A stretch of DNA of 64,000 nucleotides from Amnibacterium kyonggiense (GTDB lineage Bacteria > Actinomycetota > Actinomycetes > Actinomycetales > Microbacteriaceae): NCBI RefSeq assembly GCF_004364555.1, contig NZ_SOAM01000001.1, forward strand, positions 1,116,001-1,180,000, given 5' to 3'. Each line of letters opens with the position of its first letter. Within the stretch, counting starts at the first letter, position 1. Position numbers and translations under genes: made by a program. This document shows, piece by piece, positions 1 to 64,000 of this stretch. The notes beneath the pieces are model-generated. The model made no database searches. It worked only from the letters and a program-made list of their open reading frames with translations, and was not told where the DNA came from.

Positions 1-567
1 ACGCTCTTCGTCGCCGGGACGACCGCGCAGGCGCTGCTCCAGGAGGTCCCGGTCGGCTCGGCCGACACGGTCGTCGTCGCCGGAGCGGCGGGCGGCGTCG
101 GGGTGTTCCTCGTGCAGCTCGCGGCCCGGGCGGGCGCGACCGTCGTCGCCGTCGCCGGGGAGGCGAACCACGCCTGGCTCGGCGAGCACGGCGCGCGCCC
201 GGTCCCGTACGGGGACGGGCTCGAGGAGCGGATCCGCGCCGCGGCGCCCGGCGGCGTCACGGCGTTCTTCGACCTGTTCGGCGCGGGGTACACGGACCTC
301 GCGGTCGCGCTCGGCGTGCCGCCGCAGCGAGTGGCGACCATCGCGGACTACGGCGCCGGCGAACGGCTCAGCGTGGTGGTGACCGGCATGGCCGCCCTCC
401 ACGATCCGGTCGCCGGGGTTCGGGAGCTCGCCCGGCTGGCGGCCGACGGCGGGCTCGACGTGCCGATCAAGGCGCGCTTCCCGCTCGAGCGGGTGCAGGA
501 CGCCTACCGGGAGGTCTCCCGCCGCAGCGGCCTCGGCAAGGTCGTCCTCGAGGTCGCCGCCAATTGA
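1..567 (+). CDS. Zinc-type/quinone oxidoreductase, C-terminal part (gene truncated by window edge)
   Basis: The reading frame is open from base 1, so the N-terminal part lies outside the window. The visible 188 residues start inside the Rossmann domain of the medium-chain dehydrogenase/reductase family. A nucleotide-binding AGAAGGVG stretch lies at about residues 28-35 and is followed by a hydrophobic strand ending in VVAVAG. The C-terminus (KARFPLERVQDAYREV, then GLGKVVLEV) is typical of NADPH:quinone reductases, where this segment closes the substrate pocket. These enzymes reduce quinones or enones with NADPH in the cytoplasm. The exact substrate cannot be inferred. A long hairpin follows the stop codon directly. 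Confidence 0.85.
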   Translation, partial: TLFVAGTTAQALLQEVPVGSADTVVVAGAAGGVGVFLVQLAARAGATVVAVAGEANHAWLGEHGARPVPYGDGLEERIRAAAPGGVTAFFDLFGAGYTDLAVALGVPPQRVATIADYGAGERLSVVVTGMAALHDPVAGVRELARLAADGGLDVPIKARFPLERVQDAYREVSRRSGLGKVVLEVAAN

Positions 568-572
568 CGCCT

Positions 573-629
573 GGTTCACGGATACGGAGTTCCGCGCGCG
601 GAGCGCCCGGAACTCCGTATCCGTGAACC
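573..629. terminator. Long perfect hairpin (21-bp arms) after the oxidoreductase gene
   Basis: Arms at 573-593 and 609-629 are exact reverse complements around a 15-nt GC-rich loop. There is no downstream T run. It sits between two genes on the same strand. The arm outer part (GTTCACGGATACGGAG) recurs exactly in the hairpin at 63491-63544, so this is a repeated element and not merely a chance terminator. A termination or mRNA 3-prime-end role is inferred from position. Confidence 0.7.
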
Positions 630-677
630 CCGCGGAGCTCGACCGTCACACGGCCTGAGCGGCTGCTCGGCGCCCCG

Positions 678-683
678 TAAAAT
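678..683 (+). promoter_or_regulatory. Putative -10 element for leaderless metG
   Basis: TAAAAT at 678-683 is an island of A/T in very GC-rich DNA and lies 6 nt before the GTG at 690. No Shine-Dalgarno sequence is present in between. This spacing puts the transcription start on or next to the start codon, so metG mRNA is probably leaderless. No clear -35 element is visible. Confidence 0.5.
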
Positions 684-689
684 CCTTCG

Positions 690-2276
690 GTGCCCGCAGA
701 CCGGTCGTTCTACATCACCACGCCGATCTTCTACCCCTCGGACGTGCCCCACATCGGCCACGGCTACACCGAGGTCGCCGCGGACGTCCTCTCCCGCTGG
801 CACCGCCAGGCGGGCGACGACACCTGGTTCCTGACGGGCACCGACGAGCACGGGCAGAAGATGCTCCGCACCGCGACGGCGAACGACATGGGCCCGCGGG
901 AGTGGGCGGACAAGCTCGTGCGCGAGTCCTGGATCCCGCTGCTCGAGACCCTCGACATCGCGAACGACGACTTCATCCGCACCACGCAGGAGCGGCACGA
1001 GCAGGGCGTCGCCGCGTTCATCCAGAAGCTCTACGACACCGGCTTCATCGAGGCCGGCGACTACGAGGGCTTCTACTGCGTGGGCTGCGAGGAGTACAAG
1101 CAGACCTCCGAGCTCGTCACGGGCACCGGGAAGTACGACGGCGAGCTCGTCTGCGCGATCCACTCGATCCCCGTCGAGCTGCTGAAGGAGCGGAACTACT
1201 TCTTCCGCATGAGCCGCTTCACCGACCAGCTGCTCGCCCTCTACGAGGAGCGGCCGGACTTCGTGCAGCCGGACAGCGCCCGCAACGAGGTCGTCCAGTT
1301 CGTGAGGCAGGGGCTCGACGACCTGTCGATCTCCCGCTCCTCGTTCGACTGGGGCGTCCCCGTGCCGTGGGACCCGAAGCACGTCGTCTACGTCTGGTTC
1401 GACGCGCTGCTCAACTACGTCACGGCGGTCGGGTTCGATGGCGACGAGGCGACCCTGCGCCGCCGCTGGCCCGCGACGCACCTCGTCGGCAAGGACATCC
1501 TCCGGTTCCACGCCGTCATCTGGCCCGCGATGCTGATGGCCGCGGGGCTGGAGGTGCCGAAGCAGGTCTTCGCGCACGGCTGGCTGCTCGTCGGCGGCGA
1601 GAAGATGTCGAAGTCGAAGCTGACGGGCATCGCGCCGCACCAGATCACGGACGTCTTCGGCTCGGACGCGTTCCGCTACTACTTCCTCCGCGCGATCCCG
1701 TTCGGGCAGGACGGGTCGTTCTCCTGGGAGGACCTCGCCGCCCGGTACCAGGCGGAGCTCGCGAACGGCTTCGGCAACCTCGCGTCCCGCGTCATCGCGA
1801 TGATCACGCGCTACCGCGACGGCGCCGTGCCCGCGGCCGGCGAGCCGTCGGCGCGCGACCTCGGGATCCGGGAGACCGTGCGGAACGCGGCCGTGCAGGC
1901 GGACCTCGCGATCGAGCGGATGGCCCCGCACGAGGCGGTCGCCGCGATCTGGACGATCGTCGAGGAGCTGAACGGGTACATCACGCTCGAGGAGCCGTGG
2001 AAGCTCGCGAAGGACCCGGCCGCCTCCGAACGCCTCGACTCGGTGCTCGCGACGGCGGCGGAGGGCCTCAGGGCGCTCGCCGTGCTGCTCTCGCCCGTCA
2101 TCCCGAAGGCGACCGCGAGCCTCTGGACGGCGCTCGGGGCGGAGGGCGCGCTCGGCGGCCTGGTCGACCAGCGGCTCCGCGCCGCGGGCGACTGGGGGCA
2201 GCTGCCCACCGGCACCGCGGTGACCACGCTCGAGCCGCTGTTCCCGCGCATCGACCCGGACGTCCTGAATGCGTGA
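690..2276 (+). CDS. metG: Methionyl-tRNA synthetase
   Basis: This 528-residue class Ia aminoacyl-tRNA synthetase charges tRNA-Met with methionine in the cytoplasm. The HIGH signature is present as HIGH at residues 21-24, and KMSKS is exact at residues 305-309. The connective-peptide knuckle keeps cysteines at 130, 133 and 155, followed by His158. The length fits the actinobacterial form without the C-terminal EMAP-like dimerisation domain. The GTG start at 690 is supported by the N-terminus (FYITTPIFYPSDVPHIGH) typical of the family and by the -10-like element just upstream. The gene is followed by a complex palindrome and tatD, a common actinobacterial neighbour of metG. Confidence 0.97.
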   Translation: MPADRSFYITTPIFYPSDVPHIGHGYTEVAADVLSRWHRQAGDDTWFLTGTDEHGQKMLRTATANDMGPREWADKLVRESWIPLLETLDIANDDFIRTTQERHEQGVAAFIQKLYDTGFIEAGDYEGFYCVGCEEYKQTSELVTGTGKYDGELVCAIHSIPVELLKERNYFFRMSRFTDQLLALYEERPDFVQPDSARNEVVQFVRQGLDDLSISRSSFDWGVPVPWDPKHVVYVWFDALLNYVTAVGFDGDEATLRRRWPATHLVGKDILRFHAVIWPAMLMAAGLEVPKQVFAHGWLLVGGEKMSKSKLTGIAPHQITDVFGSDAFRYYFLRAIPFGQDGSFSWEDLAARYQAELANGFGNLASRVIAMITRYRDGAVPAAGEPSARDLGIRETVRNAAVQADLAIERMAPHEAVAAIWTIVEELNGYITLEEPWKLAKDPAASERLDSVLATAAEGLRALAVLLSPVIPKATASLWTALGAEGALGGLVDQRLRAAGDWGQLPTGTAVTTLEPLFPRIDPDVLNA

Positions 2277-2284
2277 CCGCCGCC

Positions 2285-2387
2285 TTCGCGGATCCGCACT
2301 TCCTCCGCGGATCCGCAGTTCTCGGGCGACACGCCGCATCGGAGCCTCCGGCGACGGCGTGTCGATGGATTTCTGCGGATCCGCGAA
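2285..2387. repeat. Complex nested palindrome between metG and tatD
   Basis: The outer arms TTCGCGGATCCGCA (2285-2298) and its exact complement (2374-2387) enclose an inner pair, CGACACGCC (2327-2335) and GGCGTGTCG (2356-2364), 20 nt apart. The same inner pair with similar spacing recurs in the palindrome at 3503-3589. A second CGCGGATCCGC copy at 2306-2316 gives an alternative pairing partner. The right arm ends two bases before the tatD start codon, so the element may act as metG terminator and also influence tatD initiation. Confidence 0.6.
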
Positions 2388-2389
2388 CC

Positions 2390-3265
2390 ATGGCTGACCG
2401 GAGCTACCCGCCCCTGCCCGAGGCGCTGAAGGTCCCGGTCTACGACGACCACACGCACATCGACCCGTTCTCGGGGCCCGGCTGGTTCGACGGCGAGGGC
2501 GAACCCCTCGACTGGCGTGAGCAGCTCGACCGCGCGTCCGTCGCCGGGGTGAAGGGCGTCGTCCAGGTCGGCACCGACGTCGAGTCGAGCCGCTGGTCCG
2601 CCGAGCACGCCGCGATCGACCCGCGGATGCTCGCCGCCGTCGCGATCCACCCCAACGACGCGGCGGTGCTGGAGGCGGAGGGCGGCCTCGACGACGCGCT
2701 CGCCGTGATCGACGAGCTGGCCGCGCAGCCTCGGGTGCGGGCCGTCGGGGAGACCGGCCTCGACTTCTACCGGACCGGGGAGGACGGCCGCGCCGCCCAG
2801 TTCCGCTCCTTCGAGGCGCACATCGACATCGCGAAGCGGCACGGCGCCGCGCTGCAGATCCACGACCGCGACGCGCACGCGGAGGTCGTCGACACCCTTC
2901 TCCGCGTCGGGGCGCCCGAGCGCACCGTCTTCCACTGCTTCTCCGGCGACGCCGGGCTGGCGCGGCTGGCGGCCTCCCACGGCTGGTACCTCTCGTTCGC
3001 CGGGACCGTGACGTTCAAGAACGCGGAGCCCCTCCGGGACGCGCTCCGGGTGATCCCGCGCGACCGGATCCTCGTGGAGACGGACGCGCCGTGGCTCGCG
3101 CCCGCGCCCGTCCGCGGCCGCCCGAACGCGCCGTACCTCGTGCCGCACACCCTCCGCTTCATGGCGGGGGTGCTCGAGACGGACGTCTCGATGCTCGCCG
3201 CGCAGATCGCGAGCACCGCGGAGGCGGTCTACGGCAGCTGGACCGACGACGCCCCGGAGCGGTAA
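2390..3265 (+). CDS. tatD: TatD family metal-dependent hydrolase
   Basis: This is a 291-residue amidohydrolase-fold protein. TatD proteins are divalent-metal nucleases (3-prime exonuclease or D-aminoacyl-tRNA related roles have been described) in the cytoplasm. The metal ligands are visible: HTH at residues 21-23, Glu121 in GETGLD, His158 in QIHDRD, His182 in FHCFSG and Asp232 in ETDAPWL. The ATG at 2390 gives the standard N-terminus a few residues before HTH. No clear Shine-Dalgarno sequence is visible because the preceding palindrome occupies that position. The neighbourhood metG-tatD is conserved in many actinobacteria, where rsmA and ispE may follow. They do not follow here. Confidence 0.93.
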   Translation: MADRSYPPLPEALKVPVYDDHTHIDPFSGPGWFDGEGEPLDWREQLDRASVAGVKGVVQVGTDVESSRWSAEHAAIDPRMLAAVAIHPNDAAVLEAEGGLDDALAVIDELAAQPRVRAVGETGLDFYRTGEDGRAAQFRSFEAHIDIAKRHGAALQIHDRDAHAEVVDTLLRVGAPERTVFHCFSGDAGLARLAASHGWYLSFAGTVTFKNAEPLRDALRVIPRDRILVETDAPWLAPAPVRGRPNAPYLVPHTLRFMAGVLETDVSMLAAQIASTAEAVYGSWTDDAPER

Positions 3266-3320
3266 GGCCGCTGATCGCCGTCCGCGCTACGGTGGCGCCG
3301 CGACCGGGAGAGGAGCGTCG

Positions 3321-3497
3321 ATGACCCGCAGGCTCGTGATCTCGCTGGTGCTCAGCGTCGTCCTCGTCGTGATCCAGCTGCTGTTCGCCCGCACCGCGAT
3401 CGGCACCGCGCTGCTGACCGGCCTGATCGCCTTCGTCGTCGCGTTCCTGGTGCTGCTCGTCTCGGACCGCTGGTTCTCCCGCACCGGTCGCCGCTGA
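3321..3497 (+). CDS. Small two-helix membrane protein (58 aa), function unknown
   Basis: A 58-codon ORF starts at ATG 3321 behind a strong Shine-Dalgarno sequence (GGGAGAGGAG, about 5 nt upstream). A TACGGT hexamer at 3288-3293 could be its -10 element. The peptide has a short basic N-terminus (MTRR) and two hydrophobic stretches, roughly residues 5-23 and 28-47, each long enough to span a membrane. It ends in a basic tail (RWFSRTGRR), so both ends are predicted to be cytoplasmic. It lies between tatD and a long palindrome. No family was recognised and no function is proposed. Confidence 0.7.
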   Translation: MTRRLVISLVLSVVLVVIQLLFARTAIGTALLTGLIAFVVAFLVLLVSDRWFSRTGRR

Positions 3498-3502
3498 GCA
3501 CC

Positions 3503-3589
3503 TTTCACGGATCAGGACGACCGGCGCGACACGCCGCAGCGGCGCTCGTCCGGACCGGCGTGTCGGCCGATCCGTCCTGATCCGTGAAA
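3503..3589. repeat. Long palindrome, second copy of the CGACACGCC/GGCGTGTCG element
   Basis: The outer arms at 3503-3519 and 3573-3589 (17 bp, starting TTTCACGGATCAGG) are exact complements. An inner pair CGACACGCC (3527-3535) and GGCGTGTCG (3557-3565) encloses 21 nt. The inner pair and its surroundings match the element at 2285-2387. It lies between convergent genes (the 58-aa ORF and fdhD), so it could serve as a bidirectional terminator. It ends in AAAA on the + strand, equivalent to TTTT on the minus strand at its left edge. Confidence 0.65.
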
Positions 3590-3594
3590 AAGCG

Positions 3595-4422
3595 TCACGC
3601 GATGATGCGCTCGGGGTGGGCGTAGATGGTGAACGAGTGACCGCGGCTGAACCCGACGAGGGTGATGCCGGCGTCCTCCGCGAGCTCGACGGCGAGGGAG
3701 GACGGCGCGCTCACCGCCGCGAGCACGGGGACGCCCGCCATCCGCGCCTTCTGCACGAGCTCGAAGGACGCCCGGCCGGACACCTGCAGCACGCTCCGGG
3801 ACAGCGGCAGGAGGCCCTCGGTCAGCGCGTGCCCGACGACCTTGTCGACCGCGTTGTGCCGCCCGACGTCCTCCCGCACCGCGAGCGGCGTCCCGGACGC
3901 GTCGAAGAGCCCGGCGGCGTGCACCCCGCCGGTCGCCTCGAACAGCGTCTGCGCGCCGCGGAGGCGGTCGGGCAGCGCCGCGATCAGCGCCTCCGGCACG
4001 GTGAAGCCGACGGGCAGGATCGGGAACGCGGAGGCCGTCCGGACGGCGTCGATGGACGCGAGCCCGCAGACGCCGCACGCGCTCGTCGTGTAGACGGTGC
4101 GCGCCCGCTCGGCCGCGACCGCGACGCCCCGGCCGGTCACCGCGGCGTCGACGATGTTGAACGTCGGCTCCCCGTCCATGCCGATGCCGGACACCACGCG
4201 CATCCCGCGCAGCTCGTCCGGGGACGACACGACGCCCTCCGAGACGAGGAAGCCGGCGACCAGGTCGAAGTCGTCGCCCGGCGTCCGCATCGTCACGCTG
4301 AACCGGGCGCCGTTCACCCGGACCTCGAGCGGCTCCTCGAGCGCGACCACGTCCTCCCGGGTCCGCCGCGCGGGCTCCGCGAGCCGGACCGTCTGCACCC
4401 GTCGCCGCGCGATCAGCCTCAT
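3595..4422 (-). CDS. fdhD: Formate dehydrogenase accessory sulfurtransferase FdhD
   Basis: This 275-residue protein is the FdhD sulfurtransferase, which passes sulfur from cysteine desulfurase to the bis-MGD cofactor before insertion into formate dehydrogenase. The essential CxxC is present as TSACGVCG, with cysteines at residues 116 and 119. The sequence GDDFDLVAGFLVSEG near residue 50 and the C-terminal GFSRGHSFTIYAH are family hallmarks. The ATG at 4422 begins MRLIARRRVQTVRL, a normal FdhD N-terminus. A longer in-frame extension upstream is arginine/cysteine-rich and looks non-coding. The gene is divergent from the YdeP-like molybdoenzyme at 4485, its likely client. Confidence 0.95.
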   Translation of the reverse strand: MRLIARRRVQTVRLAEPARRTREDVVALEEPLEVRVNGARFSVTMRTPGDDFDLVAGFLVSEGVVSSPDELRGMRVVSGIGMDGEPTFNIVDAAVTGRGVAVAAERARTVYTTSACGVCGLASIDAVRTASAFPILPVGFTVPEALIAALPDRLRGAQTLFEATGGVHAAGLFDASGTPLAVREDVGRHNAVDKVVGHALTEGLLPLSRSVLQVSGRASFELVQKARMAGVPVLAAVSAPSSLAVELAEDAGITLVGFSRGHSFTIYAHPERIIA

Positions 4423-4460
4423 GCGGCGATGATCGCACCGGCTGTCCGGGAGGCCGGACG

Positions 4461-4480
4461 TACCATCACGACGGGGAGGC
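4461..4480 (+). promoter_or_regulatory. Putative -10 (TACCAT) and Shine-Dalgarno (GGGGAGGC) of the molybdoenzyme gene
   Basis: TACCAT at 4461-4466 and GGGGAGGC at 4473-4480 precede ATG 4485 in the 62-bp divergent spacer with fdhD. The ribosome-binding site supports the chosen start. Confidence 0.4.
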
Positions 4481-4484
4481 CGAC

Positions 4485-6815
4485 ATGGGCGACGACACCA
4501 CCGCACGGGCCGAGCAGAACATCGACGACTCGAAGCTGCGCGTCACGAGACCGAAGACGCACGCCACGGGGTGGCCGGCGATCGGCAACTCGCTGCTCAC
4601 GGGCGAGGAGGAGATGGGGGCCGTCCGCACGATGCGGACGCTGCTCGACATCAACCAGGCCTCGGGCTTCGACTGCATGAGCTGCGCCTGGCCGGACCCG
4701 GACCCGAAGCGCCGCAGCCCCGCGGAGTTCTGCGAGAGCGGCGCGAAGGCGGTGGCGGAGGAGGCGACGAAGCGGCGCGCGACGCCGGCGTTCTTCGCCG
4801 CCCACTCGATCGCCGAGCTCGAGACCTGGGACGACTACGCGCTCGGGAAGCAGGGGCGGATCACCGAGCCGATGCTCCTCGAGGCGGGCGACGACCACTA
4901 CCGGCCCGTGTCGTGGGATCGCGCGTTCGCGATCGTCGCGGAGGAGCTCGGCGCGCTCGACAGCCCGGACGAGGCCGTCTTCTACACGTCTGGCCGCGCC
5001 TCCAACGAGTCCGCGTTCGTGTACCAGCTGTTCGCCCGCTCCTTCGGCACGAACAACCTGCCCGACTGCTCGAACATGTGCCACGAGTCGACCTCGGTCG
5101 GGCTCGCGCAGGTGATGGGCGTCGGCAAGGCGTCGGTCTCGATCGAGGACATCGAGCACGCCGATCTGATCCTGATCGCCGGGCAGAACCCGGGCACGAA
5201 CGCGCCGCGGATGCTCACCCGTCTCGAGAACGCGAAGAAGCACGGCGGCCGGATCGTCGCGATCAACCCGCTCCGCGAGGCGGGACTGCTCCACTTCGAC
5301 AACCCGCAGAGCGTGAAGGGGCTCGTGTTCCGCGGCACGCAGCTCGCCGACGAGTTCCTGCAGATCCGGCTGGCCGGGGACCAGGCGCTGTTCCAGGCGC
5401 TCGGCAAGGTGCTGATCGAGCTCGACGGGCAGCGGGGCGGCGCCGTCCTCGACCACGACTTCATCGCGCGGTCCACCTCCGGGTTCGAGGCCTACCGCGA
5501 CCACGTCGCCGCGCTCGACTGGGCGGACGTGGAGCGGGCGACCGGCCTGCCCGAGCAGCAGATCCGCAAGGTCGCCGGGATGATCGCGGACGCGAAGAGC
5601 GTGATCATCGCGTGGGCGATGGGCATCACGCAGCACGAGAACGCGGTCGCGACGATCCGCGACATGGCGAGCGTCGCCTGGCTGACCGGGAACGTCGGCC
5701 GGCCGGGCGCGGGCCTGCTCCCGGTGCGCGGGCACTCGAACGTGCAGGGCGACCGCACCATGGGCATCTGGGAGCAGATGCCCGACGCGTTCCAGGACCG
5801 GCTGTCGGAGGAGTTCGGGTTCGACTCGCCGCGGGAGCACGGCTACGACGTCGTGAAGGCGCTCCAGGCGATGCGCGAGGGCCGCGTCAAGGTGTTCATG
5901 GGGCTCGGCGGCAACTTCACGCGTGCGACGCCGGACACGGCGAGCACCGAGGACTCCATGCGGGCGCTGGCGCTGACCGTGCAGATCTCGACGAAGCCGA
6001 ACCGGTCGCACGTCGTGCACGGCAGGCGCGCGCTGATCCTCCCGTGCCTCGGCCGCACCGAGGTCGACGTCCAGGCGTCCGGCGCGCAGCGCGTGAGCGT
6101 GGAGGACACGGTGCTGAACGTGCACGCCTCCCACGGGCACCTGCCGCCCGCGTCCCCGCACCTCCGCAGCGAGGTGGCGATCCTGTGCGGCATCGCCGAG
6201 GCGGTGCTCGCGGGCCGGCCGAACACCGCCCGGGTCGACTGGAGCGCGCTGAAGGACGACTACCGCCGCATCCGGACGCACATCGAGCACGTGGTCGACG
6301 GGTTCGGCGCCTACGAGGAGAAGCTCGACGTGCCGGGCGGCTTCGTGCTGCCGCACCCGCCGCGCGACACCCGGACCTTCCCGACGAAGACGGGCAGGGC
6401 GATGTTCACGGTGAACCCGCTCGAGGTGGTCGAGGTGCCGGAGGGCCAGCTGCTGCTGCAGACGATCCGGTCGCACGACCAGTTCAACACCACGATCTAC
6501 GGCAAGGACGACCGGTACCGGGGCATCCACGACGCCCGGCGCGTGATCATGCTGAACCGCAAGGAGCTGGTGGCGCGCGACCTCCACGAGGGCGACCTGG
6601 TCGACCTCGTCTCGATCGGCTTCGACGGGGTGGAGCGGCGGGCCGAGGGCTGGCGGGTCGTGCCGTACCGCATGCCGAGCGGCAACGCGGCGGCGTACTA
6701 CCCGGAGACGAACGTGCTGATGCCGCTCGGGCACTCCGCCAAGGAGAGCAACACCCCGGTCGCGAAGGCGATCCCGATCCGGATCGAGCGCGCGGCCGTC
6801 CCCGTCCCCGCCTGA
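4485..6815 (+). CDS. FdhF/YdeP family molybdopterin oxidoreductase (formate dehydrogenase alpha-like)
   Basis: This 776-residue protein belongs to the FdhF/YdeP group of bis-MGD oxidoreductases. Conserved features include FDCMSCAWPD (Cys64, Cys67) with Cys83 shortly after. PDCSNMCHESTSVGL aligns with the region that carries selenocysteine or cysteine in formate dehydrogenases. Also present are LILIAGQNPGTNAPRM and a C-terminal molydopterin dinucleotide-binding domain (RSHDQFNTTIYGKDDRYRG, near residue 665). Family members are linked to formate oxidation or acid resistance; the true substrate here is unknown. Divergent fdhD and the downstream moeA/mobA genes supply cofactor maturation, which supports a functional Mo enzyme. 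No separate iron-sulfur or cytochrome subunit is adjacent. Confidence 0.9.
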   Translation: MGDDTTARAEQNIDDSKLRVTRPKTHATGWPAIGNSLLTGEEEMGAVRTMRTLLDINQASGFDCMSCAWPDPDPKRRSPAEFCESGAKAVAEEATKRRATPAFFAAHSIAELETWDDYALGKQGRITEPMLLEAGDDHYRPVSWDRAFAIVAEELGALDSPDEAVFYTSGRASNESAFVYQLFARSFGTNNLPDCSNMCHESTSVGLAQVMGVGKASVSIEDIEHADLILIAGQNPGTNAPRMLTRLENAKKHGGRIVAINPLREAGLLHFDNPQSVKGLVFRGTQLADEFLQIRLAGDQALFQALGKVLIELDGQRGGAVLDHDFIARSTSGFEAYRDHVAALDWADVERATGLPEQQIRKVAGMIADAKSVIIAWAMGITQHENAVATIRDMASVAWLTGNVGRPGAGLLPVRGHSNVQGDRTMGIWEQMPDAFQDRLSEEFGFDSPREHGYDVVKALQAMREGRVKVFMGLGGNFTRATPDTASTEDSMRALALTVQISTKPNRSHVVHGRRALILPCLGRTEVDVQASGAQRVSVEDTVLNVHASHGHLPPASPHLRSEVAILCGIAEAVLAGRPNTARVDWSALKDDYRRIRTHIEHVVDGFGAYEEKLDVPGGFVLPHPPRDTRTFPTKTGRAMFTVNPLEVVEVPEGQLLLQTIRSHDQFNTTIYGKDDRYRGIHDARRVIMLNRKELVARDLHEGDLVDLVSIGFDGVERRAEGWRVVPYRMPSGNAAAYYPETNVLMPLGHSAKESNTPVAKAIPIRIERAAVPVPA

Positions 6816-6817
6816 TC

Positions 6818-6868
6818 CCGTTCTGAAGGAGTTCCTGCGCTGCCTGCGCAGGAACTCCTTCAGAACGG
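6818..6868. terminator. Perfect 23-bp hairpin between convergent genes
   Basis: Arms 6818-6840 and 6846-6868 are exact complements with a 5-nt loop (TGCCT). It separates the converging YdeP-like gene (stop at 6815) and moeA (stop at 6871), leaving only 2 nt on each side. It is a likely bidirectional terminator although there is no T tract. Confidence 0.75.
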
Positions 6869-6870
6869 AG

Positions 6871-7992
6871 TCACCAGGGGAGGGGGAGGACCTCCGCGGT
6901 CTCGCCCGCGGCGACGCCCTCCGGCGGCACGACCGCCAGGACGTCGGAGGCCGCGAGCCCGCGCAGCATGTTCGGGCGGGCGGCGCCGGCGGGCTCGAGG
7001 CCCTCCTCGCCCCAGCGGCACGGGACGAGCGACGTGCCGCCCGGCCAGCCCGGCAGATCGACCGCGACCGGCGCCTCGACCGCCTCGAGCGCCGTCGAGC
7101 CGGTCAGCGCGTCGAGCAGGGGCGGGAGGAACGACAGCAGCACCGCGACCGCGGCGAGCGGGTTGCCGGGCAGCCCGAGCAGCGGCCGCCCGTCCGGGAG
7201 CCGGGCGAGCAGGGCCGGATGGCCGGGGCGCATCGCGACGCCGTCCGCGAGGACCTCCGCGTCGCCGAGCGCGTCCCGCAGCCGGTCGACGCGGCTCCTG
7301 CCCGTGCCGCCGACGGTCACCACGACGTCGGCGTCCGCGCTCGTCGCCGCGCGGATCGCGGCCGGGTCGTCCCCGACGCGGACCGGCGGCAGCGCGTCCG
7401 CGCCGAGCCCCGTCGCCGCGGCGGGCAGCAGCGGGTCGAACGCGTCGCGCACCCGTCCCGCGGCGGGGAGCCCGGCCGTGTCGACCTCGTCGCCGGTGAG
7501 CACGAACGCGACGCGCGGCCGGCGCCGCGCGGACACGGCGTCGACCCCGGCGATCGCGAGCACGGCCACGACCGCGGGGGAGAGCCGGCCGCCCGCGGCC
7601 GCGAGCACGGCGCCGGCCGGGGCCTCCTCGCCCGCGCGGCGGACGTGCGCGCCGGGCTCGGGCGCGTGCGCGTCGAGGAGGCCGTCGACGACGACACCGC
7701 GCTCCAGCGGCACGACCGCGACGGCGCCGAGGGGGATCGCGCCGCCGGTCACGACGGGGTGGGCCTGCCCGGGCACGAGGACGTCCTCCTCGGTGATCCG
7801 CCAGGGCGGCGGCCCCGCGACGGCCCAGCCGTCCATCGCGGACGAGTCGTAGTGGGGGATCGGCCGGGGCGCGAGGACGTCGTCCGCGAGCACCGCGCCG
7901 ACGGCCTCGCGGATCGGGACGTCGACGACCGGGCCGGCCGGCCAGGACGCCGCGAGCTCCCGCGCCGCCGCCCAGGACAGGTCGGCGGTCAT
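6871..7992 (-). CDS. moeA: Molybdopterin molybdenumtransferase
   Basis: This 373-residue MoeA catalyses insertion of molybdate into adenylylated molybdopterin, the step that yields active Mo cofactor. The N-terminus (SWAAARELA, then VLADDVLAPRPIPHYDSSAMDGWAV) is diagnostic. The central VVVTVGGTGRSRVDRL corresponds to the MogA-like GG-S/T-G-D region and GLPGNPLAAVAV to the conserved GNP motif. The ATG at 7992 overlaps the stop of the 82-aa gene upstream by 4 bp, so moeA is the third and last gene of a mobA-DUF-moeA operon. It supports the bis-MGD enzyme at 4485. Confidence 0.93.
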   Translation of the reverse strand: MTADLSWAAARELAASWPAGPVVDVPIREAVGAVLADDVLAPRPIPHYDSSAMDGWAVAGPPPWRITEEDVLVPGQAHPVVTGGAIPLGAVAVVPLERGVVVDGLLDAHAPEPGAHVRRAGEEAPAGAVLAAAGGRLSPAVVAVLAIAGVDAVSARRRPRVAFVLTGDEVDTAGLPAAGRVRDAFDPLLPAAATGLGADALPPVRVGDDPAAIRAATSADADVVVTVGGTGRSRVDRLRDALGDAEVLADGVAMRPGHPALLARLPDGRPLLGLPGNPLAAVAVLLSFLPPLLDALTGSTALEAVEAPVAVDLPGWPGGTSLVPCRWGEEGLEPAGAARPNMLRGLAASDVLAVVPPEGVAAGETAEVLPLPW

Positions 7993-8237
7993 CCCTCGGT
8001 CGCGGCGCGCGAGCGCTCGATCGCGGCCGCGACATCGGAGGCGGAGCCGCCCGCCAGCCCGGCCGCGTAGCCCGCGAGGAAGGTCGTGATCGGCGCCGCG
8101 GGCCGGACGACCGCGTGCGCCGCTTCGCCCGCGAGCCCGAGGATCGCGCCCCGGTCGGCCGGCACGTCCTCCAGGCCGAGCGCCCGGGTCAGCGTCGTCC
8201 ACCAGGCGTCGAGGACCGCGTCCACGTCGTCGCTCAT
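7989..8237 (-). CDS. Small MobA-associated protein (DUF6457-like), 82 aa
   Basis: This 82-residue protein opens with acidic and aromatic residues (MSDDVDAVLDAWWTTL) and continues with alanine-rich, probably helical segments containing GLAGEAAHAVVRPAAPITTFLAGYAAG. It resembles the small DUF6457 proteins encoded beside mobA in actinobacteria; that assignment is from memory of the family and is not certain. It overlaps mobA by 4 bp upstream and moeA by 4 bp downstream, so all three are translationally coupled. A role with MGD synthesis or Mo-enzyme assembly is inferred from context only. Confidence 0.7.
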   Translation of the reverse strand: MSDDVDAVLDAWWTTLTRALGLEDVPADRGAILGLAGEAAHAVVRPAAPITTFLAGYAAGLAGGSASDVAAAIERSRAATEG

Positions 8238-8800
8238 CGCGTCTCCTCACCGGGCAGGACCGCCCCGGCCCGCACCGCATCCGCCACCGTATCGACGTCG
8301 AGTTCGAGGCCGGGTGGGAGGGGGAGCGGCGCGACGTCGAGCGCGCCGAGCAGCGCGCGCAGCGGCCGATCGCGAGGGTCGCCGAGCGCCTCCGCCGCGG
8401 CGCGCAGCGCGTCCGAGCGGTAGCGGCCGAGCAGCCACTGCGCGCGCCCGTCCGCATCCACGACCACGGTCCCGTCCCGTCCGAGCGGCGCGGCGAGCAG
8501 GAGCGGGAGGGCCTCCGGGAGGCGCGGGAGGTCGACGGCGAGCAGCAGCACCTCGTCGACCGGCGGCAGCGCGCCGAGCCCGGCGACGACCGCGGCGGCC
8601 GGCCCGGACTGCGGCGGCGCCTCCTGCACCGTCCGCACGCCGGCGCGCGGCGGCCCGACGACGAGCGTCGGGAGGTCGCCGAGCGCCGCGAGCGCGCGGT
8701 CGAGCAGCGTCGCGCCGTCGACCCGCAGCGCCGCCTTGTCGACGCCCCCGAGGCGGGACCCGCGGCCGCCCGCGAGCACGATCGCGGCCACCGGTCCCAT
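8234..8800 (-). CDS. mobA: Molybdenum cofactor guanylyltransferase
   Basis: This 188-residue nucleotidyltransferase joins GMP to molybdopterin to form MGD, which the YdeP-like enzyme at 4485 needs. The GTP-binding signature LAGGRGSRLGGVDK is at residues 9-22, with the conserved lysine at 22. A metal-binding AVDLPRLP lies near residue 95. The first gene of a tight operon with the 82-aa protein and moeA, it has an upstream gap of 25 bp to the formaldehyde dehydrogenase gene. It could therefore also be read through from that gene. Confidence 0.92.
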   Translation of the reverse strand: MGPVAAIVLAGGRGSRLGGVDKAALRVDGATLLDRALAALGDLPTLVVGPPRAGVRTVQEAPPQSGPAAAVVAGLGALPPVDEVLLLAVDLPRLPEALPLLLAAPLGRDGTVVVDADGRAQWLLGRYRSDALRAAAEALGDPRDRPLRALLGALDVAPLPLPPGLELDVDTVADAVRAGAVLPGEETR

Positions 8801-8825
8801 CCCGGCACTCTCGCACCCTGGAGGT

Positions 8826-10043
8826 TCAGGCGGCCTTAATGTAGTCGTTCGGGTTCAGCACGTACTTCCGCGCCGCGCCCTCGTCGAACTCGTGGTAGCC
8901 GCGCGGCGCGTCGTCGAGGCTGATCGGCGTCGCGTTCACGGCCTTCGCGATGTGCACCCGGTCGTGGAGGATCGCCATCATCAGCTGCCGGTTGTACCGC
9001 ATCACCGGGCACTGGCCGGTGGTGAACGAGAGCGACTTCGCCCAGCCGAGCCCGAGCCGGAGCGAGAGGGAGCCGACCTTTGCCGCCTCGTCGACCCCGC
9101 CGGGGTCGCCGGTGACGTAGAGCCCCGGGATGCCGAGCGCGCCGCCGGCCGCGGTGACGCCCATCAGGGAGTTCAGCACGGTGGCGGGGGCCTCGCCGGC
9201 GTGGGCGCCGTGCCCGCGCGCCTCGAAGCCGACCGCGTCGACGGCGGCGTCGACCTCCGGCACGCCGAGGATCTGCTCGATCTGGTCCTGCGGGTCGCCC
9301 TTCGTCAGATCGACGGTCTCGCAGCCGAACGACCGGGCCTGCTCGAGGCGCTGCGCGTTCAGGTCGCCGACGATGACCGCCGCGGCGCCGAGCAGCATCG
9401 ATCCGGCTGCCGCGGCGAGCCCGACCGGTCCCGCGCCGGCGATGTAGACGGTCGACCCGGGGCCGACCTTCGCGCTCACCGCGCCGTGGAAGCCGGTGGG
9501 GAAGATGTCCGACAGCATCGCGAGGTCGAGGATCTTCTCCATCGCCTGGTCGCGGTCGGGGAACTTCAGCAGGTTCCAGTCGGCGTAGGGGACGAGCACG
9601 TACTCGGCCTGGCCGCCGACCCAGCCGCCCATGTCGACGTAGCCGTAGGCGCTGCCGGGGCGGTCGGGGTTGACGTTCAGGCAGACGCCGGTCTTGCCCT
9701 CCTTGCAGTTGCGGCACCGCCCGCAGGCGATGTTGAACGGCACGGACACGAGGTCGCCGACCTGGATGAACTCGACGTCGCGGCCCTTCTCGACGACCTC
9801 GCCGGTGATCTCGTGGCCGAGCACCAGGTCCGCCGGCGCGGTGGTGCGCCCGCGCACCATGTGCTGGTCGGAGCCGCAGATGTTCGTCGCGACCGTGCGG
9901 AGGACGACGCCGTGGTCGACCCGTCGTCCGATGTTCGCCGGGTTGACCCCGGGGCCGTCGTGCAGCTCGAAGTCCGGGTACGGGGTCTCGATGACCTCGA
10001 CCCTGCCCGGGCCCTTGTAGGCCACCGCTCTGTTGCTCGGCAT
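8826..10043 (-). CDS. fdhA: Glutathione-independent formaldehyde dehydrogenase
   Basis: This 405-residue zinc alcohol dehydrogenase superfamily protein has the long-insert form of glutathione-independent formaldehyde dehydrogenase, which dismutates or oxidises formaldehyde with tightly bound NAD. The catalytic zinc region has Cys56 (NICGSDQH) and His77 (LGHE). Structural-zinc cysteines are at 107, 110, 113 and 121. The Rossmann motif is AGAGPVGLAA. DIFPTGFHGAV and the C-terminal YNRQLMMAIL are typical for this subfamily. The ATG at 10043 has a plausible purine-rich site (AGAGGAG) upstream on the minus strand. Lying next to Mo-cofactor and formate-dehydrogenase-type genes, it could feed formate to the enzyme at 4485. 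Confidence 0.9.
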   Translation of the reverse strand: MPSNRAVAYKGPGRVEVIETPYPDFELHDGPGVNPANIGRRVDHGVVLRTVATNICGSDQHMVRGRTTAPADLVLGHEITGEVVEKGRDVEFIQVGDLVSVPFNIACGRCRNCKEGKTGVCLNVNPDRPGSAYGYVDMGGWVGGQAEYVLVPYADWNLLKFPDRDQAMEKILDLAMLSDIFPTGFHGAVSAKVGPGSTVYIAGAGPVGLAAAAGSMLLGAAAVIVGDLNAQRLEQARSFGCETVDLTKGDPQDQIEQILGVPEVDAAVDAVGFEARGHGAHAGEAPATVLNSLMGVTAAGGALGIPGLYVTGDPGGVDEAAKVGSLSLRLGLGWAKSLSFTTGQCPVMRYNRQLMMAILHDRVHIAKAVNATPISLDDAPRGYHEFDEGAARKYVLNPNDYIKAA

Positions 10044-10151
10044 CGCCGCTCCTCTCGTTCCGGCCGCCGGGCGGAGGCCGCGGCGGCGCCGGACGACGGC
10101 GGCACGATCCGGCCCCCGCGCACGCCCGGCCGGGCGAGGCTAGGTCGGGGG

Positions 10152-10192
10152 GAGCACCCGGCGGAGGGTCCAAGGTCCCTCCGCCGGGGCTC
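10152..10192. terminator. Hairpin downstream of the aldo/keto reductase
   Basis: Arms CCCGGCGGAGGG (10157-10168) and CCCTCCGCCGGG (10177-10188) are perfect, with an 8-nt loop. A further GAGC/GCTC pair adds to the stem beyond a bulge. It overlaps the stop codon of the minus-strand aldo/keto reductase and would end that transcript before fdhA. Confidence 0.65.
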
Positions 10193-11204
10193 ACCAGCGG
10201 GCGTGGATCCCGGCCCGGAAGAACTCGTCGTAGATCGCGTGCACGCCCGCGTCGAAGGCCGGTCCGAGCGGCGGGAGCAGCCCGGCCGCCGCGTTCGACT
10301 CGGCCTGCGCGACGGACCGGGCGCCGGGGATGACCGACGTGACGCCCGGCAGCTGCGCCACCCAGGCGATCGCCGCCTGCGCGGGCGTCGTGCCGTCCGG
10401 CGCCTCCGCCTCGACCAGCGCGGAGAAGCGGCGCGCGGCGGCGACCCCCGCCTCGTAGTCGACGCCGGAGAACGTCTCGCCCTGGTCGAACGCCTCGCCG
10501 TGCCGGTTGTAGTTCCGGTGGTCGTCGGCGCCGAACTCGGTGCGCTCGTCGTACTTCCCGGACAGCAGCCCCGAGGCGAGCGGCACGCGCGCGAGGATGC
10601 CGACGCCGGCCTCCGCGGCCGCGGGCAGCACCTCGTCGAGCGGCTTGAGCCGGAAGGCGTTGAGGATGATCTGCACGCTCGCGACGTGCGGCCGGGCGAT
10701 CGCGGCGAGCGCCTGCGCGGTCTCCTCGACCGAGACGCCGTAGGCCGCGATCGCGCCCTCGGACACGAGCGTGTCGAGCGCGTCGTAGACGGCGTCGTCG
10801 TGGAACGCGGCCGTCGGCGGGCAGTGCAGCTGCACGAGGTCGAGCGTGTCCTGGCCGAGGTTCCTCCGCGACCGGTCGGTCCACTCGCGGAAGTTCGCGA
10901 GCACGTAGTTCGCGGGGACCTGGTCGAGGCGGCGGCCCATCTTCGTCGCGACGGTCACGCCGGCGTCGGGGTGGTCGGCGAGCCAGCCGCCGATGATGCG
11001 CTCGCTGCGGCCGTCGCCGTAGACGTCGGCGGTGTCGAACAGCGTCACGCCGGCGTCCGCGGACGCGTCGAGCACGGCGCGCGCGTCCGCCTCCGGCACG
11101 TCGCCCCAGTCGCCGCCGAGCTGCCAGGTGCCGAGGCCGACCGCGGAGACGGAGCGGCCGGTGCGGCCGAGGGTGCGGGTGGGCATCAGTGCGTCGTCGA
11201 GCAT
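10191..11204 (-). CDS. Aldo/keto reductase
   Basis: This 337-residue TIM-barrel NADPH-dependent reductase has the catalytic aspartate and tyrosine in LFDTADVYGDGRSE, the lysine in VATKMGRR and a histidine-equivalent position in LVQLHCPP. The C-terminal AIAWVAQLPGVTSVIPGARSVAQAESNA is the cofactor-binding loop region of the YajO/oxidoreductase branch. Family members reduce sugar or other aldehydes and ketones in the cytoplasm. The substrate is not predictable. It is divergent from the polyphosphate kinase at 11240 with only 35 bp between the starts, so the two promoters must overlap. Confidence 0.9.
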   Translation of the reverse strand: MLDDALMPTRTLGRTGRSVSAVGLGTWQLGGDWGDVPEADARAVLDASADAGVTLFDTADVYGDGRSERIIGGWLADHPDAGVTVATKMGRRLDQVPANYVLANFREWTDRSRRNLGQDTLDLVQLHCPPTAAFHDDAVYDALDTLVSEGAIAAYGVSVEETAQALAAIARPHVASVQIILNAFRLKPLDEVLPAAAEAGVGILARVPLASGLLSGKYDERTEFGADDHRNYNRHGEAFDQGETFSGVDYEAGVAAARRFSALVEAEAPDGTTPAQAAIAWVAQLPGVTSVIPGARSVAQAESNAAAGLLPPLGPAFDAGVHAIYDEFFRAGIHARW

Positions 11205-11239
11205 GCCGACATCCTCCTGCAGCCCCGTAGCCTGCAGAT

Positions 11240-12073
11240 GTGAGCAAGGACGCCTCTCTTCGCGACGCGCTGCGCGTGCCGCACGGCCCGATCAGCGTGT
11301 CGGGGTTCGACTCGGGCGCGAAGCCCCTCGAGCCGAAGTCGAAGCGCCTCGAGCACGACCTCGATCAGATGGCCGACCTGCAGGAGCGGCTCTGGGCGGA
11401 GTCGACCGGCGGCGGCGAGCGCCGCGTGCTCCTCGTGCTCCAGGGCATGGACACCGCGGGCAAGGGCGGCGTCGTCAAGCACGCGGTCGGCGTCTTCGGG
11501 CCGATCGGCGTCGAGTACTCGGCGTTCAAGAAGCCGACGGAGGAGGAGCGCGCGCACGACTTCCTCTGGCGCATCCGGAAGCGCCTGCCCGGACCCGGCA
11601 TGATCGGCGTCTTCGACCGCAGCCACTACGAGGACGTGCTCGTCGTGCGCGTGCACGACCTCGTGCCGAAGGCCGAGTGGGAGACCCGCTACGACGCGAT
11701 CAACGCGTTCGAGCAGGAGCTCGTCGACGGGGGCACGACGGTGGTGAAGGTCTTCCTCCACGTCTCGTACGACGTGCAGCGGGAGCGCCTGCTGCGGCGG
11801 CTCGCGCGCCCGGACAAGCACTGGAAGTTCAACCCCTCGGACATCGACGAGCGGGCGCACTGGGACGAGTACCGCGCCGCGTACGACGCGGTGCTCGAGC
11901 GGACGAACACCGACGCGGCGCCCTGGTACGTCGTGCCGGCGGATCACAAGACGTACCGGAACTGGGCGGTCGCGGAGCTGCTGCGGGAGACGCTCGTCGA
12001 GCTCGACCCCCGCTACCCGCAGCCGGACCTCGACGTCGCGACGCTGCGCGAACGGCTCGCACCCCCGCACTGA
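11240..12073 (+). CDS. Polyphosphate kinase 2 family protein
   Basis: This 277-residue PPK2 transfers phosphate between polyphosphate and nucleotides. The Walker A-like loop GMDTAGKGG is at residues 69-77. The lid/Walker B region follows as GVFDRSHYEDVLVVRV near residue 125, and the NPSDIDERAHWDEY segment is typical. The length and single domain fit class I/III PPK2 enzymes; whether it acts on ADP, GDP or AMP cannot be read off safely. The GTG start follows TAGCCT (11228-11233) by 6 nt with no Shine-Dalgarno sequence, so the mRNA is probably leaderless. Confidence 0.93.
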   Translation: MSKDASLRDALRVPHGPISVSGFDSGAKPLEPKSKRLEHDLDQMADLQERLWAESTGGGERRVLLVLQGMDTAGKGGVVKHAVGVFGPIGVEYSAFKKPTEEERAHDFLWRIRKRLPGPGMIGVFDRSHYEDVLVVRVHDLVPKAEWETRYDAINAFEQELVDGGTTVVKVFLHVSYDVQRERLLRRLARPDKHWKFNPSDIDERAHWDEYRAAYDAVLERTNTDAAPWYVVPADHKTYRNWAVAELLRETLVELDPRYPQPDLDVATLRERLAPPH

Positions 12074-12079
12074 TCGCGG

Positions 12080-12101
12080 GCCGGACTCAGTCCAGTCCGG
12101 C
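12080..12101. terminator. Small hairpin at convergent gene ends
   Basis: GCCGGACT (12080-12087) and AGTCCGGC (12094-12101) form an 8-bp stem with a 6-nt loop between the PPK2 stop and the SRPBCC gene end. It overlaps the last codons of the latter. Confidence 0.45.
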
Positions 12102-12593
12102 GGCGGCGACGCGCGGCGCCCAGCGCTCCCGCGCCGGCGAGAACCGGGTCTCGAACCCGACCGAGGCGAGGTCCTCCCGGGTCGGTGCGACGACGTGGTC
12201 GGCGAGCATGCCGAGGTAGACGGCCCAGCCGGCCGAGTAGAACGCGCCGGTCATCCCGTCGTGCTCGAGGACGAGCCGCGTGCCGCCCTCCGCGTCCTCG
12301 AGGCGGACGACCAGGGTGGAGGACGGCTCGCCCTCGACCTCCCACGTCGAGGTGAACCCCTCCATCGGCTCGCAGGCGGTGACGGTGCCCGCGCCCCAGA
12401 CCTCGCCGTCCGACATCGCCTCCCAGCGGCCGCCCAGGCGGAGGTCGCCGCGGTAGTCGGCCATCCACCGGCGCAGGCGGTGGAGGTCGGTGCACGCCGA
12501 CCAGAGGTCCGCGCGGTCGGTCGGGTACACCTCGTCGACCGCGATGCGCCAGCGGTCGCCGCGGCGCTCCAGCCGCAGGTCCTCGATGCTCAT
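12087..12593 (-). CDS. SRPBCC (AHSA1-like) domain protein
   Basis: This 168-residue START/Bet v1-fold protein shows the AHSA1 pattern. The N-terminal region VDEVYPTDRADLWSACTDLHRLRRWMADYRGDLRLGGRWEAM is followed by a middle strand TWEVEGEPSSTLVVRLEDAEGGTRLVLEHDGM. A C-terminal helix FYSAGWAVYLGMLADHV completes the fold. Such proteins bind small hydrophobic ligands or act as stress-related partners. The exact role is unknown. The start ATG at 12593 overlaps the stop of the ArsR-type regulator by 4 bp, a standard actinobacterial pairing in which the ArsR protein represses both genes. Confidence 0.88.
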   Translation of the reverse strand: MSIEDLRLERRGDRWRIAVDEVYPTDRADLWSACTDLHRLRRWMADYRGDLRLGGRWEAMSDGEVWGAGTVTACEPMEGFTSTWEVEGEPSSTLVVRLEDAEGGTRLVLEHDGMTGAFYSAGWAVYLGMLADHVVAPTREDLASVGFETRFSPARERWAPRVAAAGLD

Positions 12594-12925
12594 GACGACT
12601 CCTTCCCGGCCCGCGCGCCGCGGGCGATCTCGGTGCGGAGGGCGTCGAGCCGCTGCGGCCAGAGCCTCCGGTAGCGCTGCAGCACCGCGTCCGCCTCGTC
12701 GAACCCCGCGCGCTGCAGGGCGTAGAGGCGGCGCGCGCCCTCGGGGCGGACGGTCGCGAACCCGGACTCGCGGAGGATCCGGAGGTGGCGCGAGACGGCG
12801 GGCTGAGTGATGCCGAACTCGGCCCCGACCGCGTCGACGACGTCGCCGGCGGTCCGCTCGCCGTTCGCGAGCAGCTCCACGATGCGGCGCCGAACCGGAT
12901 CGCCGAGGACCTCGAACGCATGCAC
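12590..12925 (-). CDS. ArsR-family winged-helix transcriptional regulator
   Basis: This 111-residue protein carries a winged helix-turn-helix domain. FEVLGDPVRRRIVELLANGERTAGDVVDAVG precedes the recognition helix region QPAVSRHLRILRESGFA. The wing is VRPEGARRLYALQ. No metal-binding CxC motif is present in the expected helix, so it is not a classic arsenic/cadmium sensor. It belongs to the sub-group paired with SRPBCC genes. It is translationally coupled to the SRPBCC gene at 12087 and is probably autoregulatory. The ligand is unknown. Confidence 0.9.
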   Translation of the reverse strand: MHAFEVLGDPVRRRIVELLANGERTAGDVVDAVGAEFGITQPAVSRHLRILRESGFATVRPEGARRLYALQRAGFDEADAVLQRYRRLWPQRLDALRTEIARGARAGKESS

Positions 12926-12967
12926 GGTCCAGGTCTATCAGACGCAGGTTATATCGGTCGAACGGTG

Positions 12968-13687
12968 TCAGCGCTCGAAGATCGACACCGCGTATCCGGC
13001 TGTGCCCTGCGTGCTGATCTCGAGCACGAGCGGCCGGGCGCCGGCCGGGATGCGCAGCGACCCGCCGTCGAACCCGCCGCACGGGCCGGCACCGGAGCCG
13101 AGCGCCCGGCCGTCCGCGGCGCGGACCGTCCAGCGGGAGCGGCCCTCCGACGTCGCGCAGGTCGGCACGACGAGGAGCGCACCGGTCGCGTCCGCGATGG
13201 AGAGCCGCAACCGACGCGGTCCGCTCAGCTGCACGTAGCTGCGGCCGTCGGTGTCGCCGGACCACTCGCTCGGCAGCTGGCCGGGGTAGAAGCGGTAGTA
13301 GTCCTGCGCGGACCAGGTGCCGTTGCTCGCGAGCACGCGCGCCCGCAGCTCTGCCCCCGGCCGCTCCGGGGCGGGCGTCACGGTCGCCGCTGCGGTCGGC
13401 CGGGCGAGGGACACGGCCGTGCCGCCGAGCAGTGCGCCGACGACCAGTGCCGCGACCGCGACGGCGCCGATCGCGCCCCACCGGCGCGGGGGCTCCGGGC
13501 GCTCCGGCGGCTCCGCCGGCGCGCGGGGCGCCGCCGCCTCGGCCGGCGCGTCGTCCTGCTCCAGCGCGGCGAGCCGGGCGCGGTCCTCCGCGGAGGCGTC
13601 CCGGCGGAAGGCGGCCTCGCGAGCGGCCCGCAGCCGCTCGTCCCGCGTCTCCGCCACCGCCGCCCGCCGTCCGTGCGGCGTCCGCAC
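12968..13687 (-). CDS. Membrane-anchored hypothetical protein with extracytoplasmic domain
   Basis: This 239-residue protein has an N-terminal charged, probably helical region (residues 12-45, ETRDERLRAAREAAFRR and similar) and a Pro/Ala/Glu-rich linker to about residue 68. A single transmembrane segment runs at about 71-95. The exported C-terminal region of about 140 residues has a WSAQDYYRFYPGQLPSEW segment, two cysteines (CATSEGRS and PCGGFDGG) that could form a disulfide, and a beta-rich look. No family was recognised. The positive-inside distribution puts the N-terminus in the cytoplasm. It is divergent from the aldo/keto reductase at 13799. Confidence 0.7.
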   Translation of the reverse strand: MRTPHGRRAAVAETRDERLRAAREAAFRRDASAEDRARLAALEQDDAPAEAAAPRAPAEPPERPEPPRRWGAIGAVAVAALVVGALLGGTAVSLARPTAAATVTPAPERPGAELRARVLASNGTWSAQDYYRFYPGQLPSEWSGDTDGRSYVQLSGPRRLRLSIADATGALLVVPTCATSEGRSRWTVRAADGRALGSGAGPCGGFDGGSLRIPAGARPLVLEISTQGTAGYAVSIFER

Positions 13688-13798
13688 CGCGCGACCATCG
13701 TGGCATCCGCCGCTCGCGGCCCGAGCCCTCCCAGGCGACCGCTCCTAGCCTGCTCGCTGCGGCCAGGGTCGCGGACGGCACGGCGGAAGGCGGAGACG

Positions 13799-14809
13799 AT
13801 GGAGTACCGGTACCTCGGGAAGAGCGGATTCAAGATCTCGGAGGTCACCTACGGCAACTGGGTGACCGCGGCGAGCCAGGTCGAGAACGACCGGGCGATC
13901 GCGACGGTGCACGCGGCGCTCGACGCGGGCATCTCCACCTTCGACACGGCGGACGTGTACGCGAACACCGGCGCGGAGACCGTGCTCGGCGAGGCGCTGA
14001 AGGGCACCCGGCGGCAGTCGATCGAGATCTTCACGAAGGTCTTCGGGCCGACCGGCCCCAAGGGCCACAACGACGTCGGCCTGTCGCGCAAGCACATCCT
14101 CGAGTCCATCGACGGCTCGCTGCAGCGGCTCGGCACGGACTACGTCGACCTCTACCAGGCGCACCGGTTCGACCACTTCACGCCGCTCGAGGAGACGATG
14201 CAGGCGTTCGCCGACCTCGTCCGCATGGGCAAGGTGCTGTACGTCGGCGTCTCCGAGTGGACCGCCGATCAGCTCCGGCAGGGTGCGGCGCTCGCGAAGG
14301 AGCTCGGCTTCCAGCTCATCTCGAACCAGCCGGAGTACTCGGCGCTGTGGCGGGTCATCGAGGGCGAGGTCGTCCCGGCCTCCGAGGAGCTCGGCATCAG
14401 CCAGGTCGTCTGGTCGCCGATCGCGCAGGGCGTGCTGACCGGCAAGTACGTGCCCGGCCAGGCGCACCCGGAGGGCAGCCGCGCGACCGACGACAAGGGC
14501 GGCGCGAACTTCGTGAAGCGCTGGCTGCAGGACGACGTGCTGCAGCGCGTGCAGGACCTGAAGCCGATCGCCCAGGAGCTCGACCTGTCGCTCGCGCAGC
14601 TCGCGGTCGCGTGGGTGCTGCAGAACGACAACGTCGCGACGGCGATCATCGGCGCGTCCCGCCCGGAGCAGGTGACGGAGAACGCGAAGGCCGCCGGCGT
14701 CGTCATCCCGGTCGAGCTGATGACCCGGATCGACGAGGTGCTCGGCGACGCGGTCGAGCGCGACACCTCCATCACCGCGACGCGCAGCCCGAGCCAGCGC
14801 GAGGCCTGA
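13799..14809 (+). CDS. Aldo/keto reductase (Kv-beta/YghZ-like)
   Basis: This 336-residue AKR begins MEYRYLGKSGFKISEVTYGNW, typical of the Kv-beta/AKR14 branch. Catalytic residues appear in TFDTADVYANTGAE (Asp, Tyr), IFTKVF (Lys) and LYQAHRFD (His). The NADPH-binding loop is IIGASRPEQVTENA. Proteins of this branch reduce methylglyoxal-type aldehydes or other carbonyls. The physiological substrate is unknown. The ATG at 13799 follows GAAGGCGGAGA. It ends just before a hairpin shared with the convergent VOC gene. Confidence 0.92.
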   Translation: MEYRYLGKSGFKISEVTYGNWVTAASQVENDRAIATVHAALDAGISTFDTADVYANTGAETVLGEALKGTRRQSIEIFTKVFGPTGPKGHNDVGLSRKHILESIDGSLQRLGTDYVDLYQAHRFDHFTPLEETMQAFADLVRMGKVLYVGVSEWTADQLRQGAALAKELGFQLISNQPEYSALWRVIEGEVVPASEELGISQVVWSPIAQGVLTGKYVPGQAHPEGSRATDDKGGANFVKRWLQDDVLQRVQDLKPIAQELDLSLAQLAVAWVLQNDNVATAIIGASRPEQVTENAKAAGVVIPVELMTRIDEVLGDAVERDTSITATRSPSQREA

Positions 14810-14815
14810 CGCGCG

Positions 14816-14847
14816 CCGGATCCGGAGCCGCGCGGCTCCGGATCCGG
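14816..14847. terminator. 15-bp hairpin between convergent genes
   Basis: CCGGATCCGGAGCCG (14816-14830) and its exact complement (14833-14847) are separated by only CG, so the effective loop uses the innermost pairs. It sits 6 nt after the aldo/keto reductase stop and 8 nt before the VOC stop, a bidirectional terminator position. Confidence 0.6.
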
Positions 14848-14855
14848 TCGCCGCG

Positions 14856-15230
14856 TCAGCGGAGGGGCGCGTAGACGTTCACGAGGACGCCGTCGGGGTC
14901 GCGGAGCAGGAGCGAGCGGTTGCCCCACGGCATGTCCGTCGGCGGCTGCACGACCTCCACGCCGTCGGCCAGGCGCGCGTGCACCGCGTCGACGGCCGCG
15001 GGGCTCGTCTCGAGGAACTCGACGAGCGCGCCGTCGTGCGCGGCGGCGAAGCCGGGCACCGGCACGGTCGAGGGGTGGCCGATCGCGAGGGTGCCGGTCT
15101 CGGCCCGGAACACGGCGAACACCGGGGCGGGGCGCTCCGGTGCCAGGCCGAGGAGGCGCTCGTAGAACGCGACCGAGCGGTCGACGTCGGCGGTGATGAT
15201 GCGGGCGGAGGCGAATCTCATGCGCCGCAC
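14856..15230 (-). CDS. VOC family protein (glyoxalase/bleomycin-resistance fold)
   Basis: This is a 124-residue single VOC module pair. It contains ARIITADVDRSVAFYERLLGL at the start, a middle LAIGHPSTV, and a final WGNRSLLLRDPDGVLVNVYAPL with the usual metal-ligand glutamate position replaced by Asn in VNVY. This suggests a non-metal or altered binding site. Such proteins are small-molecule-binding or isomerase-like. No substrate is predictable. Two starts are possible: 15230 (MRRMRFAS) and 15221 (MRFAS). The gene is divergent from the WYL regulator at 15284, its probable controller. Confidence 0.85.
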   Translation of the reverse strand: MRRMRFASARIITADVDRSVAFYERLLGLAPERPAPVFAVFRAETGTLAIGHPSTVPVPGFAAAHDGALVEFLETSPAAVDAVHARLADGVEVVQPPTDMPWGNRSLLLRDPDGVLVNVYAPLR

Positions 15231-15283
15231 CGTAGGAGCGATACCGGACGGAACCCACCCGGTATCGCTGCGATGATCGCGCT

Positions 15284-16249
15284 GTGCCCCGTCCGACCGC
15301 CCGCGTGCTCGCGCTGCTCGAGCTGCTGCAGGCCGGCGGCACGCGGACCGCGGCGGAGCTCGCCGAGCGGCTGGAGGTCGACGAGCGCACCGTGCGGCGC
15401 TACGCGGACCACCTGCTCGAGCTCGAGGTGCCCGTCGAGACGGTGCGCGGGCGGTACGGCGGCTTCCGCATCGCCGCGGGGTCCCGGCTGCCGCCCCTGA
15501 TGCTCACCGACGAGGAGGCGGTCGCGGTCGCCCTCGGGCTCGGCGGCGTCGCCCGCACCGGCCCCTCCACCGCGGTCCGCACGGCCGCCGAGACGGCGGC
15601 CGCGAAGCTCGTCCGCGTCCTGCCCGGCCGCCTGGCGGCCCGCGTCCCGGGGGTCGCGGACGTGCGCTCCACCGCGCGCAGTCATCCCGCGCCGGAGGCC
15701 TCCGCCGACGCGATCACGACGGCGACCACCGCCGCGCGCGAGCACCGCCCCCTCCGCATCCGGCACCGCCGCGGCGGGACCACGACGACCAGGACGCTGC
15801 TGCCCTGGGGCGTCGTCGAGCACGAGGGGCGCTGGTACGTGACCGGCCTCGACTCCGCGTCGGACGCGGTGCGGACCTTCCGCATGGACCGGCTCGAGCA
15901 CGTCGAGATCGGGACGGGGCGCTTCGAGCCGCCTCCGGATGCCGACCCGGTGCGGGAGGTGCTCGCCGCCCTCGCGGGCACGCCGCGCGACTTCTCCGTC
16001 CGCGTGCTCGTCCGGGCGAGCGAGGACCGGATCCGGCGGACCCTCCCCGCGTCCGTCGCGGTCCTCGAGCCGGCGCCGGAGGAGGAGGGCTGGGTGCGCG
16101 TGCTGCTCGAGGCCGCCCGGCTCGACTGGGTCGCCGGAGCGCTCGCGCTGCTCGACGCACCCTTCCGCATCGAGCGGCCGGCGGCGCTGCGCGACGAGGT
16201 CCTCCGCCTCGCGGACCGGCTGCGGGCCCGGGCCGCGGATCCGGACTGA
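15284..16249 (+). CDS. YafY-type HTH/WYL domain transcriptional regulator
   Basis: This 321-residue regulator has an N-terminal DeoR-like helix-turn-helix (RVLALLELLQAGGTRTAAELAERLEVDERTVRRYADHL, residues 6-45) followed by PVETVRGRYGGFRI. The middle WYL domain lies around residues 130-220 with HRRGGTTTTRTLLPWGVVEHEGRWYVTGL, and a WCX-type C-terminal domain ends the protein. WYL domains sense nucleic-acid or nucleotide-like ligands. Divergent transcription from the VOC gene 53 bp away implies that it controls that gene and itself. It starts with GTG and has no clear Shine-Dalgarno sequence. Confidence 0.9.
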   Translation: MPRPTARVLALLELLQAGGTRTAAELAERLEVDERTVRRYADHLLELEVPVETVRGRYGGFRIAAGSRLPPLMLTDEEAVAVALGLGGVARTGPSTAVRTAAETAAAKLVRVLPGRLAARVPGVADVRSTARSHPAPEASADAITTATTAAREHRPLRIRHRRGGTTTTRTLLPWGVVEHEGRWYVTGLDSASDAVRTFRMDRLEHVEIGTGRFEPPPDADPVREVLAALAGTPRDFSVRVLVRASEDRIRRTLPASVAVLEPAPEEEGWVRVLLEAARLDWVAGALALLDAPFRIERPAALRDEVLRLADRLRARAADPD

Positions 16250-16266
16250 GCCCTACACTCGCGCCC

Positions 16267-17256
16267 GTGCCGAACATCTTCGACGTCGCGAAGGCGGCGG
16301 GGGTGTCGCACCAGACCGTCTCGCGCGTGCTGAACGGCGACCCGACCGTCCGGCCGGCCGTCCGCGAGCGGGTCGACGAGGCGATCGTCGCGCTCGACTA
16401 CCGGCCGAGCGCCGCCGCCCGCGCGCTCGCGCGTCGCAGCACCCGGACGATCGGGCTCGTCGTCGTCGGCATGCAGTACTTCGGGCCCGGCAGCATCGCG
16501 AACGGCTTCAACGCGGCCGCGCGCGCCTCCGGCTGGGACGTCGCGATCGCGGCGACGGACGACGGCGCCGCGGAGGACGACGTGCGGCAGGCGGGGGAGT
16601 CCCTGCTCGCCCAGGACCCGCGGGCCGTCGTCGTGATCGCGCCGGGACCGGCGGTCGGCGCCGCGCTCGCCGGGCTCGCGCAGCGCGTGCCGGTCGTCAC
16701 GACGGTCGACGTCGTCCCGGGCGCCGCCGCCGTGTCCATCGACGACGTGCGCGCAGCGGAGCTCGCGGTCGAGCACCTCGCCGCGCTCGGGCACCGCTCG
16801 GTGCTGCACCTCGCCGGGCCGGAGGGCTGGACGGAGGCCGACGAGCGGATCGCCGGCTGGCGCTCGGCGTCCGAGCGACTCGGGCTCGAGGCGCCGGAGG
16901 TCGTCCGCGGCGACTGGAGCTCGGCGAGCGGGTACCGGGTCGGCCGGCGCATCGCGGCGGAGGGCGTGCCGACCGCCGTGTTCTCCGCGAACGACCAGAT
17001 GGCGCTCGGGCTCCTCGCCGCGTTCCGCGACGCGGGGGTGCGGGTGCCGGACGACGTCAGCGTCGTCGGCTTCGACGACATCCCCGAGGCGGCGTTCTTC
17101 GCGCCGCCGCTGACCACCCTGCGGCAGGACTTCGTCGCCCTCGGTCACGGCCTGATGGCGCGCGTCGAGGGCCTGCTCGCGCGGCAGGACGTCCCGCCGG
17201 CATCGCCCCTGGTGCCGGAGCTGATCGTCCGCGCCTCCACCGCGCCGCCGCGCTGA
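16267..17256 (+). CDS. LacI-family regulator of the arabinose operon (LacI-A)
   Basis: This 329-residue LacI-type repressor has the helix-turn-helix at residues 3-26 (IFDVAKAAGVSHQTVSRVLNG). A periplasmic-binding-like sensor domain starts near residue 60 and ends with SVVGFDDIPEAAFFAPPLTTLRQDF. It lies directly upstream of araD-araA-araB, with one LacI-type operator (17300-17311) in between, so an L-arabinose sensor role is inferred. HQTVSR in the recognition helix is close to YQTVSR of E. coli LacI, whose operator has the same GTGAGCGCTCAC core. TACACT at 16254-16259 lies 7 nt before the GTG start, suggesting a leaderless mRNA. Confidence 0.9.
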   Translation: MPNIFDVAKAAGVSHQTVSRVLNGDPTVRPAVRERVDEAIVALDYRPSAAARALARRSTRTIGLVVVGMQYFGPGSIANGFNAAARASGWDVAIAATDDGAAEDDVRQAGESLLAQDPRAVVVIAPGPAVGAALAGLAQRVPVVTTVDVVPGAAAVSIDDVRAAELAVEHLAALGHRSVLHLAGPEGWTEADERIAGWRSASERLGLEAPEVVRGDWSSASGYRVGRRIAAEGVPTAVFSANDQMALGLLAAFRDAGVRVPDDVSVVGFDDIPEAAFFAPPLTTLRQDFVALGHGLMARVEGLLARQDVPPASPLVPELIVRASTAPPR

Positions 17257-17299
17257 TCGCGCCGCCCGAGCCGGGCCGCGAGCGGCCGCTTCTGCTAAT

Positions 17300-17311
17300 G
17301 TGAGCGCTCAC
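17300..17311. promoter_or_regulatory. LacI-type operator GTGAGCGCTCAC
   Basis: This perfect 12-bp palindrome is the ideal core of a LacI operator. It is preceded by CTAATGT and lies 44 bp after the LacI-A stop and 48 bp before the araD start. It is the predicted binding site of LacI-A for control of araD-araA-ORF-araB. Confidence 0.75.
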
Positions 17312-17359
17312 TCGCAGCTCGCCGCGCTGCGCTCAGCACCCCAGTCGATGGAGACCGCG

Positions 17360-18079
17360 ATGGCCCTGCCCCCCGACGTCGAGGCCGCCGTCGGGCGGAT
17401 CCGTGCGGAGGTCGCGGCGCTCCACCAGGAGCTCGTCCGCTCCGGGCTCGTGGTCTGGACCGGCGGCAACGTCTCCGGCCGCGTGCCGGGCGCCGACCTC
17501 TTCGTCATCAAGCCGTCCGGCGTCTCCTACGACGACCTCACCGCGGCGGACATGATCCTCTGCGACCTCGACGGCACCGTGATCGAGGGGAGCGAGGGCG
17601 GCCATCGCAGCCCGTCCTCCGACACGGCCGCGCACGCGTACGTCTACCGCCACATGCCGCACGTCGGCGGCGTCGTGCACACCCACTCGACGTACGCGGT
17701 CGCCTGGGCGGCGCGCGGCGAGGAGATCCCGTGCGTCATCACCGCGATGGCGGACGAGTTCGGCGGCCCGATCCCGGTCGGCCCGTTCGCGATCATCGGC
17801 GACGACTCGATCGGGCGCGGCATCGTCGAGACGCTGTCCGGCCACCGCAGCCGCGCCGTGCTGATGCGGAACCACGGGCCCTTCACGATCGGCAAGGACG
17901 CGAAGGACGCGGTCAAGGCCGCCGTCATGGTCGAGGACGTCGCCCGCTCCGTGCACATCTCGCGCCAGCTCGGCGAGCCCGTGCCGATCCCGCAGGAGGC
18001 GATCGACCGCCTCTTCGACCGCTACCAGAACGTGTACGGGCAGTCGTCCGACACCCGCTTCGAGAAGACGCAGGACTGA
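17360..18079 (+). CDS. araD: L-ribulose-5-phosphate 4-epimerase
   Basis: This 239-residue class II aldolase-fold enzyme converts L-ribulose-5-phosphate to D-xylulose-5-phosphate. Signatures are [16 protein letters not shown] and [13 protein letters not shown], followed by [27 protein letters not shown] with the metal-binding His pair, and later [11 protein letters not shown] with the third histidine. I chose ATG 17360 because GGAG lies 6 nt upstream and family proteins begin close to this point. An in-frame GTG at 17300 exists but sits inside the operator. It is the first gene of the arabinose operon, 5 nt from araA. Confidence 0.94.
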
Positions 18080-18084
18080 CACCA

Positions 18085-19596
18085 ATGGCAAAGCTCGACA
18101 CCGGTCTCGACTCCTACCGGGTCCTGTTCCTCACCGGCAGCCAGCACCTCTACGGCCCGGAGACGCTCGCGCAGGTCGCCGAGCAGTCGCAGGCGATCGC
18201 CGCCGAGCTCGGCGCCGGCGTGCCCGTCCGCCTCGACTGGCAGCCGGTGCTGACGGACGCGGAGGCGATCCGCCGTGCGATGCTCGACGCGAACAGCGAT
18301 GACGGCGTCATCGGCGTCATCGCGTGGATGCACACGTTCAGCCCGGCGAAGATGTGGATCGGCGGCCTCGCCGCGCTGCAGAAGCCGCTCCTCCACCTGC
18401 ACACGCAGGCGAACGTCGCGCTGCCGTGGAGCGAGATCGACTTCGACTTCATGAACCTGAACCAGGCCGCGCACGGCGACCGGGAGTTCGGCTACATCGA
18501 GTCCCGCATGGGCGTGCCGCGCACGACGGTCGTCGGGCACGTCTCCGACCCGGCCGTCCGCGCCCGCGTCTCGGTCTGGCAGCGTGCCGCCGCCGGCCGC
18601 ACCGCGGCCCGGACCCTGAAGCTCGCGCGCTTCGGCGACAACATGCGCTTCGTCGCCGTGACCGAGGGCGACAAGACCGAGGCGGAGATCCGCTTCGGCA
18701 TGCAGGTCAACACCTGGGGCGTGAACGAGCTCGCCGAGCGCGTCGCGCGGATCGGCGACGCGGAGGTCGACGCGCTCGTCGCCGAGTACGACGACCTCTA
18801 CGACGTCGTGCCCGAGCTCCGGGCCGGCGGCGACCGCCGGCAGTCGCTCCGGGACGGCGCCGCGATCGAGCTCGGCCTCCGCTCCTTCCTCGAGGAGGGC
18901 GGCTTCGGCGCCTTCACCACGAACTTCGAGGACCTCGGTGCGCTGAAGCAGCTGCCGGGCCTCGGCGTCCAGCGCCTCATGGCCGACGGCTACGGCTTCG
19001 GCGCGGAGGGCGACTGGAAGACCGCGTCGCTCGTCCGCATCGCGAACGTGATGGGTGCGGGCCTCCCCGGCGGCGCGAGCCTCATGGAGGACTACACCTA
19101 CGACCTGACGCCCGGGCAGGAGCTGATCCTGGGCGCGCACATGCTCGAGGTGAGCCCGTCCCTGACGTCGGCGAAGCCGAGCCTCGAGATCCACCCGCTC
19201 GGCATCGGCGGCAAGGACGACCCGGTGCGGCTCGTCTTCAACGCCGACGCCGGCCCCGCGGTCGTCGTCGCGATGAGCGACGTGCGCGACCGCTTCCGGC
19301 TCGTCGCGAACGTCGTCGACGTGGTCGAGCCGCCGCACGCCCTGCCGAAGCTGCCCGTCGGCCGCGCCGTCTGGCGGCCGGAGCCCGACTTCACCACCTC
19401 CGCGACCGCGTGGCTGACCGCGGGCGCCGCCCATCACACGGTGATGACCACCGCCGTCGGCGTCGACGTGTGGGAGGACTTCGCGGCGATGACGGAGACC
19501 GAGCTGCTCGTCATCGACGCGGACACGACCGTCCGCGGGTTCCAGCGCGAGGTGCAGTGGAACGCGGCCTACCACCGGCTGGCGCGCGGGTTGTGA
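18085..19596 (+). CDS. araA: L-arabinose isomerase
   Basis: This 503-residue enzyme isomerises L-arabinose to L-ribulose using Mn2+. The N-terminus [18 protein letters not shown] is characteristic. Catalytic and metal-binding positions appear in [42 protein letters not shown] (two glutamates) and in the C-terminal [19 protein letters not shown] (His) and [12 protein letters not shown] (His). The length matches the family. The ATG at 18085 comes 5 nt after the araD stop. Its stop codon overlaps the GTG of a 68-aa ORF, so the two are coupled. Confidence 0.96.
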
Positions 19597-19799
19597 ACCG
19601 CTTCGCGTCCTCCTTCGACGAGCTGCTCGCGCTCGTCGACCGGCTCGCCGCGCGGCTGCCGCAGGTGCCGCGGCTCCGCATCCTCGACGTCGTCGAGGCG
19701 GAATGGGTCCGGCTGGGCGCGAGCGCGGAGCCCTACCTCGCGCACCTGGTCGGCGCGGCGGCGCTCAGCCGTCTGCGCGCCGACCCCTGGGCCGTCTGA
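19593..19799 (+). CDS. Unrecognised 68-aa protein coupled between araA and araB
   Basis: The GTG at 19593 overlaps the araA stop codon (GTGA), and the ORF ends 40 bp before araB. The peptide is leucine/alanine/arginine-rich and probably helical ([18 protein letters not shown], then [36 protein letters not shown]), ending in DPWAV. It is soluble with no membrane segment. I know no family for it. Its operon position suggests a role tied to arabinose catabolism, such as a small enzyme partner, but it could also be a non-functional coupling ORF. Confidence 0.6.
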
Positions 19800-19839
19800 C
19801 CCGGGCTGCGGCCCGGACGAACCCGAAGGAGGAGCGGCG

Positions 19840-21435
19840 ATGGCCGACCTGTCCACCGAAGCCGCTCGCGGCCTGATCGCGAGCGGCGGGGCCGTGCTCG
19901 GCGTCGAGCTCGGGTCCACCCGGATCAAGGCCTGCCTGATCGGTCCGGGCGCCCAGGTGCTCGCCGCCGGCGGCGAGGAGTGGGAGAACGAGTTCGTCGA
20001 CCGGCGGTGGACGTACTCGCTGGACGCCGTCGAGGCGGGCCTCCGGGCCGCGTACGACGACCTCGCAGCAGACGTGCGCCGCCGCTACGACGTCCCGATC
20101 GAGTCGCTCGCCGGCATCGGCGTCTCCGCGATGATGCACGGCTACCTCGCGTTCGACGACGGCGGCGAGCTGCTCGTCCCGTTCCGGACCTGGCGCAACA
20201 CCTCCACCGGCCCCGCGGCGGCGGAGCTCTCGGAGCTGCTCGGCGTCAACATCCCGCTCCGCTGGTCGATCGCGCACCTCTGGCAGGCGGTGCTCGACGA
20301 CGAGCCGCACGTGCCGCGCATCGCGGCGGTGACGACGCTCGCCGGGTACGTGCACCGGCGGCTGACGGGGCGGCACGTGCTCGGCGTCGGCGACGCGTCC
20401 GGCATGTTCCCGATCGACTCGGCCGCGCACGACTACGACGAGGCGCTGCTCGCGCGGTTCGACGAGCGCGCTGCGGGCCGCCTGCCCGCGCTGCGGACCC
20501 TGCTGCCGGCCGTGCTGGACGCGGGCGCGGCCGCCGGCGAGCTGACGGCGGAGGGCGCCGCGTTCCTCGACCCCTCCGGGGCGCTGCGGCCCGGCGCGGT
20601 GCTGGCGCCGCCCGAGGGCGACGCCGGCACCGGGATGGTCGCGACGAACTCGGTCGCGCCCCGCGAGGGGAACGTCAGCGTCGGCACGAGCGTGTTCGCG
20701 ATGGTCGTGCTCGAGGGGCCGCTCGCGCAGCAGCACCACGAGCTCGACCTCGTCACGACGCCCTCCGGCGACCCGGTCGCGATGGTGCACTGCAACAACG
20801 GCGCGAGCGAGCTCGGCGCCTGGGCGGGCCTGTTCGGCCGGTTCGCGGCGGCCTCCGGCTCGGACCTCGCGGCGGACGACGTGTTCGGCGTCCTGTTCCG
20901 CGAGGCGCTCGAGGGGGAGGGCGACGCCGGCGGCCTGCTCGCGTACAACCTCCTGTCCGGCGAGCCCGTGGTCGGCCTCGAGGAGGGGCGGCCGCTCGTG
21001 GTCCGCGCGCCCGACAGCCGGTTCACGCTCGCGAACTTCATGCGGGCCCAGATCTACGGCGTCTTCGGCGCCCTCGCGCTCGGCATGCGGGTGCTCGCCG
21101 CGGAGGGCGTCCGGCTCGACCGGATGCTCGCGCACGGCGGGCTCTTCCGGACCGAGGGCGTCGGCGAGCGGTTCCTGGCCGGCGCGCTCGACGCGCCCGT
21201 CGCCGTGGGGGAGACCGCGGCCGAGGGCGGCGCGTGGGGCATGGCCGTGCTCGCCGCGTACACGGCGAGCGGTGCGACGACCGACCTCGCCGCCTACCTC
21301 GACGAGCAGGTCTTCGCGGACGCGGCGTTCCGCCGGGTCGAGCCGGACCCGGCCGACGTGGCGGCCTTCGCGGCGTACCTCGAGCGCTATCGCGCGGGCC
21401 TCGCAATCGAGCACGCCGCCGTCGACGCCCTGTAG
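19840..21435 (+). CDS. araB: FGGY-family carbohydrate kinase, probable L-ribulokinase
   Basis: This 531-residue FGGY kinase phosphorylates a sugar with ATP. By context that sugar is L-ribulose. Signatures include AVLGVELGSTRIKACLIG (phosphate-1 motif, residues 18-35), GIGVSAMMHGYLAFDDGG, the adenosine/phosphate-2 motif EGNVSVGTSVFAMVV, and AHGGLFRTEGVGERFLAGALDAPVAV followed by EGGAWGMAVLAAY. It belongs to the xylulokinase-like araB group seen in actinobacteria and is not the enterobacterial ribulokinase type. A strong AAGGAGGAG precedes ATG 19840. It is last in the operon and is followed by paired 51-nt repeats. Confidence 0.85.
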   Translation: MADLSTEAARGLIASGGAVLGVELGSTRIKACLIGPGAQVLAAGGEEWENEFVDRRWTYSLDAVEAGLRAAYDDLAADVRRRYDVPIESLAGIGVSAMMHGYLAFDDGGELLVPFRTWRNTSTGPAAAELSELLGVNIPLRWSIAHLWQAVLDDEPHVPRIAAVTTLAGYVHRRLTGRHVLGVGDASGMFPIDSAAHDYDEALLARFDERAAGRLPALRTLLPAVLDAGAAAGELTAEGAAFLDPSGALRPGAVLAPPEGDAGTGMVATNSVAPREGNVSVGTSVFAMVVLEGPLAQQHHELDLVTTPSGDPVAMVHCNNGASELGAWAGLFGRFAAASGSDLAADDVFGVLFREALEGEGDAGGLLAYNLLSGEPVVGLEEGRPLVVRAPDSRFTLANFMRAQIYGVFGALALGMRVLAAEGVRLDRMLAHGGLFRTEGVGERFLAGALDAPVAVGETAAEGGAWGMAVLAAYTASGATTDLAAYLDEQVFADAAFRRVEPDPADVAAFAAYLERYRAGLAIEHAAVDAL

Positions 21436-21476
21436 GCCCGACCCCTCGACCTCCCCTCGACCTCCCCTCGACCGGA

Positions 21477-21527
21477 GTTGCCACTTCGGACACGTTTCGG
21501 GGCCGAAAGCGTGCTCGAAGTGGCAAC
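21477..21527 (+). repeat. 51-nt stem-loop repeat, copy A
   Basis: The left arm starts GTTGCCACTTCGGACACG and the right arm ends in CGAAGTGGCAAC at 21527, bounding an imperfect stem of about 24 bp. It lies 42 bp after the araB stop, in the convergent space with the endonuclease gene. Its right arm deviates from the other copies (AGCGTGCTCG in place of ACGTGTCCG), so it seems to be the most decayed copy. Confidence 0.85.
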
Positions 21528-21559
21528 CCCGTCCGTCGCGGGGACGGCTCCTGCTCGGC

Positions 21560-21610
21560 GTTGCCATTTCGGACACGTTTCGAGGCCGAGAACGTGTCCG
21601 AAGTGGCAAC
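21560..21610 (+). repeat. 51-nt stem-loop repeat, copy B
   Basis: This copy has the same length and orientation as copy A, 32 bp downstream of it. The left arm is GTTGCCATTTCGGACACG and the right arm ACGTGTCCGAAGTGGCAAC. The C-to-T change in the left arm faces an unchanged G in the right arm, so a G-U pair keeps the RNA stem. Confidence 0.88.
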
Positions 21611-21627
21611 CCTGTCGCGCGACAGGG
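21610..21627. terminator. Small hairpin at the endonuclease 3-prime end
   Basis: CCCTGTCG and CGACAGGG form an 18-nt palindrome directly abutting the stop codon of the minus-strand gene at 21628 and sharing one base with repeat copy B. It is a short terminator candidate. Confidence 0.4.
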
Positions 21628-22533
21628 TCAGCGGTGGCGGAGGAGGGCGCGCTCGACGCGCGCGATCGTCTCGGAGAGACGGGCTCGCTGGTCGTCGGCC
21701 GTCACTCGGATCACGCGCCAGTCGAAGTCGGTGAGGCGCTCATACCGCACGACGTCGTACCGCCACTGGGTCTGGTCGGTCCGGTGCTGATCGCCCTCGA
21801 TCTCGATCCACACGCGGAGCTCGAGGTAGACGAGGTCGCCCTCGGTCGTCCGCCCGTCCGGGCCGCGCCATCGGTGGTTCATCAGCGGCTCGGGCAGCCC
21901 AGCGGCGACGAGTCGCAGTCGGAACCGGGACTCCTCCGCTGAGCGCGAGCCGATCCGGATGCGCGGCGCGACCCGCTGCAGCTTCCGGGAGTGCGGCCGA
22001 TGCGGGTCGGAGAACGCGGAGACGATCCGCTCGAGCATCACCGCGCTCGAGGCCCGGTGCGGAGGCAGCAGGCTCTCCGCGGCGACGACCAGATCGTCCT
22101 CGCTGAGCAGGGAGGCGAGCTGGCAGAGCGTCTCGATCGCATTCGCGACGCGCATGCCTCGGCGCTCCACGACGAGTCCCGGGCGGTCGACGATGTGGTG
22201 CCCGCGGACGCGCGCGTCACGCGGTGCGCGGTGCGATCCGGTGGGCGCCTTGATGACGGACACGTGCAGCTCGAGGCACCGCTCGATCGCGAGCGGCAGC
22301 CAGATGTCGTGGATGATCGCCGCAGTGACGTGGCTGAAGAACTCGTGGAGCGCCATCTTCGGCAGGTAGGCCCTGCACAGCTCGAGGACCGTCTCGGGGT
22401 CACGACCCGCCCGGACACCGCGGAACGGACGCCGCAGCCGCCGTCCGTGCACCCGGCGTCGACCGACGCCCGCGCGTCGGGCCTCCGCGGTCGTGAAGGG
22501 CTGGTCGAGGAAGGGGGCGAGCGGGTCCGGCAT
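21628..22533 (-). CDS. AbiEi-like N-terminus plus DUF559/Vsr-like endonuclease domain protein
   Basis: This 301-residue protein has an N-terminal winged-helix-like segment (FTTAEARRAGVGRRRVHGRRLRRPFRGV, residues 13-40) resembling AbiEi-type antitoxin-like proteins of actinobacteria. The C-terminal PD-(D/E)XK-like domain (about residues 200-285) shows Glu201, Asp233 in EGDLVYLE, the paired glutamates 244 and 246 in WIEIEGDQH, and His250, the arrangement of DUF559/Vsr-type nucleases. A nucleolytic role is inferred from fold signatures only. No AbiEii toxin gene is adjacent, so it is an orphan. Two 51-nt stem-loop repeats lie on each side of the gene. ATG 22533 was chosen because upstream codons are arginine-rich and unsupported. 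Confidence 0.75.
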   Translation of the reverse strand: MPDPLAPFLDQPFTTAEARRAGVGRRRVHGRRLRRPFRGVRAGRDPETVLELCRAYLPKMALHEFFSHVTAAIIHDIWLPLAIERCLELHVSVIKAPTGSHRAPRDARVRGHHIVDRPGLVVERRGMRVANAIETLCQLASLLSEDDLVVAAESLLPPHRASSAVMLERIVSAFSDPHRPHSRKLQRVAPRIRIGSRSAEESRFRLRLVAAGLPEPLMNHRWRGPDGRTTEGDLVYLELRVWIEIEGDQHRTDQTQWRYDVVRYERLTDFDWRVIRVTADDQRARLSETIARVERALLRHR

Positions 22534-22668
22534 GGCCGACGAGCGTGCCGCACGACCCCGCCGGCGCGACCCGGATCGGCGAGCGAGGACCGGCGAGCAT
22601 TGATCGGGCGCCTGGGGAGGAGCGGAACACCGACCCGCGCCGCTCGCTCGGGCTCTCGATCTCTCGGG

Positions 22669-22719
22669 GTTGCCACTTCGGGCACGTTTCGAGCGCGAAG
22701 ACGTGTCCGAAGTGGCAAC
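22669..22719 (+). repeat. 51-nt stem-loop repeat, copy C
   Basis: The left arm is GTTGCCACTTCGGGCACG and the right arm ACGTGTCCGAAGTGGCAAC. It carries A-to-G at one left-arm position, which faces T in the right arm and keeps a G-U pair. The 8 nt before the copy (CTCTCGGG) are shared with copy D, so C and D look like recent duplicates including flank. Confidence 0.9.
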
Positions 22720-22762
22720 TCGATGCGATGTGCCCGGCTGGATGCGGGGCCGAGCTCTCGGG

Positions 22763-22813
22763 GTTGCCACTTCGGGCACGTTTGCGGCCCCGAAACGTGT
22801 CCGAAGTGGCAAC
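22763..22813 (+). repeat. 51-nt stem-loop repeat, copy D
   Basis: This copy has the same orientation and length as C, 43 bp further on, with the same CTCTCGGG flank and left arm. Its loop differs (GCGGCCC). It ends 29 bp before the GTG of the GH43 gene, placing it in the 5-prime leader or promoter of that gene and making a pure terminator role unlikely. Confidence 0.9.
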
Positions 22814-22842
22814 TCCAGGGGTCGCTCGGGGAGGGTGGAGGG

Positions 22843-23769
22843 GTGACCGACGCCGCTGCGCTGCTGCTCGCCTACTTCCTCGACGAGCACCTCGCGGACG
22901 GGGAGGAGATCCGCTTCGCCGTGAGCGACGGGGCGGACGTCACGCGCTGGACCGAGGTGCCGATCCGGATCCGTTCGGAGGTCGGGGAGCGCGGCCTCCG
23001 CGATCCCTTCCTCATCCGGCGCCCGGACGGCGGCGCGGTCCTGCTCGCGACCGACCTGCGCGTCCTCGCCGACGGCGACTGGAGCCGCGCGGTCACGCGC
23101 GGCAGCCGCGCGATCGCGGTGTCGACCTCCGACGACCTCGTCTCCTGGTCCGCGCCGAGACGCACGACAGTCGCGCCGCCCGAGGCCGGGAACGCGTGGG
23201 CGCCGAAAGGCGCGTGGGAGGACGACCGGTACGTCGTCCGCTGGGCCTCGGCGCTGTACGGGCCGGGCGACCGCCGTCCCGACGACTCGCACCAGCGCAT
23301 CCTCCGCGCCGAGTCGACCGACCTCGAGCATTGGTCGGCTCCGGTCGTCGAGCTCGACCCGGGGCGCGACGTCATCGACGTGCAGCTCGTCCGGGAGGGC
23401 GGCGCGGTCCACCGGTTCTCCGTCCCGAAGCCCGAGCACCAGGCGGCCGCCGGCTTCCCGCGGCACGAGCGGGGGGCGGACCCGGACGCGGACGACTGGA
23501 CGGTCCTCGCCCCGGCGATCGGCGACGGGGTGATCGCGCGCGGCGAGGGGCCGGCCGTCGCGCAGGCGCCGGACGGCCGGTGGCTGCTGCTCGTCGACGA
23601 GTTCGGGCTCTCCGGCTACCACCTCTTCGCGGCGGACTCGCTCGACTCCGGCGACTGGCGCGAGCTGCCCGACGTGCGGCTCCCGGAGGGCGCCCGGCAC
23701 GGCAGCCTGCTCCGGATCACCGCGGAGGAGCTCGACCGGCTCAGGGCGGCGGCCGGATCCCCTCGCTGA
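22843..23769 (+). CDS. Glycoside hydrolase family 43-like protein
   Basis: This 308-residue five-bladed propeller protein has GH43 hallmarks. LLAYFLDEHLADGEEIRFAVSDGADVTRW is followed by GLRDPFLIRRPDGG with the RDP acid-modulating Asp, then ISVSTSDDL-type repeats, NAWAPKGAWEDDRYVVRW and EGPAVAQAPDGRWLLLVDEF with the putative acid Glu. In most relatives the fourth motif reads WAPE; here it is WAPK. No signal peptide is present, so it would act in the cytoplasm on arabino- or xylo-oligosaccharides. GTG 22843 follows GGGTGGAGG. Its last 29 bp overlap the convergent P-loop gene. Confidence 0.8.
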   Translation: MTDAAALLLAYFLDEHLADGEEIRFAVSDGADVTRWTEVPIRIRSEVGERGLRDPFLIRRPDGGAVLLATDLRVLADGDWSRAVTRGSRAIAVSTSDDLVSWSAPRRTTVAPPEAGNAWAPKGAWEDDRYVVRWASALYGPGDRRPDDSHQRILRAESTDLEHWSAPVVELDPGRDVIDVQLVREGGAVHRFSVPKPEHQAAAGFPRHERGADPDADDWTVLAPAIGDGVIARGEGPAVAQAPDGRWLLLVDEFGLSGYHLFAADSLDSGDWRELPDVRLPEGARHGSLLRITAEELDRLRAAAGSPR

Positions 23770-24265
23770 ACGCGCGGATCGCTCGCGGACCGAGGAGCGC
23801 CGCCTTCGGCAGCTCCACCTCGTCGAGCCACCGCAGGCGACGGCGACGATTCGCACGGCTGTGCAGCACGATCCACCGGACCATGGCGATGGTGACGTGC
23901 TCGCGCACGCCGAGCCCGCCGATCCGACCGCTGCGCGTGTACGTCCGCCGGACGTAGCGGGCGAGGCTCAGCGCCGTGGAGACGTCGAGCAGCAGCACGC
24001 CGGTCGCGCGGGCGAGCCGCTCCGGCAGGACCGTCGAGTAGTTCCCCTCGATCACCCAGCGTTCCCCGGCGATCGCGGCCGCATGGAGGCGGAGGAACTC
24101 CTCGTCGGGCCGCAGCTCCCAGTGCGTCCCCGGCCTGTGGCGCAGCTGGTCCAGGTGCACGACGGGCGTGCTGGTCGCGCGCCCGATCCGGTCGGCGAGC
24201 GTCGACTTGCCGCTGCCGGACGGGCCGAGGATGCAGATCCGCGGCCCGAGGTCCTCCAGGCGCAT
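23741..24265 (-). CDS. P-loop adenylate-kinase-like protein (FlaR/topology-modulation type)
   Basis: This 174-residue P-loop NTPase has Walker A GPSGSGKST at residues 14-22, followed by TPVVHLDQLRHRPGTHWELRPDEEFLRLHA and WVIEGNYSTVLPERLARATGVLLLDVSTALSLARYVRRT. That pattern is the one annotated as DNA topology modulation protein/FlaR or small-molecule kinase. The biochemical role of the family is not established. It overlaps the 3-prime end of the convergent GH43 gene by 29 bp with no room for a terminator. Confidence 0.83.
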   Translation of the reverse strand: MRLEDLGPRICILGPSGSGKSTLADRIGRATSTPVVHLDQLRHRPGTHWELRPDEEFLRLHAAAIAGERWVIEGNYSTVLPERLARATGVLLLDVSTALSLARYVRRTYTRSGRIGGLGVREHVTIAMVRWIVLHSRANRRRRLRWLDEVELPKAALLGPRAIRAFSEGIRPPP

Positions 24266-24292
24266 CCGACGACCCTAGGACGGGCGGACCCC

Positions 24293-25558
24293 TCAGGTCG
24301 GGTCGAAGCGGAGGAGGCGGCAGCCGTGCGGCGGGACGACCAGCGGGTCGGCCGGGTCGACGTCCCAGCAGTCCCACACGTCGACCGCCGTCGCGGGACC
24401 GGCGTGGGGCGCGCGCAGCGCGACCGCTGGCACGCGGATGCGGGTCTCCTCGTCGCCGAGATGGAAGACGGCGGCGTACGTCGCGTCGCCGTCGGTCGCC
24501 TCGGCGGTCCAGACGACGAGATCGCCCTCGCGCAGCACCTGGCGCCCGTTCCGGCTCGCGCGGTGGAGCCGCATCAGGCCCGGATGCGCCAGCATCCGGA
24601 TCGTCTCCGCCGGGGAGGTCGGCAGGTCGCCGCCCATCATCAGCGGCGAGCGGCCGATGCACCACAGGGTCAGGAGGGTCCGCTGCTCCGCCTGGGTGAG
24701 CCGGGTCAGGCGGTCGTCCCCGCGCTCCGCGCGGATGCCGATGCGGCCGAGCGGCAGCATGTCGGCGTCCGCCCAGCCGCCCCGTCCCTGGACCGGCGCC
24801 CAGGCGGCGAGCCGGTCGAACTGCGGCGCGACGTCCTCCCACCGGTCCCACACGTCGTCCGAGATCCGCCACAGGTCGGCGTTCGCGGCGACGTGCTCGG
24901 CGACCGTCAGCGGCAGCGCGGTGCCGGGGGACAGGCTCAGCACGATCTCGCGGCCGCTCGCGTCGATCGCCCGCCGCAGCGCTTCGATGTGCGCGACGTC
25001 GTACGGCGCGAGCATGTCGTCGACCTTCAGGTAGTCGACGCCCCAGGCGGCGAACTGCGCCACCTGCGCGTCGAGCCACACCTGCGCGGCCGGGTGCTCG
25101 AGCCGGAGCCCGAAGTCGTCGGGATTCCAGCTGCAGACGTCCGCCGGGTCGGCGATGTCCGCGGTGGTCGCGTCCGTGCCCGGGATCGGGAGGGCCTGCG
25201 CGGCGGCCCGCCGCGGGATGCCGCGCATGACGTGGATGCCGAAGCGCAGCCCGAGCGCGTGCACCGCGTCCGCGAGCGGCCCGAATCCCGCGCCGTCCGC
25301 GCCGGAGGGGAAGCGCACCGGGTCCGGCAGCTGGCGCCCGAGCGCGTCGAGCACGATCGGGGCGTCGGCGTTGTACCCGTGCGCCCGCGCGGTCGGGTCG
25401 TACCACGCGATGTCGACGACGACCGTGTCCCAGCCGGCCGGCAGCAGGTGCTCGGCGAGGAAGCGGGCGTTCGCCAGCACCTCCTCCTCCGTCACCGTCG
25501 TCCCGTAGCAGTCCCAGCTGTTCCAGCCCATCGGCGGCCGGGAGGCCGACGCGCTCAC
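24293..25558 (-). CDS. Alpha-galactosidase, glycoside hydrolase family 27
   Basis: This 421-residue GH27/clan D enzyme opens MGWNSWDCYG (residues 10-19), the family start. The nucleophile is Asp180 in DYLKVDDM and the likely acid/base lies in RISDDVWDRW (Asp234/235). The C-terminal segment ends in a short beta domain. It has no signal peptide, so it acts on imported alpha-galactosides or related substrates; some GH27 relatives cleave beta-L-arabinopyranosides. The GTG start at 25558 overlaps the stop of the GH35 gene (GTGA), forming a two-gene operon with the beta-galactosidase at 25555. Confidence 0.9.
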   Translation of the reverse strand: MSASASRPPMGWNSWDCYGTTVTEEEVLANARFLAEHLLPAGWDTVVVDIAWYDPTARAHGYNADAPIVLDALGRQLPDPVRFPSGADGAGFGPLADAVHALGLRFGIHVMRGIPRRAAAQALPIPGTDATTADIADPADVCSWNPDDFGLRLEHPAAQVWLDAQVAQFAAWGVDYLKVDDMLAPYDVAHIEALRRAIDASGREIVLSLSPGTALPLTVAEHVAANADLWRISDDVWDRWEDVAPQFDRLAAWAPVQGRGGWADADMLPLGRIGIRAERGDDRLTRLTQAEQRTLLTLWCIGRSPLMMGGDLPTSPAETIRMLAHPGLMRLHRASRNGRQVLREGDLVVWTAEATDGDATYAAVFHLGDEETRIRVPAVALRAPHAGPATAVDVWDCWDVDPADPLVVPPHGCRLLRFDPT

Positions 25559-27297
25559 TCCTCGACCTGCCCGAGCAGCGGCCGCGGGACGAACCGGACG
25601 GCGGGGTCGCGGAAGCCGTGCAGCTCGAGCACGACGAGCTCGTTCGTGCCCGCGACGAGCTGCGTGCCCGGCACGAACAGCGTGTGCTGGGGACCGCGCG
25701 CCCAGTACCGGCCGAGGTGGAAGCCGTTCACCCAGGCGACGCCCTTGCCCCAGTGGGTCGTGTCGAGGTGCAGATCCGCCGGGGCGTCCAGGTCGAACGA
25801 TGCGATCGAGAACGCGGCGCCCGCGTCCGTCCCGGCCGCGTCGCCGAGGTCCGCGGCGGTCAGGCGGTCGAGCCGCAGCGGCCGCACCGTCCATCCCGTG
25901 ACCGGGAGGCCGTCGAGGGTCACCGGACCGAGCAGCCCCTTCGGCTCGCCGAGCCGGTCGCCGTAGTTCACCCGGCCGCGGTCCTCGACGAGCAGCTCGA
26001 GGCGCCGACCGGCCGGGATGCGGAGCGCGTGGTCGTGCCGGTCGCGCTCGAGCACGCCGACGGGGACGCCGTCGACGAGCACCTGCGCCCGATCGCGGAC
26101 CGCGCCCACGACGAGCACGCCGCTGCGTCCGTCGAGCGGCGCCGCGTAGATCCCGAAGCCGCGCGGGTGCTCGACGTCGTCGAAGGCGGGCGGCGCGTCG
26201 AACGGGCCGAGCTCCTCGCCGAGCCGGTCGGCCACCGCGCTGAGGGCGACCGTCCGATCGAAGGCCGCCGTCAGCGCGGGCGCGGCGGGCGCCGTCGGCA
26301 CGTCCTCCTCCGGCACCGGCGCGTAGCGGCGGATGACGTCCCGGAACGCGCGGAACTTCGGGGTGGCCCAGCCGGTCTCGTCGAGCGGGGCGTCGTAGTC
26401 GTAGGAGGTGACGTGGGACTTGTAGGCGCCCTTGTGGTTCGCCCCGTTCGTGAACCCGAAGTCGGTGCCGCCATGGAACATGTAGATGCTGACCGAGGCG
26501 CCCGCGGCGAGCAGCTCGTCGAGGGAGGCCGCCGCGTCCTCCGCGGAGGTCGTGTGGTGGTGCTCGCCCCAGTGGTCGAACCAGCCGTCCCAGAACTCCG
26601 AGCACATCAGCGGGCCCGTCGGCTGGTGCTGTCGCAGGGTCGCGAGCCGTTCGGGCACGCGGGACCCGAACGAGCCGGTGAGCAGCGCGCCGTCCACGCG
26701 CCCGCGCTCGAGCATGTCGTCGGTCGGCTGGTCGACCGTGGTCAGCGGCACGGTGATGCCGCCCCCGCGGTAGCGGCGCACGAGGTGCTCCAGGTAGGCG
26801 GTGTCGTCGCCGTAGGCGCCGTACTCGTTCTCGACCTGGAGCAGGATCACCGGGCCGCCCCGGTCGATCTGCAGGGGCGCGACGATCGGCAGCACGTGGT
26901 CGAGGTACGCGTCGATCTCGGCGAGCCAGCCGGGTTCGGCGCTGCGCAGCCGGATGCCCGGCCGGCGGAACAGCCACGCGGGCAGGCCGCCGCTGTCCCA
27001 CTCGGCGCAGATGTAGGGGCCGGGCCGGACGATCGCGTGCATGCCCGCCTCGCCGATCAGGCGGAGGAAGCGGTCGAGGTCGAGGGCGCCGTCGGTGGCG
27101 AACGATCCGCGCACCGGCTCGTGCGCGTTCCAGGCGACGTAGGTCTCGATCGCGTTCAGCCCCATGCGCCGGGCCTTCTCGATGCGGTCGGCCCACTGGT
27201 CGGGGTGGACGCGGAAGTAGTGGAGCGCGCCGGCCAGTACGCGGTGCGGCTCACCGTCCAGGAGGAAGTCCCGCTCGCCGATCGCGAACCGCGCCAT
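25555..27297 (-). CDS. Beta-galactosidase, glycoside hydrolase family 35
   Basis: This 580-residue GH35 enzyme has the usual N-terminal barrel and C-terminal jelly-roll domains. Conserved motifs are LAGALHYFRVHPDQWADRI, GLNAIETYVAWNAHEP, RPGPYICAEWDSGGLP, the acid/base Glu158 in QVENEYGAYG, the nucleophile Glu234 in CSEFWDGWFDHWG and the C-terminal WGKGVAWVNGFHLGRYW. No signal peptide is seen. It removes terminal beta-galactose from oligosaccharides taken up by the cell. An operator of the ATGGTAGC type lies 54 bp upstream (27351-27366), so it is probably controlled by LacI-B. Confidence 0.95.
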   Translation of the reverse strand: MARFAIGERDFLLDGEPHRVLAGALHYFRVHPDQWADRIEKARRMGLNAIETYVAWNAHEPVRGSFATDGALDLDRFLRLIGEAGMHAIVRPGPYICAEWDSGGLPAWLFRRPGIRLRSAEPGWLAEIDAYLDHVLPIVAPLQIDRGGPVILLQVENEYGAYGDDTAYLEHLVRRYRGGGITVPLTTVDQPTDDMLERGRVDGALLTGSFGSRVPERLATLRQHQPTGPLMCSEFWDGWFDHWGEHHHTTSAEDAAASLDELLAAGASVSIYMFHGGTDFGFTNGANHKGAYKSHVTSYDYDAPLDETGWATPKFRAFRDVIRRYAPVPEEDVPTAPAAPALTAAFDRTVALSAVADRLGEELGPFDAPPAFDDVEHPRGFGIYAAPLDGRSGVLVVGAVRDRAQVLVDGVPVGVLERDRHDHALRIPAGRRLELLVEDRGRVNYGDRLGEPKGLLGPVTLDGLPVTGWTVRPLRLDRLTAADLGDAAGTDAGAAFSIASFDLDAPADLHLDTTHWGKGVAWVNGFHLGRYWARGPQHTLFVPGTQLVAGTNELVVLELHGFRDPAVRFVPRPLLGQVEE

Positions 27298-27350
27298 GCC
27301 TGCCGACCCTCTCCGGCGCACCCCGGCGGGCACCGCGGTCGGAGGGTAGC

Positions 27351-27366
27351 ATGGTTGCGCTACCAT
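27351..27366. promoter_or_regulatory. LacI-type operator, site 1 (upstream of GH35-GH27)
   Basis: ATGGTTGCGCTACCAT is a 16-bp palindrome with one mismatched pair. It matches the sites at 28459-28472, 35075-35090 and 37013-37028. It is positioned in front of the GH35-GH27 operon. Confidence 0.7.
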
Positions 27367-27374
27367 GCCCGGTC

Positions 27375-28418
27375 TCACGCGGGCGCGGCGGTGCTTCCCC
27401 GGACGATCAGCTGCACCGGGACGACGACGCCGGCGGTCGGCCGGTCGTGGTCGGCGATGCGCTCGAGCAGGTCGGCGATGGCGACCCGGCCGACCTCGTC
27501 GAACGCCTGCCGCACGGTCGTCAGCGGCGGCCAGGAGGCGTCCGCGTCGATCACGTCGTCGAAGCCGACGACGCTCACCTGCCCGGGCACGTCGATCCCG
27601 AGCTCGTGCAGGCGCTGCAGCACGCCGAACGCCATCTGGTCGTTCGCGGCGAAGATCGCGGTCGCGCCGTCGGCGAGCAGGGCGTCGACCGCCTCGTGCC
27701 CGGAGGTGCTGCGCCAGTCGCCGATCGGCGCCTCCGGCACGCGGAGGCCGCGCTCCTCGAGCACCCGCCGCCACGCGGCGAGGCGGCGCATGGCCGCGTA
27801 GGACTCCCGTGGCCCGGCGATGTGGTGCACCGTGCGGTGGCCGAGGTCGAGGAGGTGCTCGGTCGCCATCCGTGCGCCGCCCGCCTGGTCGCTGTCGATG
27901 ACCGTGTACTCGTCGCCGCCGCCCGCGTCGATGAAGATGACGGGCACGCCGGGCGGCAGGGTGATGGAGGTGTCGTCGTCGAGCCGCCGCTCCGCGACGA
28001 CGATCGCGCCGTCCACGCCCTCGTGCGTCAGCCGGTCGTACGCGTTCACGACGGTCTCGCCGCCGCGCAGCTCGAACGGCAGCAGGGTCACCGTGTAGCC
28101 GCGCTCGGCGGCGGCGGTGACGATCTCGCCGATCGTCCACATGTTGCCGGGCGACCGCATGCTCGACGTGAGGACGCCGATCGACTTGAAGTGGCCGGTG
28201 GCGAGGGCGCGGGCCGCGAGGTTCGGGCGGTAGCCGAGCCGGCCCATCGTGTCGAGGACGCGGCTCCGCGTCGCCTCGTCGACGTTCTCCGCGCCGTTCG
28301 CGACGCGGCTCGCCGTGATCGGCGCGACGCCCGCCTCGCGGGCGACGTCCGCGAGCGAAGGCGTCCTCCGCACGCGGCGCCGAGAGGGCCTCGTCTCGCG
28401 CTCGTCGGCGGTGGTCAC
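27375..28418 (-). CDS. LacI-family transcriptional regulator (LacI-B)
   Basis: This 347-residue repressor has a basic N-terminal tail and a helix-turn-helix at about residues 19-45 (SLADVAREAGVAPITASRVANGAENV). The sensor domain ends with SVVGFDDVIDADASWPPLTTVRQAF. The recognition helix APITASR differs from the YQTVSR type and resembles the PMTVSR group that binds GGTA/TACC half sites. This makes it the best candidate for the ATGGTAGC-GCTACCAT operators here. One such site lies at each of its ends: 28459-28472 in its own divergent promoter and 27351-27366 before the GH35 gene. Confidence 0.9.
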   Translation of the reverse strand: MTTADERETRPSRRRVRRTPSLADVAREAGVAPITASRVANGAENVDEATRSRVLDTMGRLGYRPNLAARALATGHFKSIGVLTSSMRSPGNMWTIGEIVTAAAERGYTVTLLPFELRGGETVVNAYDRLTHEGVDGAIVVAERRLDDDTSITLPPGVPVIFIDAGGGDEYTVIDSDQAGGARMATEHLLDLGHRTVHHIAGPRESYAAMRRLAAWRRVLEERGLRVPEAPIGDWRSTSGHEAVDALLADGATAIFAANDQMAFGVLQRLHELGIDVPGQVSVVGFDDVIDADASWPPLTTVRQAFDEVGRVAIADLLERIADHDRPTAGVVVPVQLIVRGSTAAPA

Positions 28419-28458
28419 ACGCCTCAGCGTAGCCCGAGAGGCCGCGGAGAGCCCGGTG

Positions 28459-28472
28459 TGGTAGCGGTACCA
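28459..28472. promoter_or_regulatory. LacI-type operator, site 2 (between LacI-B and ABC exporter)
   Basis: TGGTAGCGGTACCA has one mismatched central pair relative to the perfect site at 35075-35090. It lies in the divergent spacer and touches the first possible start codon of the ABC exporter, so repressor binding would block both promoters. Confidence 0.7.
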
Positions 28473-30250
28473 TGCACGGTGTGACGGGGCGTGCGTACTC
28501 CCAGCCCATCCAGGTCGACGCGGCCCGCCCGGCGCGCTCGACGCTCGCCCTCCTCGGTCGCTACCGGGGCCGCGTCGGCGCGGCCCTCGTCGCCTTCGTG
28601 GTCAAGGACACCCCGCTCTGGCTGATGCCGGTCCTGACGGCGTCGATCATCGACACCGTCGTCCGCGGCGGTCCGGTGTCGCGTCTGTTCGTCCTGGTCG
28701 CGATCGCGGCGGTCGCGCTCGCCCAGAACTACCCGACGCACTGGCTCTTCATCCGCCTCTACTCGAAGGCGGTGCGGCAGATCGGGATGGACCTCCGCAA
28801 CGCGCTGACGGACCAGCTGCAGCGGCTCTCGATCGGCTACCACAGCCGATCGAGCTCCTCGGTCGTGCAGAACAAGGTCGTCCGCGACGTCGAGAACCTC
28901 GAGAACATGTTCCTGCAGGTCGGGCACCCGCTCGTGTCCTCGATCATCGTGCTCACCGGGGCGCTCGTGATGACGGCGGTCAACATCCCGGCCTTCCTGC
29001 CCGTCTACGCGCTCACGGTGCCGATCGCCGTGCTGCTCCGCCGGTTCCTGCGCCGCCGCTCGCAGTCGCTGAACGAGCGGTTCCGGCACGACACGGAGCG
29101 GTTCGCCTCCGCCGTCGGCGAGATGGCGAGCCTGATCCCGATCACGCGCGCGCACGGCCTCGAGACCGTCGCGCAGGACCGGGTCGCGACCGTCGCGGAC
29201 CGGCTGAAGACCTCCGGGTACACGCTCGACGTGATGAACGGCCGCTTCCAGGCGCTGTCCTGGGTCGCGATGCAGCTGCTGGCCATCGGGTGCATCGCGC
29301 TCGCCGCGTTCTGCGCGATCACCGGGTTCCTGCCGATCACGGCCGGTCAGGTGGTGCTCGTCAGCTCCTACTTCGCGATGCTGACCGGCAACGTGACGAA
29401 CCTGCTGATGCTCGCGCCGCTCGTGGCGAAGGGGCTCGAGTCGACGCGCTCGGTCGCGGAGGTGCTGCAGGAGCCCGACCTCGAGTTCAACGAGGGCAAG
29501 CGGGAGGTCGGCGCCGTGCAGGGGCGGCTCACGCTCCAGGACGTCACGCAGCGGTTTCTCGAGGACGAGCCGCCCGCCCTCGATCACGTCGACCTCGAGA
29601 TCCCGGCCGGGCGGGCGGTCGCCTTCGTCGGCCCGTCGGGGTCCGGCAAGTCGACGATGCTGAACACGCTCGTCGGGTTCATCCGGCCGACGGACGGCGT
29701 CGTGCTCCTCGACGGCGTCGAAATGGAGGAGCTCGACCTCCGGACGTTCCGGACGCGGGTCTCGATCGTGCCGCAGGAGCCGGTGCTGTTCGAGGGCTCG
29801 ATCCGCGACAACGTCGCGTACGGGATGGGCGACGTCGACGAGGCCCGGCTGCGGCGGGCGCTCGACGGCGCGAACGCGCTCGACTTCGTGCAGGAGCTGC
29901 CGCAGGGGCTCGAGACGATCGTGGGGGAGCGGGGGGCGCGGCTCTCCGGCGGTCAGCGGCAGCGGCTCGCGATCGCGCGGGCGCTGATCCGCGACCCGCG
30001 CGTGCTGCTGCTCGACGAGGCCACGAGCGCGCTCGACCCGGAGTCGGAGCGCCTGGTGCGGGATGCGCTGCAGCGGCTGATGCGCGGCAGGACGACGCTG
30101 ATCGTCGCCCACCGGCTGTCGACCGTCCGCGCGGCGGACGAGATCGTCGTGCTCGACCACGGTCGGGTCGCGGAGCGGGGCACGCACGACGAGCTGCTCG
30201 CCGCGGGCGGCCGGTACGCGCGGATGCACGACCTCCAGACCGCCGGCTGA
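28472..30250 (+). CDS. ABC-type exporter, fused membrane and ATPase domains
   Basis: This 592-residue half-transporter has a six-helix type-1 exporter membrane domain (about residues 30-320) followed by an ATPase domain. Walker A GPSGSGKST lies near residue 388, the signature is LSGGQRQRLAIARAL, Walker B is VLLLDEATSALD, and the H-loop is IVAHRLSTVRAADEIVVLDHGRVAERGTHDEL. It should form a homodimer in the cytoplasmic membrane. The cargo is unknown. The first ATG (28472) overlaps the operator. A GTG at 28481 is an alternative. It sits in a galactoside uptake locus and shares its operator type, which is unusual for an exporter. Confidence 0.9.
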   Translation: MHGVTGRAYSQPIQVDAARPARSTLALLGRYRGRVGAALVAFVVKDTPLWLMPVLTASIIDTVVRGGPVSRLFVLVAIAAVALAQNYPTHWLFIRLYSKAVRQIGMDLRNALTDQLQRLSIGYHSRSSSSVVQNKVVRDVENLENMFLQVGHPLVSSIIVLTGALVMTAVNIPAFLPVYALTVPIAVLLRRFLRRRSQSLNERFRHDTERFASAVGEMASLIPITRAHGLETVAQDRVATVADRLKTSGYTLDVMNGRFQALSWVAMQLLAIGCIALAAFCAITGFLPITAGQVVLVSSYFAMLTGNVTNLLMLAPLVAKGLESTRSVAEVLQEPDLEFNEGKREVGAVQGRLTLQDVTQRFLEDEPPALDHVDLEIPAGRAVAFVGPSGSGKSTMLNTLVGFIRPTDGVVLLDGVEMEELDLRTFRTRVSIVPQEPVLFEGSIRDNVAYGMGDVDEARLRRALDGANALDFVQELPQGLETIVGERGARLSGGQRQRLAIARALIRDPRVLLLDEATSALDPESERLVRDALQRLMRGRTTLIVAHRLSTVRAADEIVVLDHGRVAERGTHDELLAAGGRYARMHDLQTAG

Positions 30251-30297
30251 ACCGTTCGGTCCGGAGGATGCCGCGTCCTGCGGAACGAAGGGTTCAG
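30247..30297. terminator. Bidirectional terminator hairpin
   Basis: CTGAACC (30247-30253) and GGTTCAG (30291-30297) close an interrupted stem containing CGTTC/GAACG and AGGATG/CGTCCT pairings. It includes the stop codons of both convergent genes (ABC exporter and ThuA). Confidence 0.55.
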
Positions 30298-30953
30298 GGG
30301 GCGAGGAGCGAGGTGATCGCGCGGGCGAGGATCGCGCGGTGCTCGGGTGCCTCGTACGACGCGGCGTCGTGGCCGAGCAGGTCGACGACGATCCGTCCGC
30401 GCCCGGCGGACCACTCCCAGAGGAGCGGGTGGAGGAGCCCGTCGTGCTCGTGCTGCAGCAGCGGCACGACGTCGGCGTCGACCTCCATGAACGAGTAGCG
30501 CTCGTCGGCCAGCGCGAAGGCGGCGATCCCGGCGGTCAGCTCGGAGGGCGCGGCCGCGAGGACCCACGCCTCGCCGTACTCGGGGTGCATCGTGACCCCG
30601 CGGTGCCAGTACCCGCCGAAGGGCTCGGTCGTCGCACCCGTCAGCGGTACCGCGGTGACGCTCGAGTGCACCGCGAGCACCGGTCGCCCGGCCGCGAGGT
30701 GCGCCGTCAGGCCCGCGCGGATCCGCTCGTCCTCGTCCGCGTCCGGCTCCTCCGGGTTCCCGAGGTTGAGCACGAGCAGGTCGGCGTCGCCCGCGTCGGT
30801 CAGGCGGTGCGCGACGTCCTCGTCGATCACGACCTCGTGCCCGAGCTCGTGGGCGATCCCGGCGAGCGCGGCGGAGGTCGCGGGGAACGGGTGCCACGGG
30901 TCGGCGAATCGACCCGACCCGGACACGACCACGACGCGGCTCACGGTGCTCAT
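30294..30953 (-). CDS. ThuA-like domain protein
   Basis: This 219-residue class I glutamine-amidotransferase-like fold protein has the ThuA pattern. VVVVSGSGRFADPWHPFPATSAAL is followed by DADLLVLNLGNPEEP, RPVLAVHSSVTAVPLTGATTEPFGGYWHRGVTMHPEYGEAWV and a C-terminal GRGRIVVDLLGHDAASY. ThuA of rhizobia works with the dehydrogenase ThuB on trehalose and related disaccharides through 3-keto intermediates. Here it is the last gene of the SBP-permease-permease-GH43 operon, 13 nt after the GH43 start-distal end, so a role in the imported glycoside pathway is inferred. Confidence 0.8.
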   Translation of the reverse strand: MSTVSRVVVVSGSGRFADPWHPFPATSAALAGIAHELGHEVVIDEDVAHRLTDAGDADLLVLNLGNPEEPDADEDERIRAGLTAHLAAGRPVLAVHSSVTAVPLTGATTEPFGGYWHRGVTMHPEYGEAWVLAAAPSELTAGIAAFALADERYSFMEVDADVVPLLQHEHDGLLHPLLWEWSAGRGRIVVDLLGHDAASYEAPEHRAILARAITSLLAP

Positions 30954-30966
30954 CCTCCGCCGCGGG

Positions 30967-31830
30967 TCAGCCGGGCAGCGGCAGGCGCAGCCCGTCGAGG
31001 GTCGGCACTGCCGCCAGCCCGCCGTCGGCCGTGTGCCGCAGCTCGTCGAAGACGACCTCGCGGTGGATGCCGTCGCCCGGCGGCTCCGTCCCGATCGCGA
31101 AGCGGTGGTACGCGATCACCCAGGTCCCGAGCTCCGGGACCTCCAGCACGCTGTGGTGCCCGGTCGCGAGGATGCCGAGCTCCGGCCGCTGCTCGAGCAG
31201 CACGCCGCGGCGCGCGATGCCGCCGGCGCCGTCGTCGACGCCCCAGGCGACCCGGTACTCGGGGTCGCGGGTGTCGTTCTCCGACCAGGACCAGTACCGC
31301 CGGCCATCATGGCGGTGCAGGGCCAGCGCCTCGCGGAACCCCTCGGGCGTCACCTCCCGCAGCCGGGAGCGGTCGATCGCGGCGAGGTCCTCGGTCAGCG
31401 GCGCGACGAAGGCGTGCGTGTTGCCCCAGAGCAGCAGCGGAGAGCCGTCGTCGTCGAGCGCGAACGCGGGGTCGATCGCCTGACCCGGCAGCTCGTCCTT
31501 CGCGATCAGCGGCGCGGGATCCGCGGTGAACGGGCCGTCCGGCGCGTCGGCGACGGCGTGCCCGATCGCCTGCTCGCCGCAGAAGAAGAGGTGGAAGCGG
31601 CCTCGCCACGGCACCATCGCCGGCGCCCACGCGCGGACCGCGGCCCAGGGCACGTCGACACCGAGCCGCAGCACGACGCCGTGGTCGGTCCAGTCCACGA
31701 GGTCGGGGGAGGAGAACGCGGAGAACGTCGTCCCGCCCCAGTCGGCGGATCCGTCCGTCGTCGGGTGGACCCAGTAGCGATCCCCGACGCGGACGAGGGA
31801 GGGGTCGGCGTGGAAGCCCGGCAGGCTCAT
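30967..31830 (-). CDS. Glycoside hydrolase family 43 protein (beta-xylosidase/arabinofuranosidase-like)
   Basis: This 287-residue beta-propeller enzyme starts MSLPGFHADPSLVRVGDRYWVHPTT, with the general base Asp9 in HADPS. The second motif RAWAPAMVPWRGRFHLFFCG and the third QAIDPAFALDDDGSPLLLWGN (pKa-modulating Asp) are standard. The acid Glu probably lies in EALALHRHDGRRYWSWSEND. No signal peptide, so it acts inside the cell. It follows two permease genes and precedes ThuA in one operon. Substrate specificity (arabinose, xylose or galactose side chains) cannot be decided from sequence alone. Confidence 0.85.
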   Translation of the reverse strand: MSLPGFHADPSLVRVGDRYWVHPTTDGSADWGGTTFSAFSSPDLVDWTDHGVVLRLGVDVPWAAVRAWAPAMVPWRGRFHLFFCGEQAIGHAVADAPDGPFTADPAPLIAKDELPGQAIDPAFALDDDGSPLLLWGNTHAFVAPLTEDLAAIDRSRLREVTPEGFREALALHRHDGRRYWSWSENDTRDPEYRVAWGVDDGAGGIARRGVLLEQRPELGILATGHHSVLEVPELGTWVIAYHRFAIGTEPPGDGIHREVVFDELRHTADGGLAAVPTLDGLRLPLPG

Positions 31831-31855
31831 CGTCGTCCCCTCCCTCGTCGGCGCG

Positions 31856-32773
31856 TCAACCGGTCATCCCCGTCTCGGCGATGCCGCGGACGAGGAAGCG
31901 CTGCATCGTGAAGAACACGATGACGAGCGGGACCATCGACAGCACCGCGGTCGCGAAGAGGCCCGTGTAGTCGAACGTCTGCGCCGTGAGGAACGTCGAC
32001 AGGTAGACCTGCAGGGTCGTGATGCCGAAGCCGTCGCCGGAGATGACGAGCGGCCACAGGAACGAGTTCCAGTTGCCGACGAACCCGAGGACCGTCAGCG
32101 ACGCGACGAAGGCGATCTGGTTCGGCATGACGATCCGGAGGAACACCCCGAAGTGCCGCAGGCCGTCGAGCTTGCCCGCCTCCTCCAGCTCCCTCGGGAA
32201 GTTCAGGAACGCCTGCCGGAACAGGAACACCGTGAACGCCGCGAACAGGGTCGGGATGATCAGGCCCTGGAGGGTGCCGACCCAGCCGAAGCTCGCGACG
32301 ATGATGTAGTTCGGGATGAACGTGGTCGCCGACGGCACCATCAGGACGAGCAGCGTGAGCGCGAACACCGGCTTCGAGAGCCGGCTCGGGACCCGCGCCA
32401 GGCCGTAGCCGGCCATCGCCGCGATGGCGATCGTGAGCGTCGTCGAGACGACGGCCATGACGACCGAGCCGAGCAGCGCCTGCTGGAACCCGGGGTCGCC
32501 GAGCACCGTGAGGTAGTTCTCGACGTGCGGCGGGATCGGCAGGAACACGAAGTTCGGCTTGCTGATGTCGTCGTTCGTCATCAGCGAGATCTTGATCAGC
32601 ACCCAGAACGGGATGAGGAACAGGACCGCGACGACGCCGAGGACGACGTACCGGGCGACGAGGTTGCCACCGGAGGGCCGGAGCGGACCCCGGTAGTGGT
32701 GCGTCCGCGTCCGCGAGCGACCGGCCGAGGTGGACTCGGCCGTCCTGGCGGACGCCTCGAAGGTCGCGGTCAT
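31856..32773 (-). CDS. Carbohydrate ABC transporter permease (MalG type)
   Basis: This 305-residue inner-membrane permease has a polar N-terminal tail, a first helix near residue 40 (ARYVVLGVVAVLFLIPFWVLI) and five further helices. The EAA loop is FPRELEEAGKLDGLRHFGVFLRIVMPNQ, where the coupling helix contacts the ATPase. Its start overlaps the stop of the preceding permease by 4 bp (ATGA). Together with 32770 and the lipoprotein at 33743 it forms a CUT1 importer for oligosaccharides. No ATPase gene is nearby. Confidence 0.93.
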   Translation of the reverse strand: MTATFEASARTAESTSAGRSRTRTHHYRGPLRPSGGNLVARYVVLGVVAVLFLIPFWVLIKISLMTNDDISKPNFVFLPIPPHVENYLTVLGDPGFQQALLGSVVMAVVSTTLTIAIAAMAGYGLARVPSRLSKPVFALTLLVLMVPSATTFIPNYIIVASFGWVGTLQGLIIPTLFAAFTVFLFRQAFLNFPRELEEAGKLDGLRHFGVFLRIVMPNQIAFVASLTVLGFVGNWNSFLWPLVISGDGFGITTLQVYLSTFLTAQTFDYTGLFATAVLSMVPLVIVFFTMQRFLVRGIAETGMTG

Positions 32774-33738
32774 GCGGCCACCTTCTTCCTGCTCGCGCGC
32801 TTGCGCGGCGAGTCGTCGTCGGCCGCGCCGAACCCGAAGAACCGGTTCTGCAGGAGGGCGACCACCACCATGATCAGCGTGAGCACGAGCGCGCCGGCCG
32901 AGCCGTGGCCGAAGTCCTGCTGCGTGAACGCGCGGTTGTAGAGGTAGACGAGCGGCGGCCGCGCCGTCGGACCCGCGCCGACGAGGTTGTAGAACTCGTC
33001 GAACGCCTGGAACGCGGCGATCATGAGCAGCAGGATCACGGCGCTCGTGGTGGAGCGCAGCTGCGGCCACGTGATCGACCAGAACATCCGCCAGCTGCTG
33101 CGCACGCCGTCGATCGACGCCGCCTCGTAGAGCTGCTCGGGGACGCGCTGGAGCGCGGCCGAGAACAGCAGCATGTAGAACCCGATCTGCAGCCACAGCC
33201 GGACGGTGACGAGCAGGATCCAGAACAGCGGGAACTGGTTCAGCCAGGAGTAGATCGGCTGCTGGCCGAACAGTGCCAGCACCTGGTTCGCGAGGCTCGA
33301 CTCGAGCCCGTTGAACAGGCCGAGCTTCCAGATCAGCGACGCGACCACGTAGGAGCACGCCGTCGGCAGGAAGATCACCGTGCGGAAGAACCCGGCGCCG
33401 TGCGGCAGCCGGTTCACGAGCAGGGCCAGGCCGAGCGAGCACACCAGCGTCACCGGGACGATGAACACCGTGAACACCAGGAAGGTCCCGATGCTGTTCA
33501 GGAAGTCGGGGTCCGTGACGATGTCGATGTAGTTCCGGAGCCCGACGAAGATCGTCGGGTACACGGTGGCCTGCGCGTCGAACAGGCTGAGCACCGCGCT
33601 CCACGCGATGGGGAGCAGCGTGAAGATCAGCAGGCCGACGAAGAACGGGGCGAGGAAGATCCAGAAGGTCAGCTCCTCCCCGCGCCGGGGGTGCCGGCGC
33701 GAGGAGGAGGCCTTCCGACCCGGTGCGAAGGTCGTCAC
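32770..33738 (-). CDS. Carbohydrate ABC transporter permease (MalF type)
   Basis: This 322-residue permease has a basic N-terminus (residues 1-20) and six predicted helices, the first at LTFWIFLAPFFVGLLIFTLLPIAWSAVL. The EAA motif is QRVPEQLYEAASIDGVRSSWRMFWSITWPQL. The C-terminus is very basic (RKRASRKKVAA). It starts 4 nt after the lipoprotein stop and overlaps the next permease, consistent with a single transcript. Confidence 0.93.
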   Translation of the reverse strand: MTTFAPGRKASSSRRHPRRGEELTFWIFLAPFFVGLLIFTLLPIAWSAVLSLFDAQATVYPTIFVGLRNYIDIVTDPDFLNSIGTFLVFTVFIVPVTLVCSLGLALLVNRLPHGAGFFRTVIFLPTACSYVVASLIWKLGLFNGLESSLANQVLALFGQQPIYSWLNQFPLFWILLVTVRLWLQIGFYMLLFSAALQRVPEQLYEAASIDGVRSSWRMFWSITWPQLRSTTSAVILLLMIAAFQAFDEFYNLVGAGPTARPPLVYLYNRAFTQQDFGHGSAGALVLTLIMVVVALLQNRFFGFGAADDDSPRKRASRKKVAA

Positions 33739-33742
33739 GACG

Positions 33743-35023
33743 TCACTGGAGGGTCGCGAGCGAGGCGTCGATCTTCTTCGCGGCCGCGGCCAGCTGGGTC
33801 TTCGCGTCCGCGCCCTTCACGATGATGTTGGTGCCGGCGTCCTCCATCGCCTGCCCGATCTCGTTCGTGTAGTAGGGGCCGGTCGCCTTGCCGTACTTCG
33901 TGAACGCGTCCACGAACTCCTTCGCGGCGCCGCTCTGCAGCTTCGAGGCGCTCGCGGCGACCGCCTTCAGCGGCGGGATGTGGAAGCCGTAGCTGAGGGC
34001 CCAGTCCTCCTGGTCCTGCTTCTGGTCGACCCAGAGCCACTTCGCGAACTCGAGCGCGGCCTTCCGGTTCGGGCTCTTCTGCGCGACCTGCTGGTTCCAG
34101 TTGGAGCCGATGAGGGCGTAGGTGCCGTTCGAGCCCGACGGCGGCATCGGGAACATGCCCACGTCGTCGCCGAGCGCCTTCACGGCCTGCGGCATCGACC
34201 ACATGCCGCCCCACTGGATGCCGATCTTGCGGTTCGCGAACGGGGTGATGTCCCACCAGTCCGACGGCTGGCCCTGCAGGCCGAAGCCGTTCTGCTGGAT
34301 CTTGCGGAACCAGCTGTAGGTCTCGGCGAGCGCGTCGACATCGCCCGAGAAGCCGTTCGTCTTGTTGTCCGAGGCGATGATGTCGGTACCGGTCGCCCAG
34401 GCCATCGTCGATGAGAAGCCGGCGCCGCCGTCCGTGTTGCTGAGGAAGATGCCCTTCTTGCCGCCGGAGGAGAGCTTCGCGACGCACTCGTAGAAGGCCT
34501 CCATCGTCGTGGGGACCTCGAGGCCGGCGTCCGAGAACATCGCCTTGTTGTAGTAGAAGGCCTGCGGGTCGATGATCATCGGGATGCCCCAGTACTTCCC
34601 GTCGATCTGGACGTTGTAGAGGGCGGTCTCCGAGAACTGGTCCTTGATCGGCTCGATGATCGAGGTCATGTCGGCGTACTTGCCGGCGCGAGCGTCCGCG
34701 ATGTTGATCGCGTTGTTCTCGAAGACGTCCACGCCGCTGCCGGCGAGGAGGCGCGTGTTGAGCTTCGAGGCGTAGTCGCCCGCGACCCAGTTCACGTTGA
34801 CGGTCGCGTCCTTGTAGGAGGCGGCGTACTTCTTGGCCGCCTGCTCCGTGCCGGCCTCGCCGTACTGGTGGTACCACTGCGAGAGGGTCGGGTGGCTGCC
34901 GCCGCCGCCCGTGCTGGCGCCGGGGCCGGAGCAGGCCGCGAGGACGAGCGGGGTGACGGCGCCGAGGCCGAGGATCCCGGCCATCTGTCGTCGTGAGATC
35001 TGGGTGCTGCCGATACCGGGCAT
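33743..35023 (-). CDS. Carbohydrate ABC transporter substrate-binding lipoprotein
   Basis: This 426-residue binding protein has an N-terminal signal with a twin-arginine-like SRRQMAGILGL and a lipobox LAAC (Cys31) followed by a Gly/Ser linker. The mature part contains family-1 solute-binding motifs such as WYHQYGEAGTEQAAKKYAASYKDATVNV and IDPQAFYYNKAMFSDAGLEVPTTMEAFYE. Aromatic residues (WGGMWSMP, WDITPF) fit sugar stacking. It captures oligosaccharide for the permeases at 32770 and 31856. A perfect ATGGTAGCGCTACCAT operator lies about 50 bp upstream. Confidence 0.93.
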   Translation of the reverse strand: MPGIGSTQISRRQMAGILGLGAVTPLVLAACSGPGASTGGGGSHPTLSQWYHQYGEAGTEQAAKKYAASYKDATVNVNWVAGDYASKLNTRLLAGSGVDVFENNAINIADARAGKYADMTSIIEPIKDQFSETALYNVQIDGKYWGIPMIIDPQAFYYNKAMFSDAGLEVPTTMEAFYECVAKLSSGGKKGIFLSNTDGGAGFSSTMAWATGTDIIASDNKTNGFSGDVDALAETYSWFRKIQQNGFGLQGQPSDWWDITPFANRKIGIQWGGMWSMPQAVKALGDDVGMFPMPPSGSNGTYALIGSNWNQQVAQKSPNRKAALEFAKWLWVDQKQDQEDWALSYGFHIPPLKAVAASASKLQSGAAKEFVDAFTKYGKATGPYYTNEIGQAMEDAGTNIIVKGADAKTQLAAAAKKIDASLATLQ

Positions 35024-35074
35024 TCGGACTCCTCATTGAGTGGTGCGGACTGGTGCGTCCACGGGATGCGAGTG

Positions 35075-35090
35075 ATGGTAGCGCTACCAT
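35075..35090. promoter_or_regulatory. LacI-type operator, site 3 (upstream of importer operon)
   Basis: ATGGTAGCGCTACCAT is a perfect 16-bp palindrome 52 bp upstream of the lipoprotein start. It is the best representative of the four-site family in this locus and should control the importer-GH43-ThuA operon. Confidence 0.8.
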
Positions 35091-35147
35091 CCGGCATCGG
35101 CCACCCCGGATCGTCCGGCGCGTCGTGGGGCTCCCGGCGGTGCGCGT

Positions 35148-36920
35148 TCAGGCCCGACGGGGTCCGAGGACCATCCGGCGGATCTCCTCGATCGGCAGCT
35201 TCGGCGTCCGATCGGCCCGCAGCAGGCCGTTCGACTCCTGCATCGTGTCCGTGAGCTGGGTGTAGCAGAAGCCCGCGAGCAGCGGGCTCGCGTGAGCCGC
35301 CGCGAACAGCCCGCCGACGAGCCGTGCGTACTCCTCCGGCGAGCCGACGACGGCGTAGCCCCAGGTGTCCGCGGCCGCATGGGCGATGCCGCCGAACTCC
35401 GTCAGCATCACGGGGAGCCCCCGGTCGAGGTGGTCCCGGTGGCGTCCGACCTGGAGCGGCCGCCCCGCCTCGGTGCTGGTCGCGTCCGTGTGGGCGACCG
35501 CCGCATCGTCGGCGAAATGGGCCCGGAGGCGGTCCGGGTCCGTCTCGTAGTCGTGCAGGGAGAGCACGTCGCTGTCGACGTGCTCCCAGCCGTCGTTCGA
35601 GATCACCGGACGGCTCGGGTCGAGCGCCCGCGTCAGCGCCGCGAGCGCCTGGGCGTAGTGCTGCTGCGCGGGGGATGCGGAGACGTCCTGGACGCCCCAG
35701 CTCTCGTTGAGCGGCACCCAGGCGACCACCGAGGGATGGCTCCGCTGCTGCGCCACGATCTCGGTCCACTCGGTCGTGAGGCGGGCGACCGCACGGGGCG
35801 AGAAGCCGTACGCGCCGGCCGTCTCCGCCCACACCGCGATGCCGAGCCGGTCCGTCCAGTACAGGAAGCGGGCGTCCTCCACCTTCTGGTGGATGCGGAC
35901 CGCGTTGAAGCCGAGGGCCTTGACGAGCTCGGCCTCCGCGCGGAGCCGGTCGGGCGTCGCCGTCAGCTGGCCGTCCTCCCAGTAGCCCTGCTGCAGCACC
36001 GACCGCAGGTACAGGGGGTGCTCGTTCAGGAGGAACGCCGACCGGCCGACCCCGACCGACCGGACGCCGAAGTAGCTGTCGACGACGTCGCCCGAGTCCT
36101 CGAGCGCGACGGTCGCGTCGAAGAGCTCCGGGTGGTCGGGGCTCCAGAGGTGGTCGTCGCGCTCCTGCGCGTGGCGGAGCAGCGGCAGGTCGACGGGCAC
36201 GACGACGAGCCGGTCGAGCGCGCGCACCGCCACCTCGCCGACGATCGCGCCGCGGCGGGAGACCGTCACCCGCACCGTCTCGCCGTCCCGGGGCGGCCGG
36301 GCCAGCGTCACCCGCGCCTCGACCGAGCCGGCGACCTGGTCGGTCGACCAGTCGAGGCCGGCGACGTGCTGCTCCGGCACCTCCTCCAGCCACACGGACT
36401 TCCAGATACCCGTCGTGCGGCGGTACCAGATCGCGTGCGGCTCGTCCCGCCAGTCCTGCTTGCCCCGCGGCACGTCCGGGTCGTCCGGGTCGTCGAACGC
36501 CCGCACCACGACGGCGTGGTCGGCGCCGTCGCCGAGGGTGTCCGTCACGTCGAAGGAGAACGCGGTCTGCCCGCCGACGTGGCGACCGACGTGGTGGCCG
36601 TCGACCCAGACGTCGGCTTCCTGGTCGACGGCGCCGAAGTGGAGGACGACCCGCCGGCCCGGTGCCCGGGTCGCGGGAAGCGGGCGGCGGTACCAGACGA
36701 CGCGGTGCGGCGCGCCGTCGCCGATGCCGGACAGCGCGGCCTCAGGCGGGAAGGGCACGCGGATGGTCCGGTCGAAGGCGCCGCCGTCCCGCCACCAGCG
36801 CTCGGCGAGGCCGGCGTCCGCGTCGTCGAACGCGAACGACCAGTCGCCGTCGAGGTCCGTCCACGCGGCCCGGACCAGCTGCGGGCGCGGGTGGCTGCCG
36901 TCCTGCTCGGAAGCGCGCAC
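35148..36920 (-). CDS. Glycoside hydrolase family 2 enzyme (short form)
   Basis: This 590-residue GH2 protein has the sugar-binding jelly-roll (residues 20-180, with VVLHFGAVDQEADVWVDGHHVGRHVGGQTAFSFDV), an immunoglobulin-like domain (about 190-290) and a TIM barrel. The acid/base is Glu406 in VPLNESWG and the nucleophile Glu508 in MLTEFGG. It lacks the C-terminal domains of LacZ, resembling short beta-galactosidase/beta-glucuronidase-like or arabinofuranosidase-type members. No signal peptide is present. The GTG start at 36920 lies 93 bp from operator site 4. It is divergent from LacI-C. Confidence 0.88.
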   Translation of the reverse strand: MRASEQDGSHPRPQLVRAAWTDLDGDWSFAFDDADAGLAERWWRDGGAFDRTIRVPFPPEAALSGIGDGAPHRVVWYRRPLPATRAPGRRVVLHFGAVDQEADVWVDGHHVGRHVGGQTAFSFDVTDTLGDGADHAVVVRAFDDPDDPDVPRGKQDWRDEPHAIWYRRTTGIWKSVWLEEVPEQHVAGLDWSTDQVAGSVEARVTLARPPRDGETVRVTVSRRGAIVGEVAVRALDRLVVVPVDLPLLRHAQERDDHLWSPDHPELFDATVALEDSGDVVDSYFGVRSVGVGRSAFLLNEHPLYLRSVLQQGYWEDGQLTATPDRLRAEAELVKALGFNAVRIHQKVEDARFLYWTDRLGIAVWAETAGAYGFSPRAVARLTTEWTEIVAQQRSHPSVVAWVPLNESWGVQDVSASPAQQHYAQALAALTRALDPSRPVISNDGWEHVDSDVLSLHDYETDPDRLRAHFADDAAVAHTDATSTEAGRPLQVGRHRDHLDRGLPVMLTEFGGIAHAAADTWGYAVVGSPEEYARLVGGLFAAAHASPLLAGFCYTQLTDTMQESNGLLRADRTPKLPIEEIRRMVLGPRRA

Positions 36921-37012
36921 GGGGTCTCCGTCGTGTCACCGCGGCGTGCGCGCCCGCTGCGGGCAGGAGCCGACATCCGCGTCGTCCATCGCCCCGGTCG
37001 GGAGCGTCGCCG

Positions 37013-37028
37013 ATGGTAGCGCGACCAT
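37013..37028. promoter_or_regulatory. LacI-type operator, site 4 (between GH2 and LacI-C)
   Basis: ATGGTAGCGCGACCAT has one mismatched pair. It is located in the 193-bp divergent spacer between the GH2 gene at 35148-36920 and LacI-C at 37114, where it could repress either gene. Confidence 0.7.
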
Positions 37029-37113
37029 CCATCGTCGTCCGGCGTCGTCGGTACCGGGAGGTGCGTGTCCTCCGTACGCTGAGGGTCCACCGGACGAACG
37101 CCTGGAGAGCACG

Positions 37114-38130
37114 ATGGAGCCTCGCGAGCTGCGGCTGCGACCGCCGTCGATCCGCGACGTGGCGGATCGCGCGGGCGTCTCGTACCAGACGGTGTCGCGG
37201 ATGCTGAACGCGCACCCCGGCATCCGCGCCGACACCGAGCGGCGGATCCGGGCCGCGATCGACGAGCTCGGCTACCGCCCCAACCGCGCCGCGCGCGCGC
37301 TCGTCACGGCGCGCTCCCGCATGATCGGCGTCCTGCTGACCGCGCGTCCCCTGCACGGGCCCTTCAGCTCGTTCCTCGCGATCGTCGACGCGGTCCGGGA
37401 GCGCGGCTACAGCGTCACGACGACGCCGGATGCGGGCGACGACCCGGCCGATCTGGTGCACGCGCTCGAGGAGCTGCTGGCGCACGGCGTCGAGGGGATC
37501 GTCGCGATCGCGCCCCAGGACCGAGCGCGTGAGGCCGTGCGGCTGAGCGGTGCGCCGGTGCCCGTGCTCACGCTGCAGGGCGTCCCGGGCGAGCTGAACG
37601 ACTTCGGCTTCGACCAGCACGAGGGAGCCGTGCTGGCGACGCGCCACCTCCTCGACCTCGGGCACCGACGGATCGCGCACCTCGCCGGCCCCGTGGGCTG
37701 GGGCGAGGCCGAGCAGCGGCAGCGCGGCTACGAGCGGGCGATGCTCGAGCGCGGCCTGGAGCCGCGCGTGCTCTCGAGCGACTGGACCCCGGACGGCGGC
37801 ATGGCCGTCGGGCGGCGCCTGCTGTCGGACGAGCGACCGACAGCGGTCTTCGCCGCGAACGACGAGATGGCGGTCGGGCTGCTCGCGGCGGCGCACGACC
37901 TCGGGCTCGCGGTGCCGGACGACCTGAGCGTCGTCGGCTTCGACGACGTGCCGTTCGCCCGGTACCTCCGCCCCGCGCTGACCACGGTCCGGCAGGACTT
38001 CGGGGACCTGGGGCGCCGCGCCATCGCCCTGCTGATCGACGAGATCGAGGGGATGGTCCCGGATGCCCCGCCGCCGGCCGTGCCGTCCTCGTTGGTCGTG
38101 CGCGACAGCACCGGTCAGGTCACGATCTGA
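37114..38130 (+). CDS. LacI-family transcriptional regulator (LacI-C)
   Basis: This 338-residue repressor has its helix-turn-helix at about residues 11-35 (SIRDVADRAGVSYQTVSRMLNAHPGIR) and a sensor domain ending SVVGFDDVPFARYLRPALTTVRQDF. YQTVSR equals the E. coli LacI recognition helix, predicting half sites of the TGTGA type and not GGTAGC. The start at ATG 37114 has GGAGAG about 5 nt upstream. It precedes the SBP-permease-permease-GH36-GH2 operon and is the natural candidate regulator for that operon. Confidence 0.9.
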   Translation: MEPRELRLRPPSIRDVADRAGVSYQTVSRMLNAHPGIRADTERRIRAAIDELGYRPNRAARALVTARSRMIGVLLTARPLHGPFSSFLAIVDAVRERGYSVTTTPDAGDDPADLVHALEELLAHGVEGIVAIAPQDRAREAVRLSGAPVPVLTLQGVPGELNDFGFDQHEGAVLATRHLLDLGHRRIAHLAGPVGWGEAEQRQRGYERAMLERGLEPRVLSSDWTPDGGMAVGRRLLSDERPTAVFAANDEMAVGLLAAAHDLGLAVPDDLSVVGFDDVPFARYLRPALTTVRQDFGDLGRRAIALLIDEIEGMVPDAPPPAVPSSLVVRDSTGQVTI

Positions 38131-38132
38131 AC

Positions 38133-38149
38133 GTCGACGCAGCGTCGAC
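38133..38149. other. 17-bp palindrome GTCGACGC-A-GCGTCGAC after LacI-C
   Basis: An exact 8-bp inverted repeat around a single A begins two bases after the LacI-C stop. With no loop it is a weak hairpin, so it may be a protein-binding site for the downstream importer operon. Its function is unknown. Confidence 0.35.
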
Positions 38150-38190
38150 TTGACCGCATCGGGCGCGCCGAGTGAAGATGCGCTGGCCGA

Positions 38191-38205
38191 TGTGAACGTT
38201 TCGCA
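38191..38205 (+). promoter_or_regulatory. Possible LacI-C operator TGTGAACGTTTCGCA
   Basis: This 15-bp imperfect inverted repeat (five of seven pairs) with a TGTGA half site lies 66 bp before the lipoprotein gene. It fits the half site expected for a YQTVSR repressor. It is a weak prediction resting on one copy. Confidence 0.3.
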
Positions 38206-38270
38206 TCGGAGCACGTCGTCCTGCCGCAGCAGCATCCGGGACGGCGACGGAACGCACGAAGGAGTGGTTC

Positions 38271-39575
38271 ATGGTGGCAACGCGATCGGGTCGATTCGAG
38301 ATCGACCGTCGCACTCTTCTCCGCACCGGCGGCCTCGGAGCGGTCTCGCTCGCGGGCGTCGGCCTGCTCGCGGCCTGCTCCGGCGGGACGGCCGGCGGCG
38401 GCTCGGGCGGAGGCGGCGGCAGCCTGACCTTCGGCTCGAACGCCTCCGACGCCGTGCCGAAGAAGGCGTACGCGGCGTTCGTCTCCGCCTTCGAGAAGAA
38501 GTCGAAGGACACGGTCTCGACGAACGTGTCGGACCACAACTCGTTCCAGGACAAGATCACCAACTACCTGCAGGGCAGCCCGGACGACGCGTTCACCTGG
38601 TTCGCCGGCTACCGGATGCAGTACATCGCCAAGAAGGGGCTGGTCGGCGACGTCAGCGACGTCTGGTCGAAGATCGGCTCCAACTACTCCGACGCGCTGA
38701 AGAAGGCGTCGACCGGGGAGGACGGCAAGCAGTACTTCGTCCCGAACTACAACTACCCGTGGGGCTTCTTCTACCGGAAGTCGTTCTGGCAGTCGAACGG
38801 CTGGGAGGTGCCCGGCACGTTCGACGAGCTCGTCGCCCTCTGCAAGAAGATGAAGGCGAAGGGGATCATCCCGATCGAGTTCACCGACAAGGACCTCTGG
38901 CCCGCGTGCGGCACGTTCGACTACCTGAACATGCGCATCAACGGCTACCAGTTCCACGTCGACCTGTGCGCGCACAAGGAGTCCTGGAACTCCTCGCAGG
39001 TCAAGGAGGTGTTCGACACCTGGAAGGAGCTCCTGCCCTACTACGACCCGAGCGCCGCGGGCCTCACGTGGCAGGAGGGCGCGCAGAAGCTCGGCAACAA
39101 GCAGGCGGGGATGATGCTGCTCGGCTCCTTCATCACGCAGCAGTTCACCGATGCGAGCGTGCTGAACGACATCGACTTCTTCCCGTTCCCCGAGGTCAAG
39201 GTCGAGGGCACGGATGCGGTCGAAGCCCCGATCGACGGCCTGATGCTCTCGAAGAAGGGCGCGCAGAACCAGGCGGCGAAGGACATGCTGCAGTTCATGG
39301 GCACCGGCGCCGGCCAGGAGGCCTACTACTCGGTCGACAAGTCGAACATCATGACGGCGAAGGACGCCGACACCTCCGGGTACTCCGCCTTCACGAAGAA
39401 GCTGTCCGGCGTCATCGCGGACGCGAAGTCGATCAGCCAGTTCTTCGACCGCGACGCGCTGCCCGCCATGGCGAGCAACGTGCTCGAGCCGGCGATGCTG
39501 AACTTCCTGAAGAGCGGCACGGTGAACCTCGCGAACATCGAGTCGCAGGCGAAGACGCTGTACTCGCAGCAGTGA
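38271..39575 (+). CDS. Carbohydrate ABC transporter substrate-binding lipoprotein
   Basis: This 434-residue protein has a Tat-like IDRRTLLRTGGLGAVSLAG signal and a lipobox LAAC (Cys36) followed by a long Gly/Ser linker. The mature domain contains the family-1 solute-binding pattern (KKAYAAFVSAFEKKSKDTVSTNV, YNYPWGFFYRKSFWQSNGWEVPGTFDELVALCKKMKAKGI). It starts the operon with two permeases, a GH36 alpha-galactosidase and a GH2 beta-galactosidase, so raffinose-family or other galactosyl oligosaccharides are the likely ligands. Its stop overlaps the GTG of the next gene. Confidence 0.93.
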   Translation: MVATRSGRFEIDRRTLLRTGGLGAVSLAGVGLLAACSGGTAGGGSGGGGGSLTFGSNASDAVPKKAYAAFVSAFEKKSKDTVSTNVSDHNSFQDKITNYLQGSPDDAFTWFAGYRMQYIAKKGLVGDVSDVWSKIGSNYSDALKKASTGEDGKQYFVPNYNYPWGFFYRKSFWQSNGWEVPGTFDELVALCKKMKAKGIIPIEFTDKDLWPACGTFDYLNMRINGYQFHVDLCAHKESWNSSQVKEVFDTWKELLPYYDPSAAGLTWQEGAQKLGNKQAGMMLLGSFITQQFTDASVLNDIDFFPFPEVKVEGTDAVEAPIDGLMLSKKGAQNQAAKDMLQFMGTGAGQEAYYSVDKSNIMTAKDADTSGYSAFTKKLSGVIADAKSISQFFDRDALPAMASNVLEPAMLNFLKSGTVNLANIESQAKTLYSQQ

Positions 39576-40516
39576 CGGTCGAAGCACCGATCTCCGCGGC
39601 GCGGGCGACGAGGTCGCCCGCGCCGCGGCGCCGACTGCGGTCCCTGACGAAGCGGGACCGCATCGTGCTCGGGGTGATGATCGGCATCCCGACCCTGATC
39701 CAGGCCGTGCTCGTCTGGATCCCGCTGCTCGCCTCCGTCGCGCTGTCGTTCTTCAAGTGGGACGGCCTGCAGCTCTCGGGGTTCGTCTTCCAGGGGCTGA
39801 CGAACTACAACTTCGTCTTCAACCAGGCGCCCGCGTTCTGGCCGGCGGTGCTGCACAACATCGTCTGGCTGCTGTTCCTCGGCCTCATCGGCACGCCCCT
39901 CGGCCTGCTGCTCGCGGTGCTGCTCGACTCGAAGATCCGGGGCAGCCGGATCTACCAGACCGTCTTCTTCATGCCGGTCATGCTGTCGCTCGCGCTGATC
40001 GGCATCATCTGGCAGCTCATGTACAGCCAGGACAACGGCCTCATCAACAACGTGCTCGGCACCGCGGGCACGCCCGCCGCGATCGACTGGTTCGGCGACT
40101 CGAGCGTCAACCTGTGGGCGGCGCTCGTCGCCGCCACCTGGCGGCACGCCGGCTACATCATGGTGCTGTACCTGGCGGGTCTGAAGGGCGTCGACCCGAG
40201 CATCAAGGAGGCGGCGTCGCTCGACGGAGCGAACGGGCGGCAGACGTTCTTCCGCGTCGTGTTCCCGGCGATGGCGGCGACGAACGTGATCATCGTCGTG
40301 ATCACGGTGATCGAGTCGCTCCGCGCCTTCGACATCGTCTACGTCATCAACCACGGCACGAACGGGCTGGAGCTGCTCTCGGTCCTGGTCGTGCAGTACC
40401 TGGTCGGGGAGACGCAGGTGATCGGCATCGGCAGCGCGTTCGCGGTGGTGCTGCTCGTCATCTCGCTGGTACCGATCGTCATCTACCTGTCCCGCACGTT
40501 CCGGACCAAGGAGTGA
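39572..40516 (+). CDS. Carbohydrate ABC transporter permease (MalF type)
   Basis: This 314-residue inner-membrane protein has six predicted helices beginning with RIVLGVMIGIPTLIQAVLVWIPLLASVALSFF. The EAA loop is KGVDPSIKEAASLDGANGRQTFFRVVFPAM. The GTG start at 39572 overlaps the lipoprotein stop (GTGA), so the two are translationally coupled. It pairs with the permease at 40524. Again no ATPase gene is adjacent. Confidence 0.93.
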   Translation: MTVEAPISAARATRSPAPRRRLRSLTKRDRIVLGVMIGIPTLIQAVLVWIPLLASVALSFFKWDGLQLSGFVFQGLTNYNFVFNQAPAFWPAVLHNIVWLLFLGLIGTPLGLLLAVLLDSKIRGSRIYQTVFFMPVMLSLALIGIIWQLMYSQDNGLINNVLGTAGTPAAIDWFGDSSVNLWAALVAATWRHAGYIMVLYLAGLKGVDPSIKEAASLDGANGRQTFFRVVFPAMAATNVIIVVITVIESLRAFDIVYVINHGTNGLELLSVLVVQYLVGETQVIGIGSAFAVVLLVISLVPIVIYLSRTFRTKE

Positions 40517-40523
40517 TCGCCCG

Positions 40524-41447
40524 ATGACGACGACGACGGCCCCGGCGGCCGCGCGCAGGACCCGGGTCACCGCCTCCACGCGGACCCGGATCAAGAACGG
40601 TCCGGGCGTCTGGGGCGCCTACCTGTTCCTCACGGTCGCCGCGATCCTCTGGCTGATCCCGCTGCTCTGGGCGGTGTACACCTCCCTTCGGCCGAAGGCG
40701 GACACCGACCGGCTCGGCTACTTCTCGATCGGCGGCAGCTACGGGTTCTCGAACTTCGCGCAGGCCTGGACCCAGGGCGGGTTCCTGACCTACTTCGGGA
40801 ACTCGGCGTTCATCACGATCGCGACCGTGGTCCTCACCCTGTTCTTCGCGTCGATGATGGCGTTCGCCGTGAGCCGCTTCTCCTGGCGGTTCAACGTGAC
40901 GCTGCTCATCATGTTCACGGCCGGCAACCTGCTGCCGCCGCAGGTCCTGGCGACCCCGATCTTCGAGCTGTTCAAGCTGATCCAGCTGCCGTACTCGATC
41001 TCCGACTCCGGCTCGCTGCTCAACCAGCTCGTCGGCGTCGTCGCGGCGAACACCGGGTTCCAGATCGGGTTCTGCACCTTCGTGCTGTCGAACTTCATGA
41101 AGGCGATCCCGCAGGAGCTGGGTGAGGCGGCGCGCGTCGACGGCGCCGGCGTCTGGACCCAGTACTGGCGCGTGATCATGCCCCTGACACGACCCGCGCT
41201 CGCCGCGCTCGGCACGCTCGAGGTCATCTTCATCTACAACGACTACTTCTGGCCGCTGATCCTGATCCAGTCGGGCAACCGCCTCCCGATCACGACGGCG
41301 ATCAACAACCTGCAGGGGCAGTTCCTGTCGAACTACAACCTGCTGTCCGCCGGGGCGATCATCACCGTGATCCCGACGCTCGTCATCTACCTGGCGCTGC
41401 AGCGCCAGTTCGTCGCCGGCCTGACCCTCGGCGCAAGCAAGGGCTGA
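40524..41447 (+). CDS. Carbohydrate ABC transporter permease (MalG type)
   Basis: This 307-residue permease has a Thr/Arg-rich cytoplasmic tail, a first helix at AYLFLTVAAILWLIPLLWAVYTSL and the EAA loop KAIPQELGEAARVDGAGVWTQYWRVIMPL. It lies 7 nt downstream of its partner permease. It completes the second importer of the locus. Confidence 0.93.
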   Translation: MTTTTAPAAARRTRVTASTRTRIKNGPGVWGAYLFLTVAAILWLIPLLWAVYTSLRPKADTDRLGYFSIGGSYGFSNFAQAWTQGGFLTYFGNSAFITIATVVLTLFFASMMAFAVSRFSWRFNVTLLIMFTAGNLLPPQVLATPIFELFKLIQLPYSISDSGSLLNQLVGVVAANTGFQIGFCTFVLSNFMKAIPQELGEAARVDGAGVWTQYWRVIMPLTRPALAALGTLEVIFIYNDYFWPLILIQSGNRLPITTAINNLQGQFLSNYNLLSAGAIITVIPTLVIYLALQRQFVAGLTLGASKG

Positions 41448-41473
41448 GCCCGGACCCGTCCGCTCTGCAGGTG

Positions 41474-41496
41474 CCTCCCGCCCTGCAGGGCGGAGG
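41474..41496. other. Inverted repeat inside the operon before GH36
   Basis: CCTCCCGCCCT pairs with AGGGCGGAGG with one bulged base. It lies between the permease stop and the GH36 start, so it may be an mRNA-stabilising or attenuating hairpin lowering expression of the distal enzyme genes. Confidence 0.4.
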
Positions 41497-41525
41497 ATCC
41501 GTGCTGCCCGTTCGAAAGGACCGCC

Positions 41526-43628
41526 ATGGTCGATCAGCACTACCTCGAGGCCGGCGGCGTCGGCCTCCTCGTCGACGTCCGGGGCGACGACCCCGTGATC
41601 GTGCACTGGGGCGCCCCCCTCGGGGACGCCGTGCCGGACGCCGCGCTGCTCACCGGAGCGGTCCCGCACTCGAACTTCGACGAGCCCGTGCGCCTCTCCG
41701 TCCTCCCGCAGGCGTCCCGCGGCTGGCGCGGCCGGGCCGCGGTCCGCGGCGGCCGGTCCGGCGCGGCGTTCTCGCCGCGATTCGTGCTCACGGACGCGGC
41801 GCGGGAGGGGAGTGCGCTGACCCTCCGCCTCGCCGACCCGCAGGTCGGTCTCGAGGCGGAGGTGCGGTTCGCCCTCGACCCCTCCGGCCTCCTGCTCCTC
41901 GACGGCACCCTCGTGAACACCGGTGCCGACGAGTACGGGCTCGACCGGTTCGACCTCGTGCTGCCGGTGCCCCAGCAGGCCGTCGAGTCGCTCGACACGA
42001 CCGGGCGCTGGGCGCGCGAGAAGCATCCCCAGCGCCGCCGCATCGACCAGGGGACCTGGGTGCGCAGCGGGCGGCACGGCCGGACCGGGCACGACGCCAC
42101 TGCGGTCATCGCCGCGGGCGGCGCCGGCTTCGGCTGGCGCTCCGGCGAGGTCTGGGCGCTGCACCTCGGCTGGAGCGGGAACCACGAGTCGTTCCTCGAC
42201 CGCCTCCCGAGCGGGCAGACGACGATCGGTGCCGGCGAACTGCTCGAGCCGAGCGAGATCCGCCTGGCGCCGGGGGAGTCCTACCGGACGCCGACCGCCT
42301 ACGCGGCGTACGCGGTCGACGGGCTGGACGGGGTGAGCGCGCGGTTCCACACCTGGCTGCGCGCCCGGCCGCAGCACCCGTCCTCCCCGCGGCCGGTCGT
42401 CCTGAACACCTGGGAGGCCGTCTACTTCGCCCACGACCTGGGCACCCTCAGCGCGCTCGCCGACACGGCGGCCGAGCTCGGCGTCGAGCGCTTCGTGCTG
42501 GACGACGGCTGGTTCGGGCACCGGCGGAACGACCGCGCCGGCCTCGGCGACTGGTGGGTCGACCCCGCCGTCTGGCCCGACGGGCTCGGTCCGCTGATCG
42601 ACCACGTCCGCGGCCTCGGCATGCAGTTCGGCCTGTGGGTCGAACCGGAGATGGTGAACGAGGACTCGGACGTGATCCGCGAGCACCCGGACTGGATCGC
42701 CGGACCCGCCGGTCGCACGTCGATCGACTGGCGCTTCCAGCAGGTGCTCGACCTGGCGAACCCGGACGCGTTCTCGTACATCCTCGGCCGCATCGACGCG
42801 CTGCTCGACGAGTACCCGATCGCCTACCTGAAGTGGGACCAGAACCGGGACCAGCTCGAGCTCGGGCACGAGGGACGGGCGTCCGCGCACGCACAGACCC
42901 TCGCCGCGTACCGGCTGTTCGACGAGCTGAAGGCGCGGCATCCCCGGGTCGAGATCGAGTCGTGCTCGTCCGGCGGTGCCCGCGTCGACCTCGGCGTGCT
43001 GCAGCGCACCGACCGGGTGTGGACCTCCGACACGAACGACGCGCTCGAGCGGCAGACGATCCAGCGCTGGACGCAGCTGGTCGTCCCGCCCGAGCTGGTC
43101 GGCGCGCACGTCGGCCCCACCACCTCCCACAGCACCCGCAGGACGCACGACATCGACTTCCGGACGGCGACCGCGCTGTTCGGGCACTTCGGCATCGAGT
43201 GGGACGTCACGACCGCCACCGACCAGGAGCGGGAGGGCCTGCGGCGCGCGATCGCCCTCTACAAGGAGTGGCGGGAGGTGCTGCACACCGGGGCGGTGGT
43301 GCGGGCCGACTCGGCCGATCCGAGCGTCCAGCTGACGGGCGTCGTCGCCCAGGATCGCGGCCGTGCCCTCTACTCGTTCGTGCAGCTGACCACGAGCGCG
43401 TTCGAGCAGCCCCTGCCCGTCGCGCTTCCCGGGCTCGACCCCGCCCGGTCCTATCGCGTCACGCCTGCCGTGCCGGTCCCCGCGCACGCGATGCTCGGGC
43501 GCGCGGCGCCGCCGTGGCTCGCGAGCGGCGTCGAGCTGTCCGGCACGGCCCTCGCCGTGCTCGGGCTGCCGATGCCGGTCATGAACCCGGAGCACGCCGT
43601 GCTGCTGCGCGTGGAGGCGATCGCATGA
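41526..43628 (+). CDS. Alpha-galactosidase, glycoside hydrolase family 36
   Basis: This 700-residue GH36 enzyme has an N-terminal beta-supersandwich (about 1-280), a TIM barrel and a C-terminal beta domain. Diagnostic motifs are VLNTWEAVYF, LDDGWFGHRRNDRAGLGDWWVDPAVWPDGL, LWVEPEMVNEDS, the nucleophile Asp438 in YLKWDQNRD and the acid/base Asp502 in VWTSDTNDALER. It releases alpha-galactose from raffinose, melibiose or galactomannan fragments in the cytoplasm. A GAAAGGA site precedes ATG 41526. Its TGA overlaps the ATG of the LacZ-type gene. Confidence 0.95.
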   Translation: MVDQHYLEAGGVGLLVDVRGDDPVIVHWGAPLGDAVPDAALLTGAVPHSNFDEPVRLSVLPQASRGWRGRAAVRGGRSGAAFSPRFVLTDAAREGSALTLRLADPQVGLEAEVRFALDPSGLLLLDGTLVNTGADEYGLDRFDLVLPVPQQAVESLDTTGRWAREKHPQRRRIDQGTWVRSGRHGRTGHDATAVIAAGGAGFGWRSGEVWALHLGWSGNHESFLDRLPSGQTTIGAGELLEPSEIRLAPGESYRTPTAYAAYAVDGLDGVSARFHTWLRARPQHPSSPRPVVLNTWEAVYFAHDLGTLSALADTAAELGVERFVLDDGWFGHRRNDRAGLGDWWVDPAVWPDGLGPLIDHVRGLGMQFGLWVEPEMVNEDSDVIREHPDWIAGPAGRTSIDWRFQQVLDLANPDAFSYILGRIDALLDEYPIAYLKWDQNRDQLELGHEGRASAHAQTLAAYRLFDELKARHPRVEIESCSSGGARVDLGVLQRTDRVWTSDTNDALERQTIQRWTQLVVPPELVGAHVGPTTSHSTRRTHDIDFRTATALFGHFGIEWDVTTATDQEREGLRRAIALYKEWREVLHTGAVVRADSADPSVQLTGVVAQDRGRALYSFVQLTTSAFEQPLPVALPGLDPARSYRVTPAVPVPAHAMLGRAAPPWLASGVELSGTALAVLGLPMPVMNPEHAVLLRVEAIA

Positions 43629-46468
43629 CCACGGCCCCGACGCTGCAGGAGCTCGTCGGCGACGGATGGATCGCGCCGCGGGCGCGCTTCGCGACGGACG
43701 CCGCGCTGCTGTCGCTGAACGGCGAGTGGTCGTTCCGATCGTCGCCGAGCCGGGCCGACGCGCCGGACGACCTCGCATCCGCGGACGGCGCGGGCTGGGA
43801 CCGCATCCCGGTGCCGTCGAGCTGGCCGATGCACGGGCACGGCGCCCCCGCGTACACGAACGTGCGCTTCCCGTTCCCCGTCGACCCGCCGCACGTCCCC
43901 GACGAGAACACGATCGGCGACCTGGTGCGAACCTTCGACTGGCCGGGCGGCCCCGCGCTGCTCCGCCTCGACGGCGTCGACGCGGCCGGCGAGGTGTGGG
44001 TGAACGGGCGACGGGTCGGCTCGACCGCGGGAAGCCGCCTCGTGCACGAGTTCGACCTCACCGACGTCGTCAGGACCGGAACCAACACCGTCGCGCTGCG
44101 CGTCGCCCAGTGGGCGGCGACGAGCTACCTCGAGGACCAGGACATGTGGTGGCTCCCGGGCGTCTTCCGCGACGTCGCGGTGCAGGCGCTGCCGCCCGGC
44201 GGTGTCCAGGACGTGCGCGTCGAGGCGCAATGGGCCGACGGATACGGCGTGCTGATCGTCGACGTCGACGCAAGGGACGGCGCGACCGCCCTCGTCGACG
44301 TGCCCTCCCTCGGGCTCACGGGGCTGGCGACCGGGGTCGCGCACGACGTCGGGCGGGTCGACGGCTGGACGGCCGAGACCCCGGCGCTCGTCGACGTCGT
44401 GGTGCGCACGGAGGCGGAGCGGGCGACCGTGCGCGTCGGCTTCCGCACGATCACGATCGAGGACGCGCAGCTGAAGGTGAACGGCCGACGCATCCGCATC
44501 CGCGGGGTGAACCGCCACGAGCACCACCCGGACCTCGGTCGGGTGGTGCCGGCGGAGGTCGTGCGGGCCGAGCTGCGGTTGATGAAGCAGCACAACATCA
44601 ACGCGATCCGTACCTCCCACTACCCGCCGCACCCGGACCTGCCGGGGCTCGCGGACGAGCTGGGGTTCTGGCTCGTCGACGAGTGCGACCTGGAGACCCA
44701 CGGGTTCTTCGAGGTCGGCTGGCGCGGCAACCCGAGCGACGACGCGGCATGGGAGCCCGCTTACCTCGACCGGATGCGCCGCACGATCGCGCGCGACCGG
44801 AACCACGCCTCCGTCATCCTGTGGTCGCTCGGCAACGAGGCGGGCACCGGGCGGAACCTCGAGGCGTCCGCGAAGCTGTCGCACGAGCTCGACCCCACCC
44901 GCCCCGTCCACTACGAGGGCGACTGGTCCAGCACCGCCGTCGACGTGTACTCGCGCATGTACGCCCACCAGGACGAGGTCGACGCGATCGGCAGGCAGGC
45001 GGAGGAGCCGCTGCCGGACCCGGTGGCCGACGCGCACCGGCGGTCGCTGCCGTTCCTCCTCTGCGAGTACGCGCACGCGATGGGCAACGGGCCGGGCGGC
45101 CTGTCCGAGTACGAGGCGAGCTTCCGCCGGCATCCGCGGACGCAGGGCGGCTTCGTCTGGGAATGGCTCGAGCACGGCATCCGCCGTCGGACGCCGGACG
45201 GGCGCGAGTTCTTCGCGTACGGCGGCGACTTCGGGGAGGAGATCCACGACGGCAACTTCGTCGCGGACGGCCTCGTCGACGCGGACCGCCGGCCGAGGCC
45301 CGGGCTGCTCGACTACAAGAAGGTGATCGAGCCGATCGGGCTCGAGATCGACGGCGCGCGCGTGCGCGTCACCGACGGGTACGACTTCGCCGACCTGGCA
45401 GGCGTCGAGCTGCGGTGGACGCGCGGGTCGGCCGGTGGCGTCCTGGCGCTGCCGCCCGTCCGACCCGGTGAGACCGCGGAGGTCCACCTCCCCGAAGGGG
45501 CCGTCGGCGACGGCGTGCTCACGGTGCGGGCGGTGCTCGCCGCGGACACCGCCTGGGCGCCGGCCGGGCACGAGATCGCCTGGGGCCAGGCCGGGGAGCT
45601 GCCGACGCCGACGTCGATCGCGGCGCGCATCCCGATCGAGGACCGGGACGGGGTCGTGCACGTCGGGCCCGGCGCGTTCGATCGGAGGACCGGTCGCCTC
45701 CGCTCCATCGGTGGCACGGCAGTCGACGGACCTGCGCTCGCGCTCTGGCGGGCTCCGACCGACAACGACCTCGGCGTCGCGCAGTTCCTCGAGGGCGGCG
45801 TCAGCGACGCGGCCGCCTGGGCGGCGGCCGGGCTCGACCGTCTGCACGAGCGCCGCGTCGGGGTGCGGACCACCGAGGACTCGCTCGAGGTGGAGACGGT
45901 GATCGCGCCCGCGGCGCTCGACCACCGCGTGCGGATGCGGCAGCGCTGGACGACCGACGGCGATGCGCTCCGCCTCGACCTCGTCCTGACGCCGGAGGGG
46001 GCCTGGCCGTCGGGGTGGGCGCGGGCCGGCGTCGAGCTCGTGCTGCCCTGGGCGGCCGACTCCATCGAGTGGGACGGGTACGGTCCGGGGCAGCGCTACC
46101 CGGACACCGGTCAGGCGCAGCGGCTCGGCAAATTCGCGGTGGACGGCGCCGCGGCGCTGCACACCGACTACGTGCGGCCGCAGGAGAACGGCTCCCGGGC
46201 GGGCGTGCACCGACTGGTCGTCGCCCGCGGCGGCTGCGGCATCGTCGTGACCGGCGACGGGTTCTCCTTCACGGCGAGCCCGTGGACCTCGTCCGAGCTC
46301 GCCGCCGCGGCGCACCCGACCGACCTGCCCCCGTCCGACCGCACGCGGCTCACGCTCGACCTCGCCGAGCACGGCATCGGCACCGCCTCCTGCGGTCCCG
46401 GCGTGCTGCCGCAGCACCGGCTGGACGCGCGGGAGGTGACGGCGACGCTCGTGTTCCGCGCCGGCTGA
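43625..46468 (+). CDS. Beta-galactosidase, glycoside hydrolase family 2 (LacZ type)
   Basis: This 947-residue protein has the full LacZ domain order: jelly-roll, two immunoglobulin-like domains around a TIM barrel, and a C-terminal beta-sandwich (Bgal small chain, from about residue 690, with DGPALALWRAPTDNDLG). Acid/base Glu405 lies in SLGNEAGTGRN and nucleophile Glu481 in LCEYAHAMGN. The N-terminal VPSSWPMHGHGAPAYTNVRFPFPVDPPHVPDENTIG is typical. It hydrolyses terminal beta-galactosides taken up by the importer at 38271-41447. ATG 43625 overlaps the GH36 stop (ATGA). It is the last gene of this operon. Confidence 0.95.
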   Translation: MTTAPTLQELVGDGWIAPRARFATDAALLSLNGEWSFRSSPSRADAPDDLASADGAGWDRIPVPSSWPMHGHGAPAYTNVRFPFPVDPPHVPDENTIGDLVRTFDWPGGPALLRLDGVDAAGEVWVNGRRVGSTAGSRLVHEFDLTDVVRTGTNTVALRVAQWAATSYLEDQDMWWLPGVFRDVAVQALPPGGVQDVRVEAQWADGYGVLIVDVDARDGATALVDVPSLGLTGLATGVAHDVGRVDGWTAETPALVDVVVRTEAERATVRVGFRTITIEDAQLKVNGRRIRIRGVNRHEHHPDLGRVVPAEVVRAELRLMKQHNINAIRTSHYPPHPDLPGLADELGFWLVDECDLETHGFFEVGWRGNPSDDAAWEPAYLDRMRRTIARDRNHASVILWSLGNEAGTGRNLEASAKLSHELDPTRPVHYEGDWSSTAVDVYSRMYAHQDEVDAIGRQAEEPLPDPVADAHRRSLPFLLCEYAHAMGNGPGGLSEYEASFRRHPRTQGGFVWEWLEHGIRRRTPDGREFFAYGGDFGEEIHDGNFVADGLVDADRRPRPGLLDYKKVIEPIGLEIDGARVRVTDGYDFADLAGVELRWTRGSAGGVLALPPVRPGETAEVHLPEGAVGDGVLTVRAVLAADTAWAPAGHEIAWGQAGELPTPTSIAARIPIEDRDGVVHVGPGAFDRRTGRLRSIGGTAVDGPALALWRAPTDNDLGVAQFLEGGVSDAAAWAAAGLDRLHERRVGVRTTEDSLEVETVIAPAALDHRVRMRQRWTTDGDALRLDLVLTPEGAWPSGWARAGVELVLPWAADSIEWDGYGPGQRYPDTGQAQRLGKFAVDGAAALHTDYVRPQENGSRAGVHRLVVARGGCGIVVTGDGFSFTASPWTSSELAAAAHPTDLPPSDRTRLTLDLAEHGIGTASCGPGVLPQHRLDAREVTATLVFRAG

Positions 46469-46473
46469 GCGGT

Positions 46474-47010
46474 TCAGCGGGCGCGGCGGCCCCAGCCGGG
46501 GTGGAGGGGCGGCAGGTCGCGCGCCTGCGGGTCCTTCCCGGGGGCGCCGCCGTCGTCGTCGAGCCAGCGGCGGCCGTACTGGTCCGGCAGGTCGCCGGCG
46601 CCGAAGTACGCGACCGGGGCGGTCGGCACCGCGCCCCAGACGTCGAGCGGATCGACCGCCGCCTCCTCGACCCGGCAGACGTGGACCCAGCGGTCGGCGA
46701 GGTCGAACTCGTACGCGAACCCGTCGCCGGGCCGCAGGCGGTCGAGCGGCTCGGCGTCCGCGTCCAGCGCCTCGGGCGTCGCCCAGTCCGGATCCGGGGT
46801 GCCGATCGAGGTGCCGTCCGCGAGCAGGAACCCGTGGCTGTGCGCGAGGTCCCAGCGGCCGAACGCCTCGTCGATCGCCGTCGCGAGCTGCCCGAACGTG
46901 TGCGCGCGGTCCGCGGCGAGCACCCGGCCGGGCCGCGGCCAGACGAAGCGGCCGCGCCCCTCGACGAGCTCCACCTTGATCGCCAGCCAGGTCCGCGCCA
47001 CCCTCCTCAC
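46474..47010 (-). CDS. pRiA4b ORF-3-like domain protein
   Basis: This 178-residue protein matches the PRiA4_ORF3/TnpR-passenger fold. WLAIKVELVEGRGRFVWPRPGRVLAADRAHTFGQLATAIDEAFGRWDLAHSHGF is followed by RLRPGDGFAYEFDLADRWVHVCRVE. The domain is widespread in plasmids and chromosomes, and its function is unknown. The start could be GTG 47010 or the internal GTG at 47001, the latter preceded by AGGAGG. The upstream end abuts the xylB-side hairpin at 47011-47080. It is convergent with the LacZ-type gene with a 5-nt gap. Confidence 0.75.
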   Translation of the reverse strand: MRRVARTWLAIKVELVEGRGRFVWPRPGRVLAADRAHTFGQLATAIDEAFGRWDLAHSHGFLLADGTSIGTPDPDWATPEALDADAEPLDRLRPGDGFAYEFDLADRWVHVCRVEEAAVDPLDVWGAVPTAPVAYFGAGDLPDQYGRRWLDDDGGAPGKDPQARDLPPLHPGWGRRAR

Positions 47011-47080
47011 GCTAACGGGGCCCTTCGCTGCTGAGGCGGGCGTGCGCACCGCCGGAAGTGCAGCGGAGGGCCCCGTCAGC
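47011..47080. terminator. Hairpin at the end of xylB
   Basis: Arms 47011-47031 and 47060-47080 match at 19 of 21 positions, enclosing 28 nt. The right arm includes the xylB stop codon. It should end the xylA-xylB transcript before the pRiA4-like gene. Confidence 0.6.
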
Positions 47081-48503
47081 GGGCGCGGGCGGCCGCGGCG
47101 CGGTAGGCCTCGAGGATCTCCGGGCGGTGGTCCGGGGCGGGGGAGGCGACGTCCGGGACCGGCCACGTCGGCCGCTTCCCGGTGAGCGCCCAGCCCGCCT
47201 GCACCGCGCCGCCGAGCGCGACGTACTCGCCGGGCTCCGGCACGACGACCGGTTCCGCGAACACCTGCGCGGCGACGGCCTGGACCGCCGGGTTCAGGGC
47301 CGCGCCGCCGATCAGCAGCAGGCGTTCGGCGACGACGCCCTGCCCCTGCACCGCGGCGAGGCCGTCGGCGAGTGCGCAGAGCAGGCCCTCGACGGCGGCG
47401 CGCGCGAGGCCCTCCCGGGTCGTGTTCGCGAGCGTCATGCCGAGCAGGGAGGCGGTCGCGTCCGGCAGGTTCGGCGTCCGCTCTCCCGCGAAGTACGGCA
47501 CGAGCGCGAGCCCGCCAGCCCCGGGGGAGGCGGCGAGCGCGAGCCGGCCGAGCTCGTCGTGGTCGACGCCGAGCAGCTTCGCGGTCACGTCGAGGATCCG
47601 CGCCGCGTTCAGCGTCGCGATCAGCGGCAGGAACTCGCCGGACGCGGAGGCGAACCCCGCGACCGTGCCGGACGCGTCGTGCGTCGGCGTCGGGCTGACG
47701 GCGAACACGGTGCCGGAGGTGCCGATCGACACGACGACGTCGCCGGCGGTCGCGCCGAGCCCGAGCGCCGCCCCGGCGTTGTCGCCGGCGCCCGCGCCGA
47801 CCACGATCCCGGCCGGGATCCCGGGGACGCCGTCGATGGTGGTGCCGGCGGCCTCCGACGGGCCGAGCACGCGGGGGAGGACGACGTCGTGGCCGAGCGC
47901 CAGCTCGAGGACCCCGCGGTCGTACCGGTTCCGCACCGGGTCGAAGTAGCCGGTGCCCGACGCGTCGGACCGGTCGGTCGCGAGCGCCTCGAGGACGGGG
48001 CCGGACGGCGACTCGTGCTCCGGCCCGTAGCCGAGCAGGCGCCAGGTCAGCCAGTCGTGCGGCAGGGCGACCGCCGCGACGCGGGCCGCGTTGTCCGGCT
48101 CCGCGTCGCGCAGCCAGCGCAGCTTGGTCGAGGTGATCGACGCGACCGGCACGGTGCCGGTGCCGTCCGCGAGCGCCTGGGCGCCCGCCTCCTCGATCAG
48201 GTCGAGCGCGGCCTGCGCGGAGCGGGTGTCGTTCCACAGCAGGGCGTCGCGAACGACGTTCCCCTCGCCGTCGAGCGCGACCATCCCGTGCTGCTGACCG
48301 CCGATCGAGATCGCCGCGACGTCGTCGAGGCCGCCGGCGTCGGCGATCGCCGTCAGCAGCGCGTCCCACCAGGCGGCCGGGGCCACCTCCGTCCCGTCCG
48401 GGTGGGAGGCGCGGCCGGTGCGGACGATCGCGCCGGTGTCGAGGTCGCGGACGACCACCTTGCAGCTCTGCGTCGACGAATCGACACCGGCGACGAGCGT
48501 CAT
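47076..48503 (-). CDS. xylB: Xylulokinase
   Basis: This 475-residue FGGY kinase phosphorylates D-xylulose to xylulose-5-phosphate. The phosphate-1 motif [17 protein letters not shown] is at residues 4-20. [15 protein letters not shown] follows, then LLWNDTRS, the catalytic-Asp region [17 protein letters not shown], and the signature [13 protein letters not shown]. The C-terminal [21 protein letters not shown] completes it. It follows xylA by 20 nt on the same strand, forming a xylA-xylB operon, which together converts D-xylose to xylulose-5-phosphate. Confidence 0.96.
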
Positions 48504-48523
48504 GCCGATGACCCCTCGCGGAC

Positions 48524-49714
48524 TCAGCGGGCGCCGAGCAGGTGGTCGATCGCCAGCTGCTGCAGCCGGACGAAGCCGAAGCCGTGCCCGTTGAAGTACG
48601 CGTCGGTGTCGAAGTCCTCGTACGAGGCGCGGTCGGCGAGCAGGTCGTCGAACGACTCGCCCTCGGACAGCGTCGGCGTGGCGAGCTCGAGCACCTTGGC
48701 GGACCGCAGCAGCTCCTGCACCTCCGGGTCGGCGCGGAAGGACTGCGCCCGCTCCTTGAGCAGCAGGTACATGCGCATGTTCGCGGCCGCGGAGTCCCAG
48801 ACGCCGGTCTCGTCCTCGGTGCGGCTCGGCTTGTAGTCGAAGTGGCGCGGGCCGTCGTAGGCCGGGCCGCCCGCGAGGCCGCCGTGCTCGAGGAGGTCGA
48901 CGAGGGAGAACGCGACGTGCAGGTCGCCGTGGCCGAACACGAGGTCCTGGTCGTACTTGATCGACCGCTGGCCGTTCAGGTCGATGTGGAAGAGCTTGCC
49001 GTGGTACATCGCCTGCTGGATGCCGGCGGTGAAGTTGAGGCCCGCCATCGTCTCGTGGCCGACCTCCGGGTTCACGCCCGCGAGCTCGGGGTGCTCGAGC
49101 GTGTCGATGAAGGCGAGGGCGTGCCCGACCGTCGGCAGGAGGATGTCGCCGCGGGGCTCGTTCGGCTTCGGCTCGATGGCGAACCGGATGTCGTAGCCCT
49201 TGCTGAGCACGTAGTCGGACAGCAGGTTCACGGCCTCGCGGTAGCGGTGCAGCGCCTGCTGGATGTCCTTCGAGGTGTCGTACTCGGCGCCCTCACGGCC
49301 GCCCCACATGACGAACGTCTTCGCGCCGAGCTCGGCGGCGAGGTCGAGGTTGCGGAGCACCTTCCGCAGCGCGAAGCGGCGCACGGCGCGGTCGTTCGAG
49401 GTGAACCCGCCGTCCTTGAACACCGGGGCGCTGAACAGGTTCGTCGTCACCATCGGGACGATCAGGCCCGTGTCGGAGAGCGCGCCCTTCAGGCGGTCGA
49501 TCTGGGTCTGCCGCTCGGCGTCGGTCGAGCCGAACGCGAACAGGTCGTCGTCGTGGAAGGTGAGGCCGTAGGCCCCGAGCTCGGCCAGCTTCTCGACGAC
49601 GTGCACCACGTCGAGGGCGGCGCGGGTCGGGCCGCCGAACGGGTCGGACCCGTTGTAGCCGACCGTCCAGAGGCCGAAGGAGAACTTGTCGTCGCGGGTC
49701 GGCGTCAGCGCCAT
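48524..49714 (-). CDS. xylA: Xylose isomerase
   Basis: This 396-residue class I xylose isomerase has a TIM barrel. The catalytic His54 and Asp57 are in [10 protein letters not shown]. Metal ligands are in [11 protein letters not shown] and in [22 protein letters not shown], and [19 protein letters not shown] continues the barrel. The length is typical for actinobacterial enzymes. It converts D-xylose to D-xylulose. A 19-bp palindrome ATGTTG-N7-CAACAT lies 31 bp upstream in the divergent spacer with the esterase gene and probably mediates xylose-dependent control. Confidence 0.97.
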
Positions 49715-49744
49715 GGGAGGGTCCGTTTCCTCGTCGAAGCGAAA

Positions 49745-49763
49745 ATGTTGCAGGAAACAACAT
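49745..49763. promoter_or_regulatory. Palindromic operator ATGTTG-N7-CAACAT, site X1
   Basis: ATGTTGCAGGAAACAACAT has perfect 6-bp arms around a 7-nt centre. It is placed between the divergent xylA and esterase genes. The same palindrome with a different centre occurs at 60427-60445, so it is very likely a specific regulator site, perhaps for a ROK-type xylose repressor encoded elsewhere. Confidence 0.75.
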
Positions 49764-49839
49764 AGGTCGTAGGCTGGCCTTCGGCAAGGTCGCCGAGCCG
49801 GACGTCGGTCGCGGCGCGTGCCATGCGCGAAGGGATCCG

Positions 49840-50808
49840 ATGTTCACCGATCTTCCTGTCGAACTGCTCCGCGAGCACCGCACCGCGGTGCAGGAGCCCG
49901 CGGACCTCGACGCGTTCTGGTCCGAGCGGCTCGCCGAGGCGCGCGCGCTCGCCGAGCCGCCGGAGGCGACCGAGGTCGACACCGGTCTCACGGCGATCCG
50001 CACCTGGGACGTGCGCTTCTCCGGCTGGGACGGTCAGCGCATCGCCGGCTGGCTCCGCGCGCCCGCCGGGGCGACCGGTCCGCTGCCCGCGATCGTCGAG
50101 TACGTCGGCTACGGCGGCGGTCGCGGCTCCGCGCTCGACAACCTCGCGTTCGCGGCGGCGGGCTACGCCCACCTGATGATGGACACCCGCGGCCAGGGCT
50201 CCGGCTGGAGCGGGGGCGTCACGCCGGACTCGGGCGGCACCGGACCCGAGGTGCCGGGCGTCATGACGCGGGGGATCGACGATCCGGCGCAGTACTACTA
50301 CACGCGCTTCTTCACCGACGCGGTCCTCGCGGTCGACGCCGTCCGCGCCCTGCCCGGCGTCGACGGCTCGCGCGTCGGGGTGACCGGCGGGAGCCAGGGC
50401 GGTGCCGGCGCGCTCGCGGCGGGCGCCCTGGCGGAGGACGTGCGCGCCGTCGCGGCCCGCGTCCCGTTCCTCTGCGACATCCCGCGGTCGATGACGATCA
50501 CGGACGCGCGGCCGTTCCACGAGCTCGTCGACTACCTGGCCGTGCACCGCGACCGGGTCGACCACGTGCTCGGCGTGCTCGCGCGGATCGACGGCGCGGT
50601 GCTCGCGTCCCGCATCACCGCGCCGCTGCAGATCTCGGCCGCGCTGATGGACGCGATCGTCCCGCCGTCCGGGCCGTTCGCCGCGTTCAACGCCGCGCCC
50701 TCGACGCGGAAGGAGATCCTGGTCCACCCGTACAACGGCCACGAGGGCGGCGGCCCGGAGGACGTCGCGGCGGCGCTGCGCCTCTTCGCCGCGGAGCTCG
50801 GCCGGTGA
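49840..50808 (+). CDS. Acetyl xylan esterase/cephalosporin-C deacetylase family (CE7)
   Basis: This 322-residue alpha/beta hydrolase has the CE7 family triad: Ser185 in GGSQGGAGA, Asp271 in [11 protein letters not shown] and His301 in YNGHEGG. The RGQ signature is present in [13 protein letters not shown]7 enzymes remove acetyl groups from short xylo-oligosaccharides inside cells. No signal peptide is present. ATG 49840 follows GAAGGGA. It shares the divergent promoter region with xylA and overlaps the GH10 gene (GTGA), forming a deacetylate-then-cleave unit. Confidence 0.93.
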
Positions 50809-52073
50809 CGGACCGCATCCCCGCGCACCACCGCGTCTATGCGACCGTGCGCGTCCTCGACGCGGCGGGCGAGCCGCTGCGGGACGCCGACGTGACGGTC
50901 GAGCAGCGGCGTCAGGCCTTCGGGTTCGGGAACATCGGCTTCGACCTCCTGCCGCTCGTCGGCGGGCCGGCCCCGCACGGTGCGGAGGACGTCGAGGCGT
51001 TCGGCACCGCCGAGGGGCTGCCGCTCGAGGTCCTCGAGCCGGCGTTCCTCGGCCTGTTCAATCAGGTGACGCTGCCGTTCTACTGGGGCCGGTACGAGCC
51101 GGAGCGCGGCGTCACGGACGAGGAGCGGCTCCGGCGCACCGCGCAGTGGTTCGTCGACCGGGGCGTGACGGTCAAGGGCCACCCGCTGCTGTGGCACACG
51201 GTCACGCCGGCCTGGCAGGCGGCGCTGCCGCTCGACGAGGTGGAGCGGCTGCAGCGCGAGCGGAGCCGCTCGCTCCCGGCCGCGTTCGCCGGGCTCATCG
51301 ACGTCTGGGACGCCATCAACGAGGCCGTGATCATGCCGGTGTTCGCGAACGGGGCGAACCGGATCACGGACCTCGCCGCCCGGAAGGGCCGGCTCGAGAC
51401 CGTGCGGCTCGCGTTCGAGGAGGCCCGGGCGGGCGATCCGGCGGCGACGCTGCTCATCAACGACTTCGACCTGTCGCCCGCCTACGAGCGGCTCATCGAG
51501 GAGGTGCTCGACGCGGGGATCGCCGTCGACGCGATCGGCCTCCAGACCCACATGCACCAGGGGTACCGGGGCGAGGCGGCGACGACGGCCGTGCTCGACC
51601 GCTTCGCGCGGTTCGGGCTGCCGCTCCACATGACGGAGACCAGCCTCGTGAGCGGCCACCTGATGCCCCCGGAGATCGAGGACCTGAACGACTACCGAGT
51701 CCCCGACTGGCCGACGACCGCGGAGGGCGAGGCGCGGCAGGCGGACGAGCTGGTGCGGCACTACCGCACGCTCGTCGCGCACCGGGCCGTCGAGGTCGTC
51801 AACTACTGGGGCATCACGGACGCCGGGGCGTGGCTCGGCGCCCCGATCGGCCTGCTGCGGGAGGACGGCTCGCGGAAGCCGGGCTACGACGCGCTCGAGG
51901 CGCTGATCCGCGGCGACTGGTGGCTGCCGTCGACCGCGCTGCGCACGGACGGCGACGGCGCGGTGCGGGTGACGGGCTTCGCGGGGGACTTCGTCGTCGC
52001 CGGTGCGGGGTTCGAGGTCCCCGTCGCACTGGCCGCGGGCGCCGTCGACGTCACGGTCCGCACCCGGGTCTGA
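50805..52073 (+). CDS. Glycoside hydrolase family 10 enzyme (intracellular xylanase-like)
   Basis: This 422-residue protein has a GH10 TIM barrel. Motifs are VTLPFYWGRYEPERG, VKGHPLLWHTVTPAW, the acid/base Glu173 in WDAINEAV, LLINDFDL, IGLQTHMHQGY and the nucleophile Glu278 in HMTETS. The N-terminal 50 residues resemble a small beta domain (VRVLDAAGEPLRDADVTVEQ) and not a signal peptide, so it probably trims imported xylo-oligosaccharides in the cytoplasm. The GTG at 50805 overlaps the esterase stop, so expression is coupled to it. Confidence 0.9.
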   Translation: MTDRIPAHHRVYATVRVLDAAGEPLRDADVTVEQRRQAFGFGNIGFDLLPLVGGPAPHGAEDVEAFGTAEGLPLEVLEPAFLGLFNQVTLPFYWGRYEPERGVTDEERLRRTAQWFVDRGVTVKGHPLLWHTVTPAWQAALPLDEVERLQRERSRSLPAAFAGLIDVWDAINEAVIMPVFANGANRITDLAARKGRLETVRLAFEEARAGDPAATLLINDFDLSPAYERLIEEVLDAGIAVDAIGLQTHMHQGYRGEAATTAVLDRFARFGLPLHMTETSLVSGHLMPPEIEDLNDYRVPDWPTTAEGEARQADELVRHYRTLVAHRAVEVVNYWGITDAGAWLGAPIGLLREDGSRKPGYDALEALIRGDWWLPSTALRTDGDGAVRVTGFAGDFVVAGAGFEVPVALAAGAVDVTVRTRV

Positions 52074-52143
52074 CGGCCCTGGTGCCGGACGGAGGTCCGT
52101 CGGGCATGATGTCGGCGGAACGCGCGACGAGGGAGTTGTGACG

Positions 52144-53637
52144 ATGACGATGGTCGACGAGTCGACGGGCACCACGGGGCTGCTCGACGGGGCGGACTGG
52201 TCCGGGAAGCTCTTCCTGGACGGGCGGTGGACCCTCGGACACGGCGGTGATGCGCCCGTCATCGAGCCGGCGACGGGGGCGGAGCTCGGCCGGGTCGGCA
52301 TCGCGTCGCCGGAGGACGTGGCCCGCGCGGCCGCGTCCGCCGCCGAGGCGCAGCAGGCCTGGGCGGCGACGCCGCACCCGGTGCGGGCGGCCGTGCTGCG
52401 GAAGGCCGCGCAGCTCTACGAGCAGCACGCCGACGAGGTGATGGGCTGGAACATCCGCGAGGTGGGCGCCGTGCCCGCGCTCGCCGGGTTCGCCCTCCAC
52501 GTCGGCGCCGCCGAGTGCTACGAGGCGGCATCGCTGCCGTCGCACCCGCTCGGCTCGATCCTGTCCAGCGAGGAGCCCCGCCTCTCGCTCGCCCAGCGGG
52601 TGCCGGCGGGCGTCGTCGGCGTGATCTCGCCGTTCAACGTGCCGATCATCCTCGGCATCCGGGCGGTCGCCCCGGCGCTCGCGCTCGGCAACGCCGTGCT
52701 CCTGAAGCCCGACCCCCGCACCGCGGTCACCGGCGGCGTGACGATGGTGCGCATCTTCGAGGAGGCGGGGCTGCCCGCGGGCGTGCTGCAGCTCGTCACC
52801 GGCGGCGCGGACGTCGGGCAGGCCCTCGTGGAGGACCCGCACGTGCGGATCATCGCCTTCACCGGCTCGACCCGCGCCGGACGCAGCGTCGGCGAGCTCG
52901 CGGGCAAGCACCTGAAGCGCGCCCACCTCGAGCTCGGCGGCAACTCCGCGTTCCTGATCCTCGAGGACGCGGACGTGGACAAGGCGGTCAACCTGGCGGC
53001 CTGGGGCTCCTACCTGCACCAGGGCCAGATCTGCATGACGGTCGGGCGGCACATCGTGCACGAGTCGCTCTACGACGAGTACGTCGACAAGCTCGCCGCG
53101 AAGGCGGACTCGATGGCCGTCGGGAACCCGGCGACGGACCACGTGCACCTCGGACCGATCATCGACGAGCAGCAGCGCGACCACATCGCCGAGCTCGTCG
53201 AGGGGTCGATCGCGATGGGCGCCGAGCTGCGCGCGGGCGGCACCTTCGAGGGCCTCTTCTACCGCCCGACGGTGCTCGCGAACTCGCCGATCGACGCGCC
53301 CGCGTTCACCGAGGAGGTCTTCGGTCCGGTCGCGTCCGTGACGAGCTTCCGCACCGACGAGGAGGCGATCGAGATCGCCACCGCGAGCGAGTACGGCCTG
53401 TCGCTCGGCATCGTGACCGCGGACGCCATGCGCGGGCTCGAGCTCGCGCAGCGCATCCCGACCGGCATCGTGCACGTGAACGACCAGACCGTGAACGACG
53501 AGGCGAACACCCCGTTCGGCGGCACCGGTTCGTCGGGCACGGGCGGCCGCCTCGGCGGCGCCGAGGCGAACATCGAGGCGTTCACCGAGACCCGGTGGAT
53601 CACCGTGCGGAGGACCCCCGGCACCTTCCCGTTCTAG
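52144..53637 (+). CDS. Aldehyde dehydrogenase, benzaldehyde/vanillin-dehydrogenase-like
   Basis: This 497-residue NAD(P)-dependent aldehyde dehydrogenase is closest in pattern to benzaldehyde/vanillin dehydrogenases. NAD-binding motifs include GVVGVISPFNVP and FTGSTRAGRSV. The catalytic Glu is in LELGGNSAFLILEDADV and the catalytic Cys in HQGQICMTVGRH. The C-terminus has FGGTGSSGTGGRLGG. I chose ATG 52144 because GGGAG lies about 8 nt upstream; GTG 52138 and ATG 52150 are alternatives. It follows the GH10 gene on the same strand and could oxidise aromatic aldehydes released with xylan side chains. Confidence 0.88.
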   Translation: MTMVDESTGTTGLLDGADWSGKLFLDGRWTLGHGGDAPVIEPATGAELGRVGIASPEDVARAAASAAEAQQAWAATPHPVRAAVLRKAAQLYEQHADEVMGWNIREVGAVPALAGFALHVGAAECYEAASLPSHPLGSILSSEEPRLSLAQRVPAGVVGVISPFNVPIILGIRAVAPALALGNAVLLKPDPRTAVTGGVTMVRIFEEAGLPAGVLQLVTGGADVGQALVEDPHVRIIAFTGSTRAGRSVGELAGKHLKRAHLELGGNSAFLILEDADVDKAVNLAAWGSYLHQGQICMTVGRHIVHESLYDEYVDKLAAKADSMAVGNPATDHVHLGPIIDEQQRDHIAELVEGSIAMGAELRAGGTFEGLFYRPTVLANSPIDAPAFTEEVFGPVASVTSFRTDEEAIEIATASEYGLSLGIVTADAMRGLELAQRIPTGIVHVNDQTVNDEANTPFGGTGSSGTGGRLGGAEANIEAFTETRWITVRRTPGTFPF

Positions 53638-53662
53638 GTCCGAGCGCGCCTGGGCCCGGCCA

Positions 53663-53709
53663 GCGCTCTTCGTCTTGGAGGAACTCCGTTCCTCCAAGAC
53701 GAAGAGCGC
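53663..53709. terminator. Perfect 21-bp hairpin between convergent genes
   Basis: Arms 53663-53683 and 53689-53709 are exact complements with a 5-nt loop (CTCCG). It separates the aldehyde dehydrogenase end (53637) and the GH3 stop (53758). No T tract is present. Confidence 0.72.
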
Positions 53710-53757
53710 GTCACACCCCGACGACGACCGCGGACGAGGCCGGGCCCAGCCGCGGGC

Positions 53758-56076
53758 TCAGACGGCGGGGACCCGCCGGACCTCGACGGTCGCGGAGCGG
53801 CCGTCCTCCGCGCCGACCTCGTGCACGCCGCCCGTGATCGTGAGCGAGGCGACCGTCTCCTCGTCGGCGCAGGAGGGGCCGACCCAGAGGCGGACCTCGC
53901 CGGGCTCCACGATCCGCACCATGCGCCGGTCGCTGAAGGCGAGCAGCGCGGTCGGCACGCGGAAGGTCACGACCGCCTCCTCGCCGGCGTCGAGGTCGAG
54001 GCGGTGGAACGCGAGCAGCTGCGCCACCGGCCGCGTGACCGAGGCCACGAGGTCGTTCGCGTAGAGCTGCACGACGTCGGTGCCGGCCCGGTCGCCGGTG
54101 TTGCGGACGCGGACGGTCGCTTCGATCGTGCCGCCCGCCGGCACCAGGCCGTCGACTCGGAGGCCGGTGCGCTCGAAGGTCGTGTAGGCGAGCCCGAAGC
54201 CGAACGGGCGCACCGGGGTCGGATCCACGCTCGTGACCTCGGACGGCCCGCCGAGCACCGGGTGGAGGTAGGAGTACGGCTGCGCGCCGGCGCTGCGGGG
54301 GAGCGAGACCGGCAGCCGGCCCGACGGCGCGGTCGTGCCGGACAGCACGCGCGCGATCGCCGTCCCGCCCTCCTCGCCGGGGAAGAACGCCTGCACGACC
54401 GCGGCCGGAGCGGCCGGGCCGTCGAGCGCCCACTCGATCGCGTAGGGGCGGCCGGTCAGCAGGACGAGCACGGTCGGGGTGCCGGTCGCGACGACCGCCT
54501 CGACGAGCTCGCGCTGCACGCCGGGCAGCTCGAGCGACTCCGCGTCGTTGCCCTCGCCGACCGTGCCGCGGCCGAAGAGGCCCGCCTGGTCGCCGGCGAC
54601 GACGATCGCGACCTCGGCCGCCGACGCCGCCTCGACCGCGGCGGCGAAGCCGGACCGGTCGTCGCCCTCCACCTCGCTGCCGAGGGCCGAGGTCAGGGCC
54701 GCGTCGGGCAGCTCGGTGCGGAGGGACTCGAGCACGGTCGGGATGGCGAAACCGAGCGGCACCCCCGGGTGGTGCGCGAGCACGTGGTTCGCGAAGGAGT
54801 AGCAGCCCATGAGCGCCTCGGAGCGGTCGGCGTTCGGGCCGATCACCGCGATCCGGGAGCGCGCGGCGCCGGCGAGCGGCAGGACGCCGTCGTTCGCGAG
54901 GAGCACGAGCGACTCCTCCGCCAGCCGCAGCGCCGCGTCGCGGTGCGCGGGGGAGTCGAGGTCGACCGGCTCCGGCTCGGCGTCGAAGGTCTCGTCGAGC
55001 AGCCCGAGGGACTCCTTCTGCGCGAGCACGCGGAGCACGGCGAGGTCGACGACGGACTCGTCCGCCTGGCCGGCCGCGATGCGCTCCGCCAGCGGTGCGA
55101 GGAAGGCGTCGCCCGTCGGCAGCTCGACGTCGATGCCGGCGGTGAGGGCGAGCGCCGCCGCCTCGCCGCGGTCCGCGGCGACGCGGTGCATCACGGCGAG
55201 GAAGGCCACGGCGAAGTAGTCGGACACGACCACGCCGTCGAAGCCCCAGGCGTCGCGGAGCAGGTCGGTGAAGAGCCGCCGGGCGGCGGCGACGGGCTCG
55301 CCGTCGAGCTCCGTGTAGGAGTTCATGACGGAGCGCGCACCGCCGTCCCGCACCGCCATCTCGAACGGCGGGAGGAAGACGTCCTGCAGCTCGCGCTGCC
55401 CGATCGAGACGGGCGCGTGGTTGCGCCCGGCGCGGGAGGCGGAGTAGCCGACGAAGTGCTTGAGCGTCGCGTGGATCCCGGCGGACTGCAGCCCGCGCAC
55501 GTACGCGGTGCCGATCGTGCCGACGACGATCGGGTCCTCCGCGATGCACTCGTCGACGCGGCCCCAGCGCGGGTCGCGGATCACGTCGAGCACCGGGGCG
55601 AGCCCCTGGTGCACGCCGAGGGACCGCATCGAGTCGCCGATCAGCGCGGCCATCTCCTCGACGAGCGCCGGGTCGAACGCCGCACCCCAGGCGAGCGGCG
55701 TCGGGAACGTGGCGGCCTGCCAGGCGGCGAGCCCGGTCAGGCACTCCTCGTGCACGAGCGCCGGGATGCCGAGCCGCGTCTCCGCCTGCAGGCGCCGCTG
55801 CTCGGTGCGGAGCCACCGCGCGCGCTCCAGCGGGTCGACCGGGCGCGTGCCGTACACGCGCGTGAGCTGGCCGAGCCCGTGGCGGGTCGCCTCCTCGTAG
55901 GCCGGCGACGGCGCCATCTCGCCCTGCATCGGCGCGACGGCCTCGCCGCCCTGGTCGACCCAGAACCCGACGAGCTGCGCGAGCTTCTCCTCGAGCGTCA
56001 TCCGCCCGAGGAGCTCGACCACCCGGTCCGAGAAGGCGGACGCGGGGCTGCCGAGCCGGTCCATCACGTCGGTCAT
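53758..56076 (-). CDS. Glycoside hydrolase family 3 (beta-xylosidase/beta-glucosidase)
   Basis: This 772-residue GH3 enzyme has the (alpha/beta)8 domain, an alpha/beta sandwich domain and a C-terminal fibronectin-III-like domain. Motifs are PVLDVIRDPRWGRVDECIAEDP, HATLKHFVGYS, the nucleophile Asp286 in VVVSDYFAV, and GEGNDAESLELPGVQRELVEAV in domain 2. The FnIII domain starts near residue 640 (TIEATVRVRNTGDRAG). It has no signal peptide. The ATG at 56076 overlaps the permease stop (ATGA). As the last gene of an importer operon it probably hydrolyses imported xylo- or gluco-oligosaccharides. Confidence 0.93.
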   Translation of the reverse strand: MTDVMDRLGSPASAFSDRVVELLGRMTLEEKLAQLVGFWVDQGGEAVAPMQGEMAPSPAYEEATRHGLGQLTRVYGTRPVDPLERARWLRTEQRRLQAETRLGIPALVHEECLTGLAAWQAATFPTPLAWGAAFDPALVEEMAALIGDSMRSLGVHQGLAPVLDVIRDPRWGRVDECIAEDPIVVGTIGTAYVRGLQSAGIHATLKHFVGYSASRAGRNHAPVSIGQRELQDVFLPPFEMAVRDGGARSVMNSYTELDGEPVAAARRLFTDLLRDAWGFDGVVVSDYFAVAFLAVMHRVAADRGEAAALALTAGIDVELPTGDAFLAPLAERIAAGQADESVVDLAVLRVLAQKESLGLLDETFDAEPEPVDLDSPAHRDAALRLAEESLVLLANDGVLPLAGAARSRIAVIGPNADRSEALMGCYSFANHVLAHHPGVPLGFAIPTVLESLRTELPDAALTSALGSEVEGDDRSGFAAAVEAASAAEVAIVVAGDQAGLFGRGTVGEGNDAESLELPGVQRELVEAVVATGTPTVLVLLTGRPYAIEWALDGPAAPAAVVQAFFPGEEGGTAIARVLSGTTAPSGRLPVSLPRSAGAQPYSYLHPVLGGPSEVTSVDPTPVRPFGFGLAYTTFERTGLRVDGLVPAGGTIEATVRVRNTGDRAGTDVVQLYANDLVASVTRPVAQLLAFHRLDLDAGEEAVVTFRVPTALLAFSDRRMVRIVEPGEVRLWVGPSCADEETVASLTITGGVHEVGAEDGRSATVEVRRVPAV

Positions 56077-56954
56077 CCTTTCACCGCGCCGGTGAGGCCG
56101 CCGACGATGCGCCGCTGGAAGATCGAGAAGAACACGAGCGCCGGCAGCATCGACAGCGAGGTGAAGGCGAGCACCCGCGCCGTGTCCACCGAGTACTGGG
56201 ACGAGAACTGCTGGACGCCGAGCGGCAGCGTGAACGTCGACGGGTTGTTCAGGATGAACAGCGGCAGGAGGTAGCCGTTCCAGCTGCCGATGAAGGCGAG
56301 GATCCCGACCGTCACGACGCCGGGCAGCGACAGCGGGATCACCATGCGCCAGAAGAACCCGAGCCGGCTCGCGCCGTCGATCTCCGCGGCCTCCTGGATC
56401 TCCGCCGGGATGGCGCGGAGGAACGGCACCAGGATGATGATCGTCGTCGGCAGGCCGAACGCGATCTGCGGCAGGATCACGCCCGCGAGCGTGTTCGTGA
56501 GCCCGAGGTTCTTCACGACGATGTAGAGCGGCGTGATCGCGACCGTCACCGGGAACATCAGCCCTGCCGCGAAGAGCGCGTACATCGCGCCGCGCAGCCG
56601 GTACTCGTAGCGGGCGATCGCGAAGCTCGCCATCAGGCCGAGCACCACCACCCCGAGGGTGGTGAGCAGCCCGACGATCAGCGAGTTGCCGACGAGCCGC
56701 CAGAAGAGCCCGCCGGTCAGCACGTCGAGGTAGTTCGTGGCCACCCACGGCGCCGGGAACCCGGCGGGCGAGTCCGTGATCTGCGAGTTCGTGCGGAAGC
56801 CGCCGATCACGATGTAGGCGACGGGCGCCAGCATGAGCACGATCACGACCGCAGCGATGACGGAGACGACCGCGTTCGAGGCGGCGCTGTGCCGCATCGG
56901 GCGGCCGCGGCGGGGCCGCCGCAGCGCGGAGGAGGGGAGGGCTTCGACGGCCAT
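56073..56954 (-). CDS. Carbohydrate ABC transporter permease (MalG type)
   Basis: This 293-residue permease has a basic N-terminal tail (LRRPRRGRPMRH) and six helices beginning SNAVVSVIAAVVIVLMLAPVAYIVIGGF. The EAA loop is RAIPAEIQEAAEIDGASRLGFFWRMVIPLSL. It abuts the preceding permease (1-nt overlap) and overlaps the GH3 gene by 4 bp. It belongs to the third importer of the window. Confidence 0.93.
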   Translation of the reverse strand: MAVEALPSSALRRPRRGRPMRHSAASNAVVSVIAAVVIVLMLAPVAYIVIGGFRTNSQITDSPAGFPAPWVATNYLDVLTGGLFWRLVGNSLIVGLLTTLGVVVLGLMASFAIARYEYRLRGAMYALFAAGLMFPVTVAITPLYIVVKNLGLTNTLAGVILPQIAFGLPTTIIILVPFLRAIPAEIQEAAEIDGASRLGFFWRMVIPLSLPGVVTVGILAFIGSWNGYLLPLFILNNPSTFTLPLGVQQFSSQYSVDTARVLAFTSLSMLPALVFFSIFQRRIVGGLTGAVKG

Positions 56955-57964
56955 CAGCGGCCCTTTCCGGTCAGCGCGCCCTCGGTGTCGCGGCGCAGCA
57001 CGAAGCGCTGGTAGACGAGGGCGACGATCAGGGAGATGAGGAAGAGGACGACGGCGACCGCGTTCCCGTACCCGTAGCTGCCGGCGTTGCGCCCGTTGAC
57101 CACGAGGTAGGTGGCCATGGTCGAGGTGCCGGCGGTGGAGGCCACGTACTGGCCCCAGATGATGTAGACGAGGTCGAACAGCTGCAGGGCGCCGATCACG
57201 GACAGGAACGCCCAGATGCGGAGCGTCGGCCCGAGCAGCGGCAGCGTGATGCGGCGCTGGATCTGCCAGAAGCTCGCGCCGTCGATCGACGCCGCCTCCG
57301 TCAGCTCCTCCGGGATGCCCTGGAGGCCGGCGAGGAAGAGGATCACCGCGAAGCCGACGTACTTCCAGGTGATGATCCCCATCAGCGTCCAGATCGCGAC
57401 GTCCGGGTTCGCGAGCCAGTCGACCCTGAGGGCGCCGAGCCCCATGTTCTGCAGCGCGCTGTTCAGGGCACCCGTGGTCTGCAGGATCAGCGACCAGCCG
57501 GTCCCGACGACGACCTCGGAGATCACGTAGGGGATGAAGATCAGGACCCGGATCAGGGTCTGCCCGCGCATCTTCCGGTTGAGCAGGAGCGCGAGCAGGA
57601 TCGCGATCGGCCCTTGCAGCACGAGGGACAGCACGACGATGACGGCGTTGTGGCCGAGCGCCGCGATGAACGTGGGGTCCTGGACGATCGTGACGTAGTT
57701 CTGGAGGCCGACGAACTGGTTCGGCACGCCGTAGCCGGCCCAGCGGAAGAAGCCGTAGTACGCGGCCGCGACGACCGGGAAGATCACGAAGAGGAGGAAG
57801 ACGACGAGGGCCGGACCCGTCAGCACCGCGATCTCGAGCCGGCTGCGCCACGAACCCGTGGTGCGGCGGCGCGCCATCGGGGGCGGCGTGGTGACGCCGC
57901 CCCCGATGGTCGATCCGGGTCCTGACGAGCGCTGCCCTGCGGGGAGCTGCTCGCGGACGGTCAT
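56954..57964 (-). CDS. Carbohydrate ABC transporter permease (MalF type)
   Basis: This 336-residue permease has a polar N-terminal region (residues 1-42) and helices starting at EIAVLTGPALVVFLLFVIFPVVAAAYYGFF. The EAA loop is QGIPEELTEAASIDGASFWQIQRRITLPLL. The ATG at 57964 lies 11 nt after the lipoprotein stop. It works with the permease at 56073 and the lipoprotein at 57976. Confidence 0.93.
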   Translation of the reverse strand: MTVREQLPAGQRSSGPGSTIGGGVTTPPPMARRRTTGSWRSRLEIAVLTGPALVVFLLFVIFPVVAAAYYGFFRWAGYGVPNQFVGLQNYVTIVQDPTFIAALGHNAVIVVLSLVLQGPIAILLALLLNRKMRGQTLIRVLIFIPYVISEVVVGTGWSLILQTTGALNSALQNMGLGALRVDWLANPDVAIWTLMGIITWKYVGFAVILFLAGLQGIPEELTEAASIDGASFWQIQRRITLPLLGPTLRIWAFLSVIGALQLFDLVYIIWGQYVASTAGTSTMATYLVVNGRNAGSYGYGNAVAVVLFLISLIVALVYQRFVLRRDTEGALTGKGR

Positions 57965-57975
57965 GATCGGTGCGC

Positions 57976-59259
57976 TCAGCCCTTCTTCGCCGCGTCGTTC
58001 GTCGCGGAGACGATCCCCGCGGCGTCGCTCTTGCCGGCGAGCAGGTTCACGACGGACACGTTGAGCGCGTTGCCGACGTTCTGGCCGTAGACCGTGTCGA
58101 GCCACTGCGAGACGAACGGCGCCTTGTTGTAGGCCGCGACGACGTCCTTCAGGTACGGCTCGGTGACCGCGGCCTGCGCCTCGGTGTTGACGGGCGGCGA
58201 GTTGTAGGCCTTGTAGTAGGCCGTCTGCTGCGCGGTCGTGGCGATGTAGTTGAGGAACTCCACGCACGAGTCGGGCGCGTTCTGGGAGCACGAGTAGCCG
58301 TCGACGCCGCCGAGGATCGAGCCGGGTTTCCCCTGGCCGCCCGAGATCTCCGGGAAGGGGAACCAGCCGAGGTCCGGCAGCGGCTTCTCGTCCTTCGTGA
58401 GCGACGCGATCACGCCGGGGTCCCACGCGCCCATGAGCTCCATGGCCGCCTTGTGGTTCGCGACGAGACCGGCGGAGCTGCCGGCGCCCTGCTGCGCGGC
58501 GGTGGTCAGGAAGCCCTCGTTGAACGGCTTCGTGTCGCTGAACGCCTGGAGGTCCTGCCCGGCCTTCAGCCAGCAGCCGTCGTCGAAGGTCTTCGTCTTG
58601 GCGGCCTTCTCGAGCGCGCTCGGGGCGCACTCGCGGAGCGCGAAGTTGTAGTACCAGTGCGCGGCCGGCCAGGCGTCCTTCGCGCCGAGCGCGACGGGCT
58701 GGATGTCCTTCGCCTTCAGCTTCGCGATGTCCGCGTTCAGCTCGTCGAGCGTCGTCGGCGTCCCGTCGATGCCGGCCTGCTGGAACAGGTCCTTCGAGTA
58801 CCAGATGCCGCTCGGCAGCACGGCCAGCGGCATCGCGTAGACCTTGCCCCCGATCGACTCGGCGCCGAACGACGCGGCCGGGATGACCTTCTTCGTCGCC
58901 GCGGAGATGCCGGAGGTGATGTCCTTCACCTGGCCGGCGTCGACCATCGCCTGCATCTTGCCGCCGCCGCGCTGCAGGAAGACGTCCGGCGCGTCCCCGG
59001 AGTTCATCGCGGTCTGCAGCTTGCCATCGAAGTCCTCGTTCTGGACGGTCTGGACGTCGATCGTGACGTCCTTGTGCGTCTTCTCGAAGCCCTTGGCCGC
59101 GTCCTTCCAGAACTGCAGGCCGGGGCCCGTCGTCGAGTTCTGCCACAGGGTCAGGGTCTGCGGGCCGTCGGAGGATCCTCCGGACGAGCTGCACGCGGTC
59201 AGTCCGGCTGCGCCGGCGAGGAGGACCGCCGAGACGGCGATCAATCGGTGTGGTCTCAC
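57976..59259 (-). CDS. Carbohydrate ABC transporter substrate-binding lipoprotein
   Basis: This 427-residue binding protein has a Sec lipoprotein signal with lipobox LTAC (Cys23) and a Ser/Gly linker. The mature sequence shows LTLWQNSTTGPGLQFWKDAAKGFEKTHKDVTIDVQTVQNEDFDGKLQTAMNSGDAPDVFLQRGG, a classic family-1 opening. Paired cysteines late in the protein (DGYSCSQNAPDSCVEF) may form a disulfide. It starts with GTG 59259. It is divergent from LacI-D, with the palindrome 59375-59396 between them. Confidence 0.92.
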   Translation of the reverse strand: MRPHRLIAVSAVLLAGAAGLTACSSSGGSSDGPQTLTLWQNSTTGPGLQFWKDAAKGFEKTHKDVTIDVQTVQNEDFDGKLQTAMNSGDAPDVFLQRGGGKMQAMVDAGQVKDITSGISAATKKVIPAASFGAESIGGKVYAMPLAVLPSGIWYSKDLFQQAGIDGTPTTLDELNADIAKLKAKDIQPVALGAKDAWPAAHWYYNFALRECAPSALEKAAKTKTFDDGCWLKAGQDLQAFSDTKPFNEGFLTTAAQQGAGSSAGLVANHKAAMELMGAWDPGVIASLTKDEKPLPDLGWFPFPEISGGQGKPGSILGGVDGYSCSQNAPDSCVEFLNYIATTAQQTAYYKAYNSPPVNTEAQAAVTEPYLKDVVAAYNKAPFVSQWLDTVYGQNVGNALNVSVVNLLAGKSDAAGIVSATNDAAKKG

Positions 59260-59374
59260 TGGTGCACCTGTGCTCTCTTCATCGAGGGGGTGCCGACGGA
59301 GCTGTGGAGGCGGCGGCCGGCGCGCCGGTCCGGGGGCCGGACGCCGAAAGCATCAAGGCTCCGTTCAGGACTGT

Positions 59375-59396
59375 CAAACGTTTTCGAAACCGTTTG
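59375..59396. promoter_or_regulatory. LacI-type operator CAAACG...CGTTTG between SBP and LacI-D
   Basis: Arms CAAACG (59375-59380) and CGTTTG (59391-59396) flank TTTTCGAAAC, which is itself partly palindromic. AAACG/CGTTT half sites match the operator type of LacI proteins with a VATVSK/VATVSR helix. The site is just upstream of TATCAT (59405-59410), the presumed -10 element of LacI-D, overlapping its -35 region. Confidence 0.7.
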
Positions 59397-59411
59397 CTGC
59401 TCGTTATCATC

Positions 59412-60416
59412 GTGCTCGTGCAGCGACGCCCGACCATCACCGACGTGGCCGCGGCGGCCGGCGTCTCGGTCGCCACGGTGTCGAAGGCGATCAACGGGCG
59501 GTACGGCGTCGGCGGCGAGACGGCGGCCCGCGTCCTCCAGGTCGCGAGCGAGCTCGGCTACGCGTCGAGCCTCGGCGCGAGCAGCATGCGCTCGAGCCGC
59601 ACCGGCGTCGTCGGGGTGTTCATCGCGGCGTTCGAGCCCTTCTCGACCGAGGTGATGAAGGGCATCGGCGTGGCCCTCGGCGACAGCGGCAACGACCTGC
59701 TGGCCTACAGCAGCCTCACCGGCAACGAGCACGACGGATGGGAGCGGCGGTCCCTGTCGCGGCTCGCCGGCACGATCGACGGCGCGATCCTCGTCGCGCC
59801 GACGGTCGTCGACCTCCCCGGCACGATCCCGCTCGTCGCGATCGATCCGCACACCGGGCCGGCCGGGCTCCCGACCGTCGACTCCGACGGCTACGGGGGA
59901 GCGCGCCTCGCGATGCAGCACCTGATCGGGCTCGGGCATCGCCGCATCGGCTTCGTCTCCGGGCGGCAGGACCTGCGGTCGGCGCTCCTCCGCGAGGCCG
60001 GGTACCGCAGCGCGCTCGACGACGCGGGCATCCCCTTCGACCCCGACCTCGTCCGGGCCGGCAACTACGAGCTGCGCCTCAGCCGAGACGCCGCCGGCGC
60101 GCTCCTCGACCTCGCCGACCCGCCCACCGCCGTCTTCGGCGCGAACGACCTGTCGGCGATCGCGACGGTGCAGGTCGCGCAGTCGCGCGGGCTGTCGGTG
60201 CCCGGCGACCTCTCCGTCGTCGGCTTCGACGACGTCCCCGAGGCGGCGCGCGCGGATCCGCCGCTGACCACGGTCCGGCAGCCCATGCAGCAGCTCGGCA
60301 ACGAGGCCGTCGCCATGATGCTCGCGCTCCTGGCGAACCAGGAGCTGCGCCGTCCGCACGTGACCCTTGCCACGCGGCTCGTCGAGCGGAGGACGACGGC
60401 CCCGCCCCGCCGCTGA
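59412..60416 (+). CDS. LacI-family transcriptional regulator (LacI-D)
   Basis: This 334-residue repressor has the helix-turn-helix at about residues 8-34 (TITDVAAAAGVSVATVSKAINGRYGVG) and a sensor domain ending SVVGFDDVPEAARADPPLTTVRQPM. Two in-frame GTG codons (59412 and 59418) are possible. The second lies 7 nt after TATCAT, ideal for a leaderless transcript. The divergent SBP-permease-permease-GH3 operon is the expected target, and the operator position implies autoregulation. The inducer is probably the oligosaccharide taken up by that importer or its product. Confidence 0.9.
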   Translation: MLVQRRPTITDVAAAAGVSVATVSKAINGRYGVGGETAARVLQVASELGYASSLGASSMRSSRTGVVGVFIAAFEPFSTEVMKGIGVALGDSGNDLLAYSSLTGNEHDGWERRSLSRLAGTIDGAILVAPTVVDLPGTIPLVAIDPHTGPAGLPTVDSDGYGGARLAMQHLIGLGHRRIGFVSGRQDLRSALLREAGYRSALDDAGIPFDPDLVRAGNYELRLSRDAAGALLDLADPPTAVFGANDLSAIATVQVAQSRGLSVPGDLSVVGFDDVPEAARADPPLTTVRQPMQQLGNEAVAMMLALLANQELRRPHVTLATRLVERRTTAPPRR

Positions 60417-60426
60417 CGCCCGGCGA

Positions 60427-60445
60427 ATGTTGCGGATCACAACAT
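60427..60445. promoter_or_regulatory. Palindromic operator ATGTTG-N7-CAACAT, site X2
   Basis: ATGTTGCGGATCACAACAT has the same perfect 6-bp arms and 7-nt spacing as site X1 at 49745-49763. It lies 69 bp before the TIM-barrel gene at 60514, 11 bp after the LacI-D stop. It suggests that the operon 60514-63484 is co-regulated with xylose utilisation. Confidence 0.72.
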
Positions 60446-60513
60446 GGGGCGTGATTGGATGGACCACGCGCGACCCCGGGTTCGGGCGGCGCGCGAGTGC
60501 GAAGGAGCGCCGC

Positions 60514-61266
60514 ATGGCACGAGGTCCCGTTTCCGTCCAGCTCTACTCCGTCCGGGACCGCCTGGCCGACGACCTCGAGGGCACGCTCGAGCGCCTCGCG
60601 GCGCTCGGCTTCACGAACGTCGAGCCGTACGGCGTGTTCGTGGCCGGCTCGGACCGCTACGCCGCGGCGCTCGCGGCGACCGGGCTCTCGGCCCCGTCCG
60701 CGCACGCGGGCGTGCTCGAGCTGAGCGACCCGGCACCGGCGTTCGAGGCCGCCGCGGCGCTCGGCGTGCGGACGGTCATCGACCCCGCGCACCGCACCGA
60801 CGACTGGGAGTCGGTCGACGGCATCGCACGCATCGCCGAGCGCATCAACCGGGCCGCGGAGCGGGCCCGCGAGTACGACCTCGTGTTCGGGTACCACAAC
60901 CACTGGTGGGAGCTGGAGGCGCGGCCGACCGGCGTGCCCGCGCTCGAGCAGCTCGCCGCGCGCCTCACGGACGACGTCGTCCTCGAGGTCGACACCTACT
61001 GGGTCGAGGTCGGCGGCGAGAGCGCGCCCGACCTGCTCGGTCGGCTGGGCGAGCGCGTCAAGCTCCTGCACGTGAAGGACGGGGACCGCAGCCGCGACAC
61101 GAAGCGGCAGCTGCCCGCGGGCGAGGGCGTGCTCGACGTCCCCGCGATCCTCGACGCGGCGCCGTCGGCGATGCGGGTGCTCGAGTTCGACGACTACGAC
61201 GGCGACACGATCGACGGCCTCGCGGCCTCGCTCGCGTACGTGAACCACCTGGAGGCGGGCAAGTGA
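60514..61266 (+). CDS. Sugar phosphate isomerase/epimerase family (xylose-isomerase-like TIM barrel)
   Basis: This 250-residue AP-endonuclease-2-like TIM barrel opens VSVQLYSVRDRLADDLEGTLERLAALGFTNVEPYG. Metal-binding positions are probable in FGYHNHWWELE, VLEVDTYWVEVGG, LLHVKDGD and VLEFDDY. The family includes inosose isomerases, 3-keto-sugar-processing enzymes and C-glycoside deglycosidase subunits, so the reaction is open. AAGGAGC precedes ATG 60514. It overlaps the next gene by GTGA and heads an operon with two Gfo/Idh/MocA dehydrogenases, preceded by operator X2. Confidence 0.88.
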   Translation: MARGPVSVQLYSVRDRLADDLEGTLERLAALGFTNVEPYGVFVAGSDRYAAALAATGLSAPSAHAGVLELSDPAPAFEAAAALGVRTVIDPAHRTDDWESVDGIARIAERINRAAERAREYDLVFGYHNHWWELEARPTGVPALEQLAARLTDDVVLEVDTYWVEVGGESAPDLLGRLGERVKLLHVKDGDRSRDTKRQLPAGEGVLDVPAILDAAPSAMRVLEFDDYDGDTIDGLAASLAYVNHLEAGK

Positions 61267-62384
61267 CGGTAGGAGTGGGCGTCATCGGCGCCGGAGTGAT
61301 CAGCGCGCAGTACCTGGCGAACCTGACGACGTTCCCGGACCTCGAGGTCCGCTTCGTCGCGGACATCGACCTCGAGCGGGCGAAGGCGCGGGCGGAGGAG
61401 TTCGGCATCCCGGCGTCCGGCACGACCGAGGAGCTGCTGGCGGACGACGGCATCGACATCGTCGTCAACCTCACGCTGCCGTCCGTGCACGCGGAGGTCG
61501 ACCTGGCGATCCTCGCCGCCGGCAAGCACGTCTGGAGCGAGAAGCCGATCGCCACGAACGCGGCGGACGCGCGGCGGGTGCTCGACGCCGCCGAGGCCGC
61601 GGGCCTCCGCGTCGCGGTCGCCCCCGACACGGTGCTCGGCGCCGGGCTGCAGAGCGCGTTCCGCGCGATCGCGGACGGGCGGATCGGCGAGCCGCGCACG
61701 GCGATCACGCAGGTGCTGAACCCGGGGCCGGAGCGCTGGCACCCGGCGCCGGAGTTCCTGTTCCAGGCCGGCGGCGGTCCGCTGCTCGACCTCGGGCCGT
61801 ACTACCTGACGACGCTCGTCAGCGTCTTCGGCTCGGTCGCCCGCGTCGCCGCGGTCGGCTCGATCTCACGGCCGAAGCGGGTCGTCGAGTCCGGTCCGCG
61901 CGCCGGCACCGAGTTCGACGTGACGGTGCCGAGCTACTCCGCGCTCCTCCTCGAGTTCGAGAACGGCACCTCCGCGCAGGCGACCTTCTCCTTCGAGTCG
62001 GCGCTGCCCCGGGCGGGCTTCTTCGAGATCACGGGCACCGACGGCGCGATCGTGCTGCCGGACCCGAACATGTTCGACGGCGACTCGTCGCTCTGGACGC
62101 TCGAGTCCTGGAAGGGGCTGACCGGCCCCGAGCAGCCGACGCCGGAGACGGTCGAGGCCACGGGGCCCGCCGACGGCCGCGGGCTCGGCGTCCTCGAGCT
62201 CGCGCGGGCGATCGCCGCCGGCGTGCCCGAGCGCGCGTCGGGCGCCCTCGCGGCGCACGTGCTCGACGTCATGCTCGCCGCGGCGGAGTCCGCGGAGCGC
62301 GGGGAGACCGTCGCGGTCACGAGCCGCGTCGCCCCGGTCGAGCCGCTGCCCGCGGACTGGAACCCGAAGGAGGCGACCCTCTGA
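61263..62384 (+). CDS. Gfo/Idh/MocA family oxidoreductase
   Basis: This 373-residue NAD(P)-dependent sugar or cyclitol dehydrogenase has an N-terminal Rossmann fold with GVIGAGVISAQYL (residues 6-18). The conserved EKP catalytic motif follows as HVWSEKPIATN. GPLLDLGPYYLTTLVSVFG with the DxxxxY-H-like active-site region lies in the C-terminal sheet domain. The GTG at 61263 overlaps the TIM-barrel stop. It is about the same size as the following paralogue, with which it shares many motifs, suggesting tandem duplication or a hetero-pair. Confidence 0.92.
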   Translation: MTVGVGVIGAGVISAQYLANLTTFPDLEVRFVADIDLERAKARAEEFGIPASGTTEELLADDGIDIVVNLTLPSVHAEVDLAILAAGKHVWSEKPIATNAADARRVLDAAEAAGLRVAVAPDTVLGAGLQSAFRAIADGRIGEPRTAITQVLNPGPERWHPAPEFLFQAGGGPLLDLGPYYLTTLVSVFGSVARVAAVGSISRPKRVVESGPRAGTEFDVTVPSYSALLLEFENGTSAQATFSFESALPRAGFFEITGTDGAIVLPDPNMFDGDSSLWTLESWKGLTGPEQPTPETVEATGPADGRGLGVLELARAIAAGVPERASGALAAHVLDVMLAAAESAERGETVAVTSRVAPVEPLPADWNPKEATL

Positions 62385-63484
62385 TGGCGGAGACCCCCCT
62401 GCGCATCGGCATCATCGGCGTCGGCAACATCAGCGCGCAGTACTTCGCGAGCCTGCCGTCGCTGCCGAACCTCCGGCTCGTCGCCGTCGCCGACCTCGAC
62501 ATGGCCCGTGCGGGCGAGGTCGCGGCGGAGCAGGGTGTCGTGGCGCGGACGGTGGACGAGCTGCTGGCGTCCGACGACGTCGACGCGGTGCTCAACCTGA
62601 CGATCCCGGCCGTGCACGTCGAGGTCGGCACCCGGGTGCTCGAGGCCGGCAAGCACGTGTACGCGGAGAAGCCGCTTGCGCTGCGCCCGGAGGACGCGGC
62701 GCCGATGCTCGAGCTCGCGCAGGAGCGGGGGCTGCGGGTCGGCAGCGCGCCCGACACGGTGCTCGGCACGGGCATCCAGACCGCGCGGCGGCTCGTCGAC
62801 GACGGGGCAATCGGGCAGGTCCTGACCGCGGACGCGCACTGGAGCGCCCCCGGTCACGAGCGCTGGCACCCGAATCCCGCGTTCTACTACCAGCCGGGCG
62901 GAGGTCCGCTGCTCGACATGGGGCCGTACTACCTGACGGCGCTCGTCACGATGCTCGGCCCGGTCGTCCGCGTCTCCGGCGTGAGCATCCGCTCGCCGCG
63001 GGAGCGCAGCGTGGCCACGGGCCCGAAGGCGGGCGAGGCGATCGAGGTCGCCGTCGACACCGGTGTGAGCGGGATCCTCGAGCACGCGGGCGGCGCGGTC
63101 TCCCGCGTCTCGTTCTCGTTCGACACCTGGGCGACGCGCGCGCCGCTGTTCGAGCTGCACGGGACCACCGGGTCCATCGCGGTGCCCGACCCGAACAACT
63201 TCGCCGACCCGGTCGAGGTGTGGACCGTCGGGCAGCCGGAGTGGCGCACGGTCGCGCCGAACGCCGGGTACGAGGGCGCCGGCCGCGGCTACGGCCTCGC
63301 GGACATGGCGCACGCGATCGCGACGGGTCGGCCGCATCGCGCGAGCGGCGAGCTGGCGCAGCACGTGCTCGAGATCATGGACGCGATCCCGCGCTCGAGC
63401 CGCGACCACGCGGTCATCACGCTGACGACGACCGTCGAGCGCCCCGCCGCCGTCCCGGAGGGCGCGAAGCCCGACACCTGGTAG
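62384..63484 (+). CDS. Gfo/Idh/MocA family oxidoreductase, second copy
   Basis: This 366-residue paralogue of the preceding gene has IGIIGVGNISAQYFASL at the N-terminus and HVYAEKPLALRPED for the EKP motif. GPLLDMGPYYLTALVTMLGPVVRVSG follows in the C-terminal domain. It starts at ATG 62384 overlapping the previous stop (TGATG), with GAAGGAGG about 10 nt upstream. The two share the same ISAQY and GP-LLD-GPYYLT segments. Substrates are unknown; sugar, keto-sugar or inositol oxidation/reduction is possible. Confidence 0.92.
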   Translation: MAETPLRIGIIGVGNISAQYFASLPSLPNLRLVAVADLDMARAGEVAAEQGVVARTVDELLASDDVDAVLNLTIPAVHVEVGTRVLEAGKHVYAEKPLALRPEDAAPMLELAQERGLRVGSAPDTVLGTGIQTARRLVDDGAIGQVLTADAHWSAPGHERWHPNPAFYYQPGGGPLLDMGPYYLTALVTMLGPVVRVSGVSIRSPRERSVATGPKAGEAIEVAVDTGVSGILEHAGGAVSRVSFSFDTWATRAPLFELHGTTGSIAVPDPNNFADPVEVWTVGQPEWRTVAPNAGYEGAGRGYGLADMAHAIATGRPHRASGELAQHVLEIMDAIPRSSRDHAVITLTTTVERPAAVPEGAKPDTW

Positions 63485-63490
63485 CCCGAT

Positions 63491-63544
63491 CCTGTTCACG
63501 GATACGGAGATCCGGCTCGCCGGATCTCCGTATCCGTGAACAGG
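63491..63544. terminator. Perfect 25-bp hairpin, second copy of the 573-629 element
   Basis: Arms 63491-63515 and 63520-63544 are exact complements with a 4-nt loop (CTCG). The outer part GTTCACGGATACGGAG equals the arm of the hairpin at 573-629. It lies between the convergent Gfo/Idh/MocA genes, a bidirectional terminator position. Confidence 0.8.
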
Positions 63545-63545
63545 A

Positions 63546-64000
63546 CTAGCCGAGCGGGACCCAGTCGCCCTTCGAGTCCTCGATCGCGGCGAGGACCTTC
63601 TGCACCGCGAGGCCGTCGGCGAACGACGGCTCCGGGTCCCGGCCCTCGACGATCGCGTCGGTGAAGTCCTTCACCTCGTGCGTGAAGGTGTGCTCGTAGC
63701 CGAGGCCGTGCCCGGCCGGCCACCACGCGCCGACGTAGGGGTGCTCGGGCTCGGTGACGAGGATGCGGCGGAAGCCGCTCTCGACCGCGTCCTCGGTGAA
63801 GTCGAGGAACTCGAGCTCGTTCATCCGCTCGAAGTCGAACGCGAGCGATCCCTTCGAGCCGTTCAGCTCGATCCGCATCGCGTTCTTGCGGCCCGCGGCG
63901 AAGCGGGTCGCCTCGAACGTCGCGAGCGCGCCGCCGTCGGTCCGGCCGACCCACACCGCCGCGTCGTCGACCGTGACCTCGCCGCGCTCCTCGGAGCCCT
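63546..64000 (-). CDS. Gfo/Idh/MocA family oxidoreductase, C-terminal part (truncated by window edge)
   Basis: The frame is open to the right edge, so the N-terminal Rossmann domain lies outside the window. The visible 150 residues are the C-terminal sheet domain. It reads GEVTVDDAAVWVGRTDGGALATFEATRFAAGRKNAMRIELNGSKGSLAFDFERMNELEFLD, then HPYVGAWWPAGHGLGYEHTFTHEVKDFTDAIVEG, ending AVQKVLAAIEDSKGDWVPLG. The GSKGSLAFD strand and the DFTDAI helix are typical of family members. It is convergent with the two paralogous dehydrogenase genes and separated from them by the long hairpin. Confidence 0.87.
   Translation of the reverse strand, partial: GSEERGEVTVDDAAVWVGRTDGGALATFEATRFAAGRKNAMRIELNGSKGSLAFDFERMNELEFLDFTEDAVESGFRRILVTEPEHPYVGAWWPAGHGLGYEHTFTHEVKDFTDAIVEGRDPEPSFADGLAVQKVLAAIEDSKGDWVPLG

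Follow-up and report, generated by a model that had tools for sequence, protein, structure and literature searches.

The stretch of DNA that we analysed (the window, 64,000 nt of the Amnibacterium kyonggiense genome) contains four short palindromes arranged around one gene. Palindromes A (21477..21527), B (21560..21610), C (22669..22719) and D (22763..22813), given on the plus strand, are each 51 nt long, and all four start with GTTGCCA and end with GTGGCAAC. They form one doublet on each side of a nuclease gene on the minus strand (21628..22533, 301 aa), with spacers of 32 nt between A and B and 43 nt between C and D. A is the outer doublet member downstream of the gene, and B ends 17 nt from its stop codon; C lies 135 nt upstream of its start codon, and D ends 29 nt ahead of the next gene, which starts with GTG at 22843 on the plus strand. 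The segment CTCTCGGG directly precedes the palindrome in both C and D. Our analysis thus reproduced what the original prediction had described at the locus: four 51-nt repeats with these coordinates and ends, two doublets with these spacers around one gene, and a flank common to C and D. In the window, eight arm matches with at most three mismatches were found, whereas 100 shuffles gave 0.09 on average, and folding of the plus strands of A–D gave z values of -5.3 to -9.6.

The neighbours of the nuclease gene were an FGGY kinase gene, a gene without a Pfam match and a P-loop kinase-like gene. No Pfam family was found for the plus-strand gene after D, and an AbiEii toxin gene adjacent in an operon was not seen at the window locus. 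Conserved synteny was rejected as the sole cause of the arrangement at the window locus: araB was present in five of the seven Amnibacterium genomes, and the nuclease gene adjoined it in only two of these five, the own genome (G000) and G001; the window-locus homologues in G002 and G004 sat elsewhere. Phage or plasmid carriage was likewise set aside, as the window protein was nearly absent from such records: matches numbered 2 among 72,556 from plasmids (E 1e-10) and 1 among 50,697 from phages (E 1e-6). As a separate observation on gene order, the L344/L358 pair was syntenic.

The nuclease consists of a weakly AbiEi-like N-terminal part and a C-terminal Vsr-fold DUF559/MTES_1575 domain at about residues 198–299. 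Pfam matched the window protein with DUF559 (E 8.8e-4) and MTES_1575 (E 4.9e-4), both under the curated cut-off (19.6 bits against 20.6, and 20.5 against 38.2); each of the two profiles matched 16 of 18 homologues at E <= 0.01. The PADLOC AbiEi profile matched the window protein at E 0.0043 and the best among 18 homologues at 1e-7 to 3.3e-8, and Pfam AbiEi_4 matched 3 of the 18. An AlphaFold model of the window protein had a pLDDT of 94.4. The best PDB match of this model in Foldseek was the catalytic domain of the homing endonuclease I-Bth0305I (3r3p; TM 0.74–0.75 of the target, probability 1.00) at a modest E of 0.034–0.043, with nothing at E <= 0.001. A profile search returned 3hrl, an endonuclease-like protein, at E 3.4e-10 and 3r3p at E 0.0036. 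I-Bth0305I belongs to the EDxHD family. Eight residues were invariant in 18 divergent homologues, including D233, E244, D260 and R276 of the nuclease domain. The model, its structural and profile matches and the alignment indicate that the C-terminal domain adopts a Vsr-type fold with conserved acidic residues.

We collected 62 candidate nuclease genes from the seven Amnibacterium genomes. Fifty-one were carried on and 50 were testable; the 11 dropped candidates comprised six frames longer than 1200 aa and five matches that were long, split or broken, and none of them had a palindrome pair in the first scan. In that scan, which covered palindromes of 44–61 nt, 32 of the 62 pairs scored >=0.7 and 30 scored >=0.79, and the pairs for L109, L085 and L091 (0.70–0.71) were wrong or doubtful. 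Several genes that came out empty are nevertheless enclosed by hairpins that match each other and reach about 120 nt. A control of 400 kb contained 70 palindromes, which formed ten pairs at a gene-like distance and no matching pair, at a palindrome threshold stricter than that of the test (16/20 in the control; 14, with one copy at >=15, in the test). Because the two thresholds were unequal, the fair comparison is an alignment of the two flanks of each gene with one another, judged by the 99th percentile of 381 control ORFs (56). The flanks of 37 of the 50 testable genes exceeded this threshold and 13 failed, as against <=1% of the 381 control ORFs; mismatched flanks exceeded it in 0.8% of 1500 trials. 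The bracketing palindromes were roughly 45–120 nt long and gene-specific except in close relatives, for example TTCACGGATACGGAG, TTGCTCACGCTTCT, TGCTCCGGATCC and TTCCGTTTTGAAGG. These results indicated that the link between the palindromes and the enclosed nuclease, which had been offered as a guess, holds and is more general than guessed, with strong enrichment beside this nuclease family rather than none.

The flank test was extended beyond the genus. PF18741 matched at E <= 1e-6 in 48 of 149 genomes of a phylum sample, and 50 genes were taken among the 128 matches listed (frames of about 280–440 aa, spread over genomes), of which 47 were testable. The null for this set was 1000 mismatched pairs, with a maximum of 40; the control ORFs served for the genus only. 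Twenty-three of the 47 genes scored above the null maximum, 15 scored above the genus threshold of 56, and 24 failed. The matching segments of the passing genes were mostly hairpins, L280, L267 and L269 being poor ones. An outer-arm scan of 84,980 species genomes returned 23 stretches. The same architecture was found in Haematomicrobium sanguinis, Pseudonocardia eucalypti and Microbacterium sp. Root166, where 11 of 20 homologues scored >44 and 10 of 20 scored >56; by genome, 4/4 homologues were bracketed in Haematomicrobium, 6/12 in P. eucalypti and 1/4 in Microbacterium Root166. One of those in Haematomicrobium (L327) is a nuclease bracketed by a window-type palindrome. P. eucalypti and Root166 contain solo palindromes of the window type, yet none of the 16 homologues found in them is bracketed by one. 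If solo copies need their nuclease, each of these three distant genomes should hold the cognate enzyme, and it was found in one of the three, Haematomicrobium. Both homologues on Arthrobacter megaplasmids were bracketed (2/2). Many AbiEi-like/Vsr-fold nuclease genes are thus bracketed by two matching palindromes, which differ in all but close relatives.

Palindromes of the same kinds also occur away from nuclease genes. The own genome contains ten copies of the window family, each of 51 nt. The six copies besides A–D comprise one single copy on contig 1, one single copy and one pair on contig 2, and one pair on contig 4. On the plus strand of their contigs the ten copies share one orientation, as had been claimed for A–D, though a palindrome hardly has an orientation. 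A window-type nuclease was absent from the 8.5–9 kb loci of six of the ten copies, which is what dispersal would lead one to expect. When 984 kb of the own genome were scanned with mismatches allowed, seven window-family copies with 1–3 mismatches were returned, all of 51 nt. A covariance model built from the ten copies recovered all ten together with a second family, related to the first and about 52 nt long (CTTGCCACTTCTCGGCC...); searched against 60 genomes at E <= 0.01, it matched six, all of the genus Amnibacterium, and none of the 53 genomes outside the genus. The window itself holds two solo palindromes of another family (GTTCACGGATACGGAG...), at 573..629 and 63490..63545 with no strand assigned; the nuclease cognate to this family is encoded in another part of the genome (G000:C2:790455).

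Within 984 kb of the own genome we found 175 palindromes, forming 10 clusters with >=3 members. Five of the clusters, including the three largest (17, 7 and 7 members), matched nuclease-flanking palindromes; the other five matched no known nuclease flank. Two families were followed by pattern search through the seven genomes, and the copy counts given for these and for the window family (10; 24; 15 + 13) include the bracketing copies. The GTTCACSGATACGGAG family was confined to G000, where it had 24 copies and its nuclease adjoined two of these; the six other genomes had none. Its S position was G on both arms in 18 copies, C on both in 5 and mixed in 1. The TGCTCACGCTTCT (TGCTCAC) family occurred in two genomes: each of its 15 copies in G000 had TTGCCGC and each of its 13 copies in G002 had TGGACGC, whereas the five other genomes had no copy. 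The TGCTCACGCTTCT pattern accepted arm mixtures, and none occurred in G000 or G002; the palindromes beside the nuclease of this family carry that species' own arm in both genomes. Among the genes fetched, nucleases bracketed by GTTCACSGATACGGAG or TGCTCACGCTTCT palindromes occurred only in genomes with copies. All 28 TGCTCACGCTTCT copies were exactly 53 nt long (46–64 permitted), and their 15-nt loops had identities of 0.43 and 0.58; the identity of their arms is largely by construction, since 34 of 38 arm positions were set by the search pattern. With mismatches allowed, 984 kb of G000 yielded three TGCTCACGCTTCT copies with no mismatch in the 38 arm positions and none with 1–10 mismatches. 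The GTTCAC family gave 15 copies in 984 kb with 0–8 mismatches and lengths of 46–57 nt, so its arms are less uniform. The G000 nuclease of the TTGCCGC (TGCTCACGCTTCT) family has an in-frame stop, while the solo copies are intact. Within the genus, solo copies follow the nuclease that is bracketed by the same palindrome.

Protein similarity and palindrome similarity were compared over 75 elements. A rank Mantel test over all pairs gave no correlation: r was -0.06, a value reached or exceeded in 1881 of 2000 permutations. A tail test found 25 of the top 30 pairs, against a permutation maximum of 9; its p value of 0.0002 is exploratory because the test was devised after the null Mantel result, and it concerns close relatives only, many of them perhaps orthologues. 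The same tail test within genomes gave 1/10 (p 0.44). Paralogues at 50–60% normalised similarity had mostly unrelated palindromes.

The two arms of a palindrome change together, and the loop varies. In a set of 32 copies drawn from several genera, GTTGCC/GGCAAC, the outer six pairs, were nearly invariant, and where the inner arm varied, its partner varied along. Paired cells made up 93%, against 80% in shuffles (maximum 84%), and doubly changed cells numbered 96, whereas shuffles gave 37 on average and 55 at most; related copies are counted repeatedly in this figure, so it is not a count of events. The excess of compensatory changes that the original prediction had looked for was therefore present in this cross-species set, which was used after the ten own copies had given no covariation beyond shuffles. 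The original prediction had also read the arm changes as keeping wobble pairs and thus as a sign of selection on an RNA stem. The wobble pattern is real in A–D, where 84 arm cells contain 7 G.T and 1 A.C, and it did not extend to other copies: five of the other six own-genome copies (F–J) have lost two pairs because the right arm has CC where A–D have GT, and the ten own copies have G.T and A.C equally (10 and 11), as do, approximately, the 32 copies (19 and 24). The comparison of G.T with A.C is a weak test for RNA, as transcription may use either strand of a palindrome. The data thus did not support selection on an RNA stem, and symmetry at the DNA level suffices.

Comparison of sites between species showed that some copies or sites are old. 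Three of the 14 TGCTCAC-family loci of G000 have an orthologous locus in G002, and a fourth pair had a 126-bp inverted match only. At two of these three orthologous loci, both away from the nuclease, each species carries its own arm, which looks like concerted change; at one of the two, G000 also has a palindrome of another family. Another genus offered a second comparison within the same class, where one element lies between a gene that we take from its sequence to be rpoC and the next gene. At this site, one genome (G299) has the rpoC terminator alone, a second (G337) has one solo palindrome with the outer arm of the element and a different inner arm, and two others (G294 and G225) have one solo palindrome of another family; the gene together with palindromes also occurs at this site among the relatives. 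In one genome, the inner stem of the palindrome that follows rpoC resembles a terminator. The comparison places the insertion, but its flanks have diverged too far to display a target-site duplication. At both the rpoC site and the window locus, the nuclease gene is intergenic and does not lie in an intron, an intein or another gene.

REP families are the best-known short palindromes that are tied to a bracketed enzyme. In the accessible text of three papers, the REP/REPtron enzyme is a Y1 transposase, RAYT or TnpA_REP (PMC3733652, PMC6006769, PMC8049555), and CGTC REPs are described in the first of these as lacking a dedicated transposase. As far as these texts describe REPtrons, the present elements share with them palindromes on both sides of a gene whose product cuts DNA, further copies scattered through that genome, one palindrome family per enzyme, and an enzyme that is seldom found on plasmids or phages (here 2/72,556 and 1/50,697 records). 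On the same descriptions they differ from REPs in their enzyme (a Vsr-fold nuclease with an AbiEi-like part instead of a Y1 HUH transposase), in palindrome length (about 45–120 nt instead of 20–40 bp) and in their arms, which begin with GTTGCC, GTTCAC, TGCTCAC and others and lack the GTAG/CGTC foot; they also have many nuclease–palindrome pairs per genome. The Y1 transposase profile PF01797 matched none of the seven Amnibacterium genomes and 6 of 14 control genomes. The REP/BIME-like nature originally proposed therefore stands as a resemblance to a REP family with its cognate enzyme; a strict REP/BIME assignment does not, given the lack of the foot and of a detected Y1 transposase. The word Actinobacteria was absent from the main text of either REP survey searched.

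The two parts of the protein have relatives of their own. AbiEi binds an inverted repeat of 11 bp-N27-11 bp (49 bp in total) in its own promoter (PMC3985639). A long inverted repeat adjoining the gene is common to both systems, as is an AbiEi-like part, to which the resemblance is weak here; in contrast, a nuclease domain is fused, palindromes lie on both sides and are dispersed, and no adjacent AbiEii toxin gene was seen. I-Bth0305I (PDB 3r3p) shares the fold of the C-terminal domain, whereas the present gene lies outside introns and inteins, is bracketed by palindromes and encodes an additional N-terminal part. The DUF559/MTES_1575 Vsr-like nucleases (PF04480, PF18741; MTES_1575 in PMC3710099) probably belong to the same nuclease-domain family, and no description of bracketing palindromes for them was found in the open-access literature searched.

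We propose that the four repeats and the enclosed gene probably form one unit of a REPtron-like palindrome–nuclease system, whose protein would bind, cut and mobilise its palindromes. Since AbiEi binds an inverted repeat next to the gene that encodes it, the N-terminal part may be the palindrome reader and the nuclease domain the cutter. The AbiEi-like part would recognise the arms of its own palindrome, either as a double-stranded operator or as an extruded hairpin, and the Vsr-fold part would nick or cut at the recognised palindrome. Repair would then copy or re-copy the palindrome, so that it reaches further intergenic sites and its arms stay alike; if one arm were repaired on the template of the other, the arms would remain similar and the loops could drift. 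The palindromes at both sides of the gene would serve as the ends of the element and as the source of solo copies.

The chief rival explanation is that the palindromes act solely as double-stranded operators of the AbiEi-like part, mediating self-repression and the control of other genes, so that the sites are kept by regulatory selection with no mobility. The AbiEi-like N-terminal part itself and the 49-bp operator (11 bp-N27-11 bp) that AbiEi binds in its own promoter (PMC3985639) are consistent with this, and the constant length of 51 or 53 nt with free loops in two families fits half-sites at a fixed spacing. The length of the GTTCAC family varies, however, and one of the palindromes is located downstream of the gene. 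TGCTCAC copies lie mostly at non-orthologous sites and include no partly degenerate copies in 984 kb, unlike usual operators; solo copies are present at the rpoC site where a relative has none; and the conserved nuclease residues would get no role. We regard this explanation as unlikely. Another explanation assigns mobility to the nuclease gene alone, a free-standing homing endonuclease gene that would enter pre-existing REP-like palindromes and duplicate them, with the palindromes spread by something else. It could account for the best structural match, which is a homing endonuclease, for the rpoC site with solo palindromes and no gene where a relative has the gene and palindromes, and for the window-type solo palindromes in the two genomes in which no cognate nuclease was found. 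Within the genus, however, solo copies follow the gene that they bracket, even in their species-specific arms, and the known spreader of REPs, the Y1 transposase, was not found in the seven genomes, which makes it improbable that only the gene moves.

Two further explanations are based on transcripts. Ordinary gene-end hairpins, acting as terminators or mRNA stabilisers, could lie beside the gene by chance; several TGCTCAC-family copies have a stop triplet within 25 nt, as judged by eye, and the rpoC palindrome of one genome has the terminator-like inner stem mentioned above. Such hairpins would hardly produce gene-specific matching pairs on both sides of a gene, seeing that <=1% of the 381 control ORFs passed the threshold. 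None of the window copies is followed by a T-run, D precedes a start codon, and no Rfam family reached its gathering score in the window (four sub-threshold microRNA matches were taken as chance). The copies are therefore probably not simply terminators, as had been argued from the position of D, and a chance association of gene-end hairpins is very improbable. An RNA-level element, such as a small RNA or an antitoxin RNA, with selection acting on the transcribed stem, would explain the stable folds of A–D, their 7 G.T against 1 A.C, and the compensatory change across species. It is contradicted by the equal G.T and A.C counts in the ten own copies and their near equality in the 32, by the lack of covariation within the ten and by the two broken pairs in five of them; we give it very little credence.

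Returning to the REPtron-like system, we tentatively suggest a wider reading: these elements may represent a separate, phylum-wide class of repeat–nuclease systems without common descent with REP/RAYT. In such a class, an AbiEi-type DNA-binding part and, fused to it, a nuclease of the Vsr/homing-endonuclease fold would copy or continually re-template the arms of a palindrome private to each paralogue, each arm against its partner, which would leave them complementary and similar despite loop drift, giving rise to many independent palindrome populations per genome. The elements described here show, with a nuclease fold unrelated to Y1, the same genomic logic as REP families, in actinobacteria. 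The many nuclease–palindrome pairs in each genome provide a ready panel for studying the recognition, spread and concerted evolution of palindromes, and the association suggests a substrate for a common gene family that is known only as DUF559 or AbiEi-like.

Palindromes bracketed genes of a second protein subfamily in the same manner as the others, at eight loci (L125, L126, L128, L129, L132, L133, L135 and L137). The proteins of this subfamily carried a C-terminal EVDG, EFDG or EADG motif together with an EKRREDEVR-like stretch, and the arms of the palindromes around their genes differed from those of the others. At a further locus, L251 (genus g55), a palindrome at 1229-1288 was located 3' of rpoC, and its inner stem, AAAAGCCCCCGC, resembled the rpoC terminator of relatives; this bracketing palindrome may double as a terminator, or may have captured one.

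In the Amnibacterium genome G002 (L358, C1:750999-757200), approximately 2.1 kb lay between two palindromes of the same family, adjoining the nuclease gene, and this segment was missing from the counterpart in the genome of A. kyonggiense, G000 (L344, C1:977608-981651). The segment looks like two-component-system genes, and the difference appears as if it had been lost or gained via recombination between the palindromes. The G000 nuclease copy of the TTGCTCACGCTTCT family (C1:979259-980089) contained one in-frame TAG.

The six window-family solo copies E-J in G000 (L018-L021) formed two singles and two same-sense pairs, the latter spaced by 33 and 21 nt and arranged like the A-B and C-D doublets around the window nuclease. 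Some palindrome clusters in this genome matched no known nuclease flank (e.g., L179 13258 and 17095, L185 9081); one example, CCCGAACCACCCACAC..., was present in three copies.

Two further palindromes, each with 20/20 arm pairs, were found inside the window. For the 51-nt palindrome at 6818-6868, beginning CCGTTCTGAAGGAGTTCC, no cognate nuclease was identified in G000; it resembled TTCCGTTTTGAAGGAGTTC, a nuclease-bracketing palindrome at L101 in G002, and L215 held a similar one. The 47-nt palindrome at 53663-53709, beginning GCGCTCTTCGTCTTGGAGGAACTCC, is possibly a solo member of another palindrome family.
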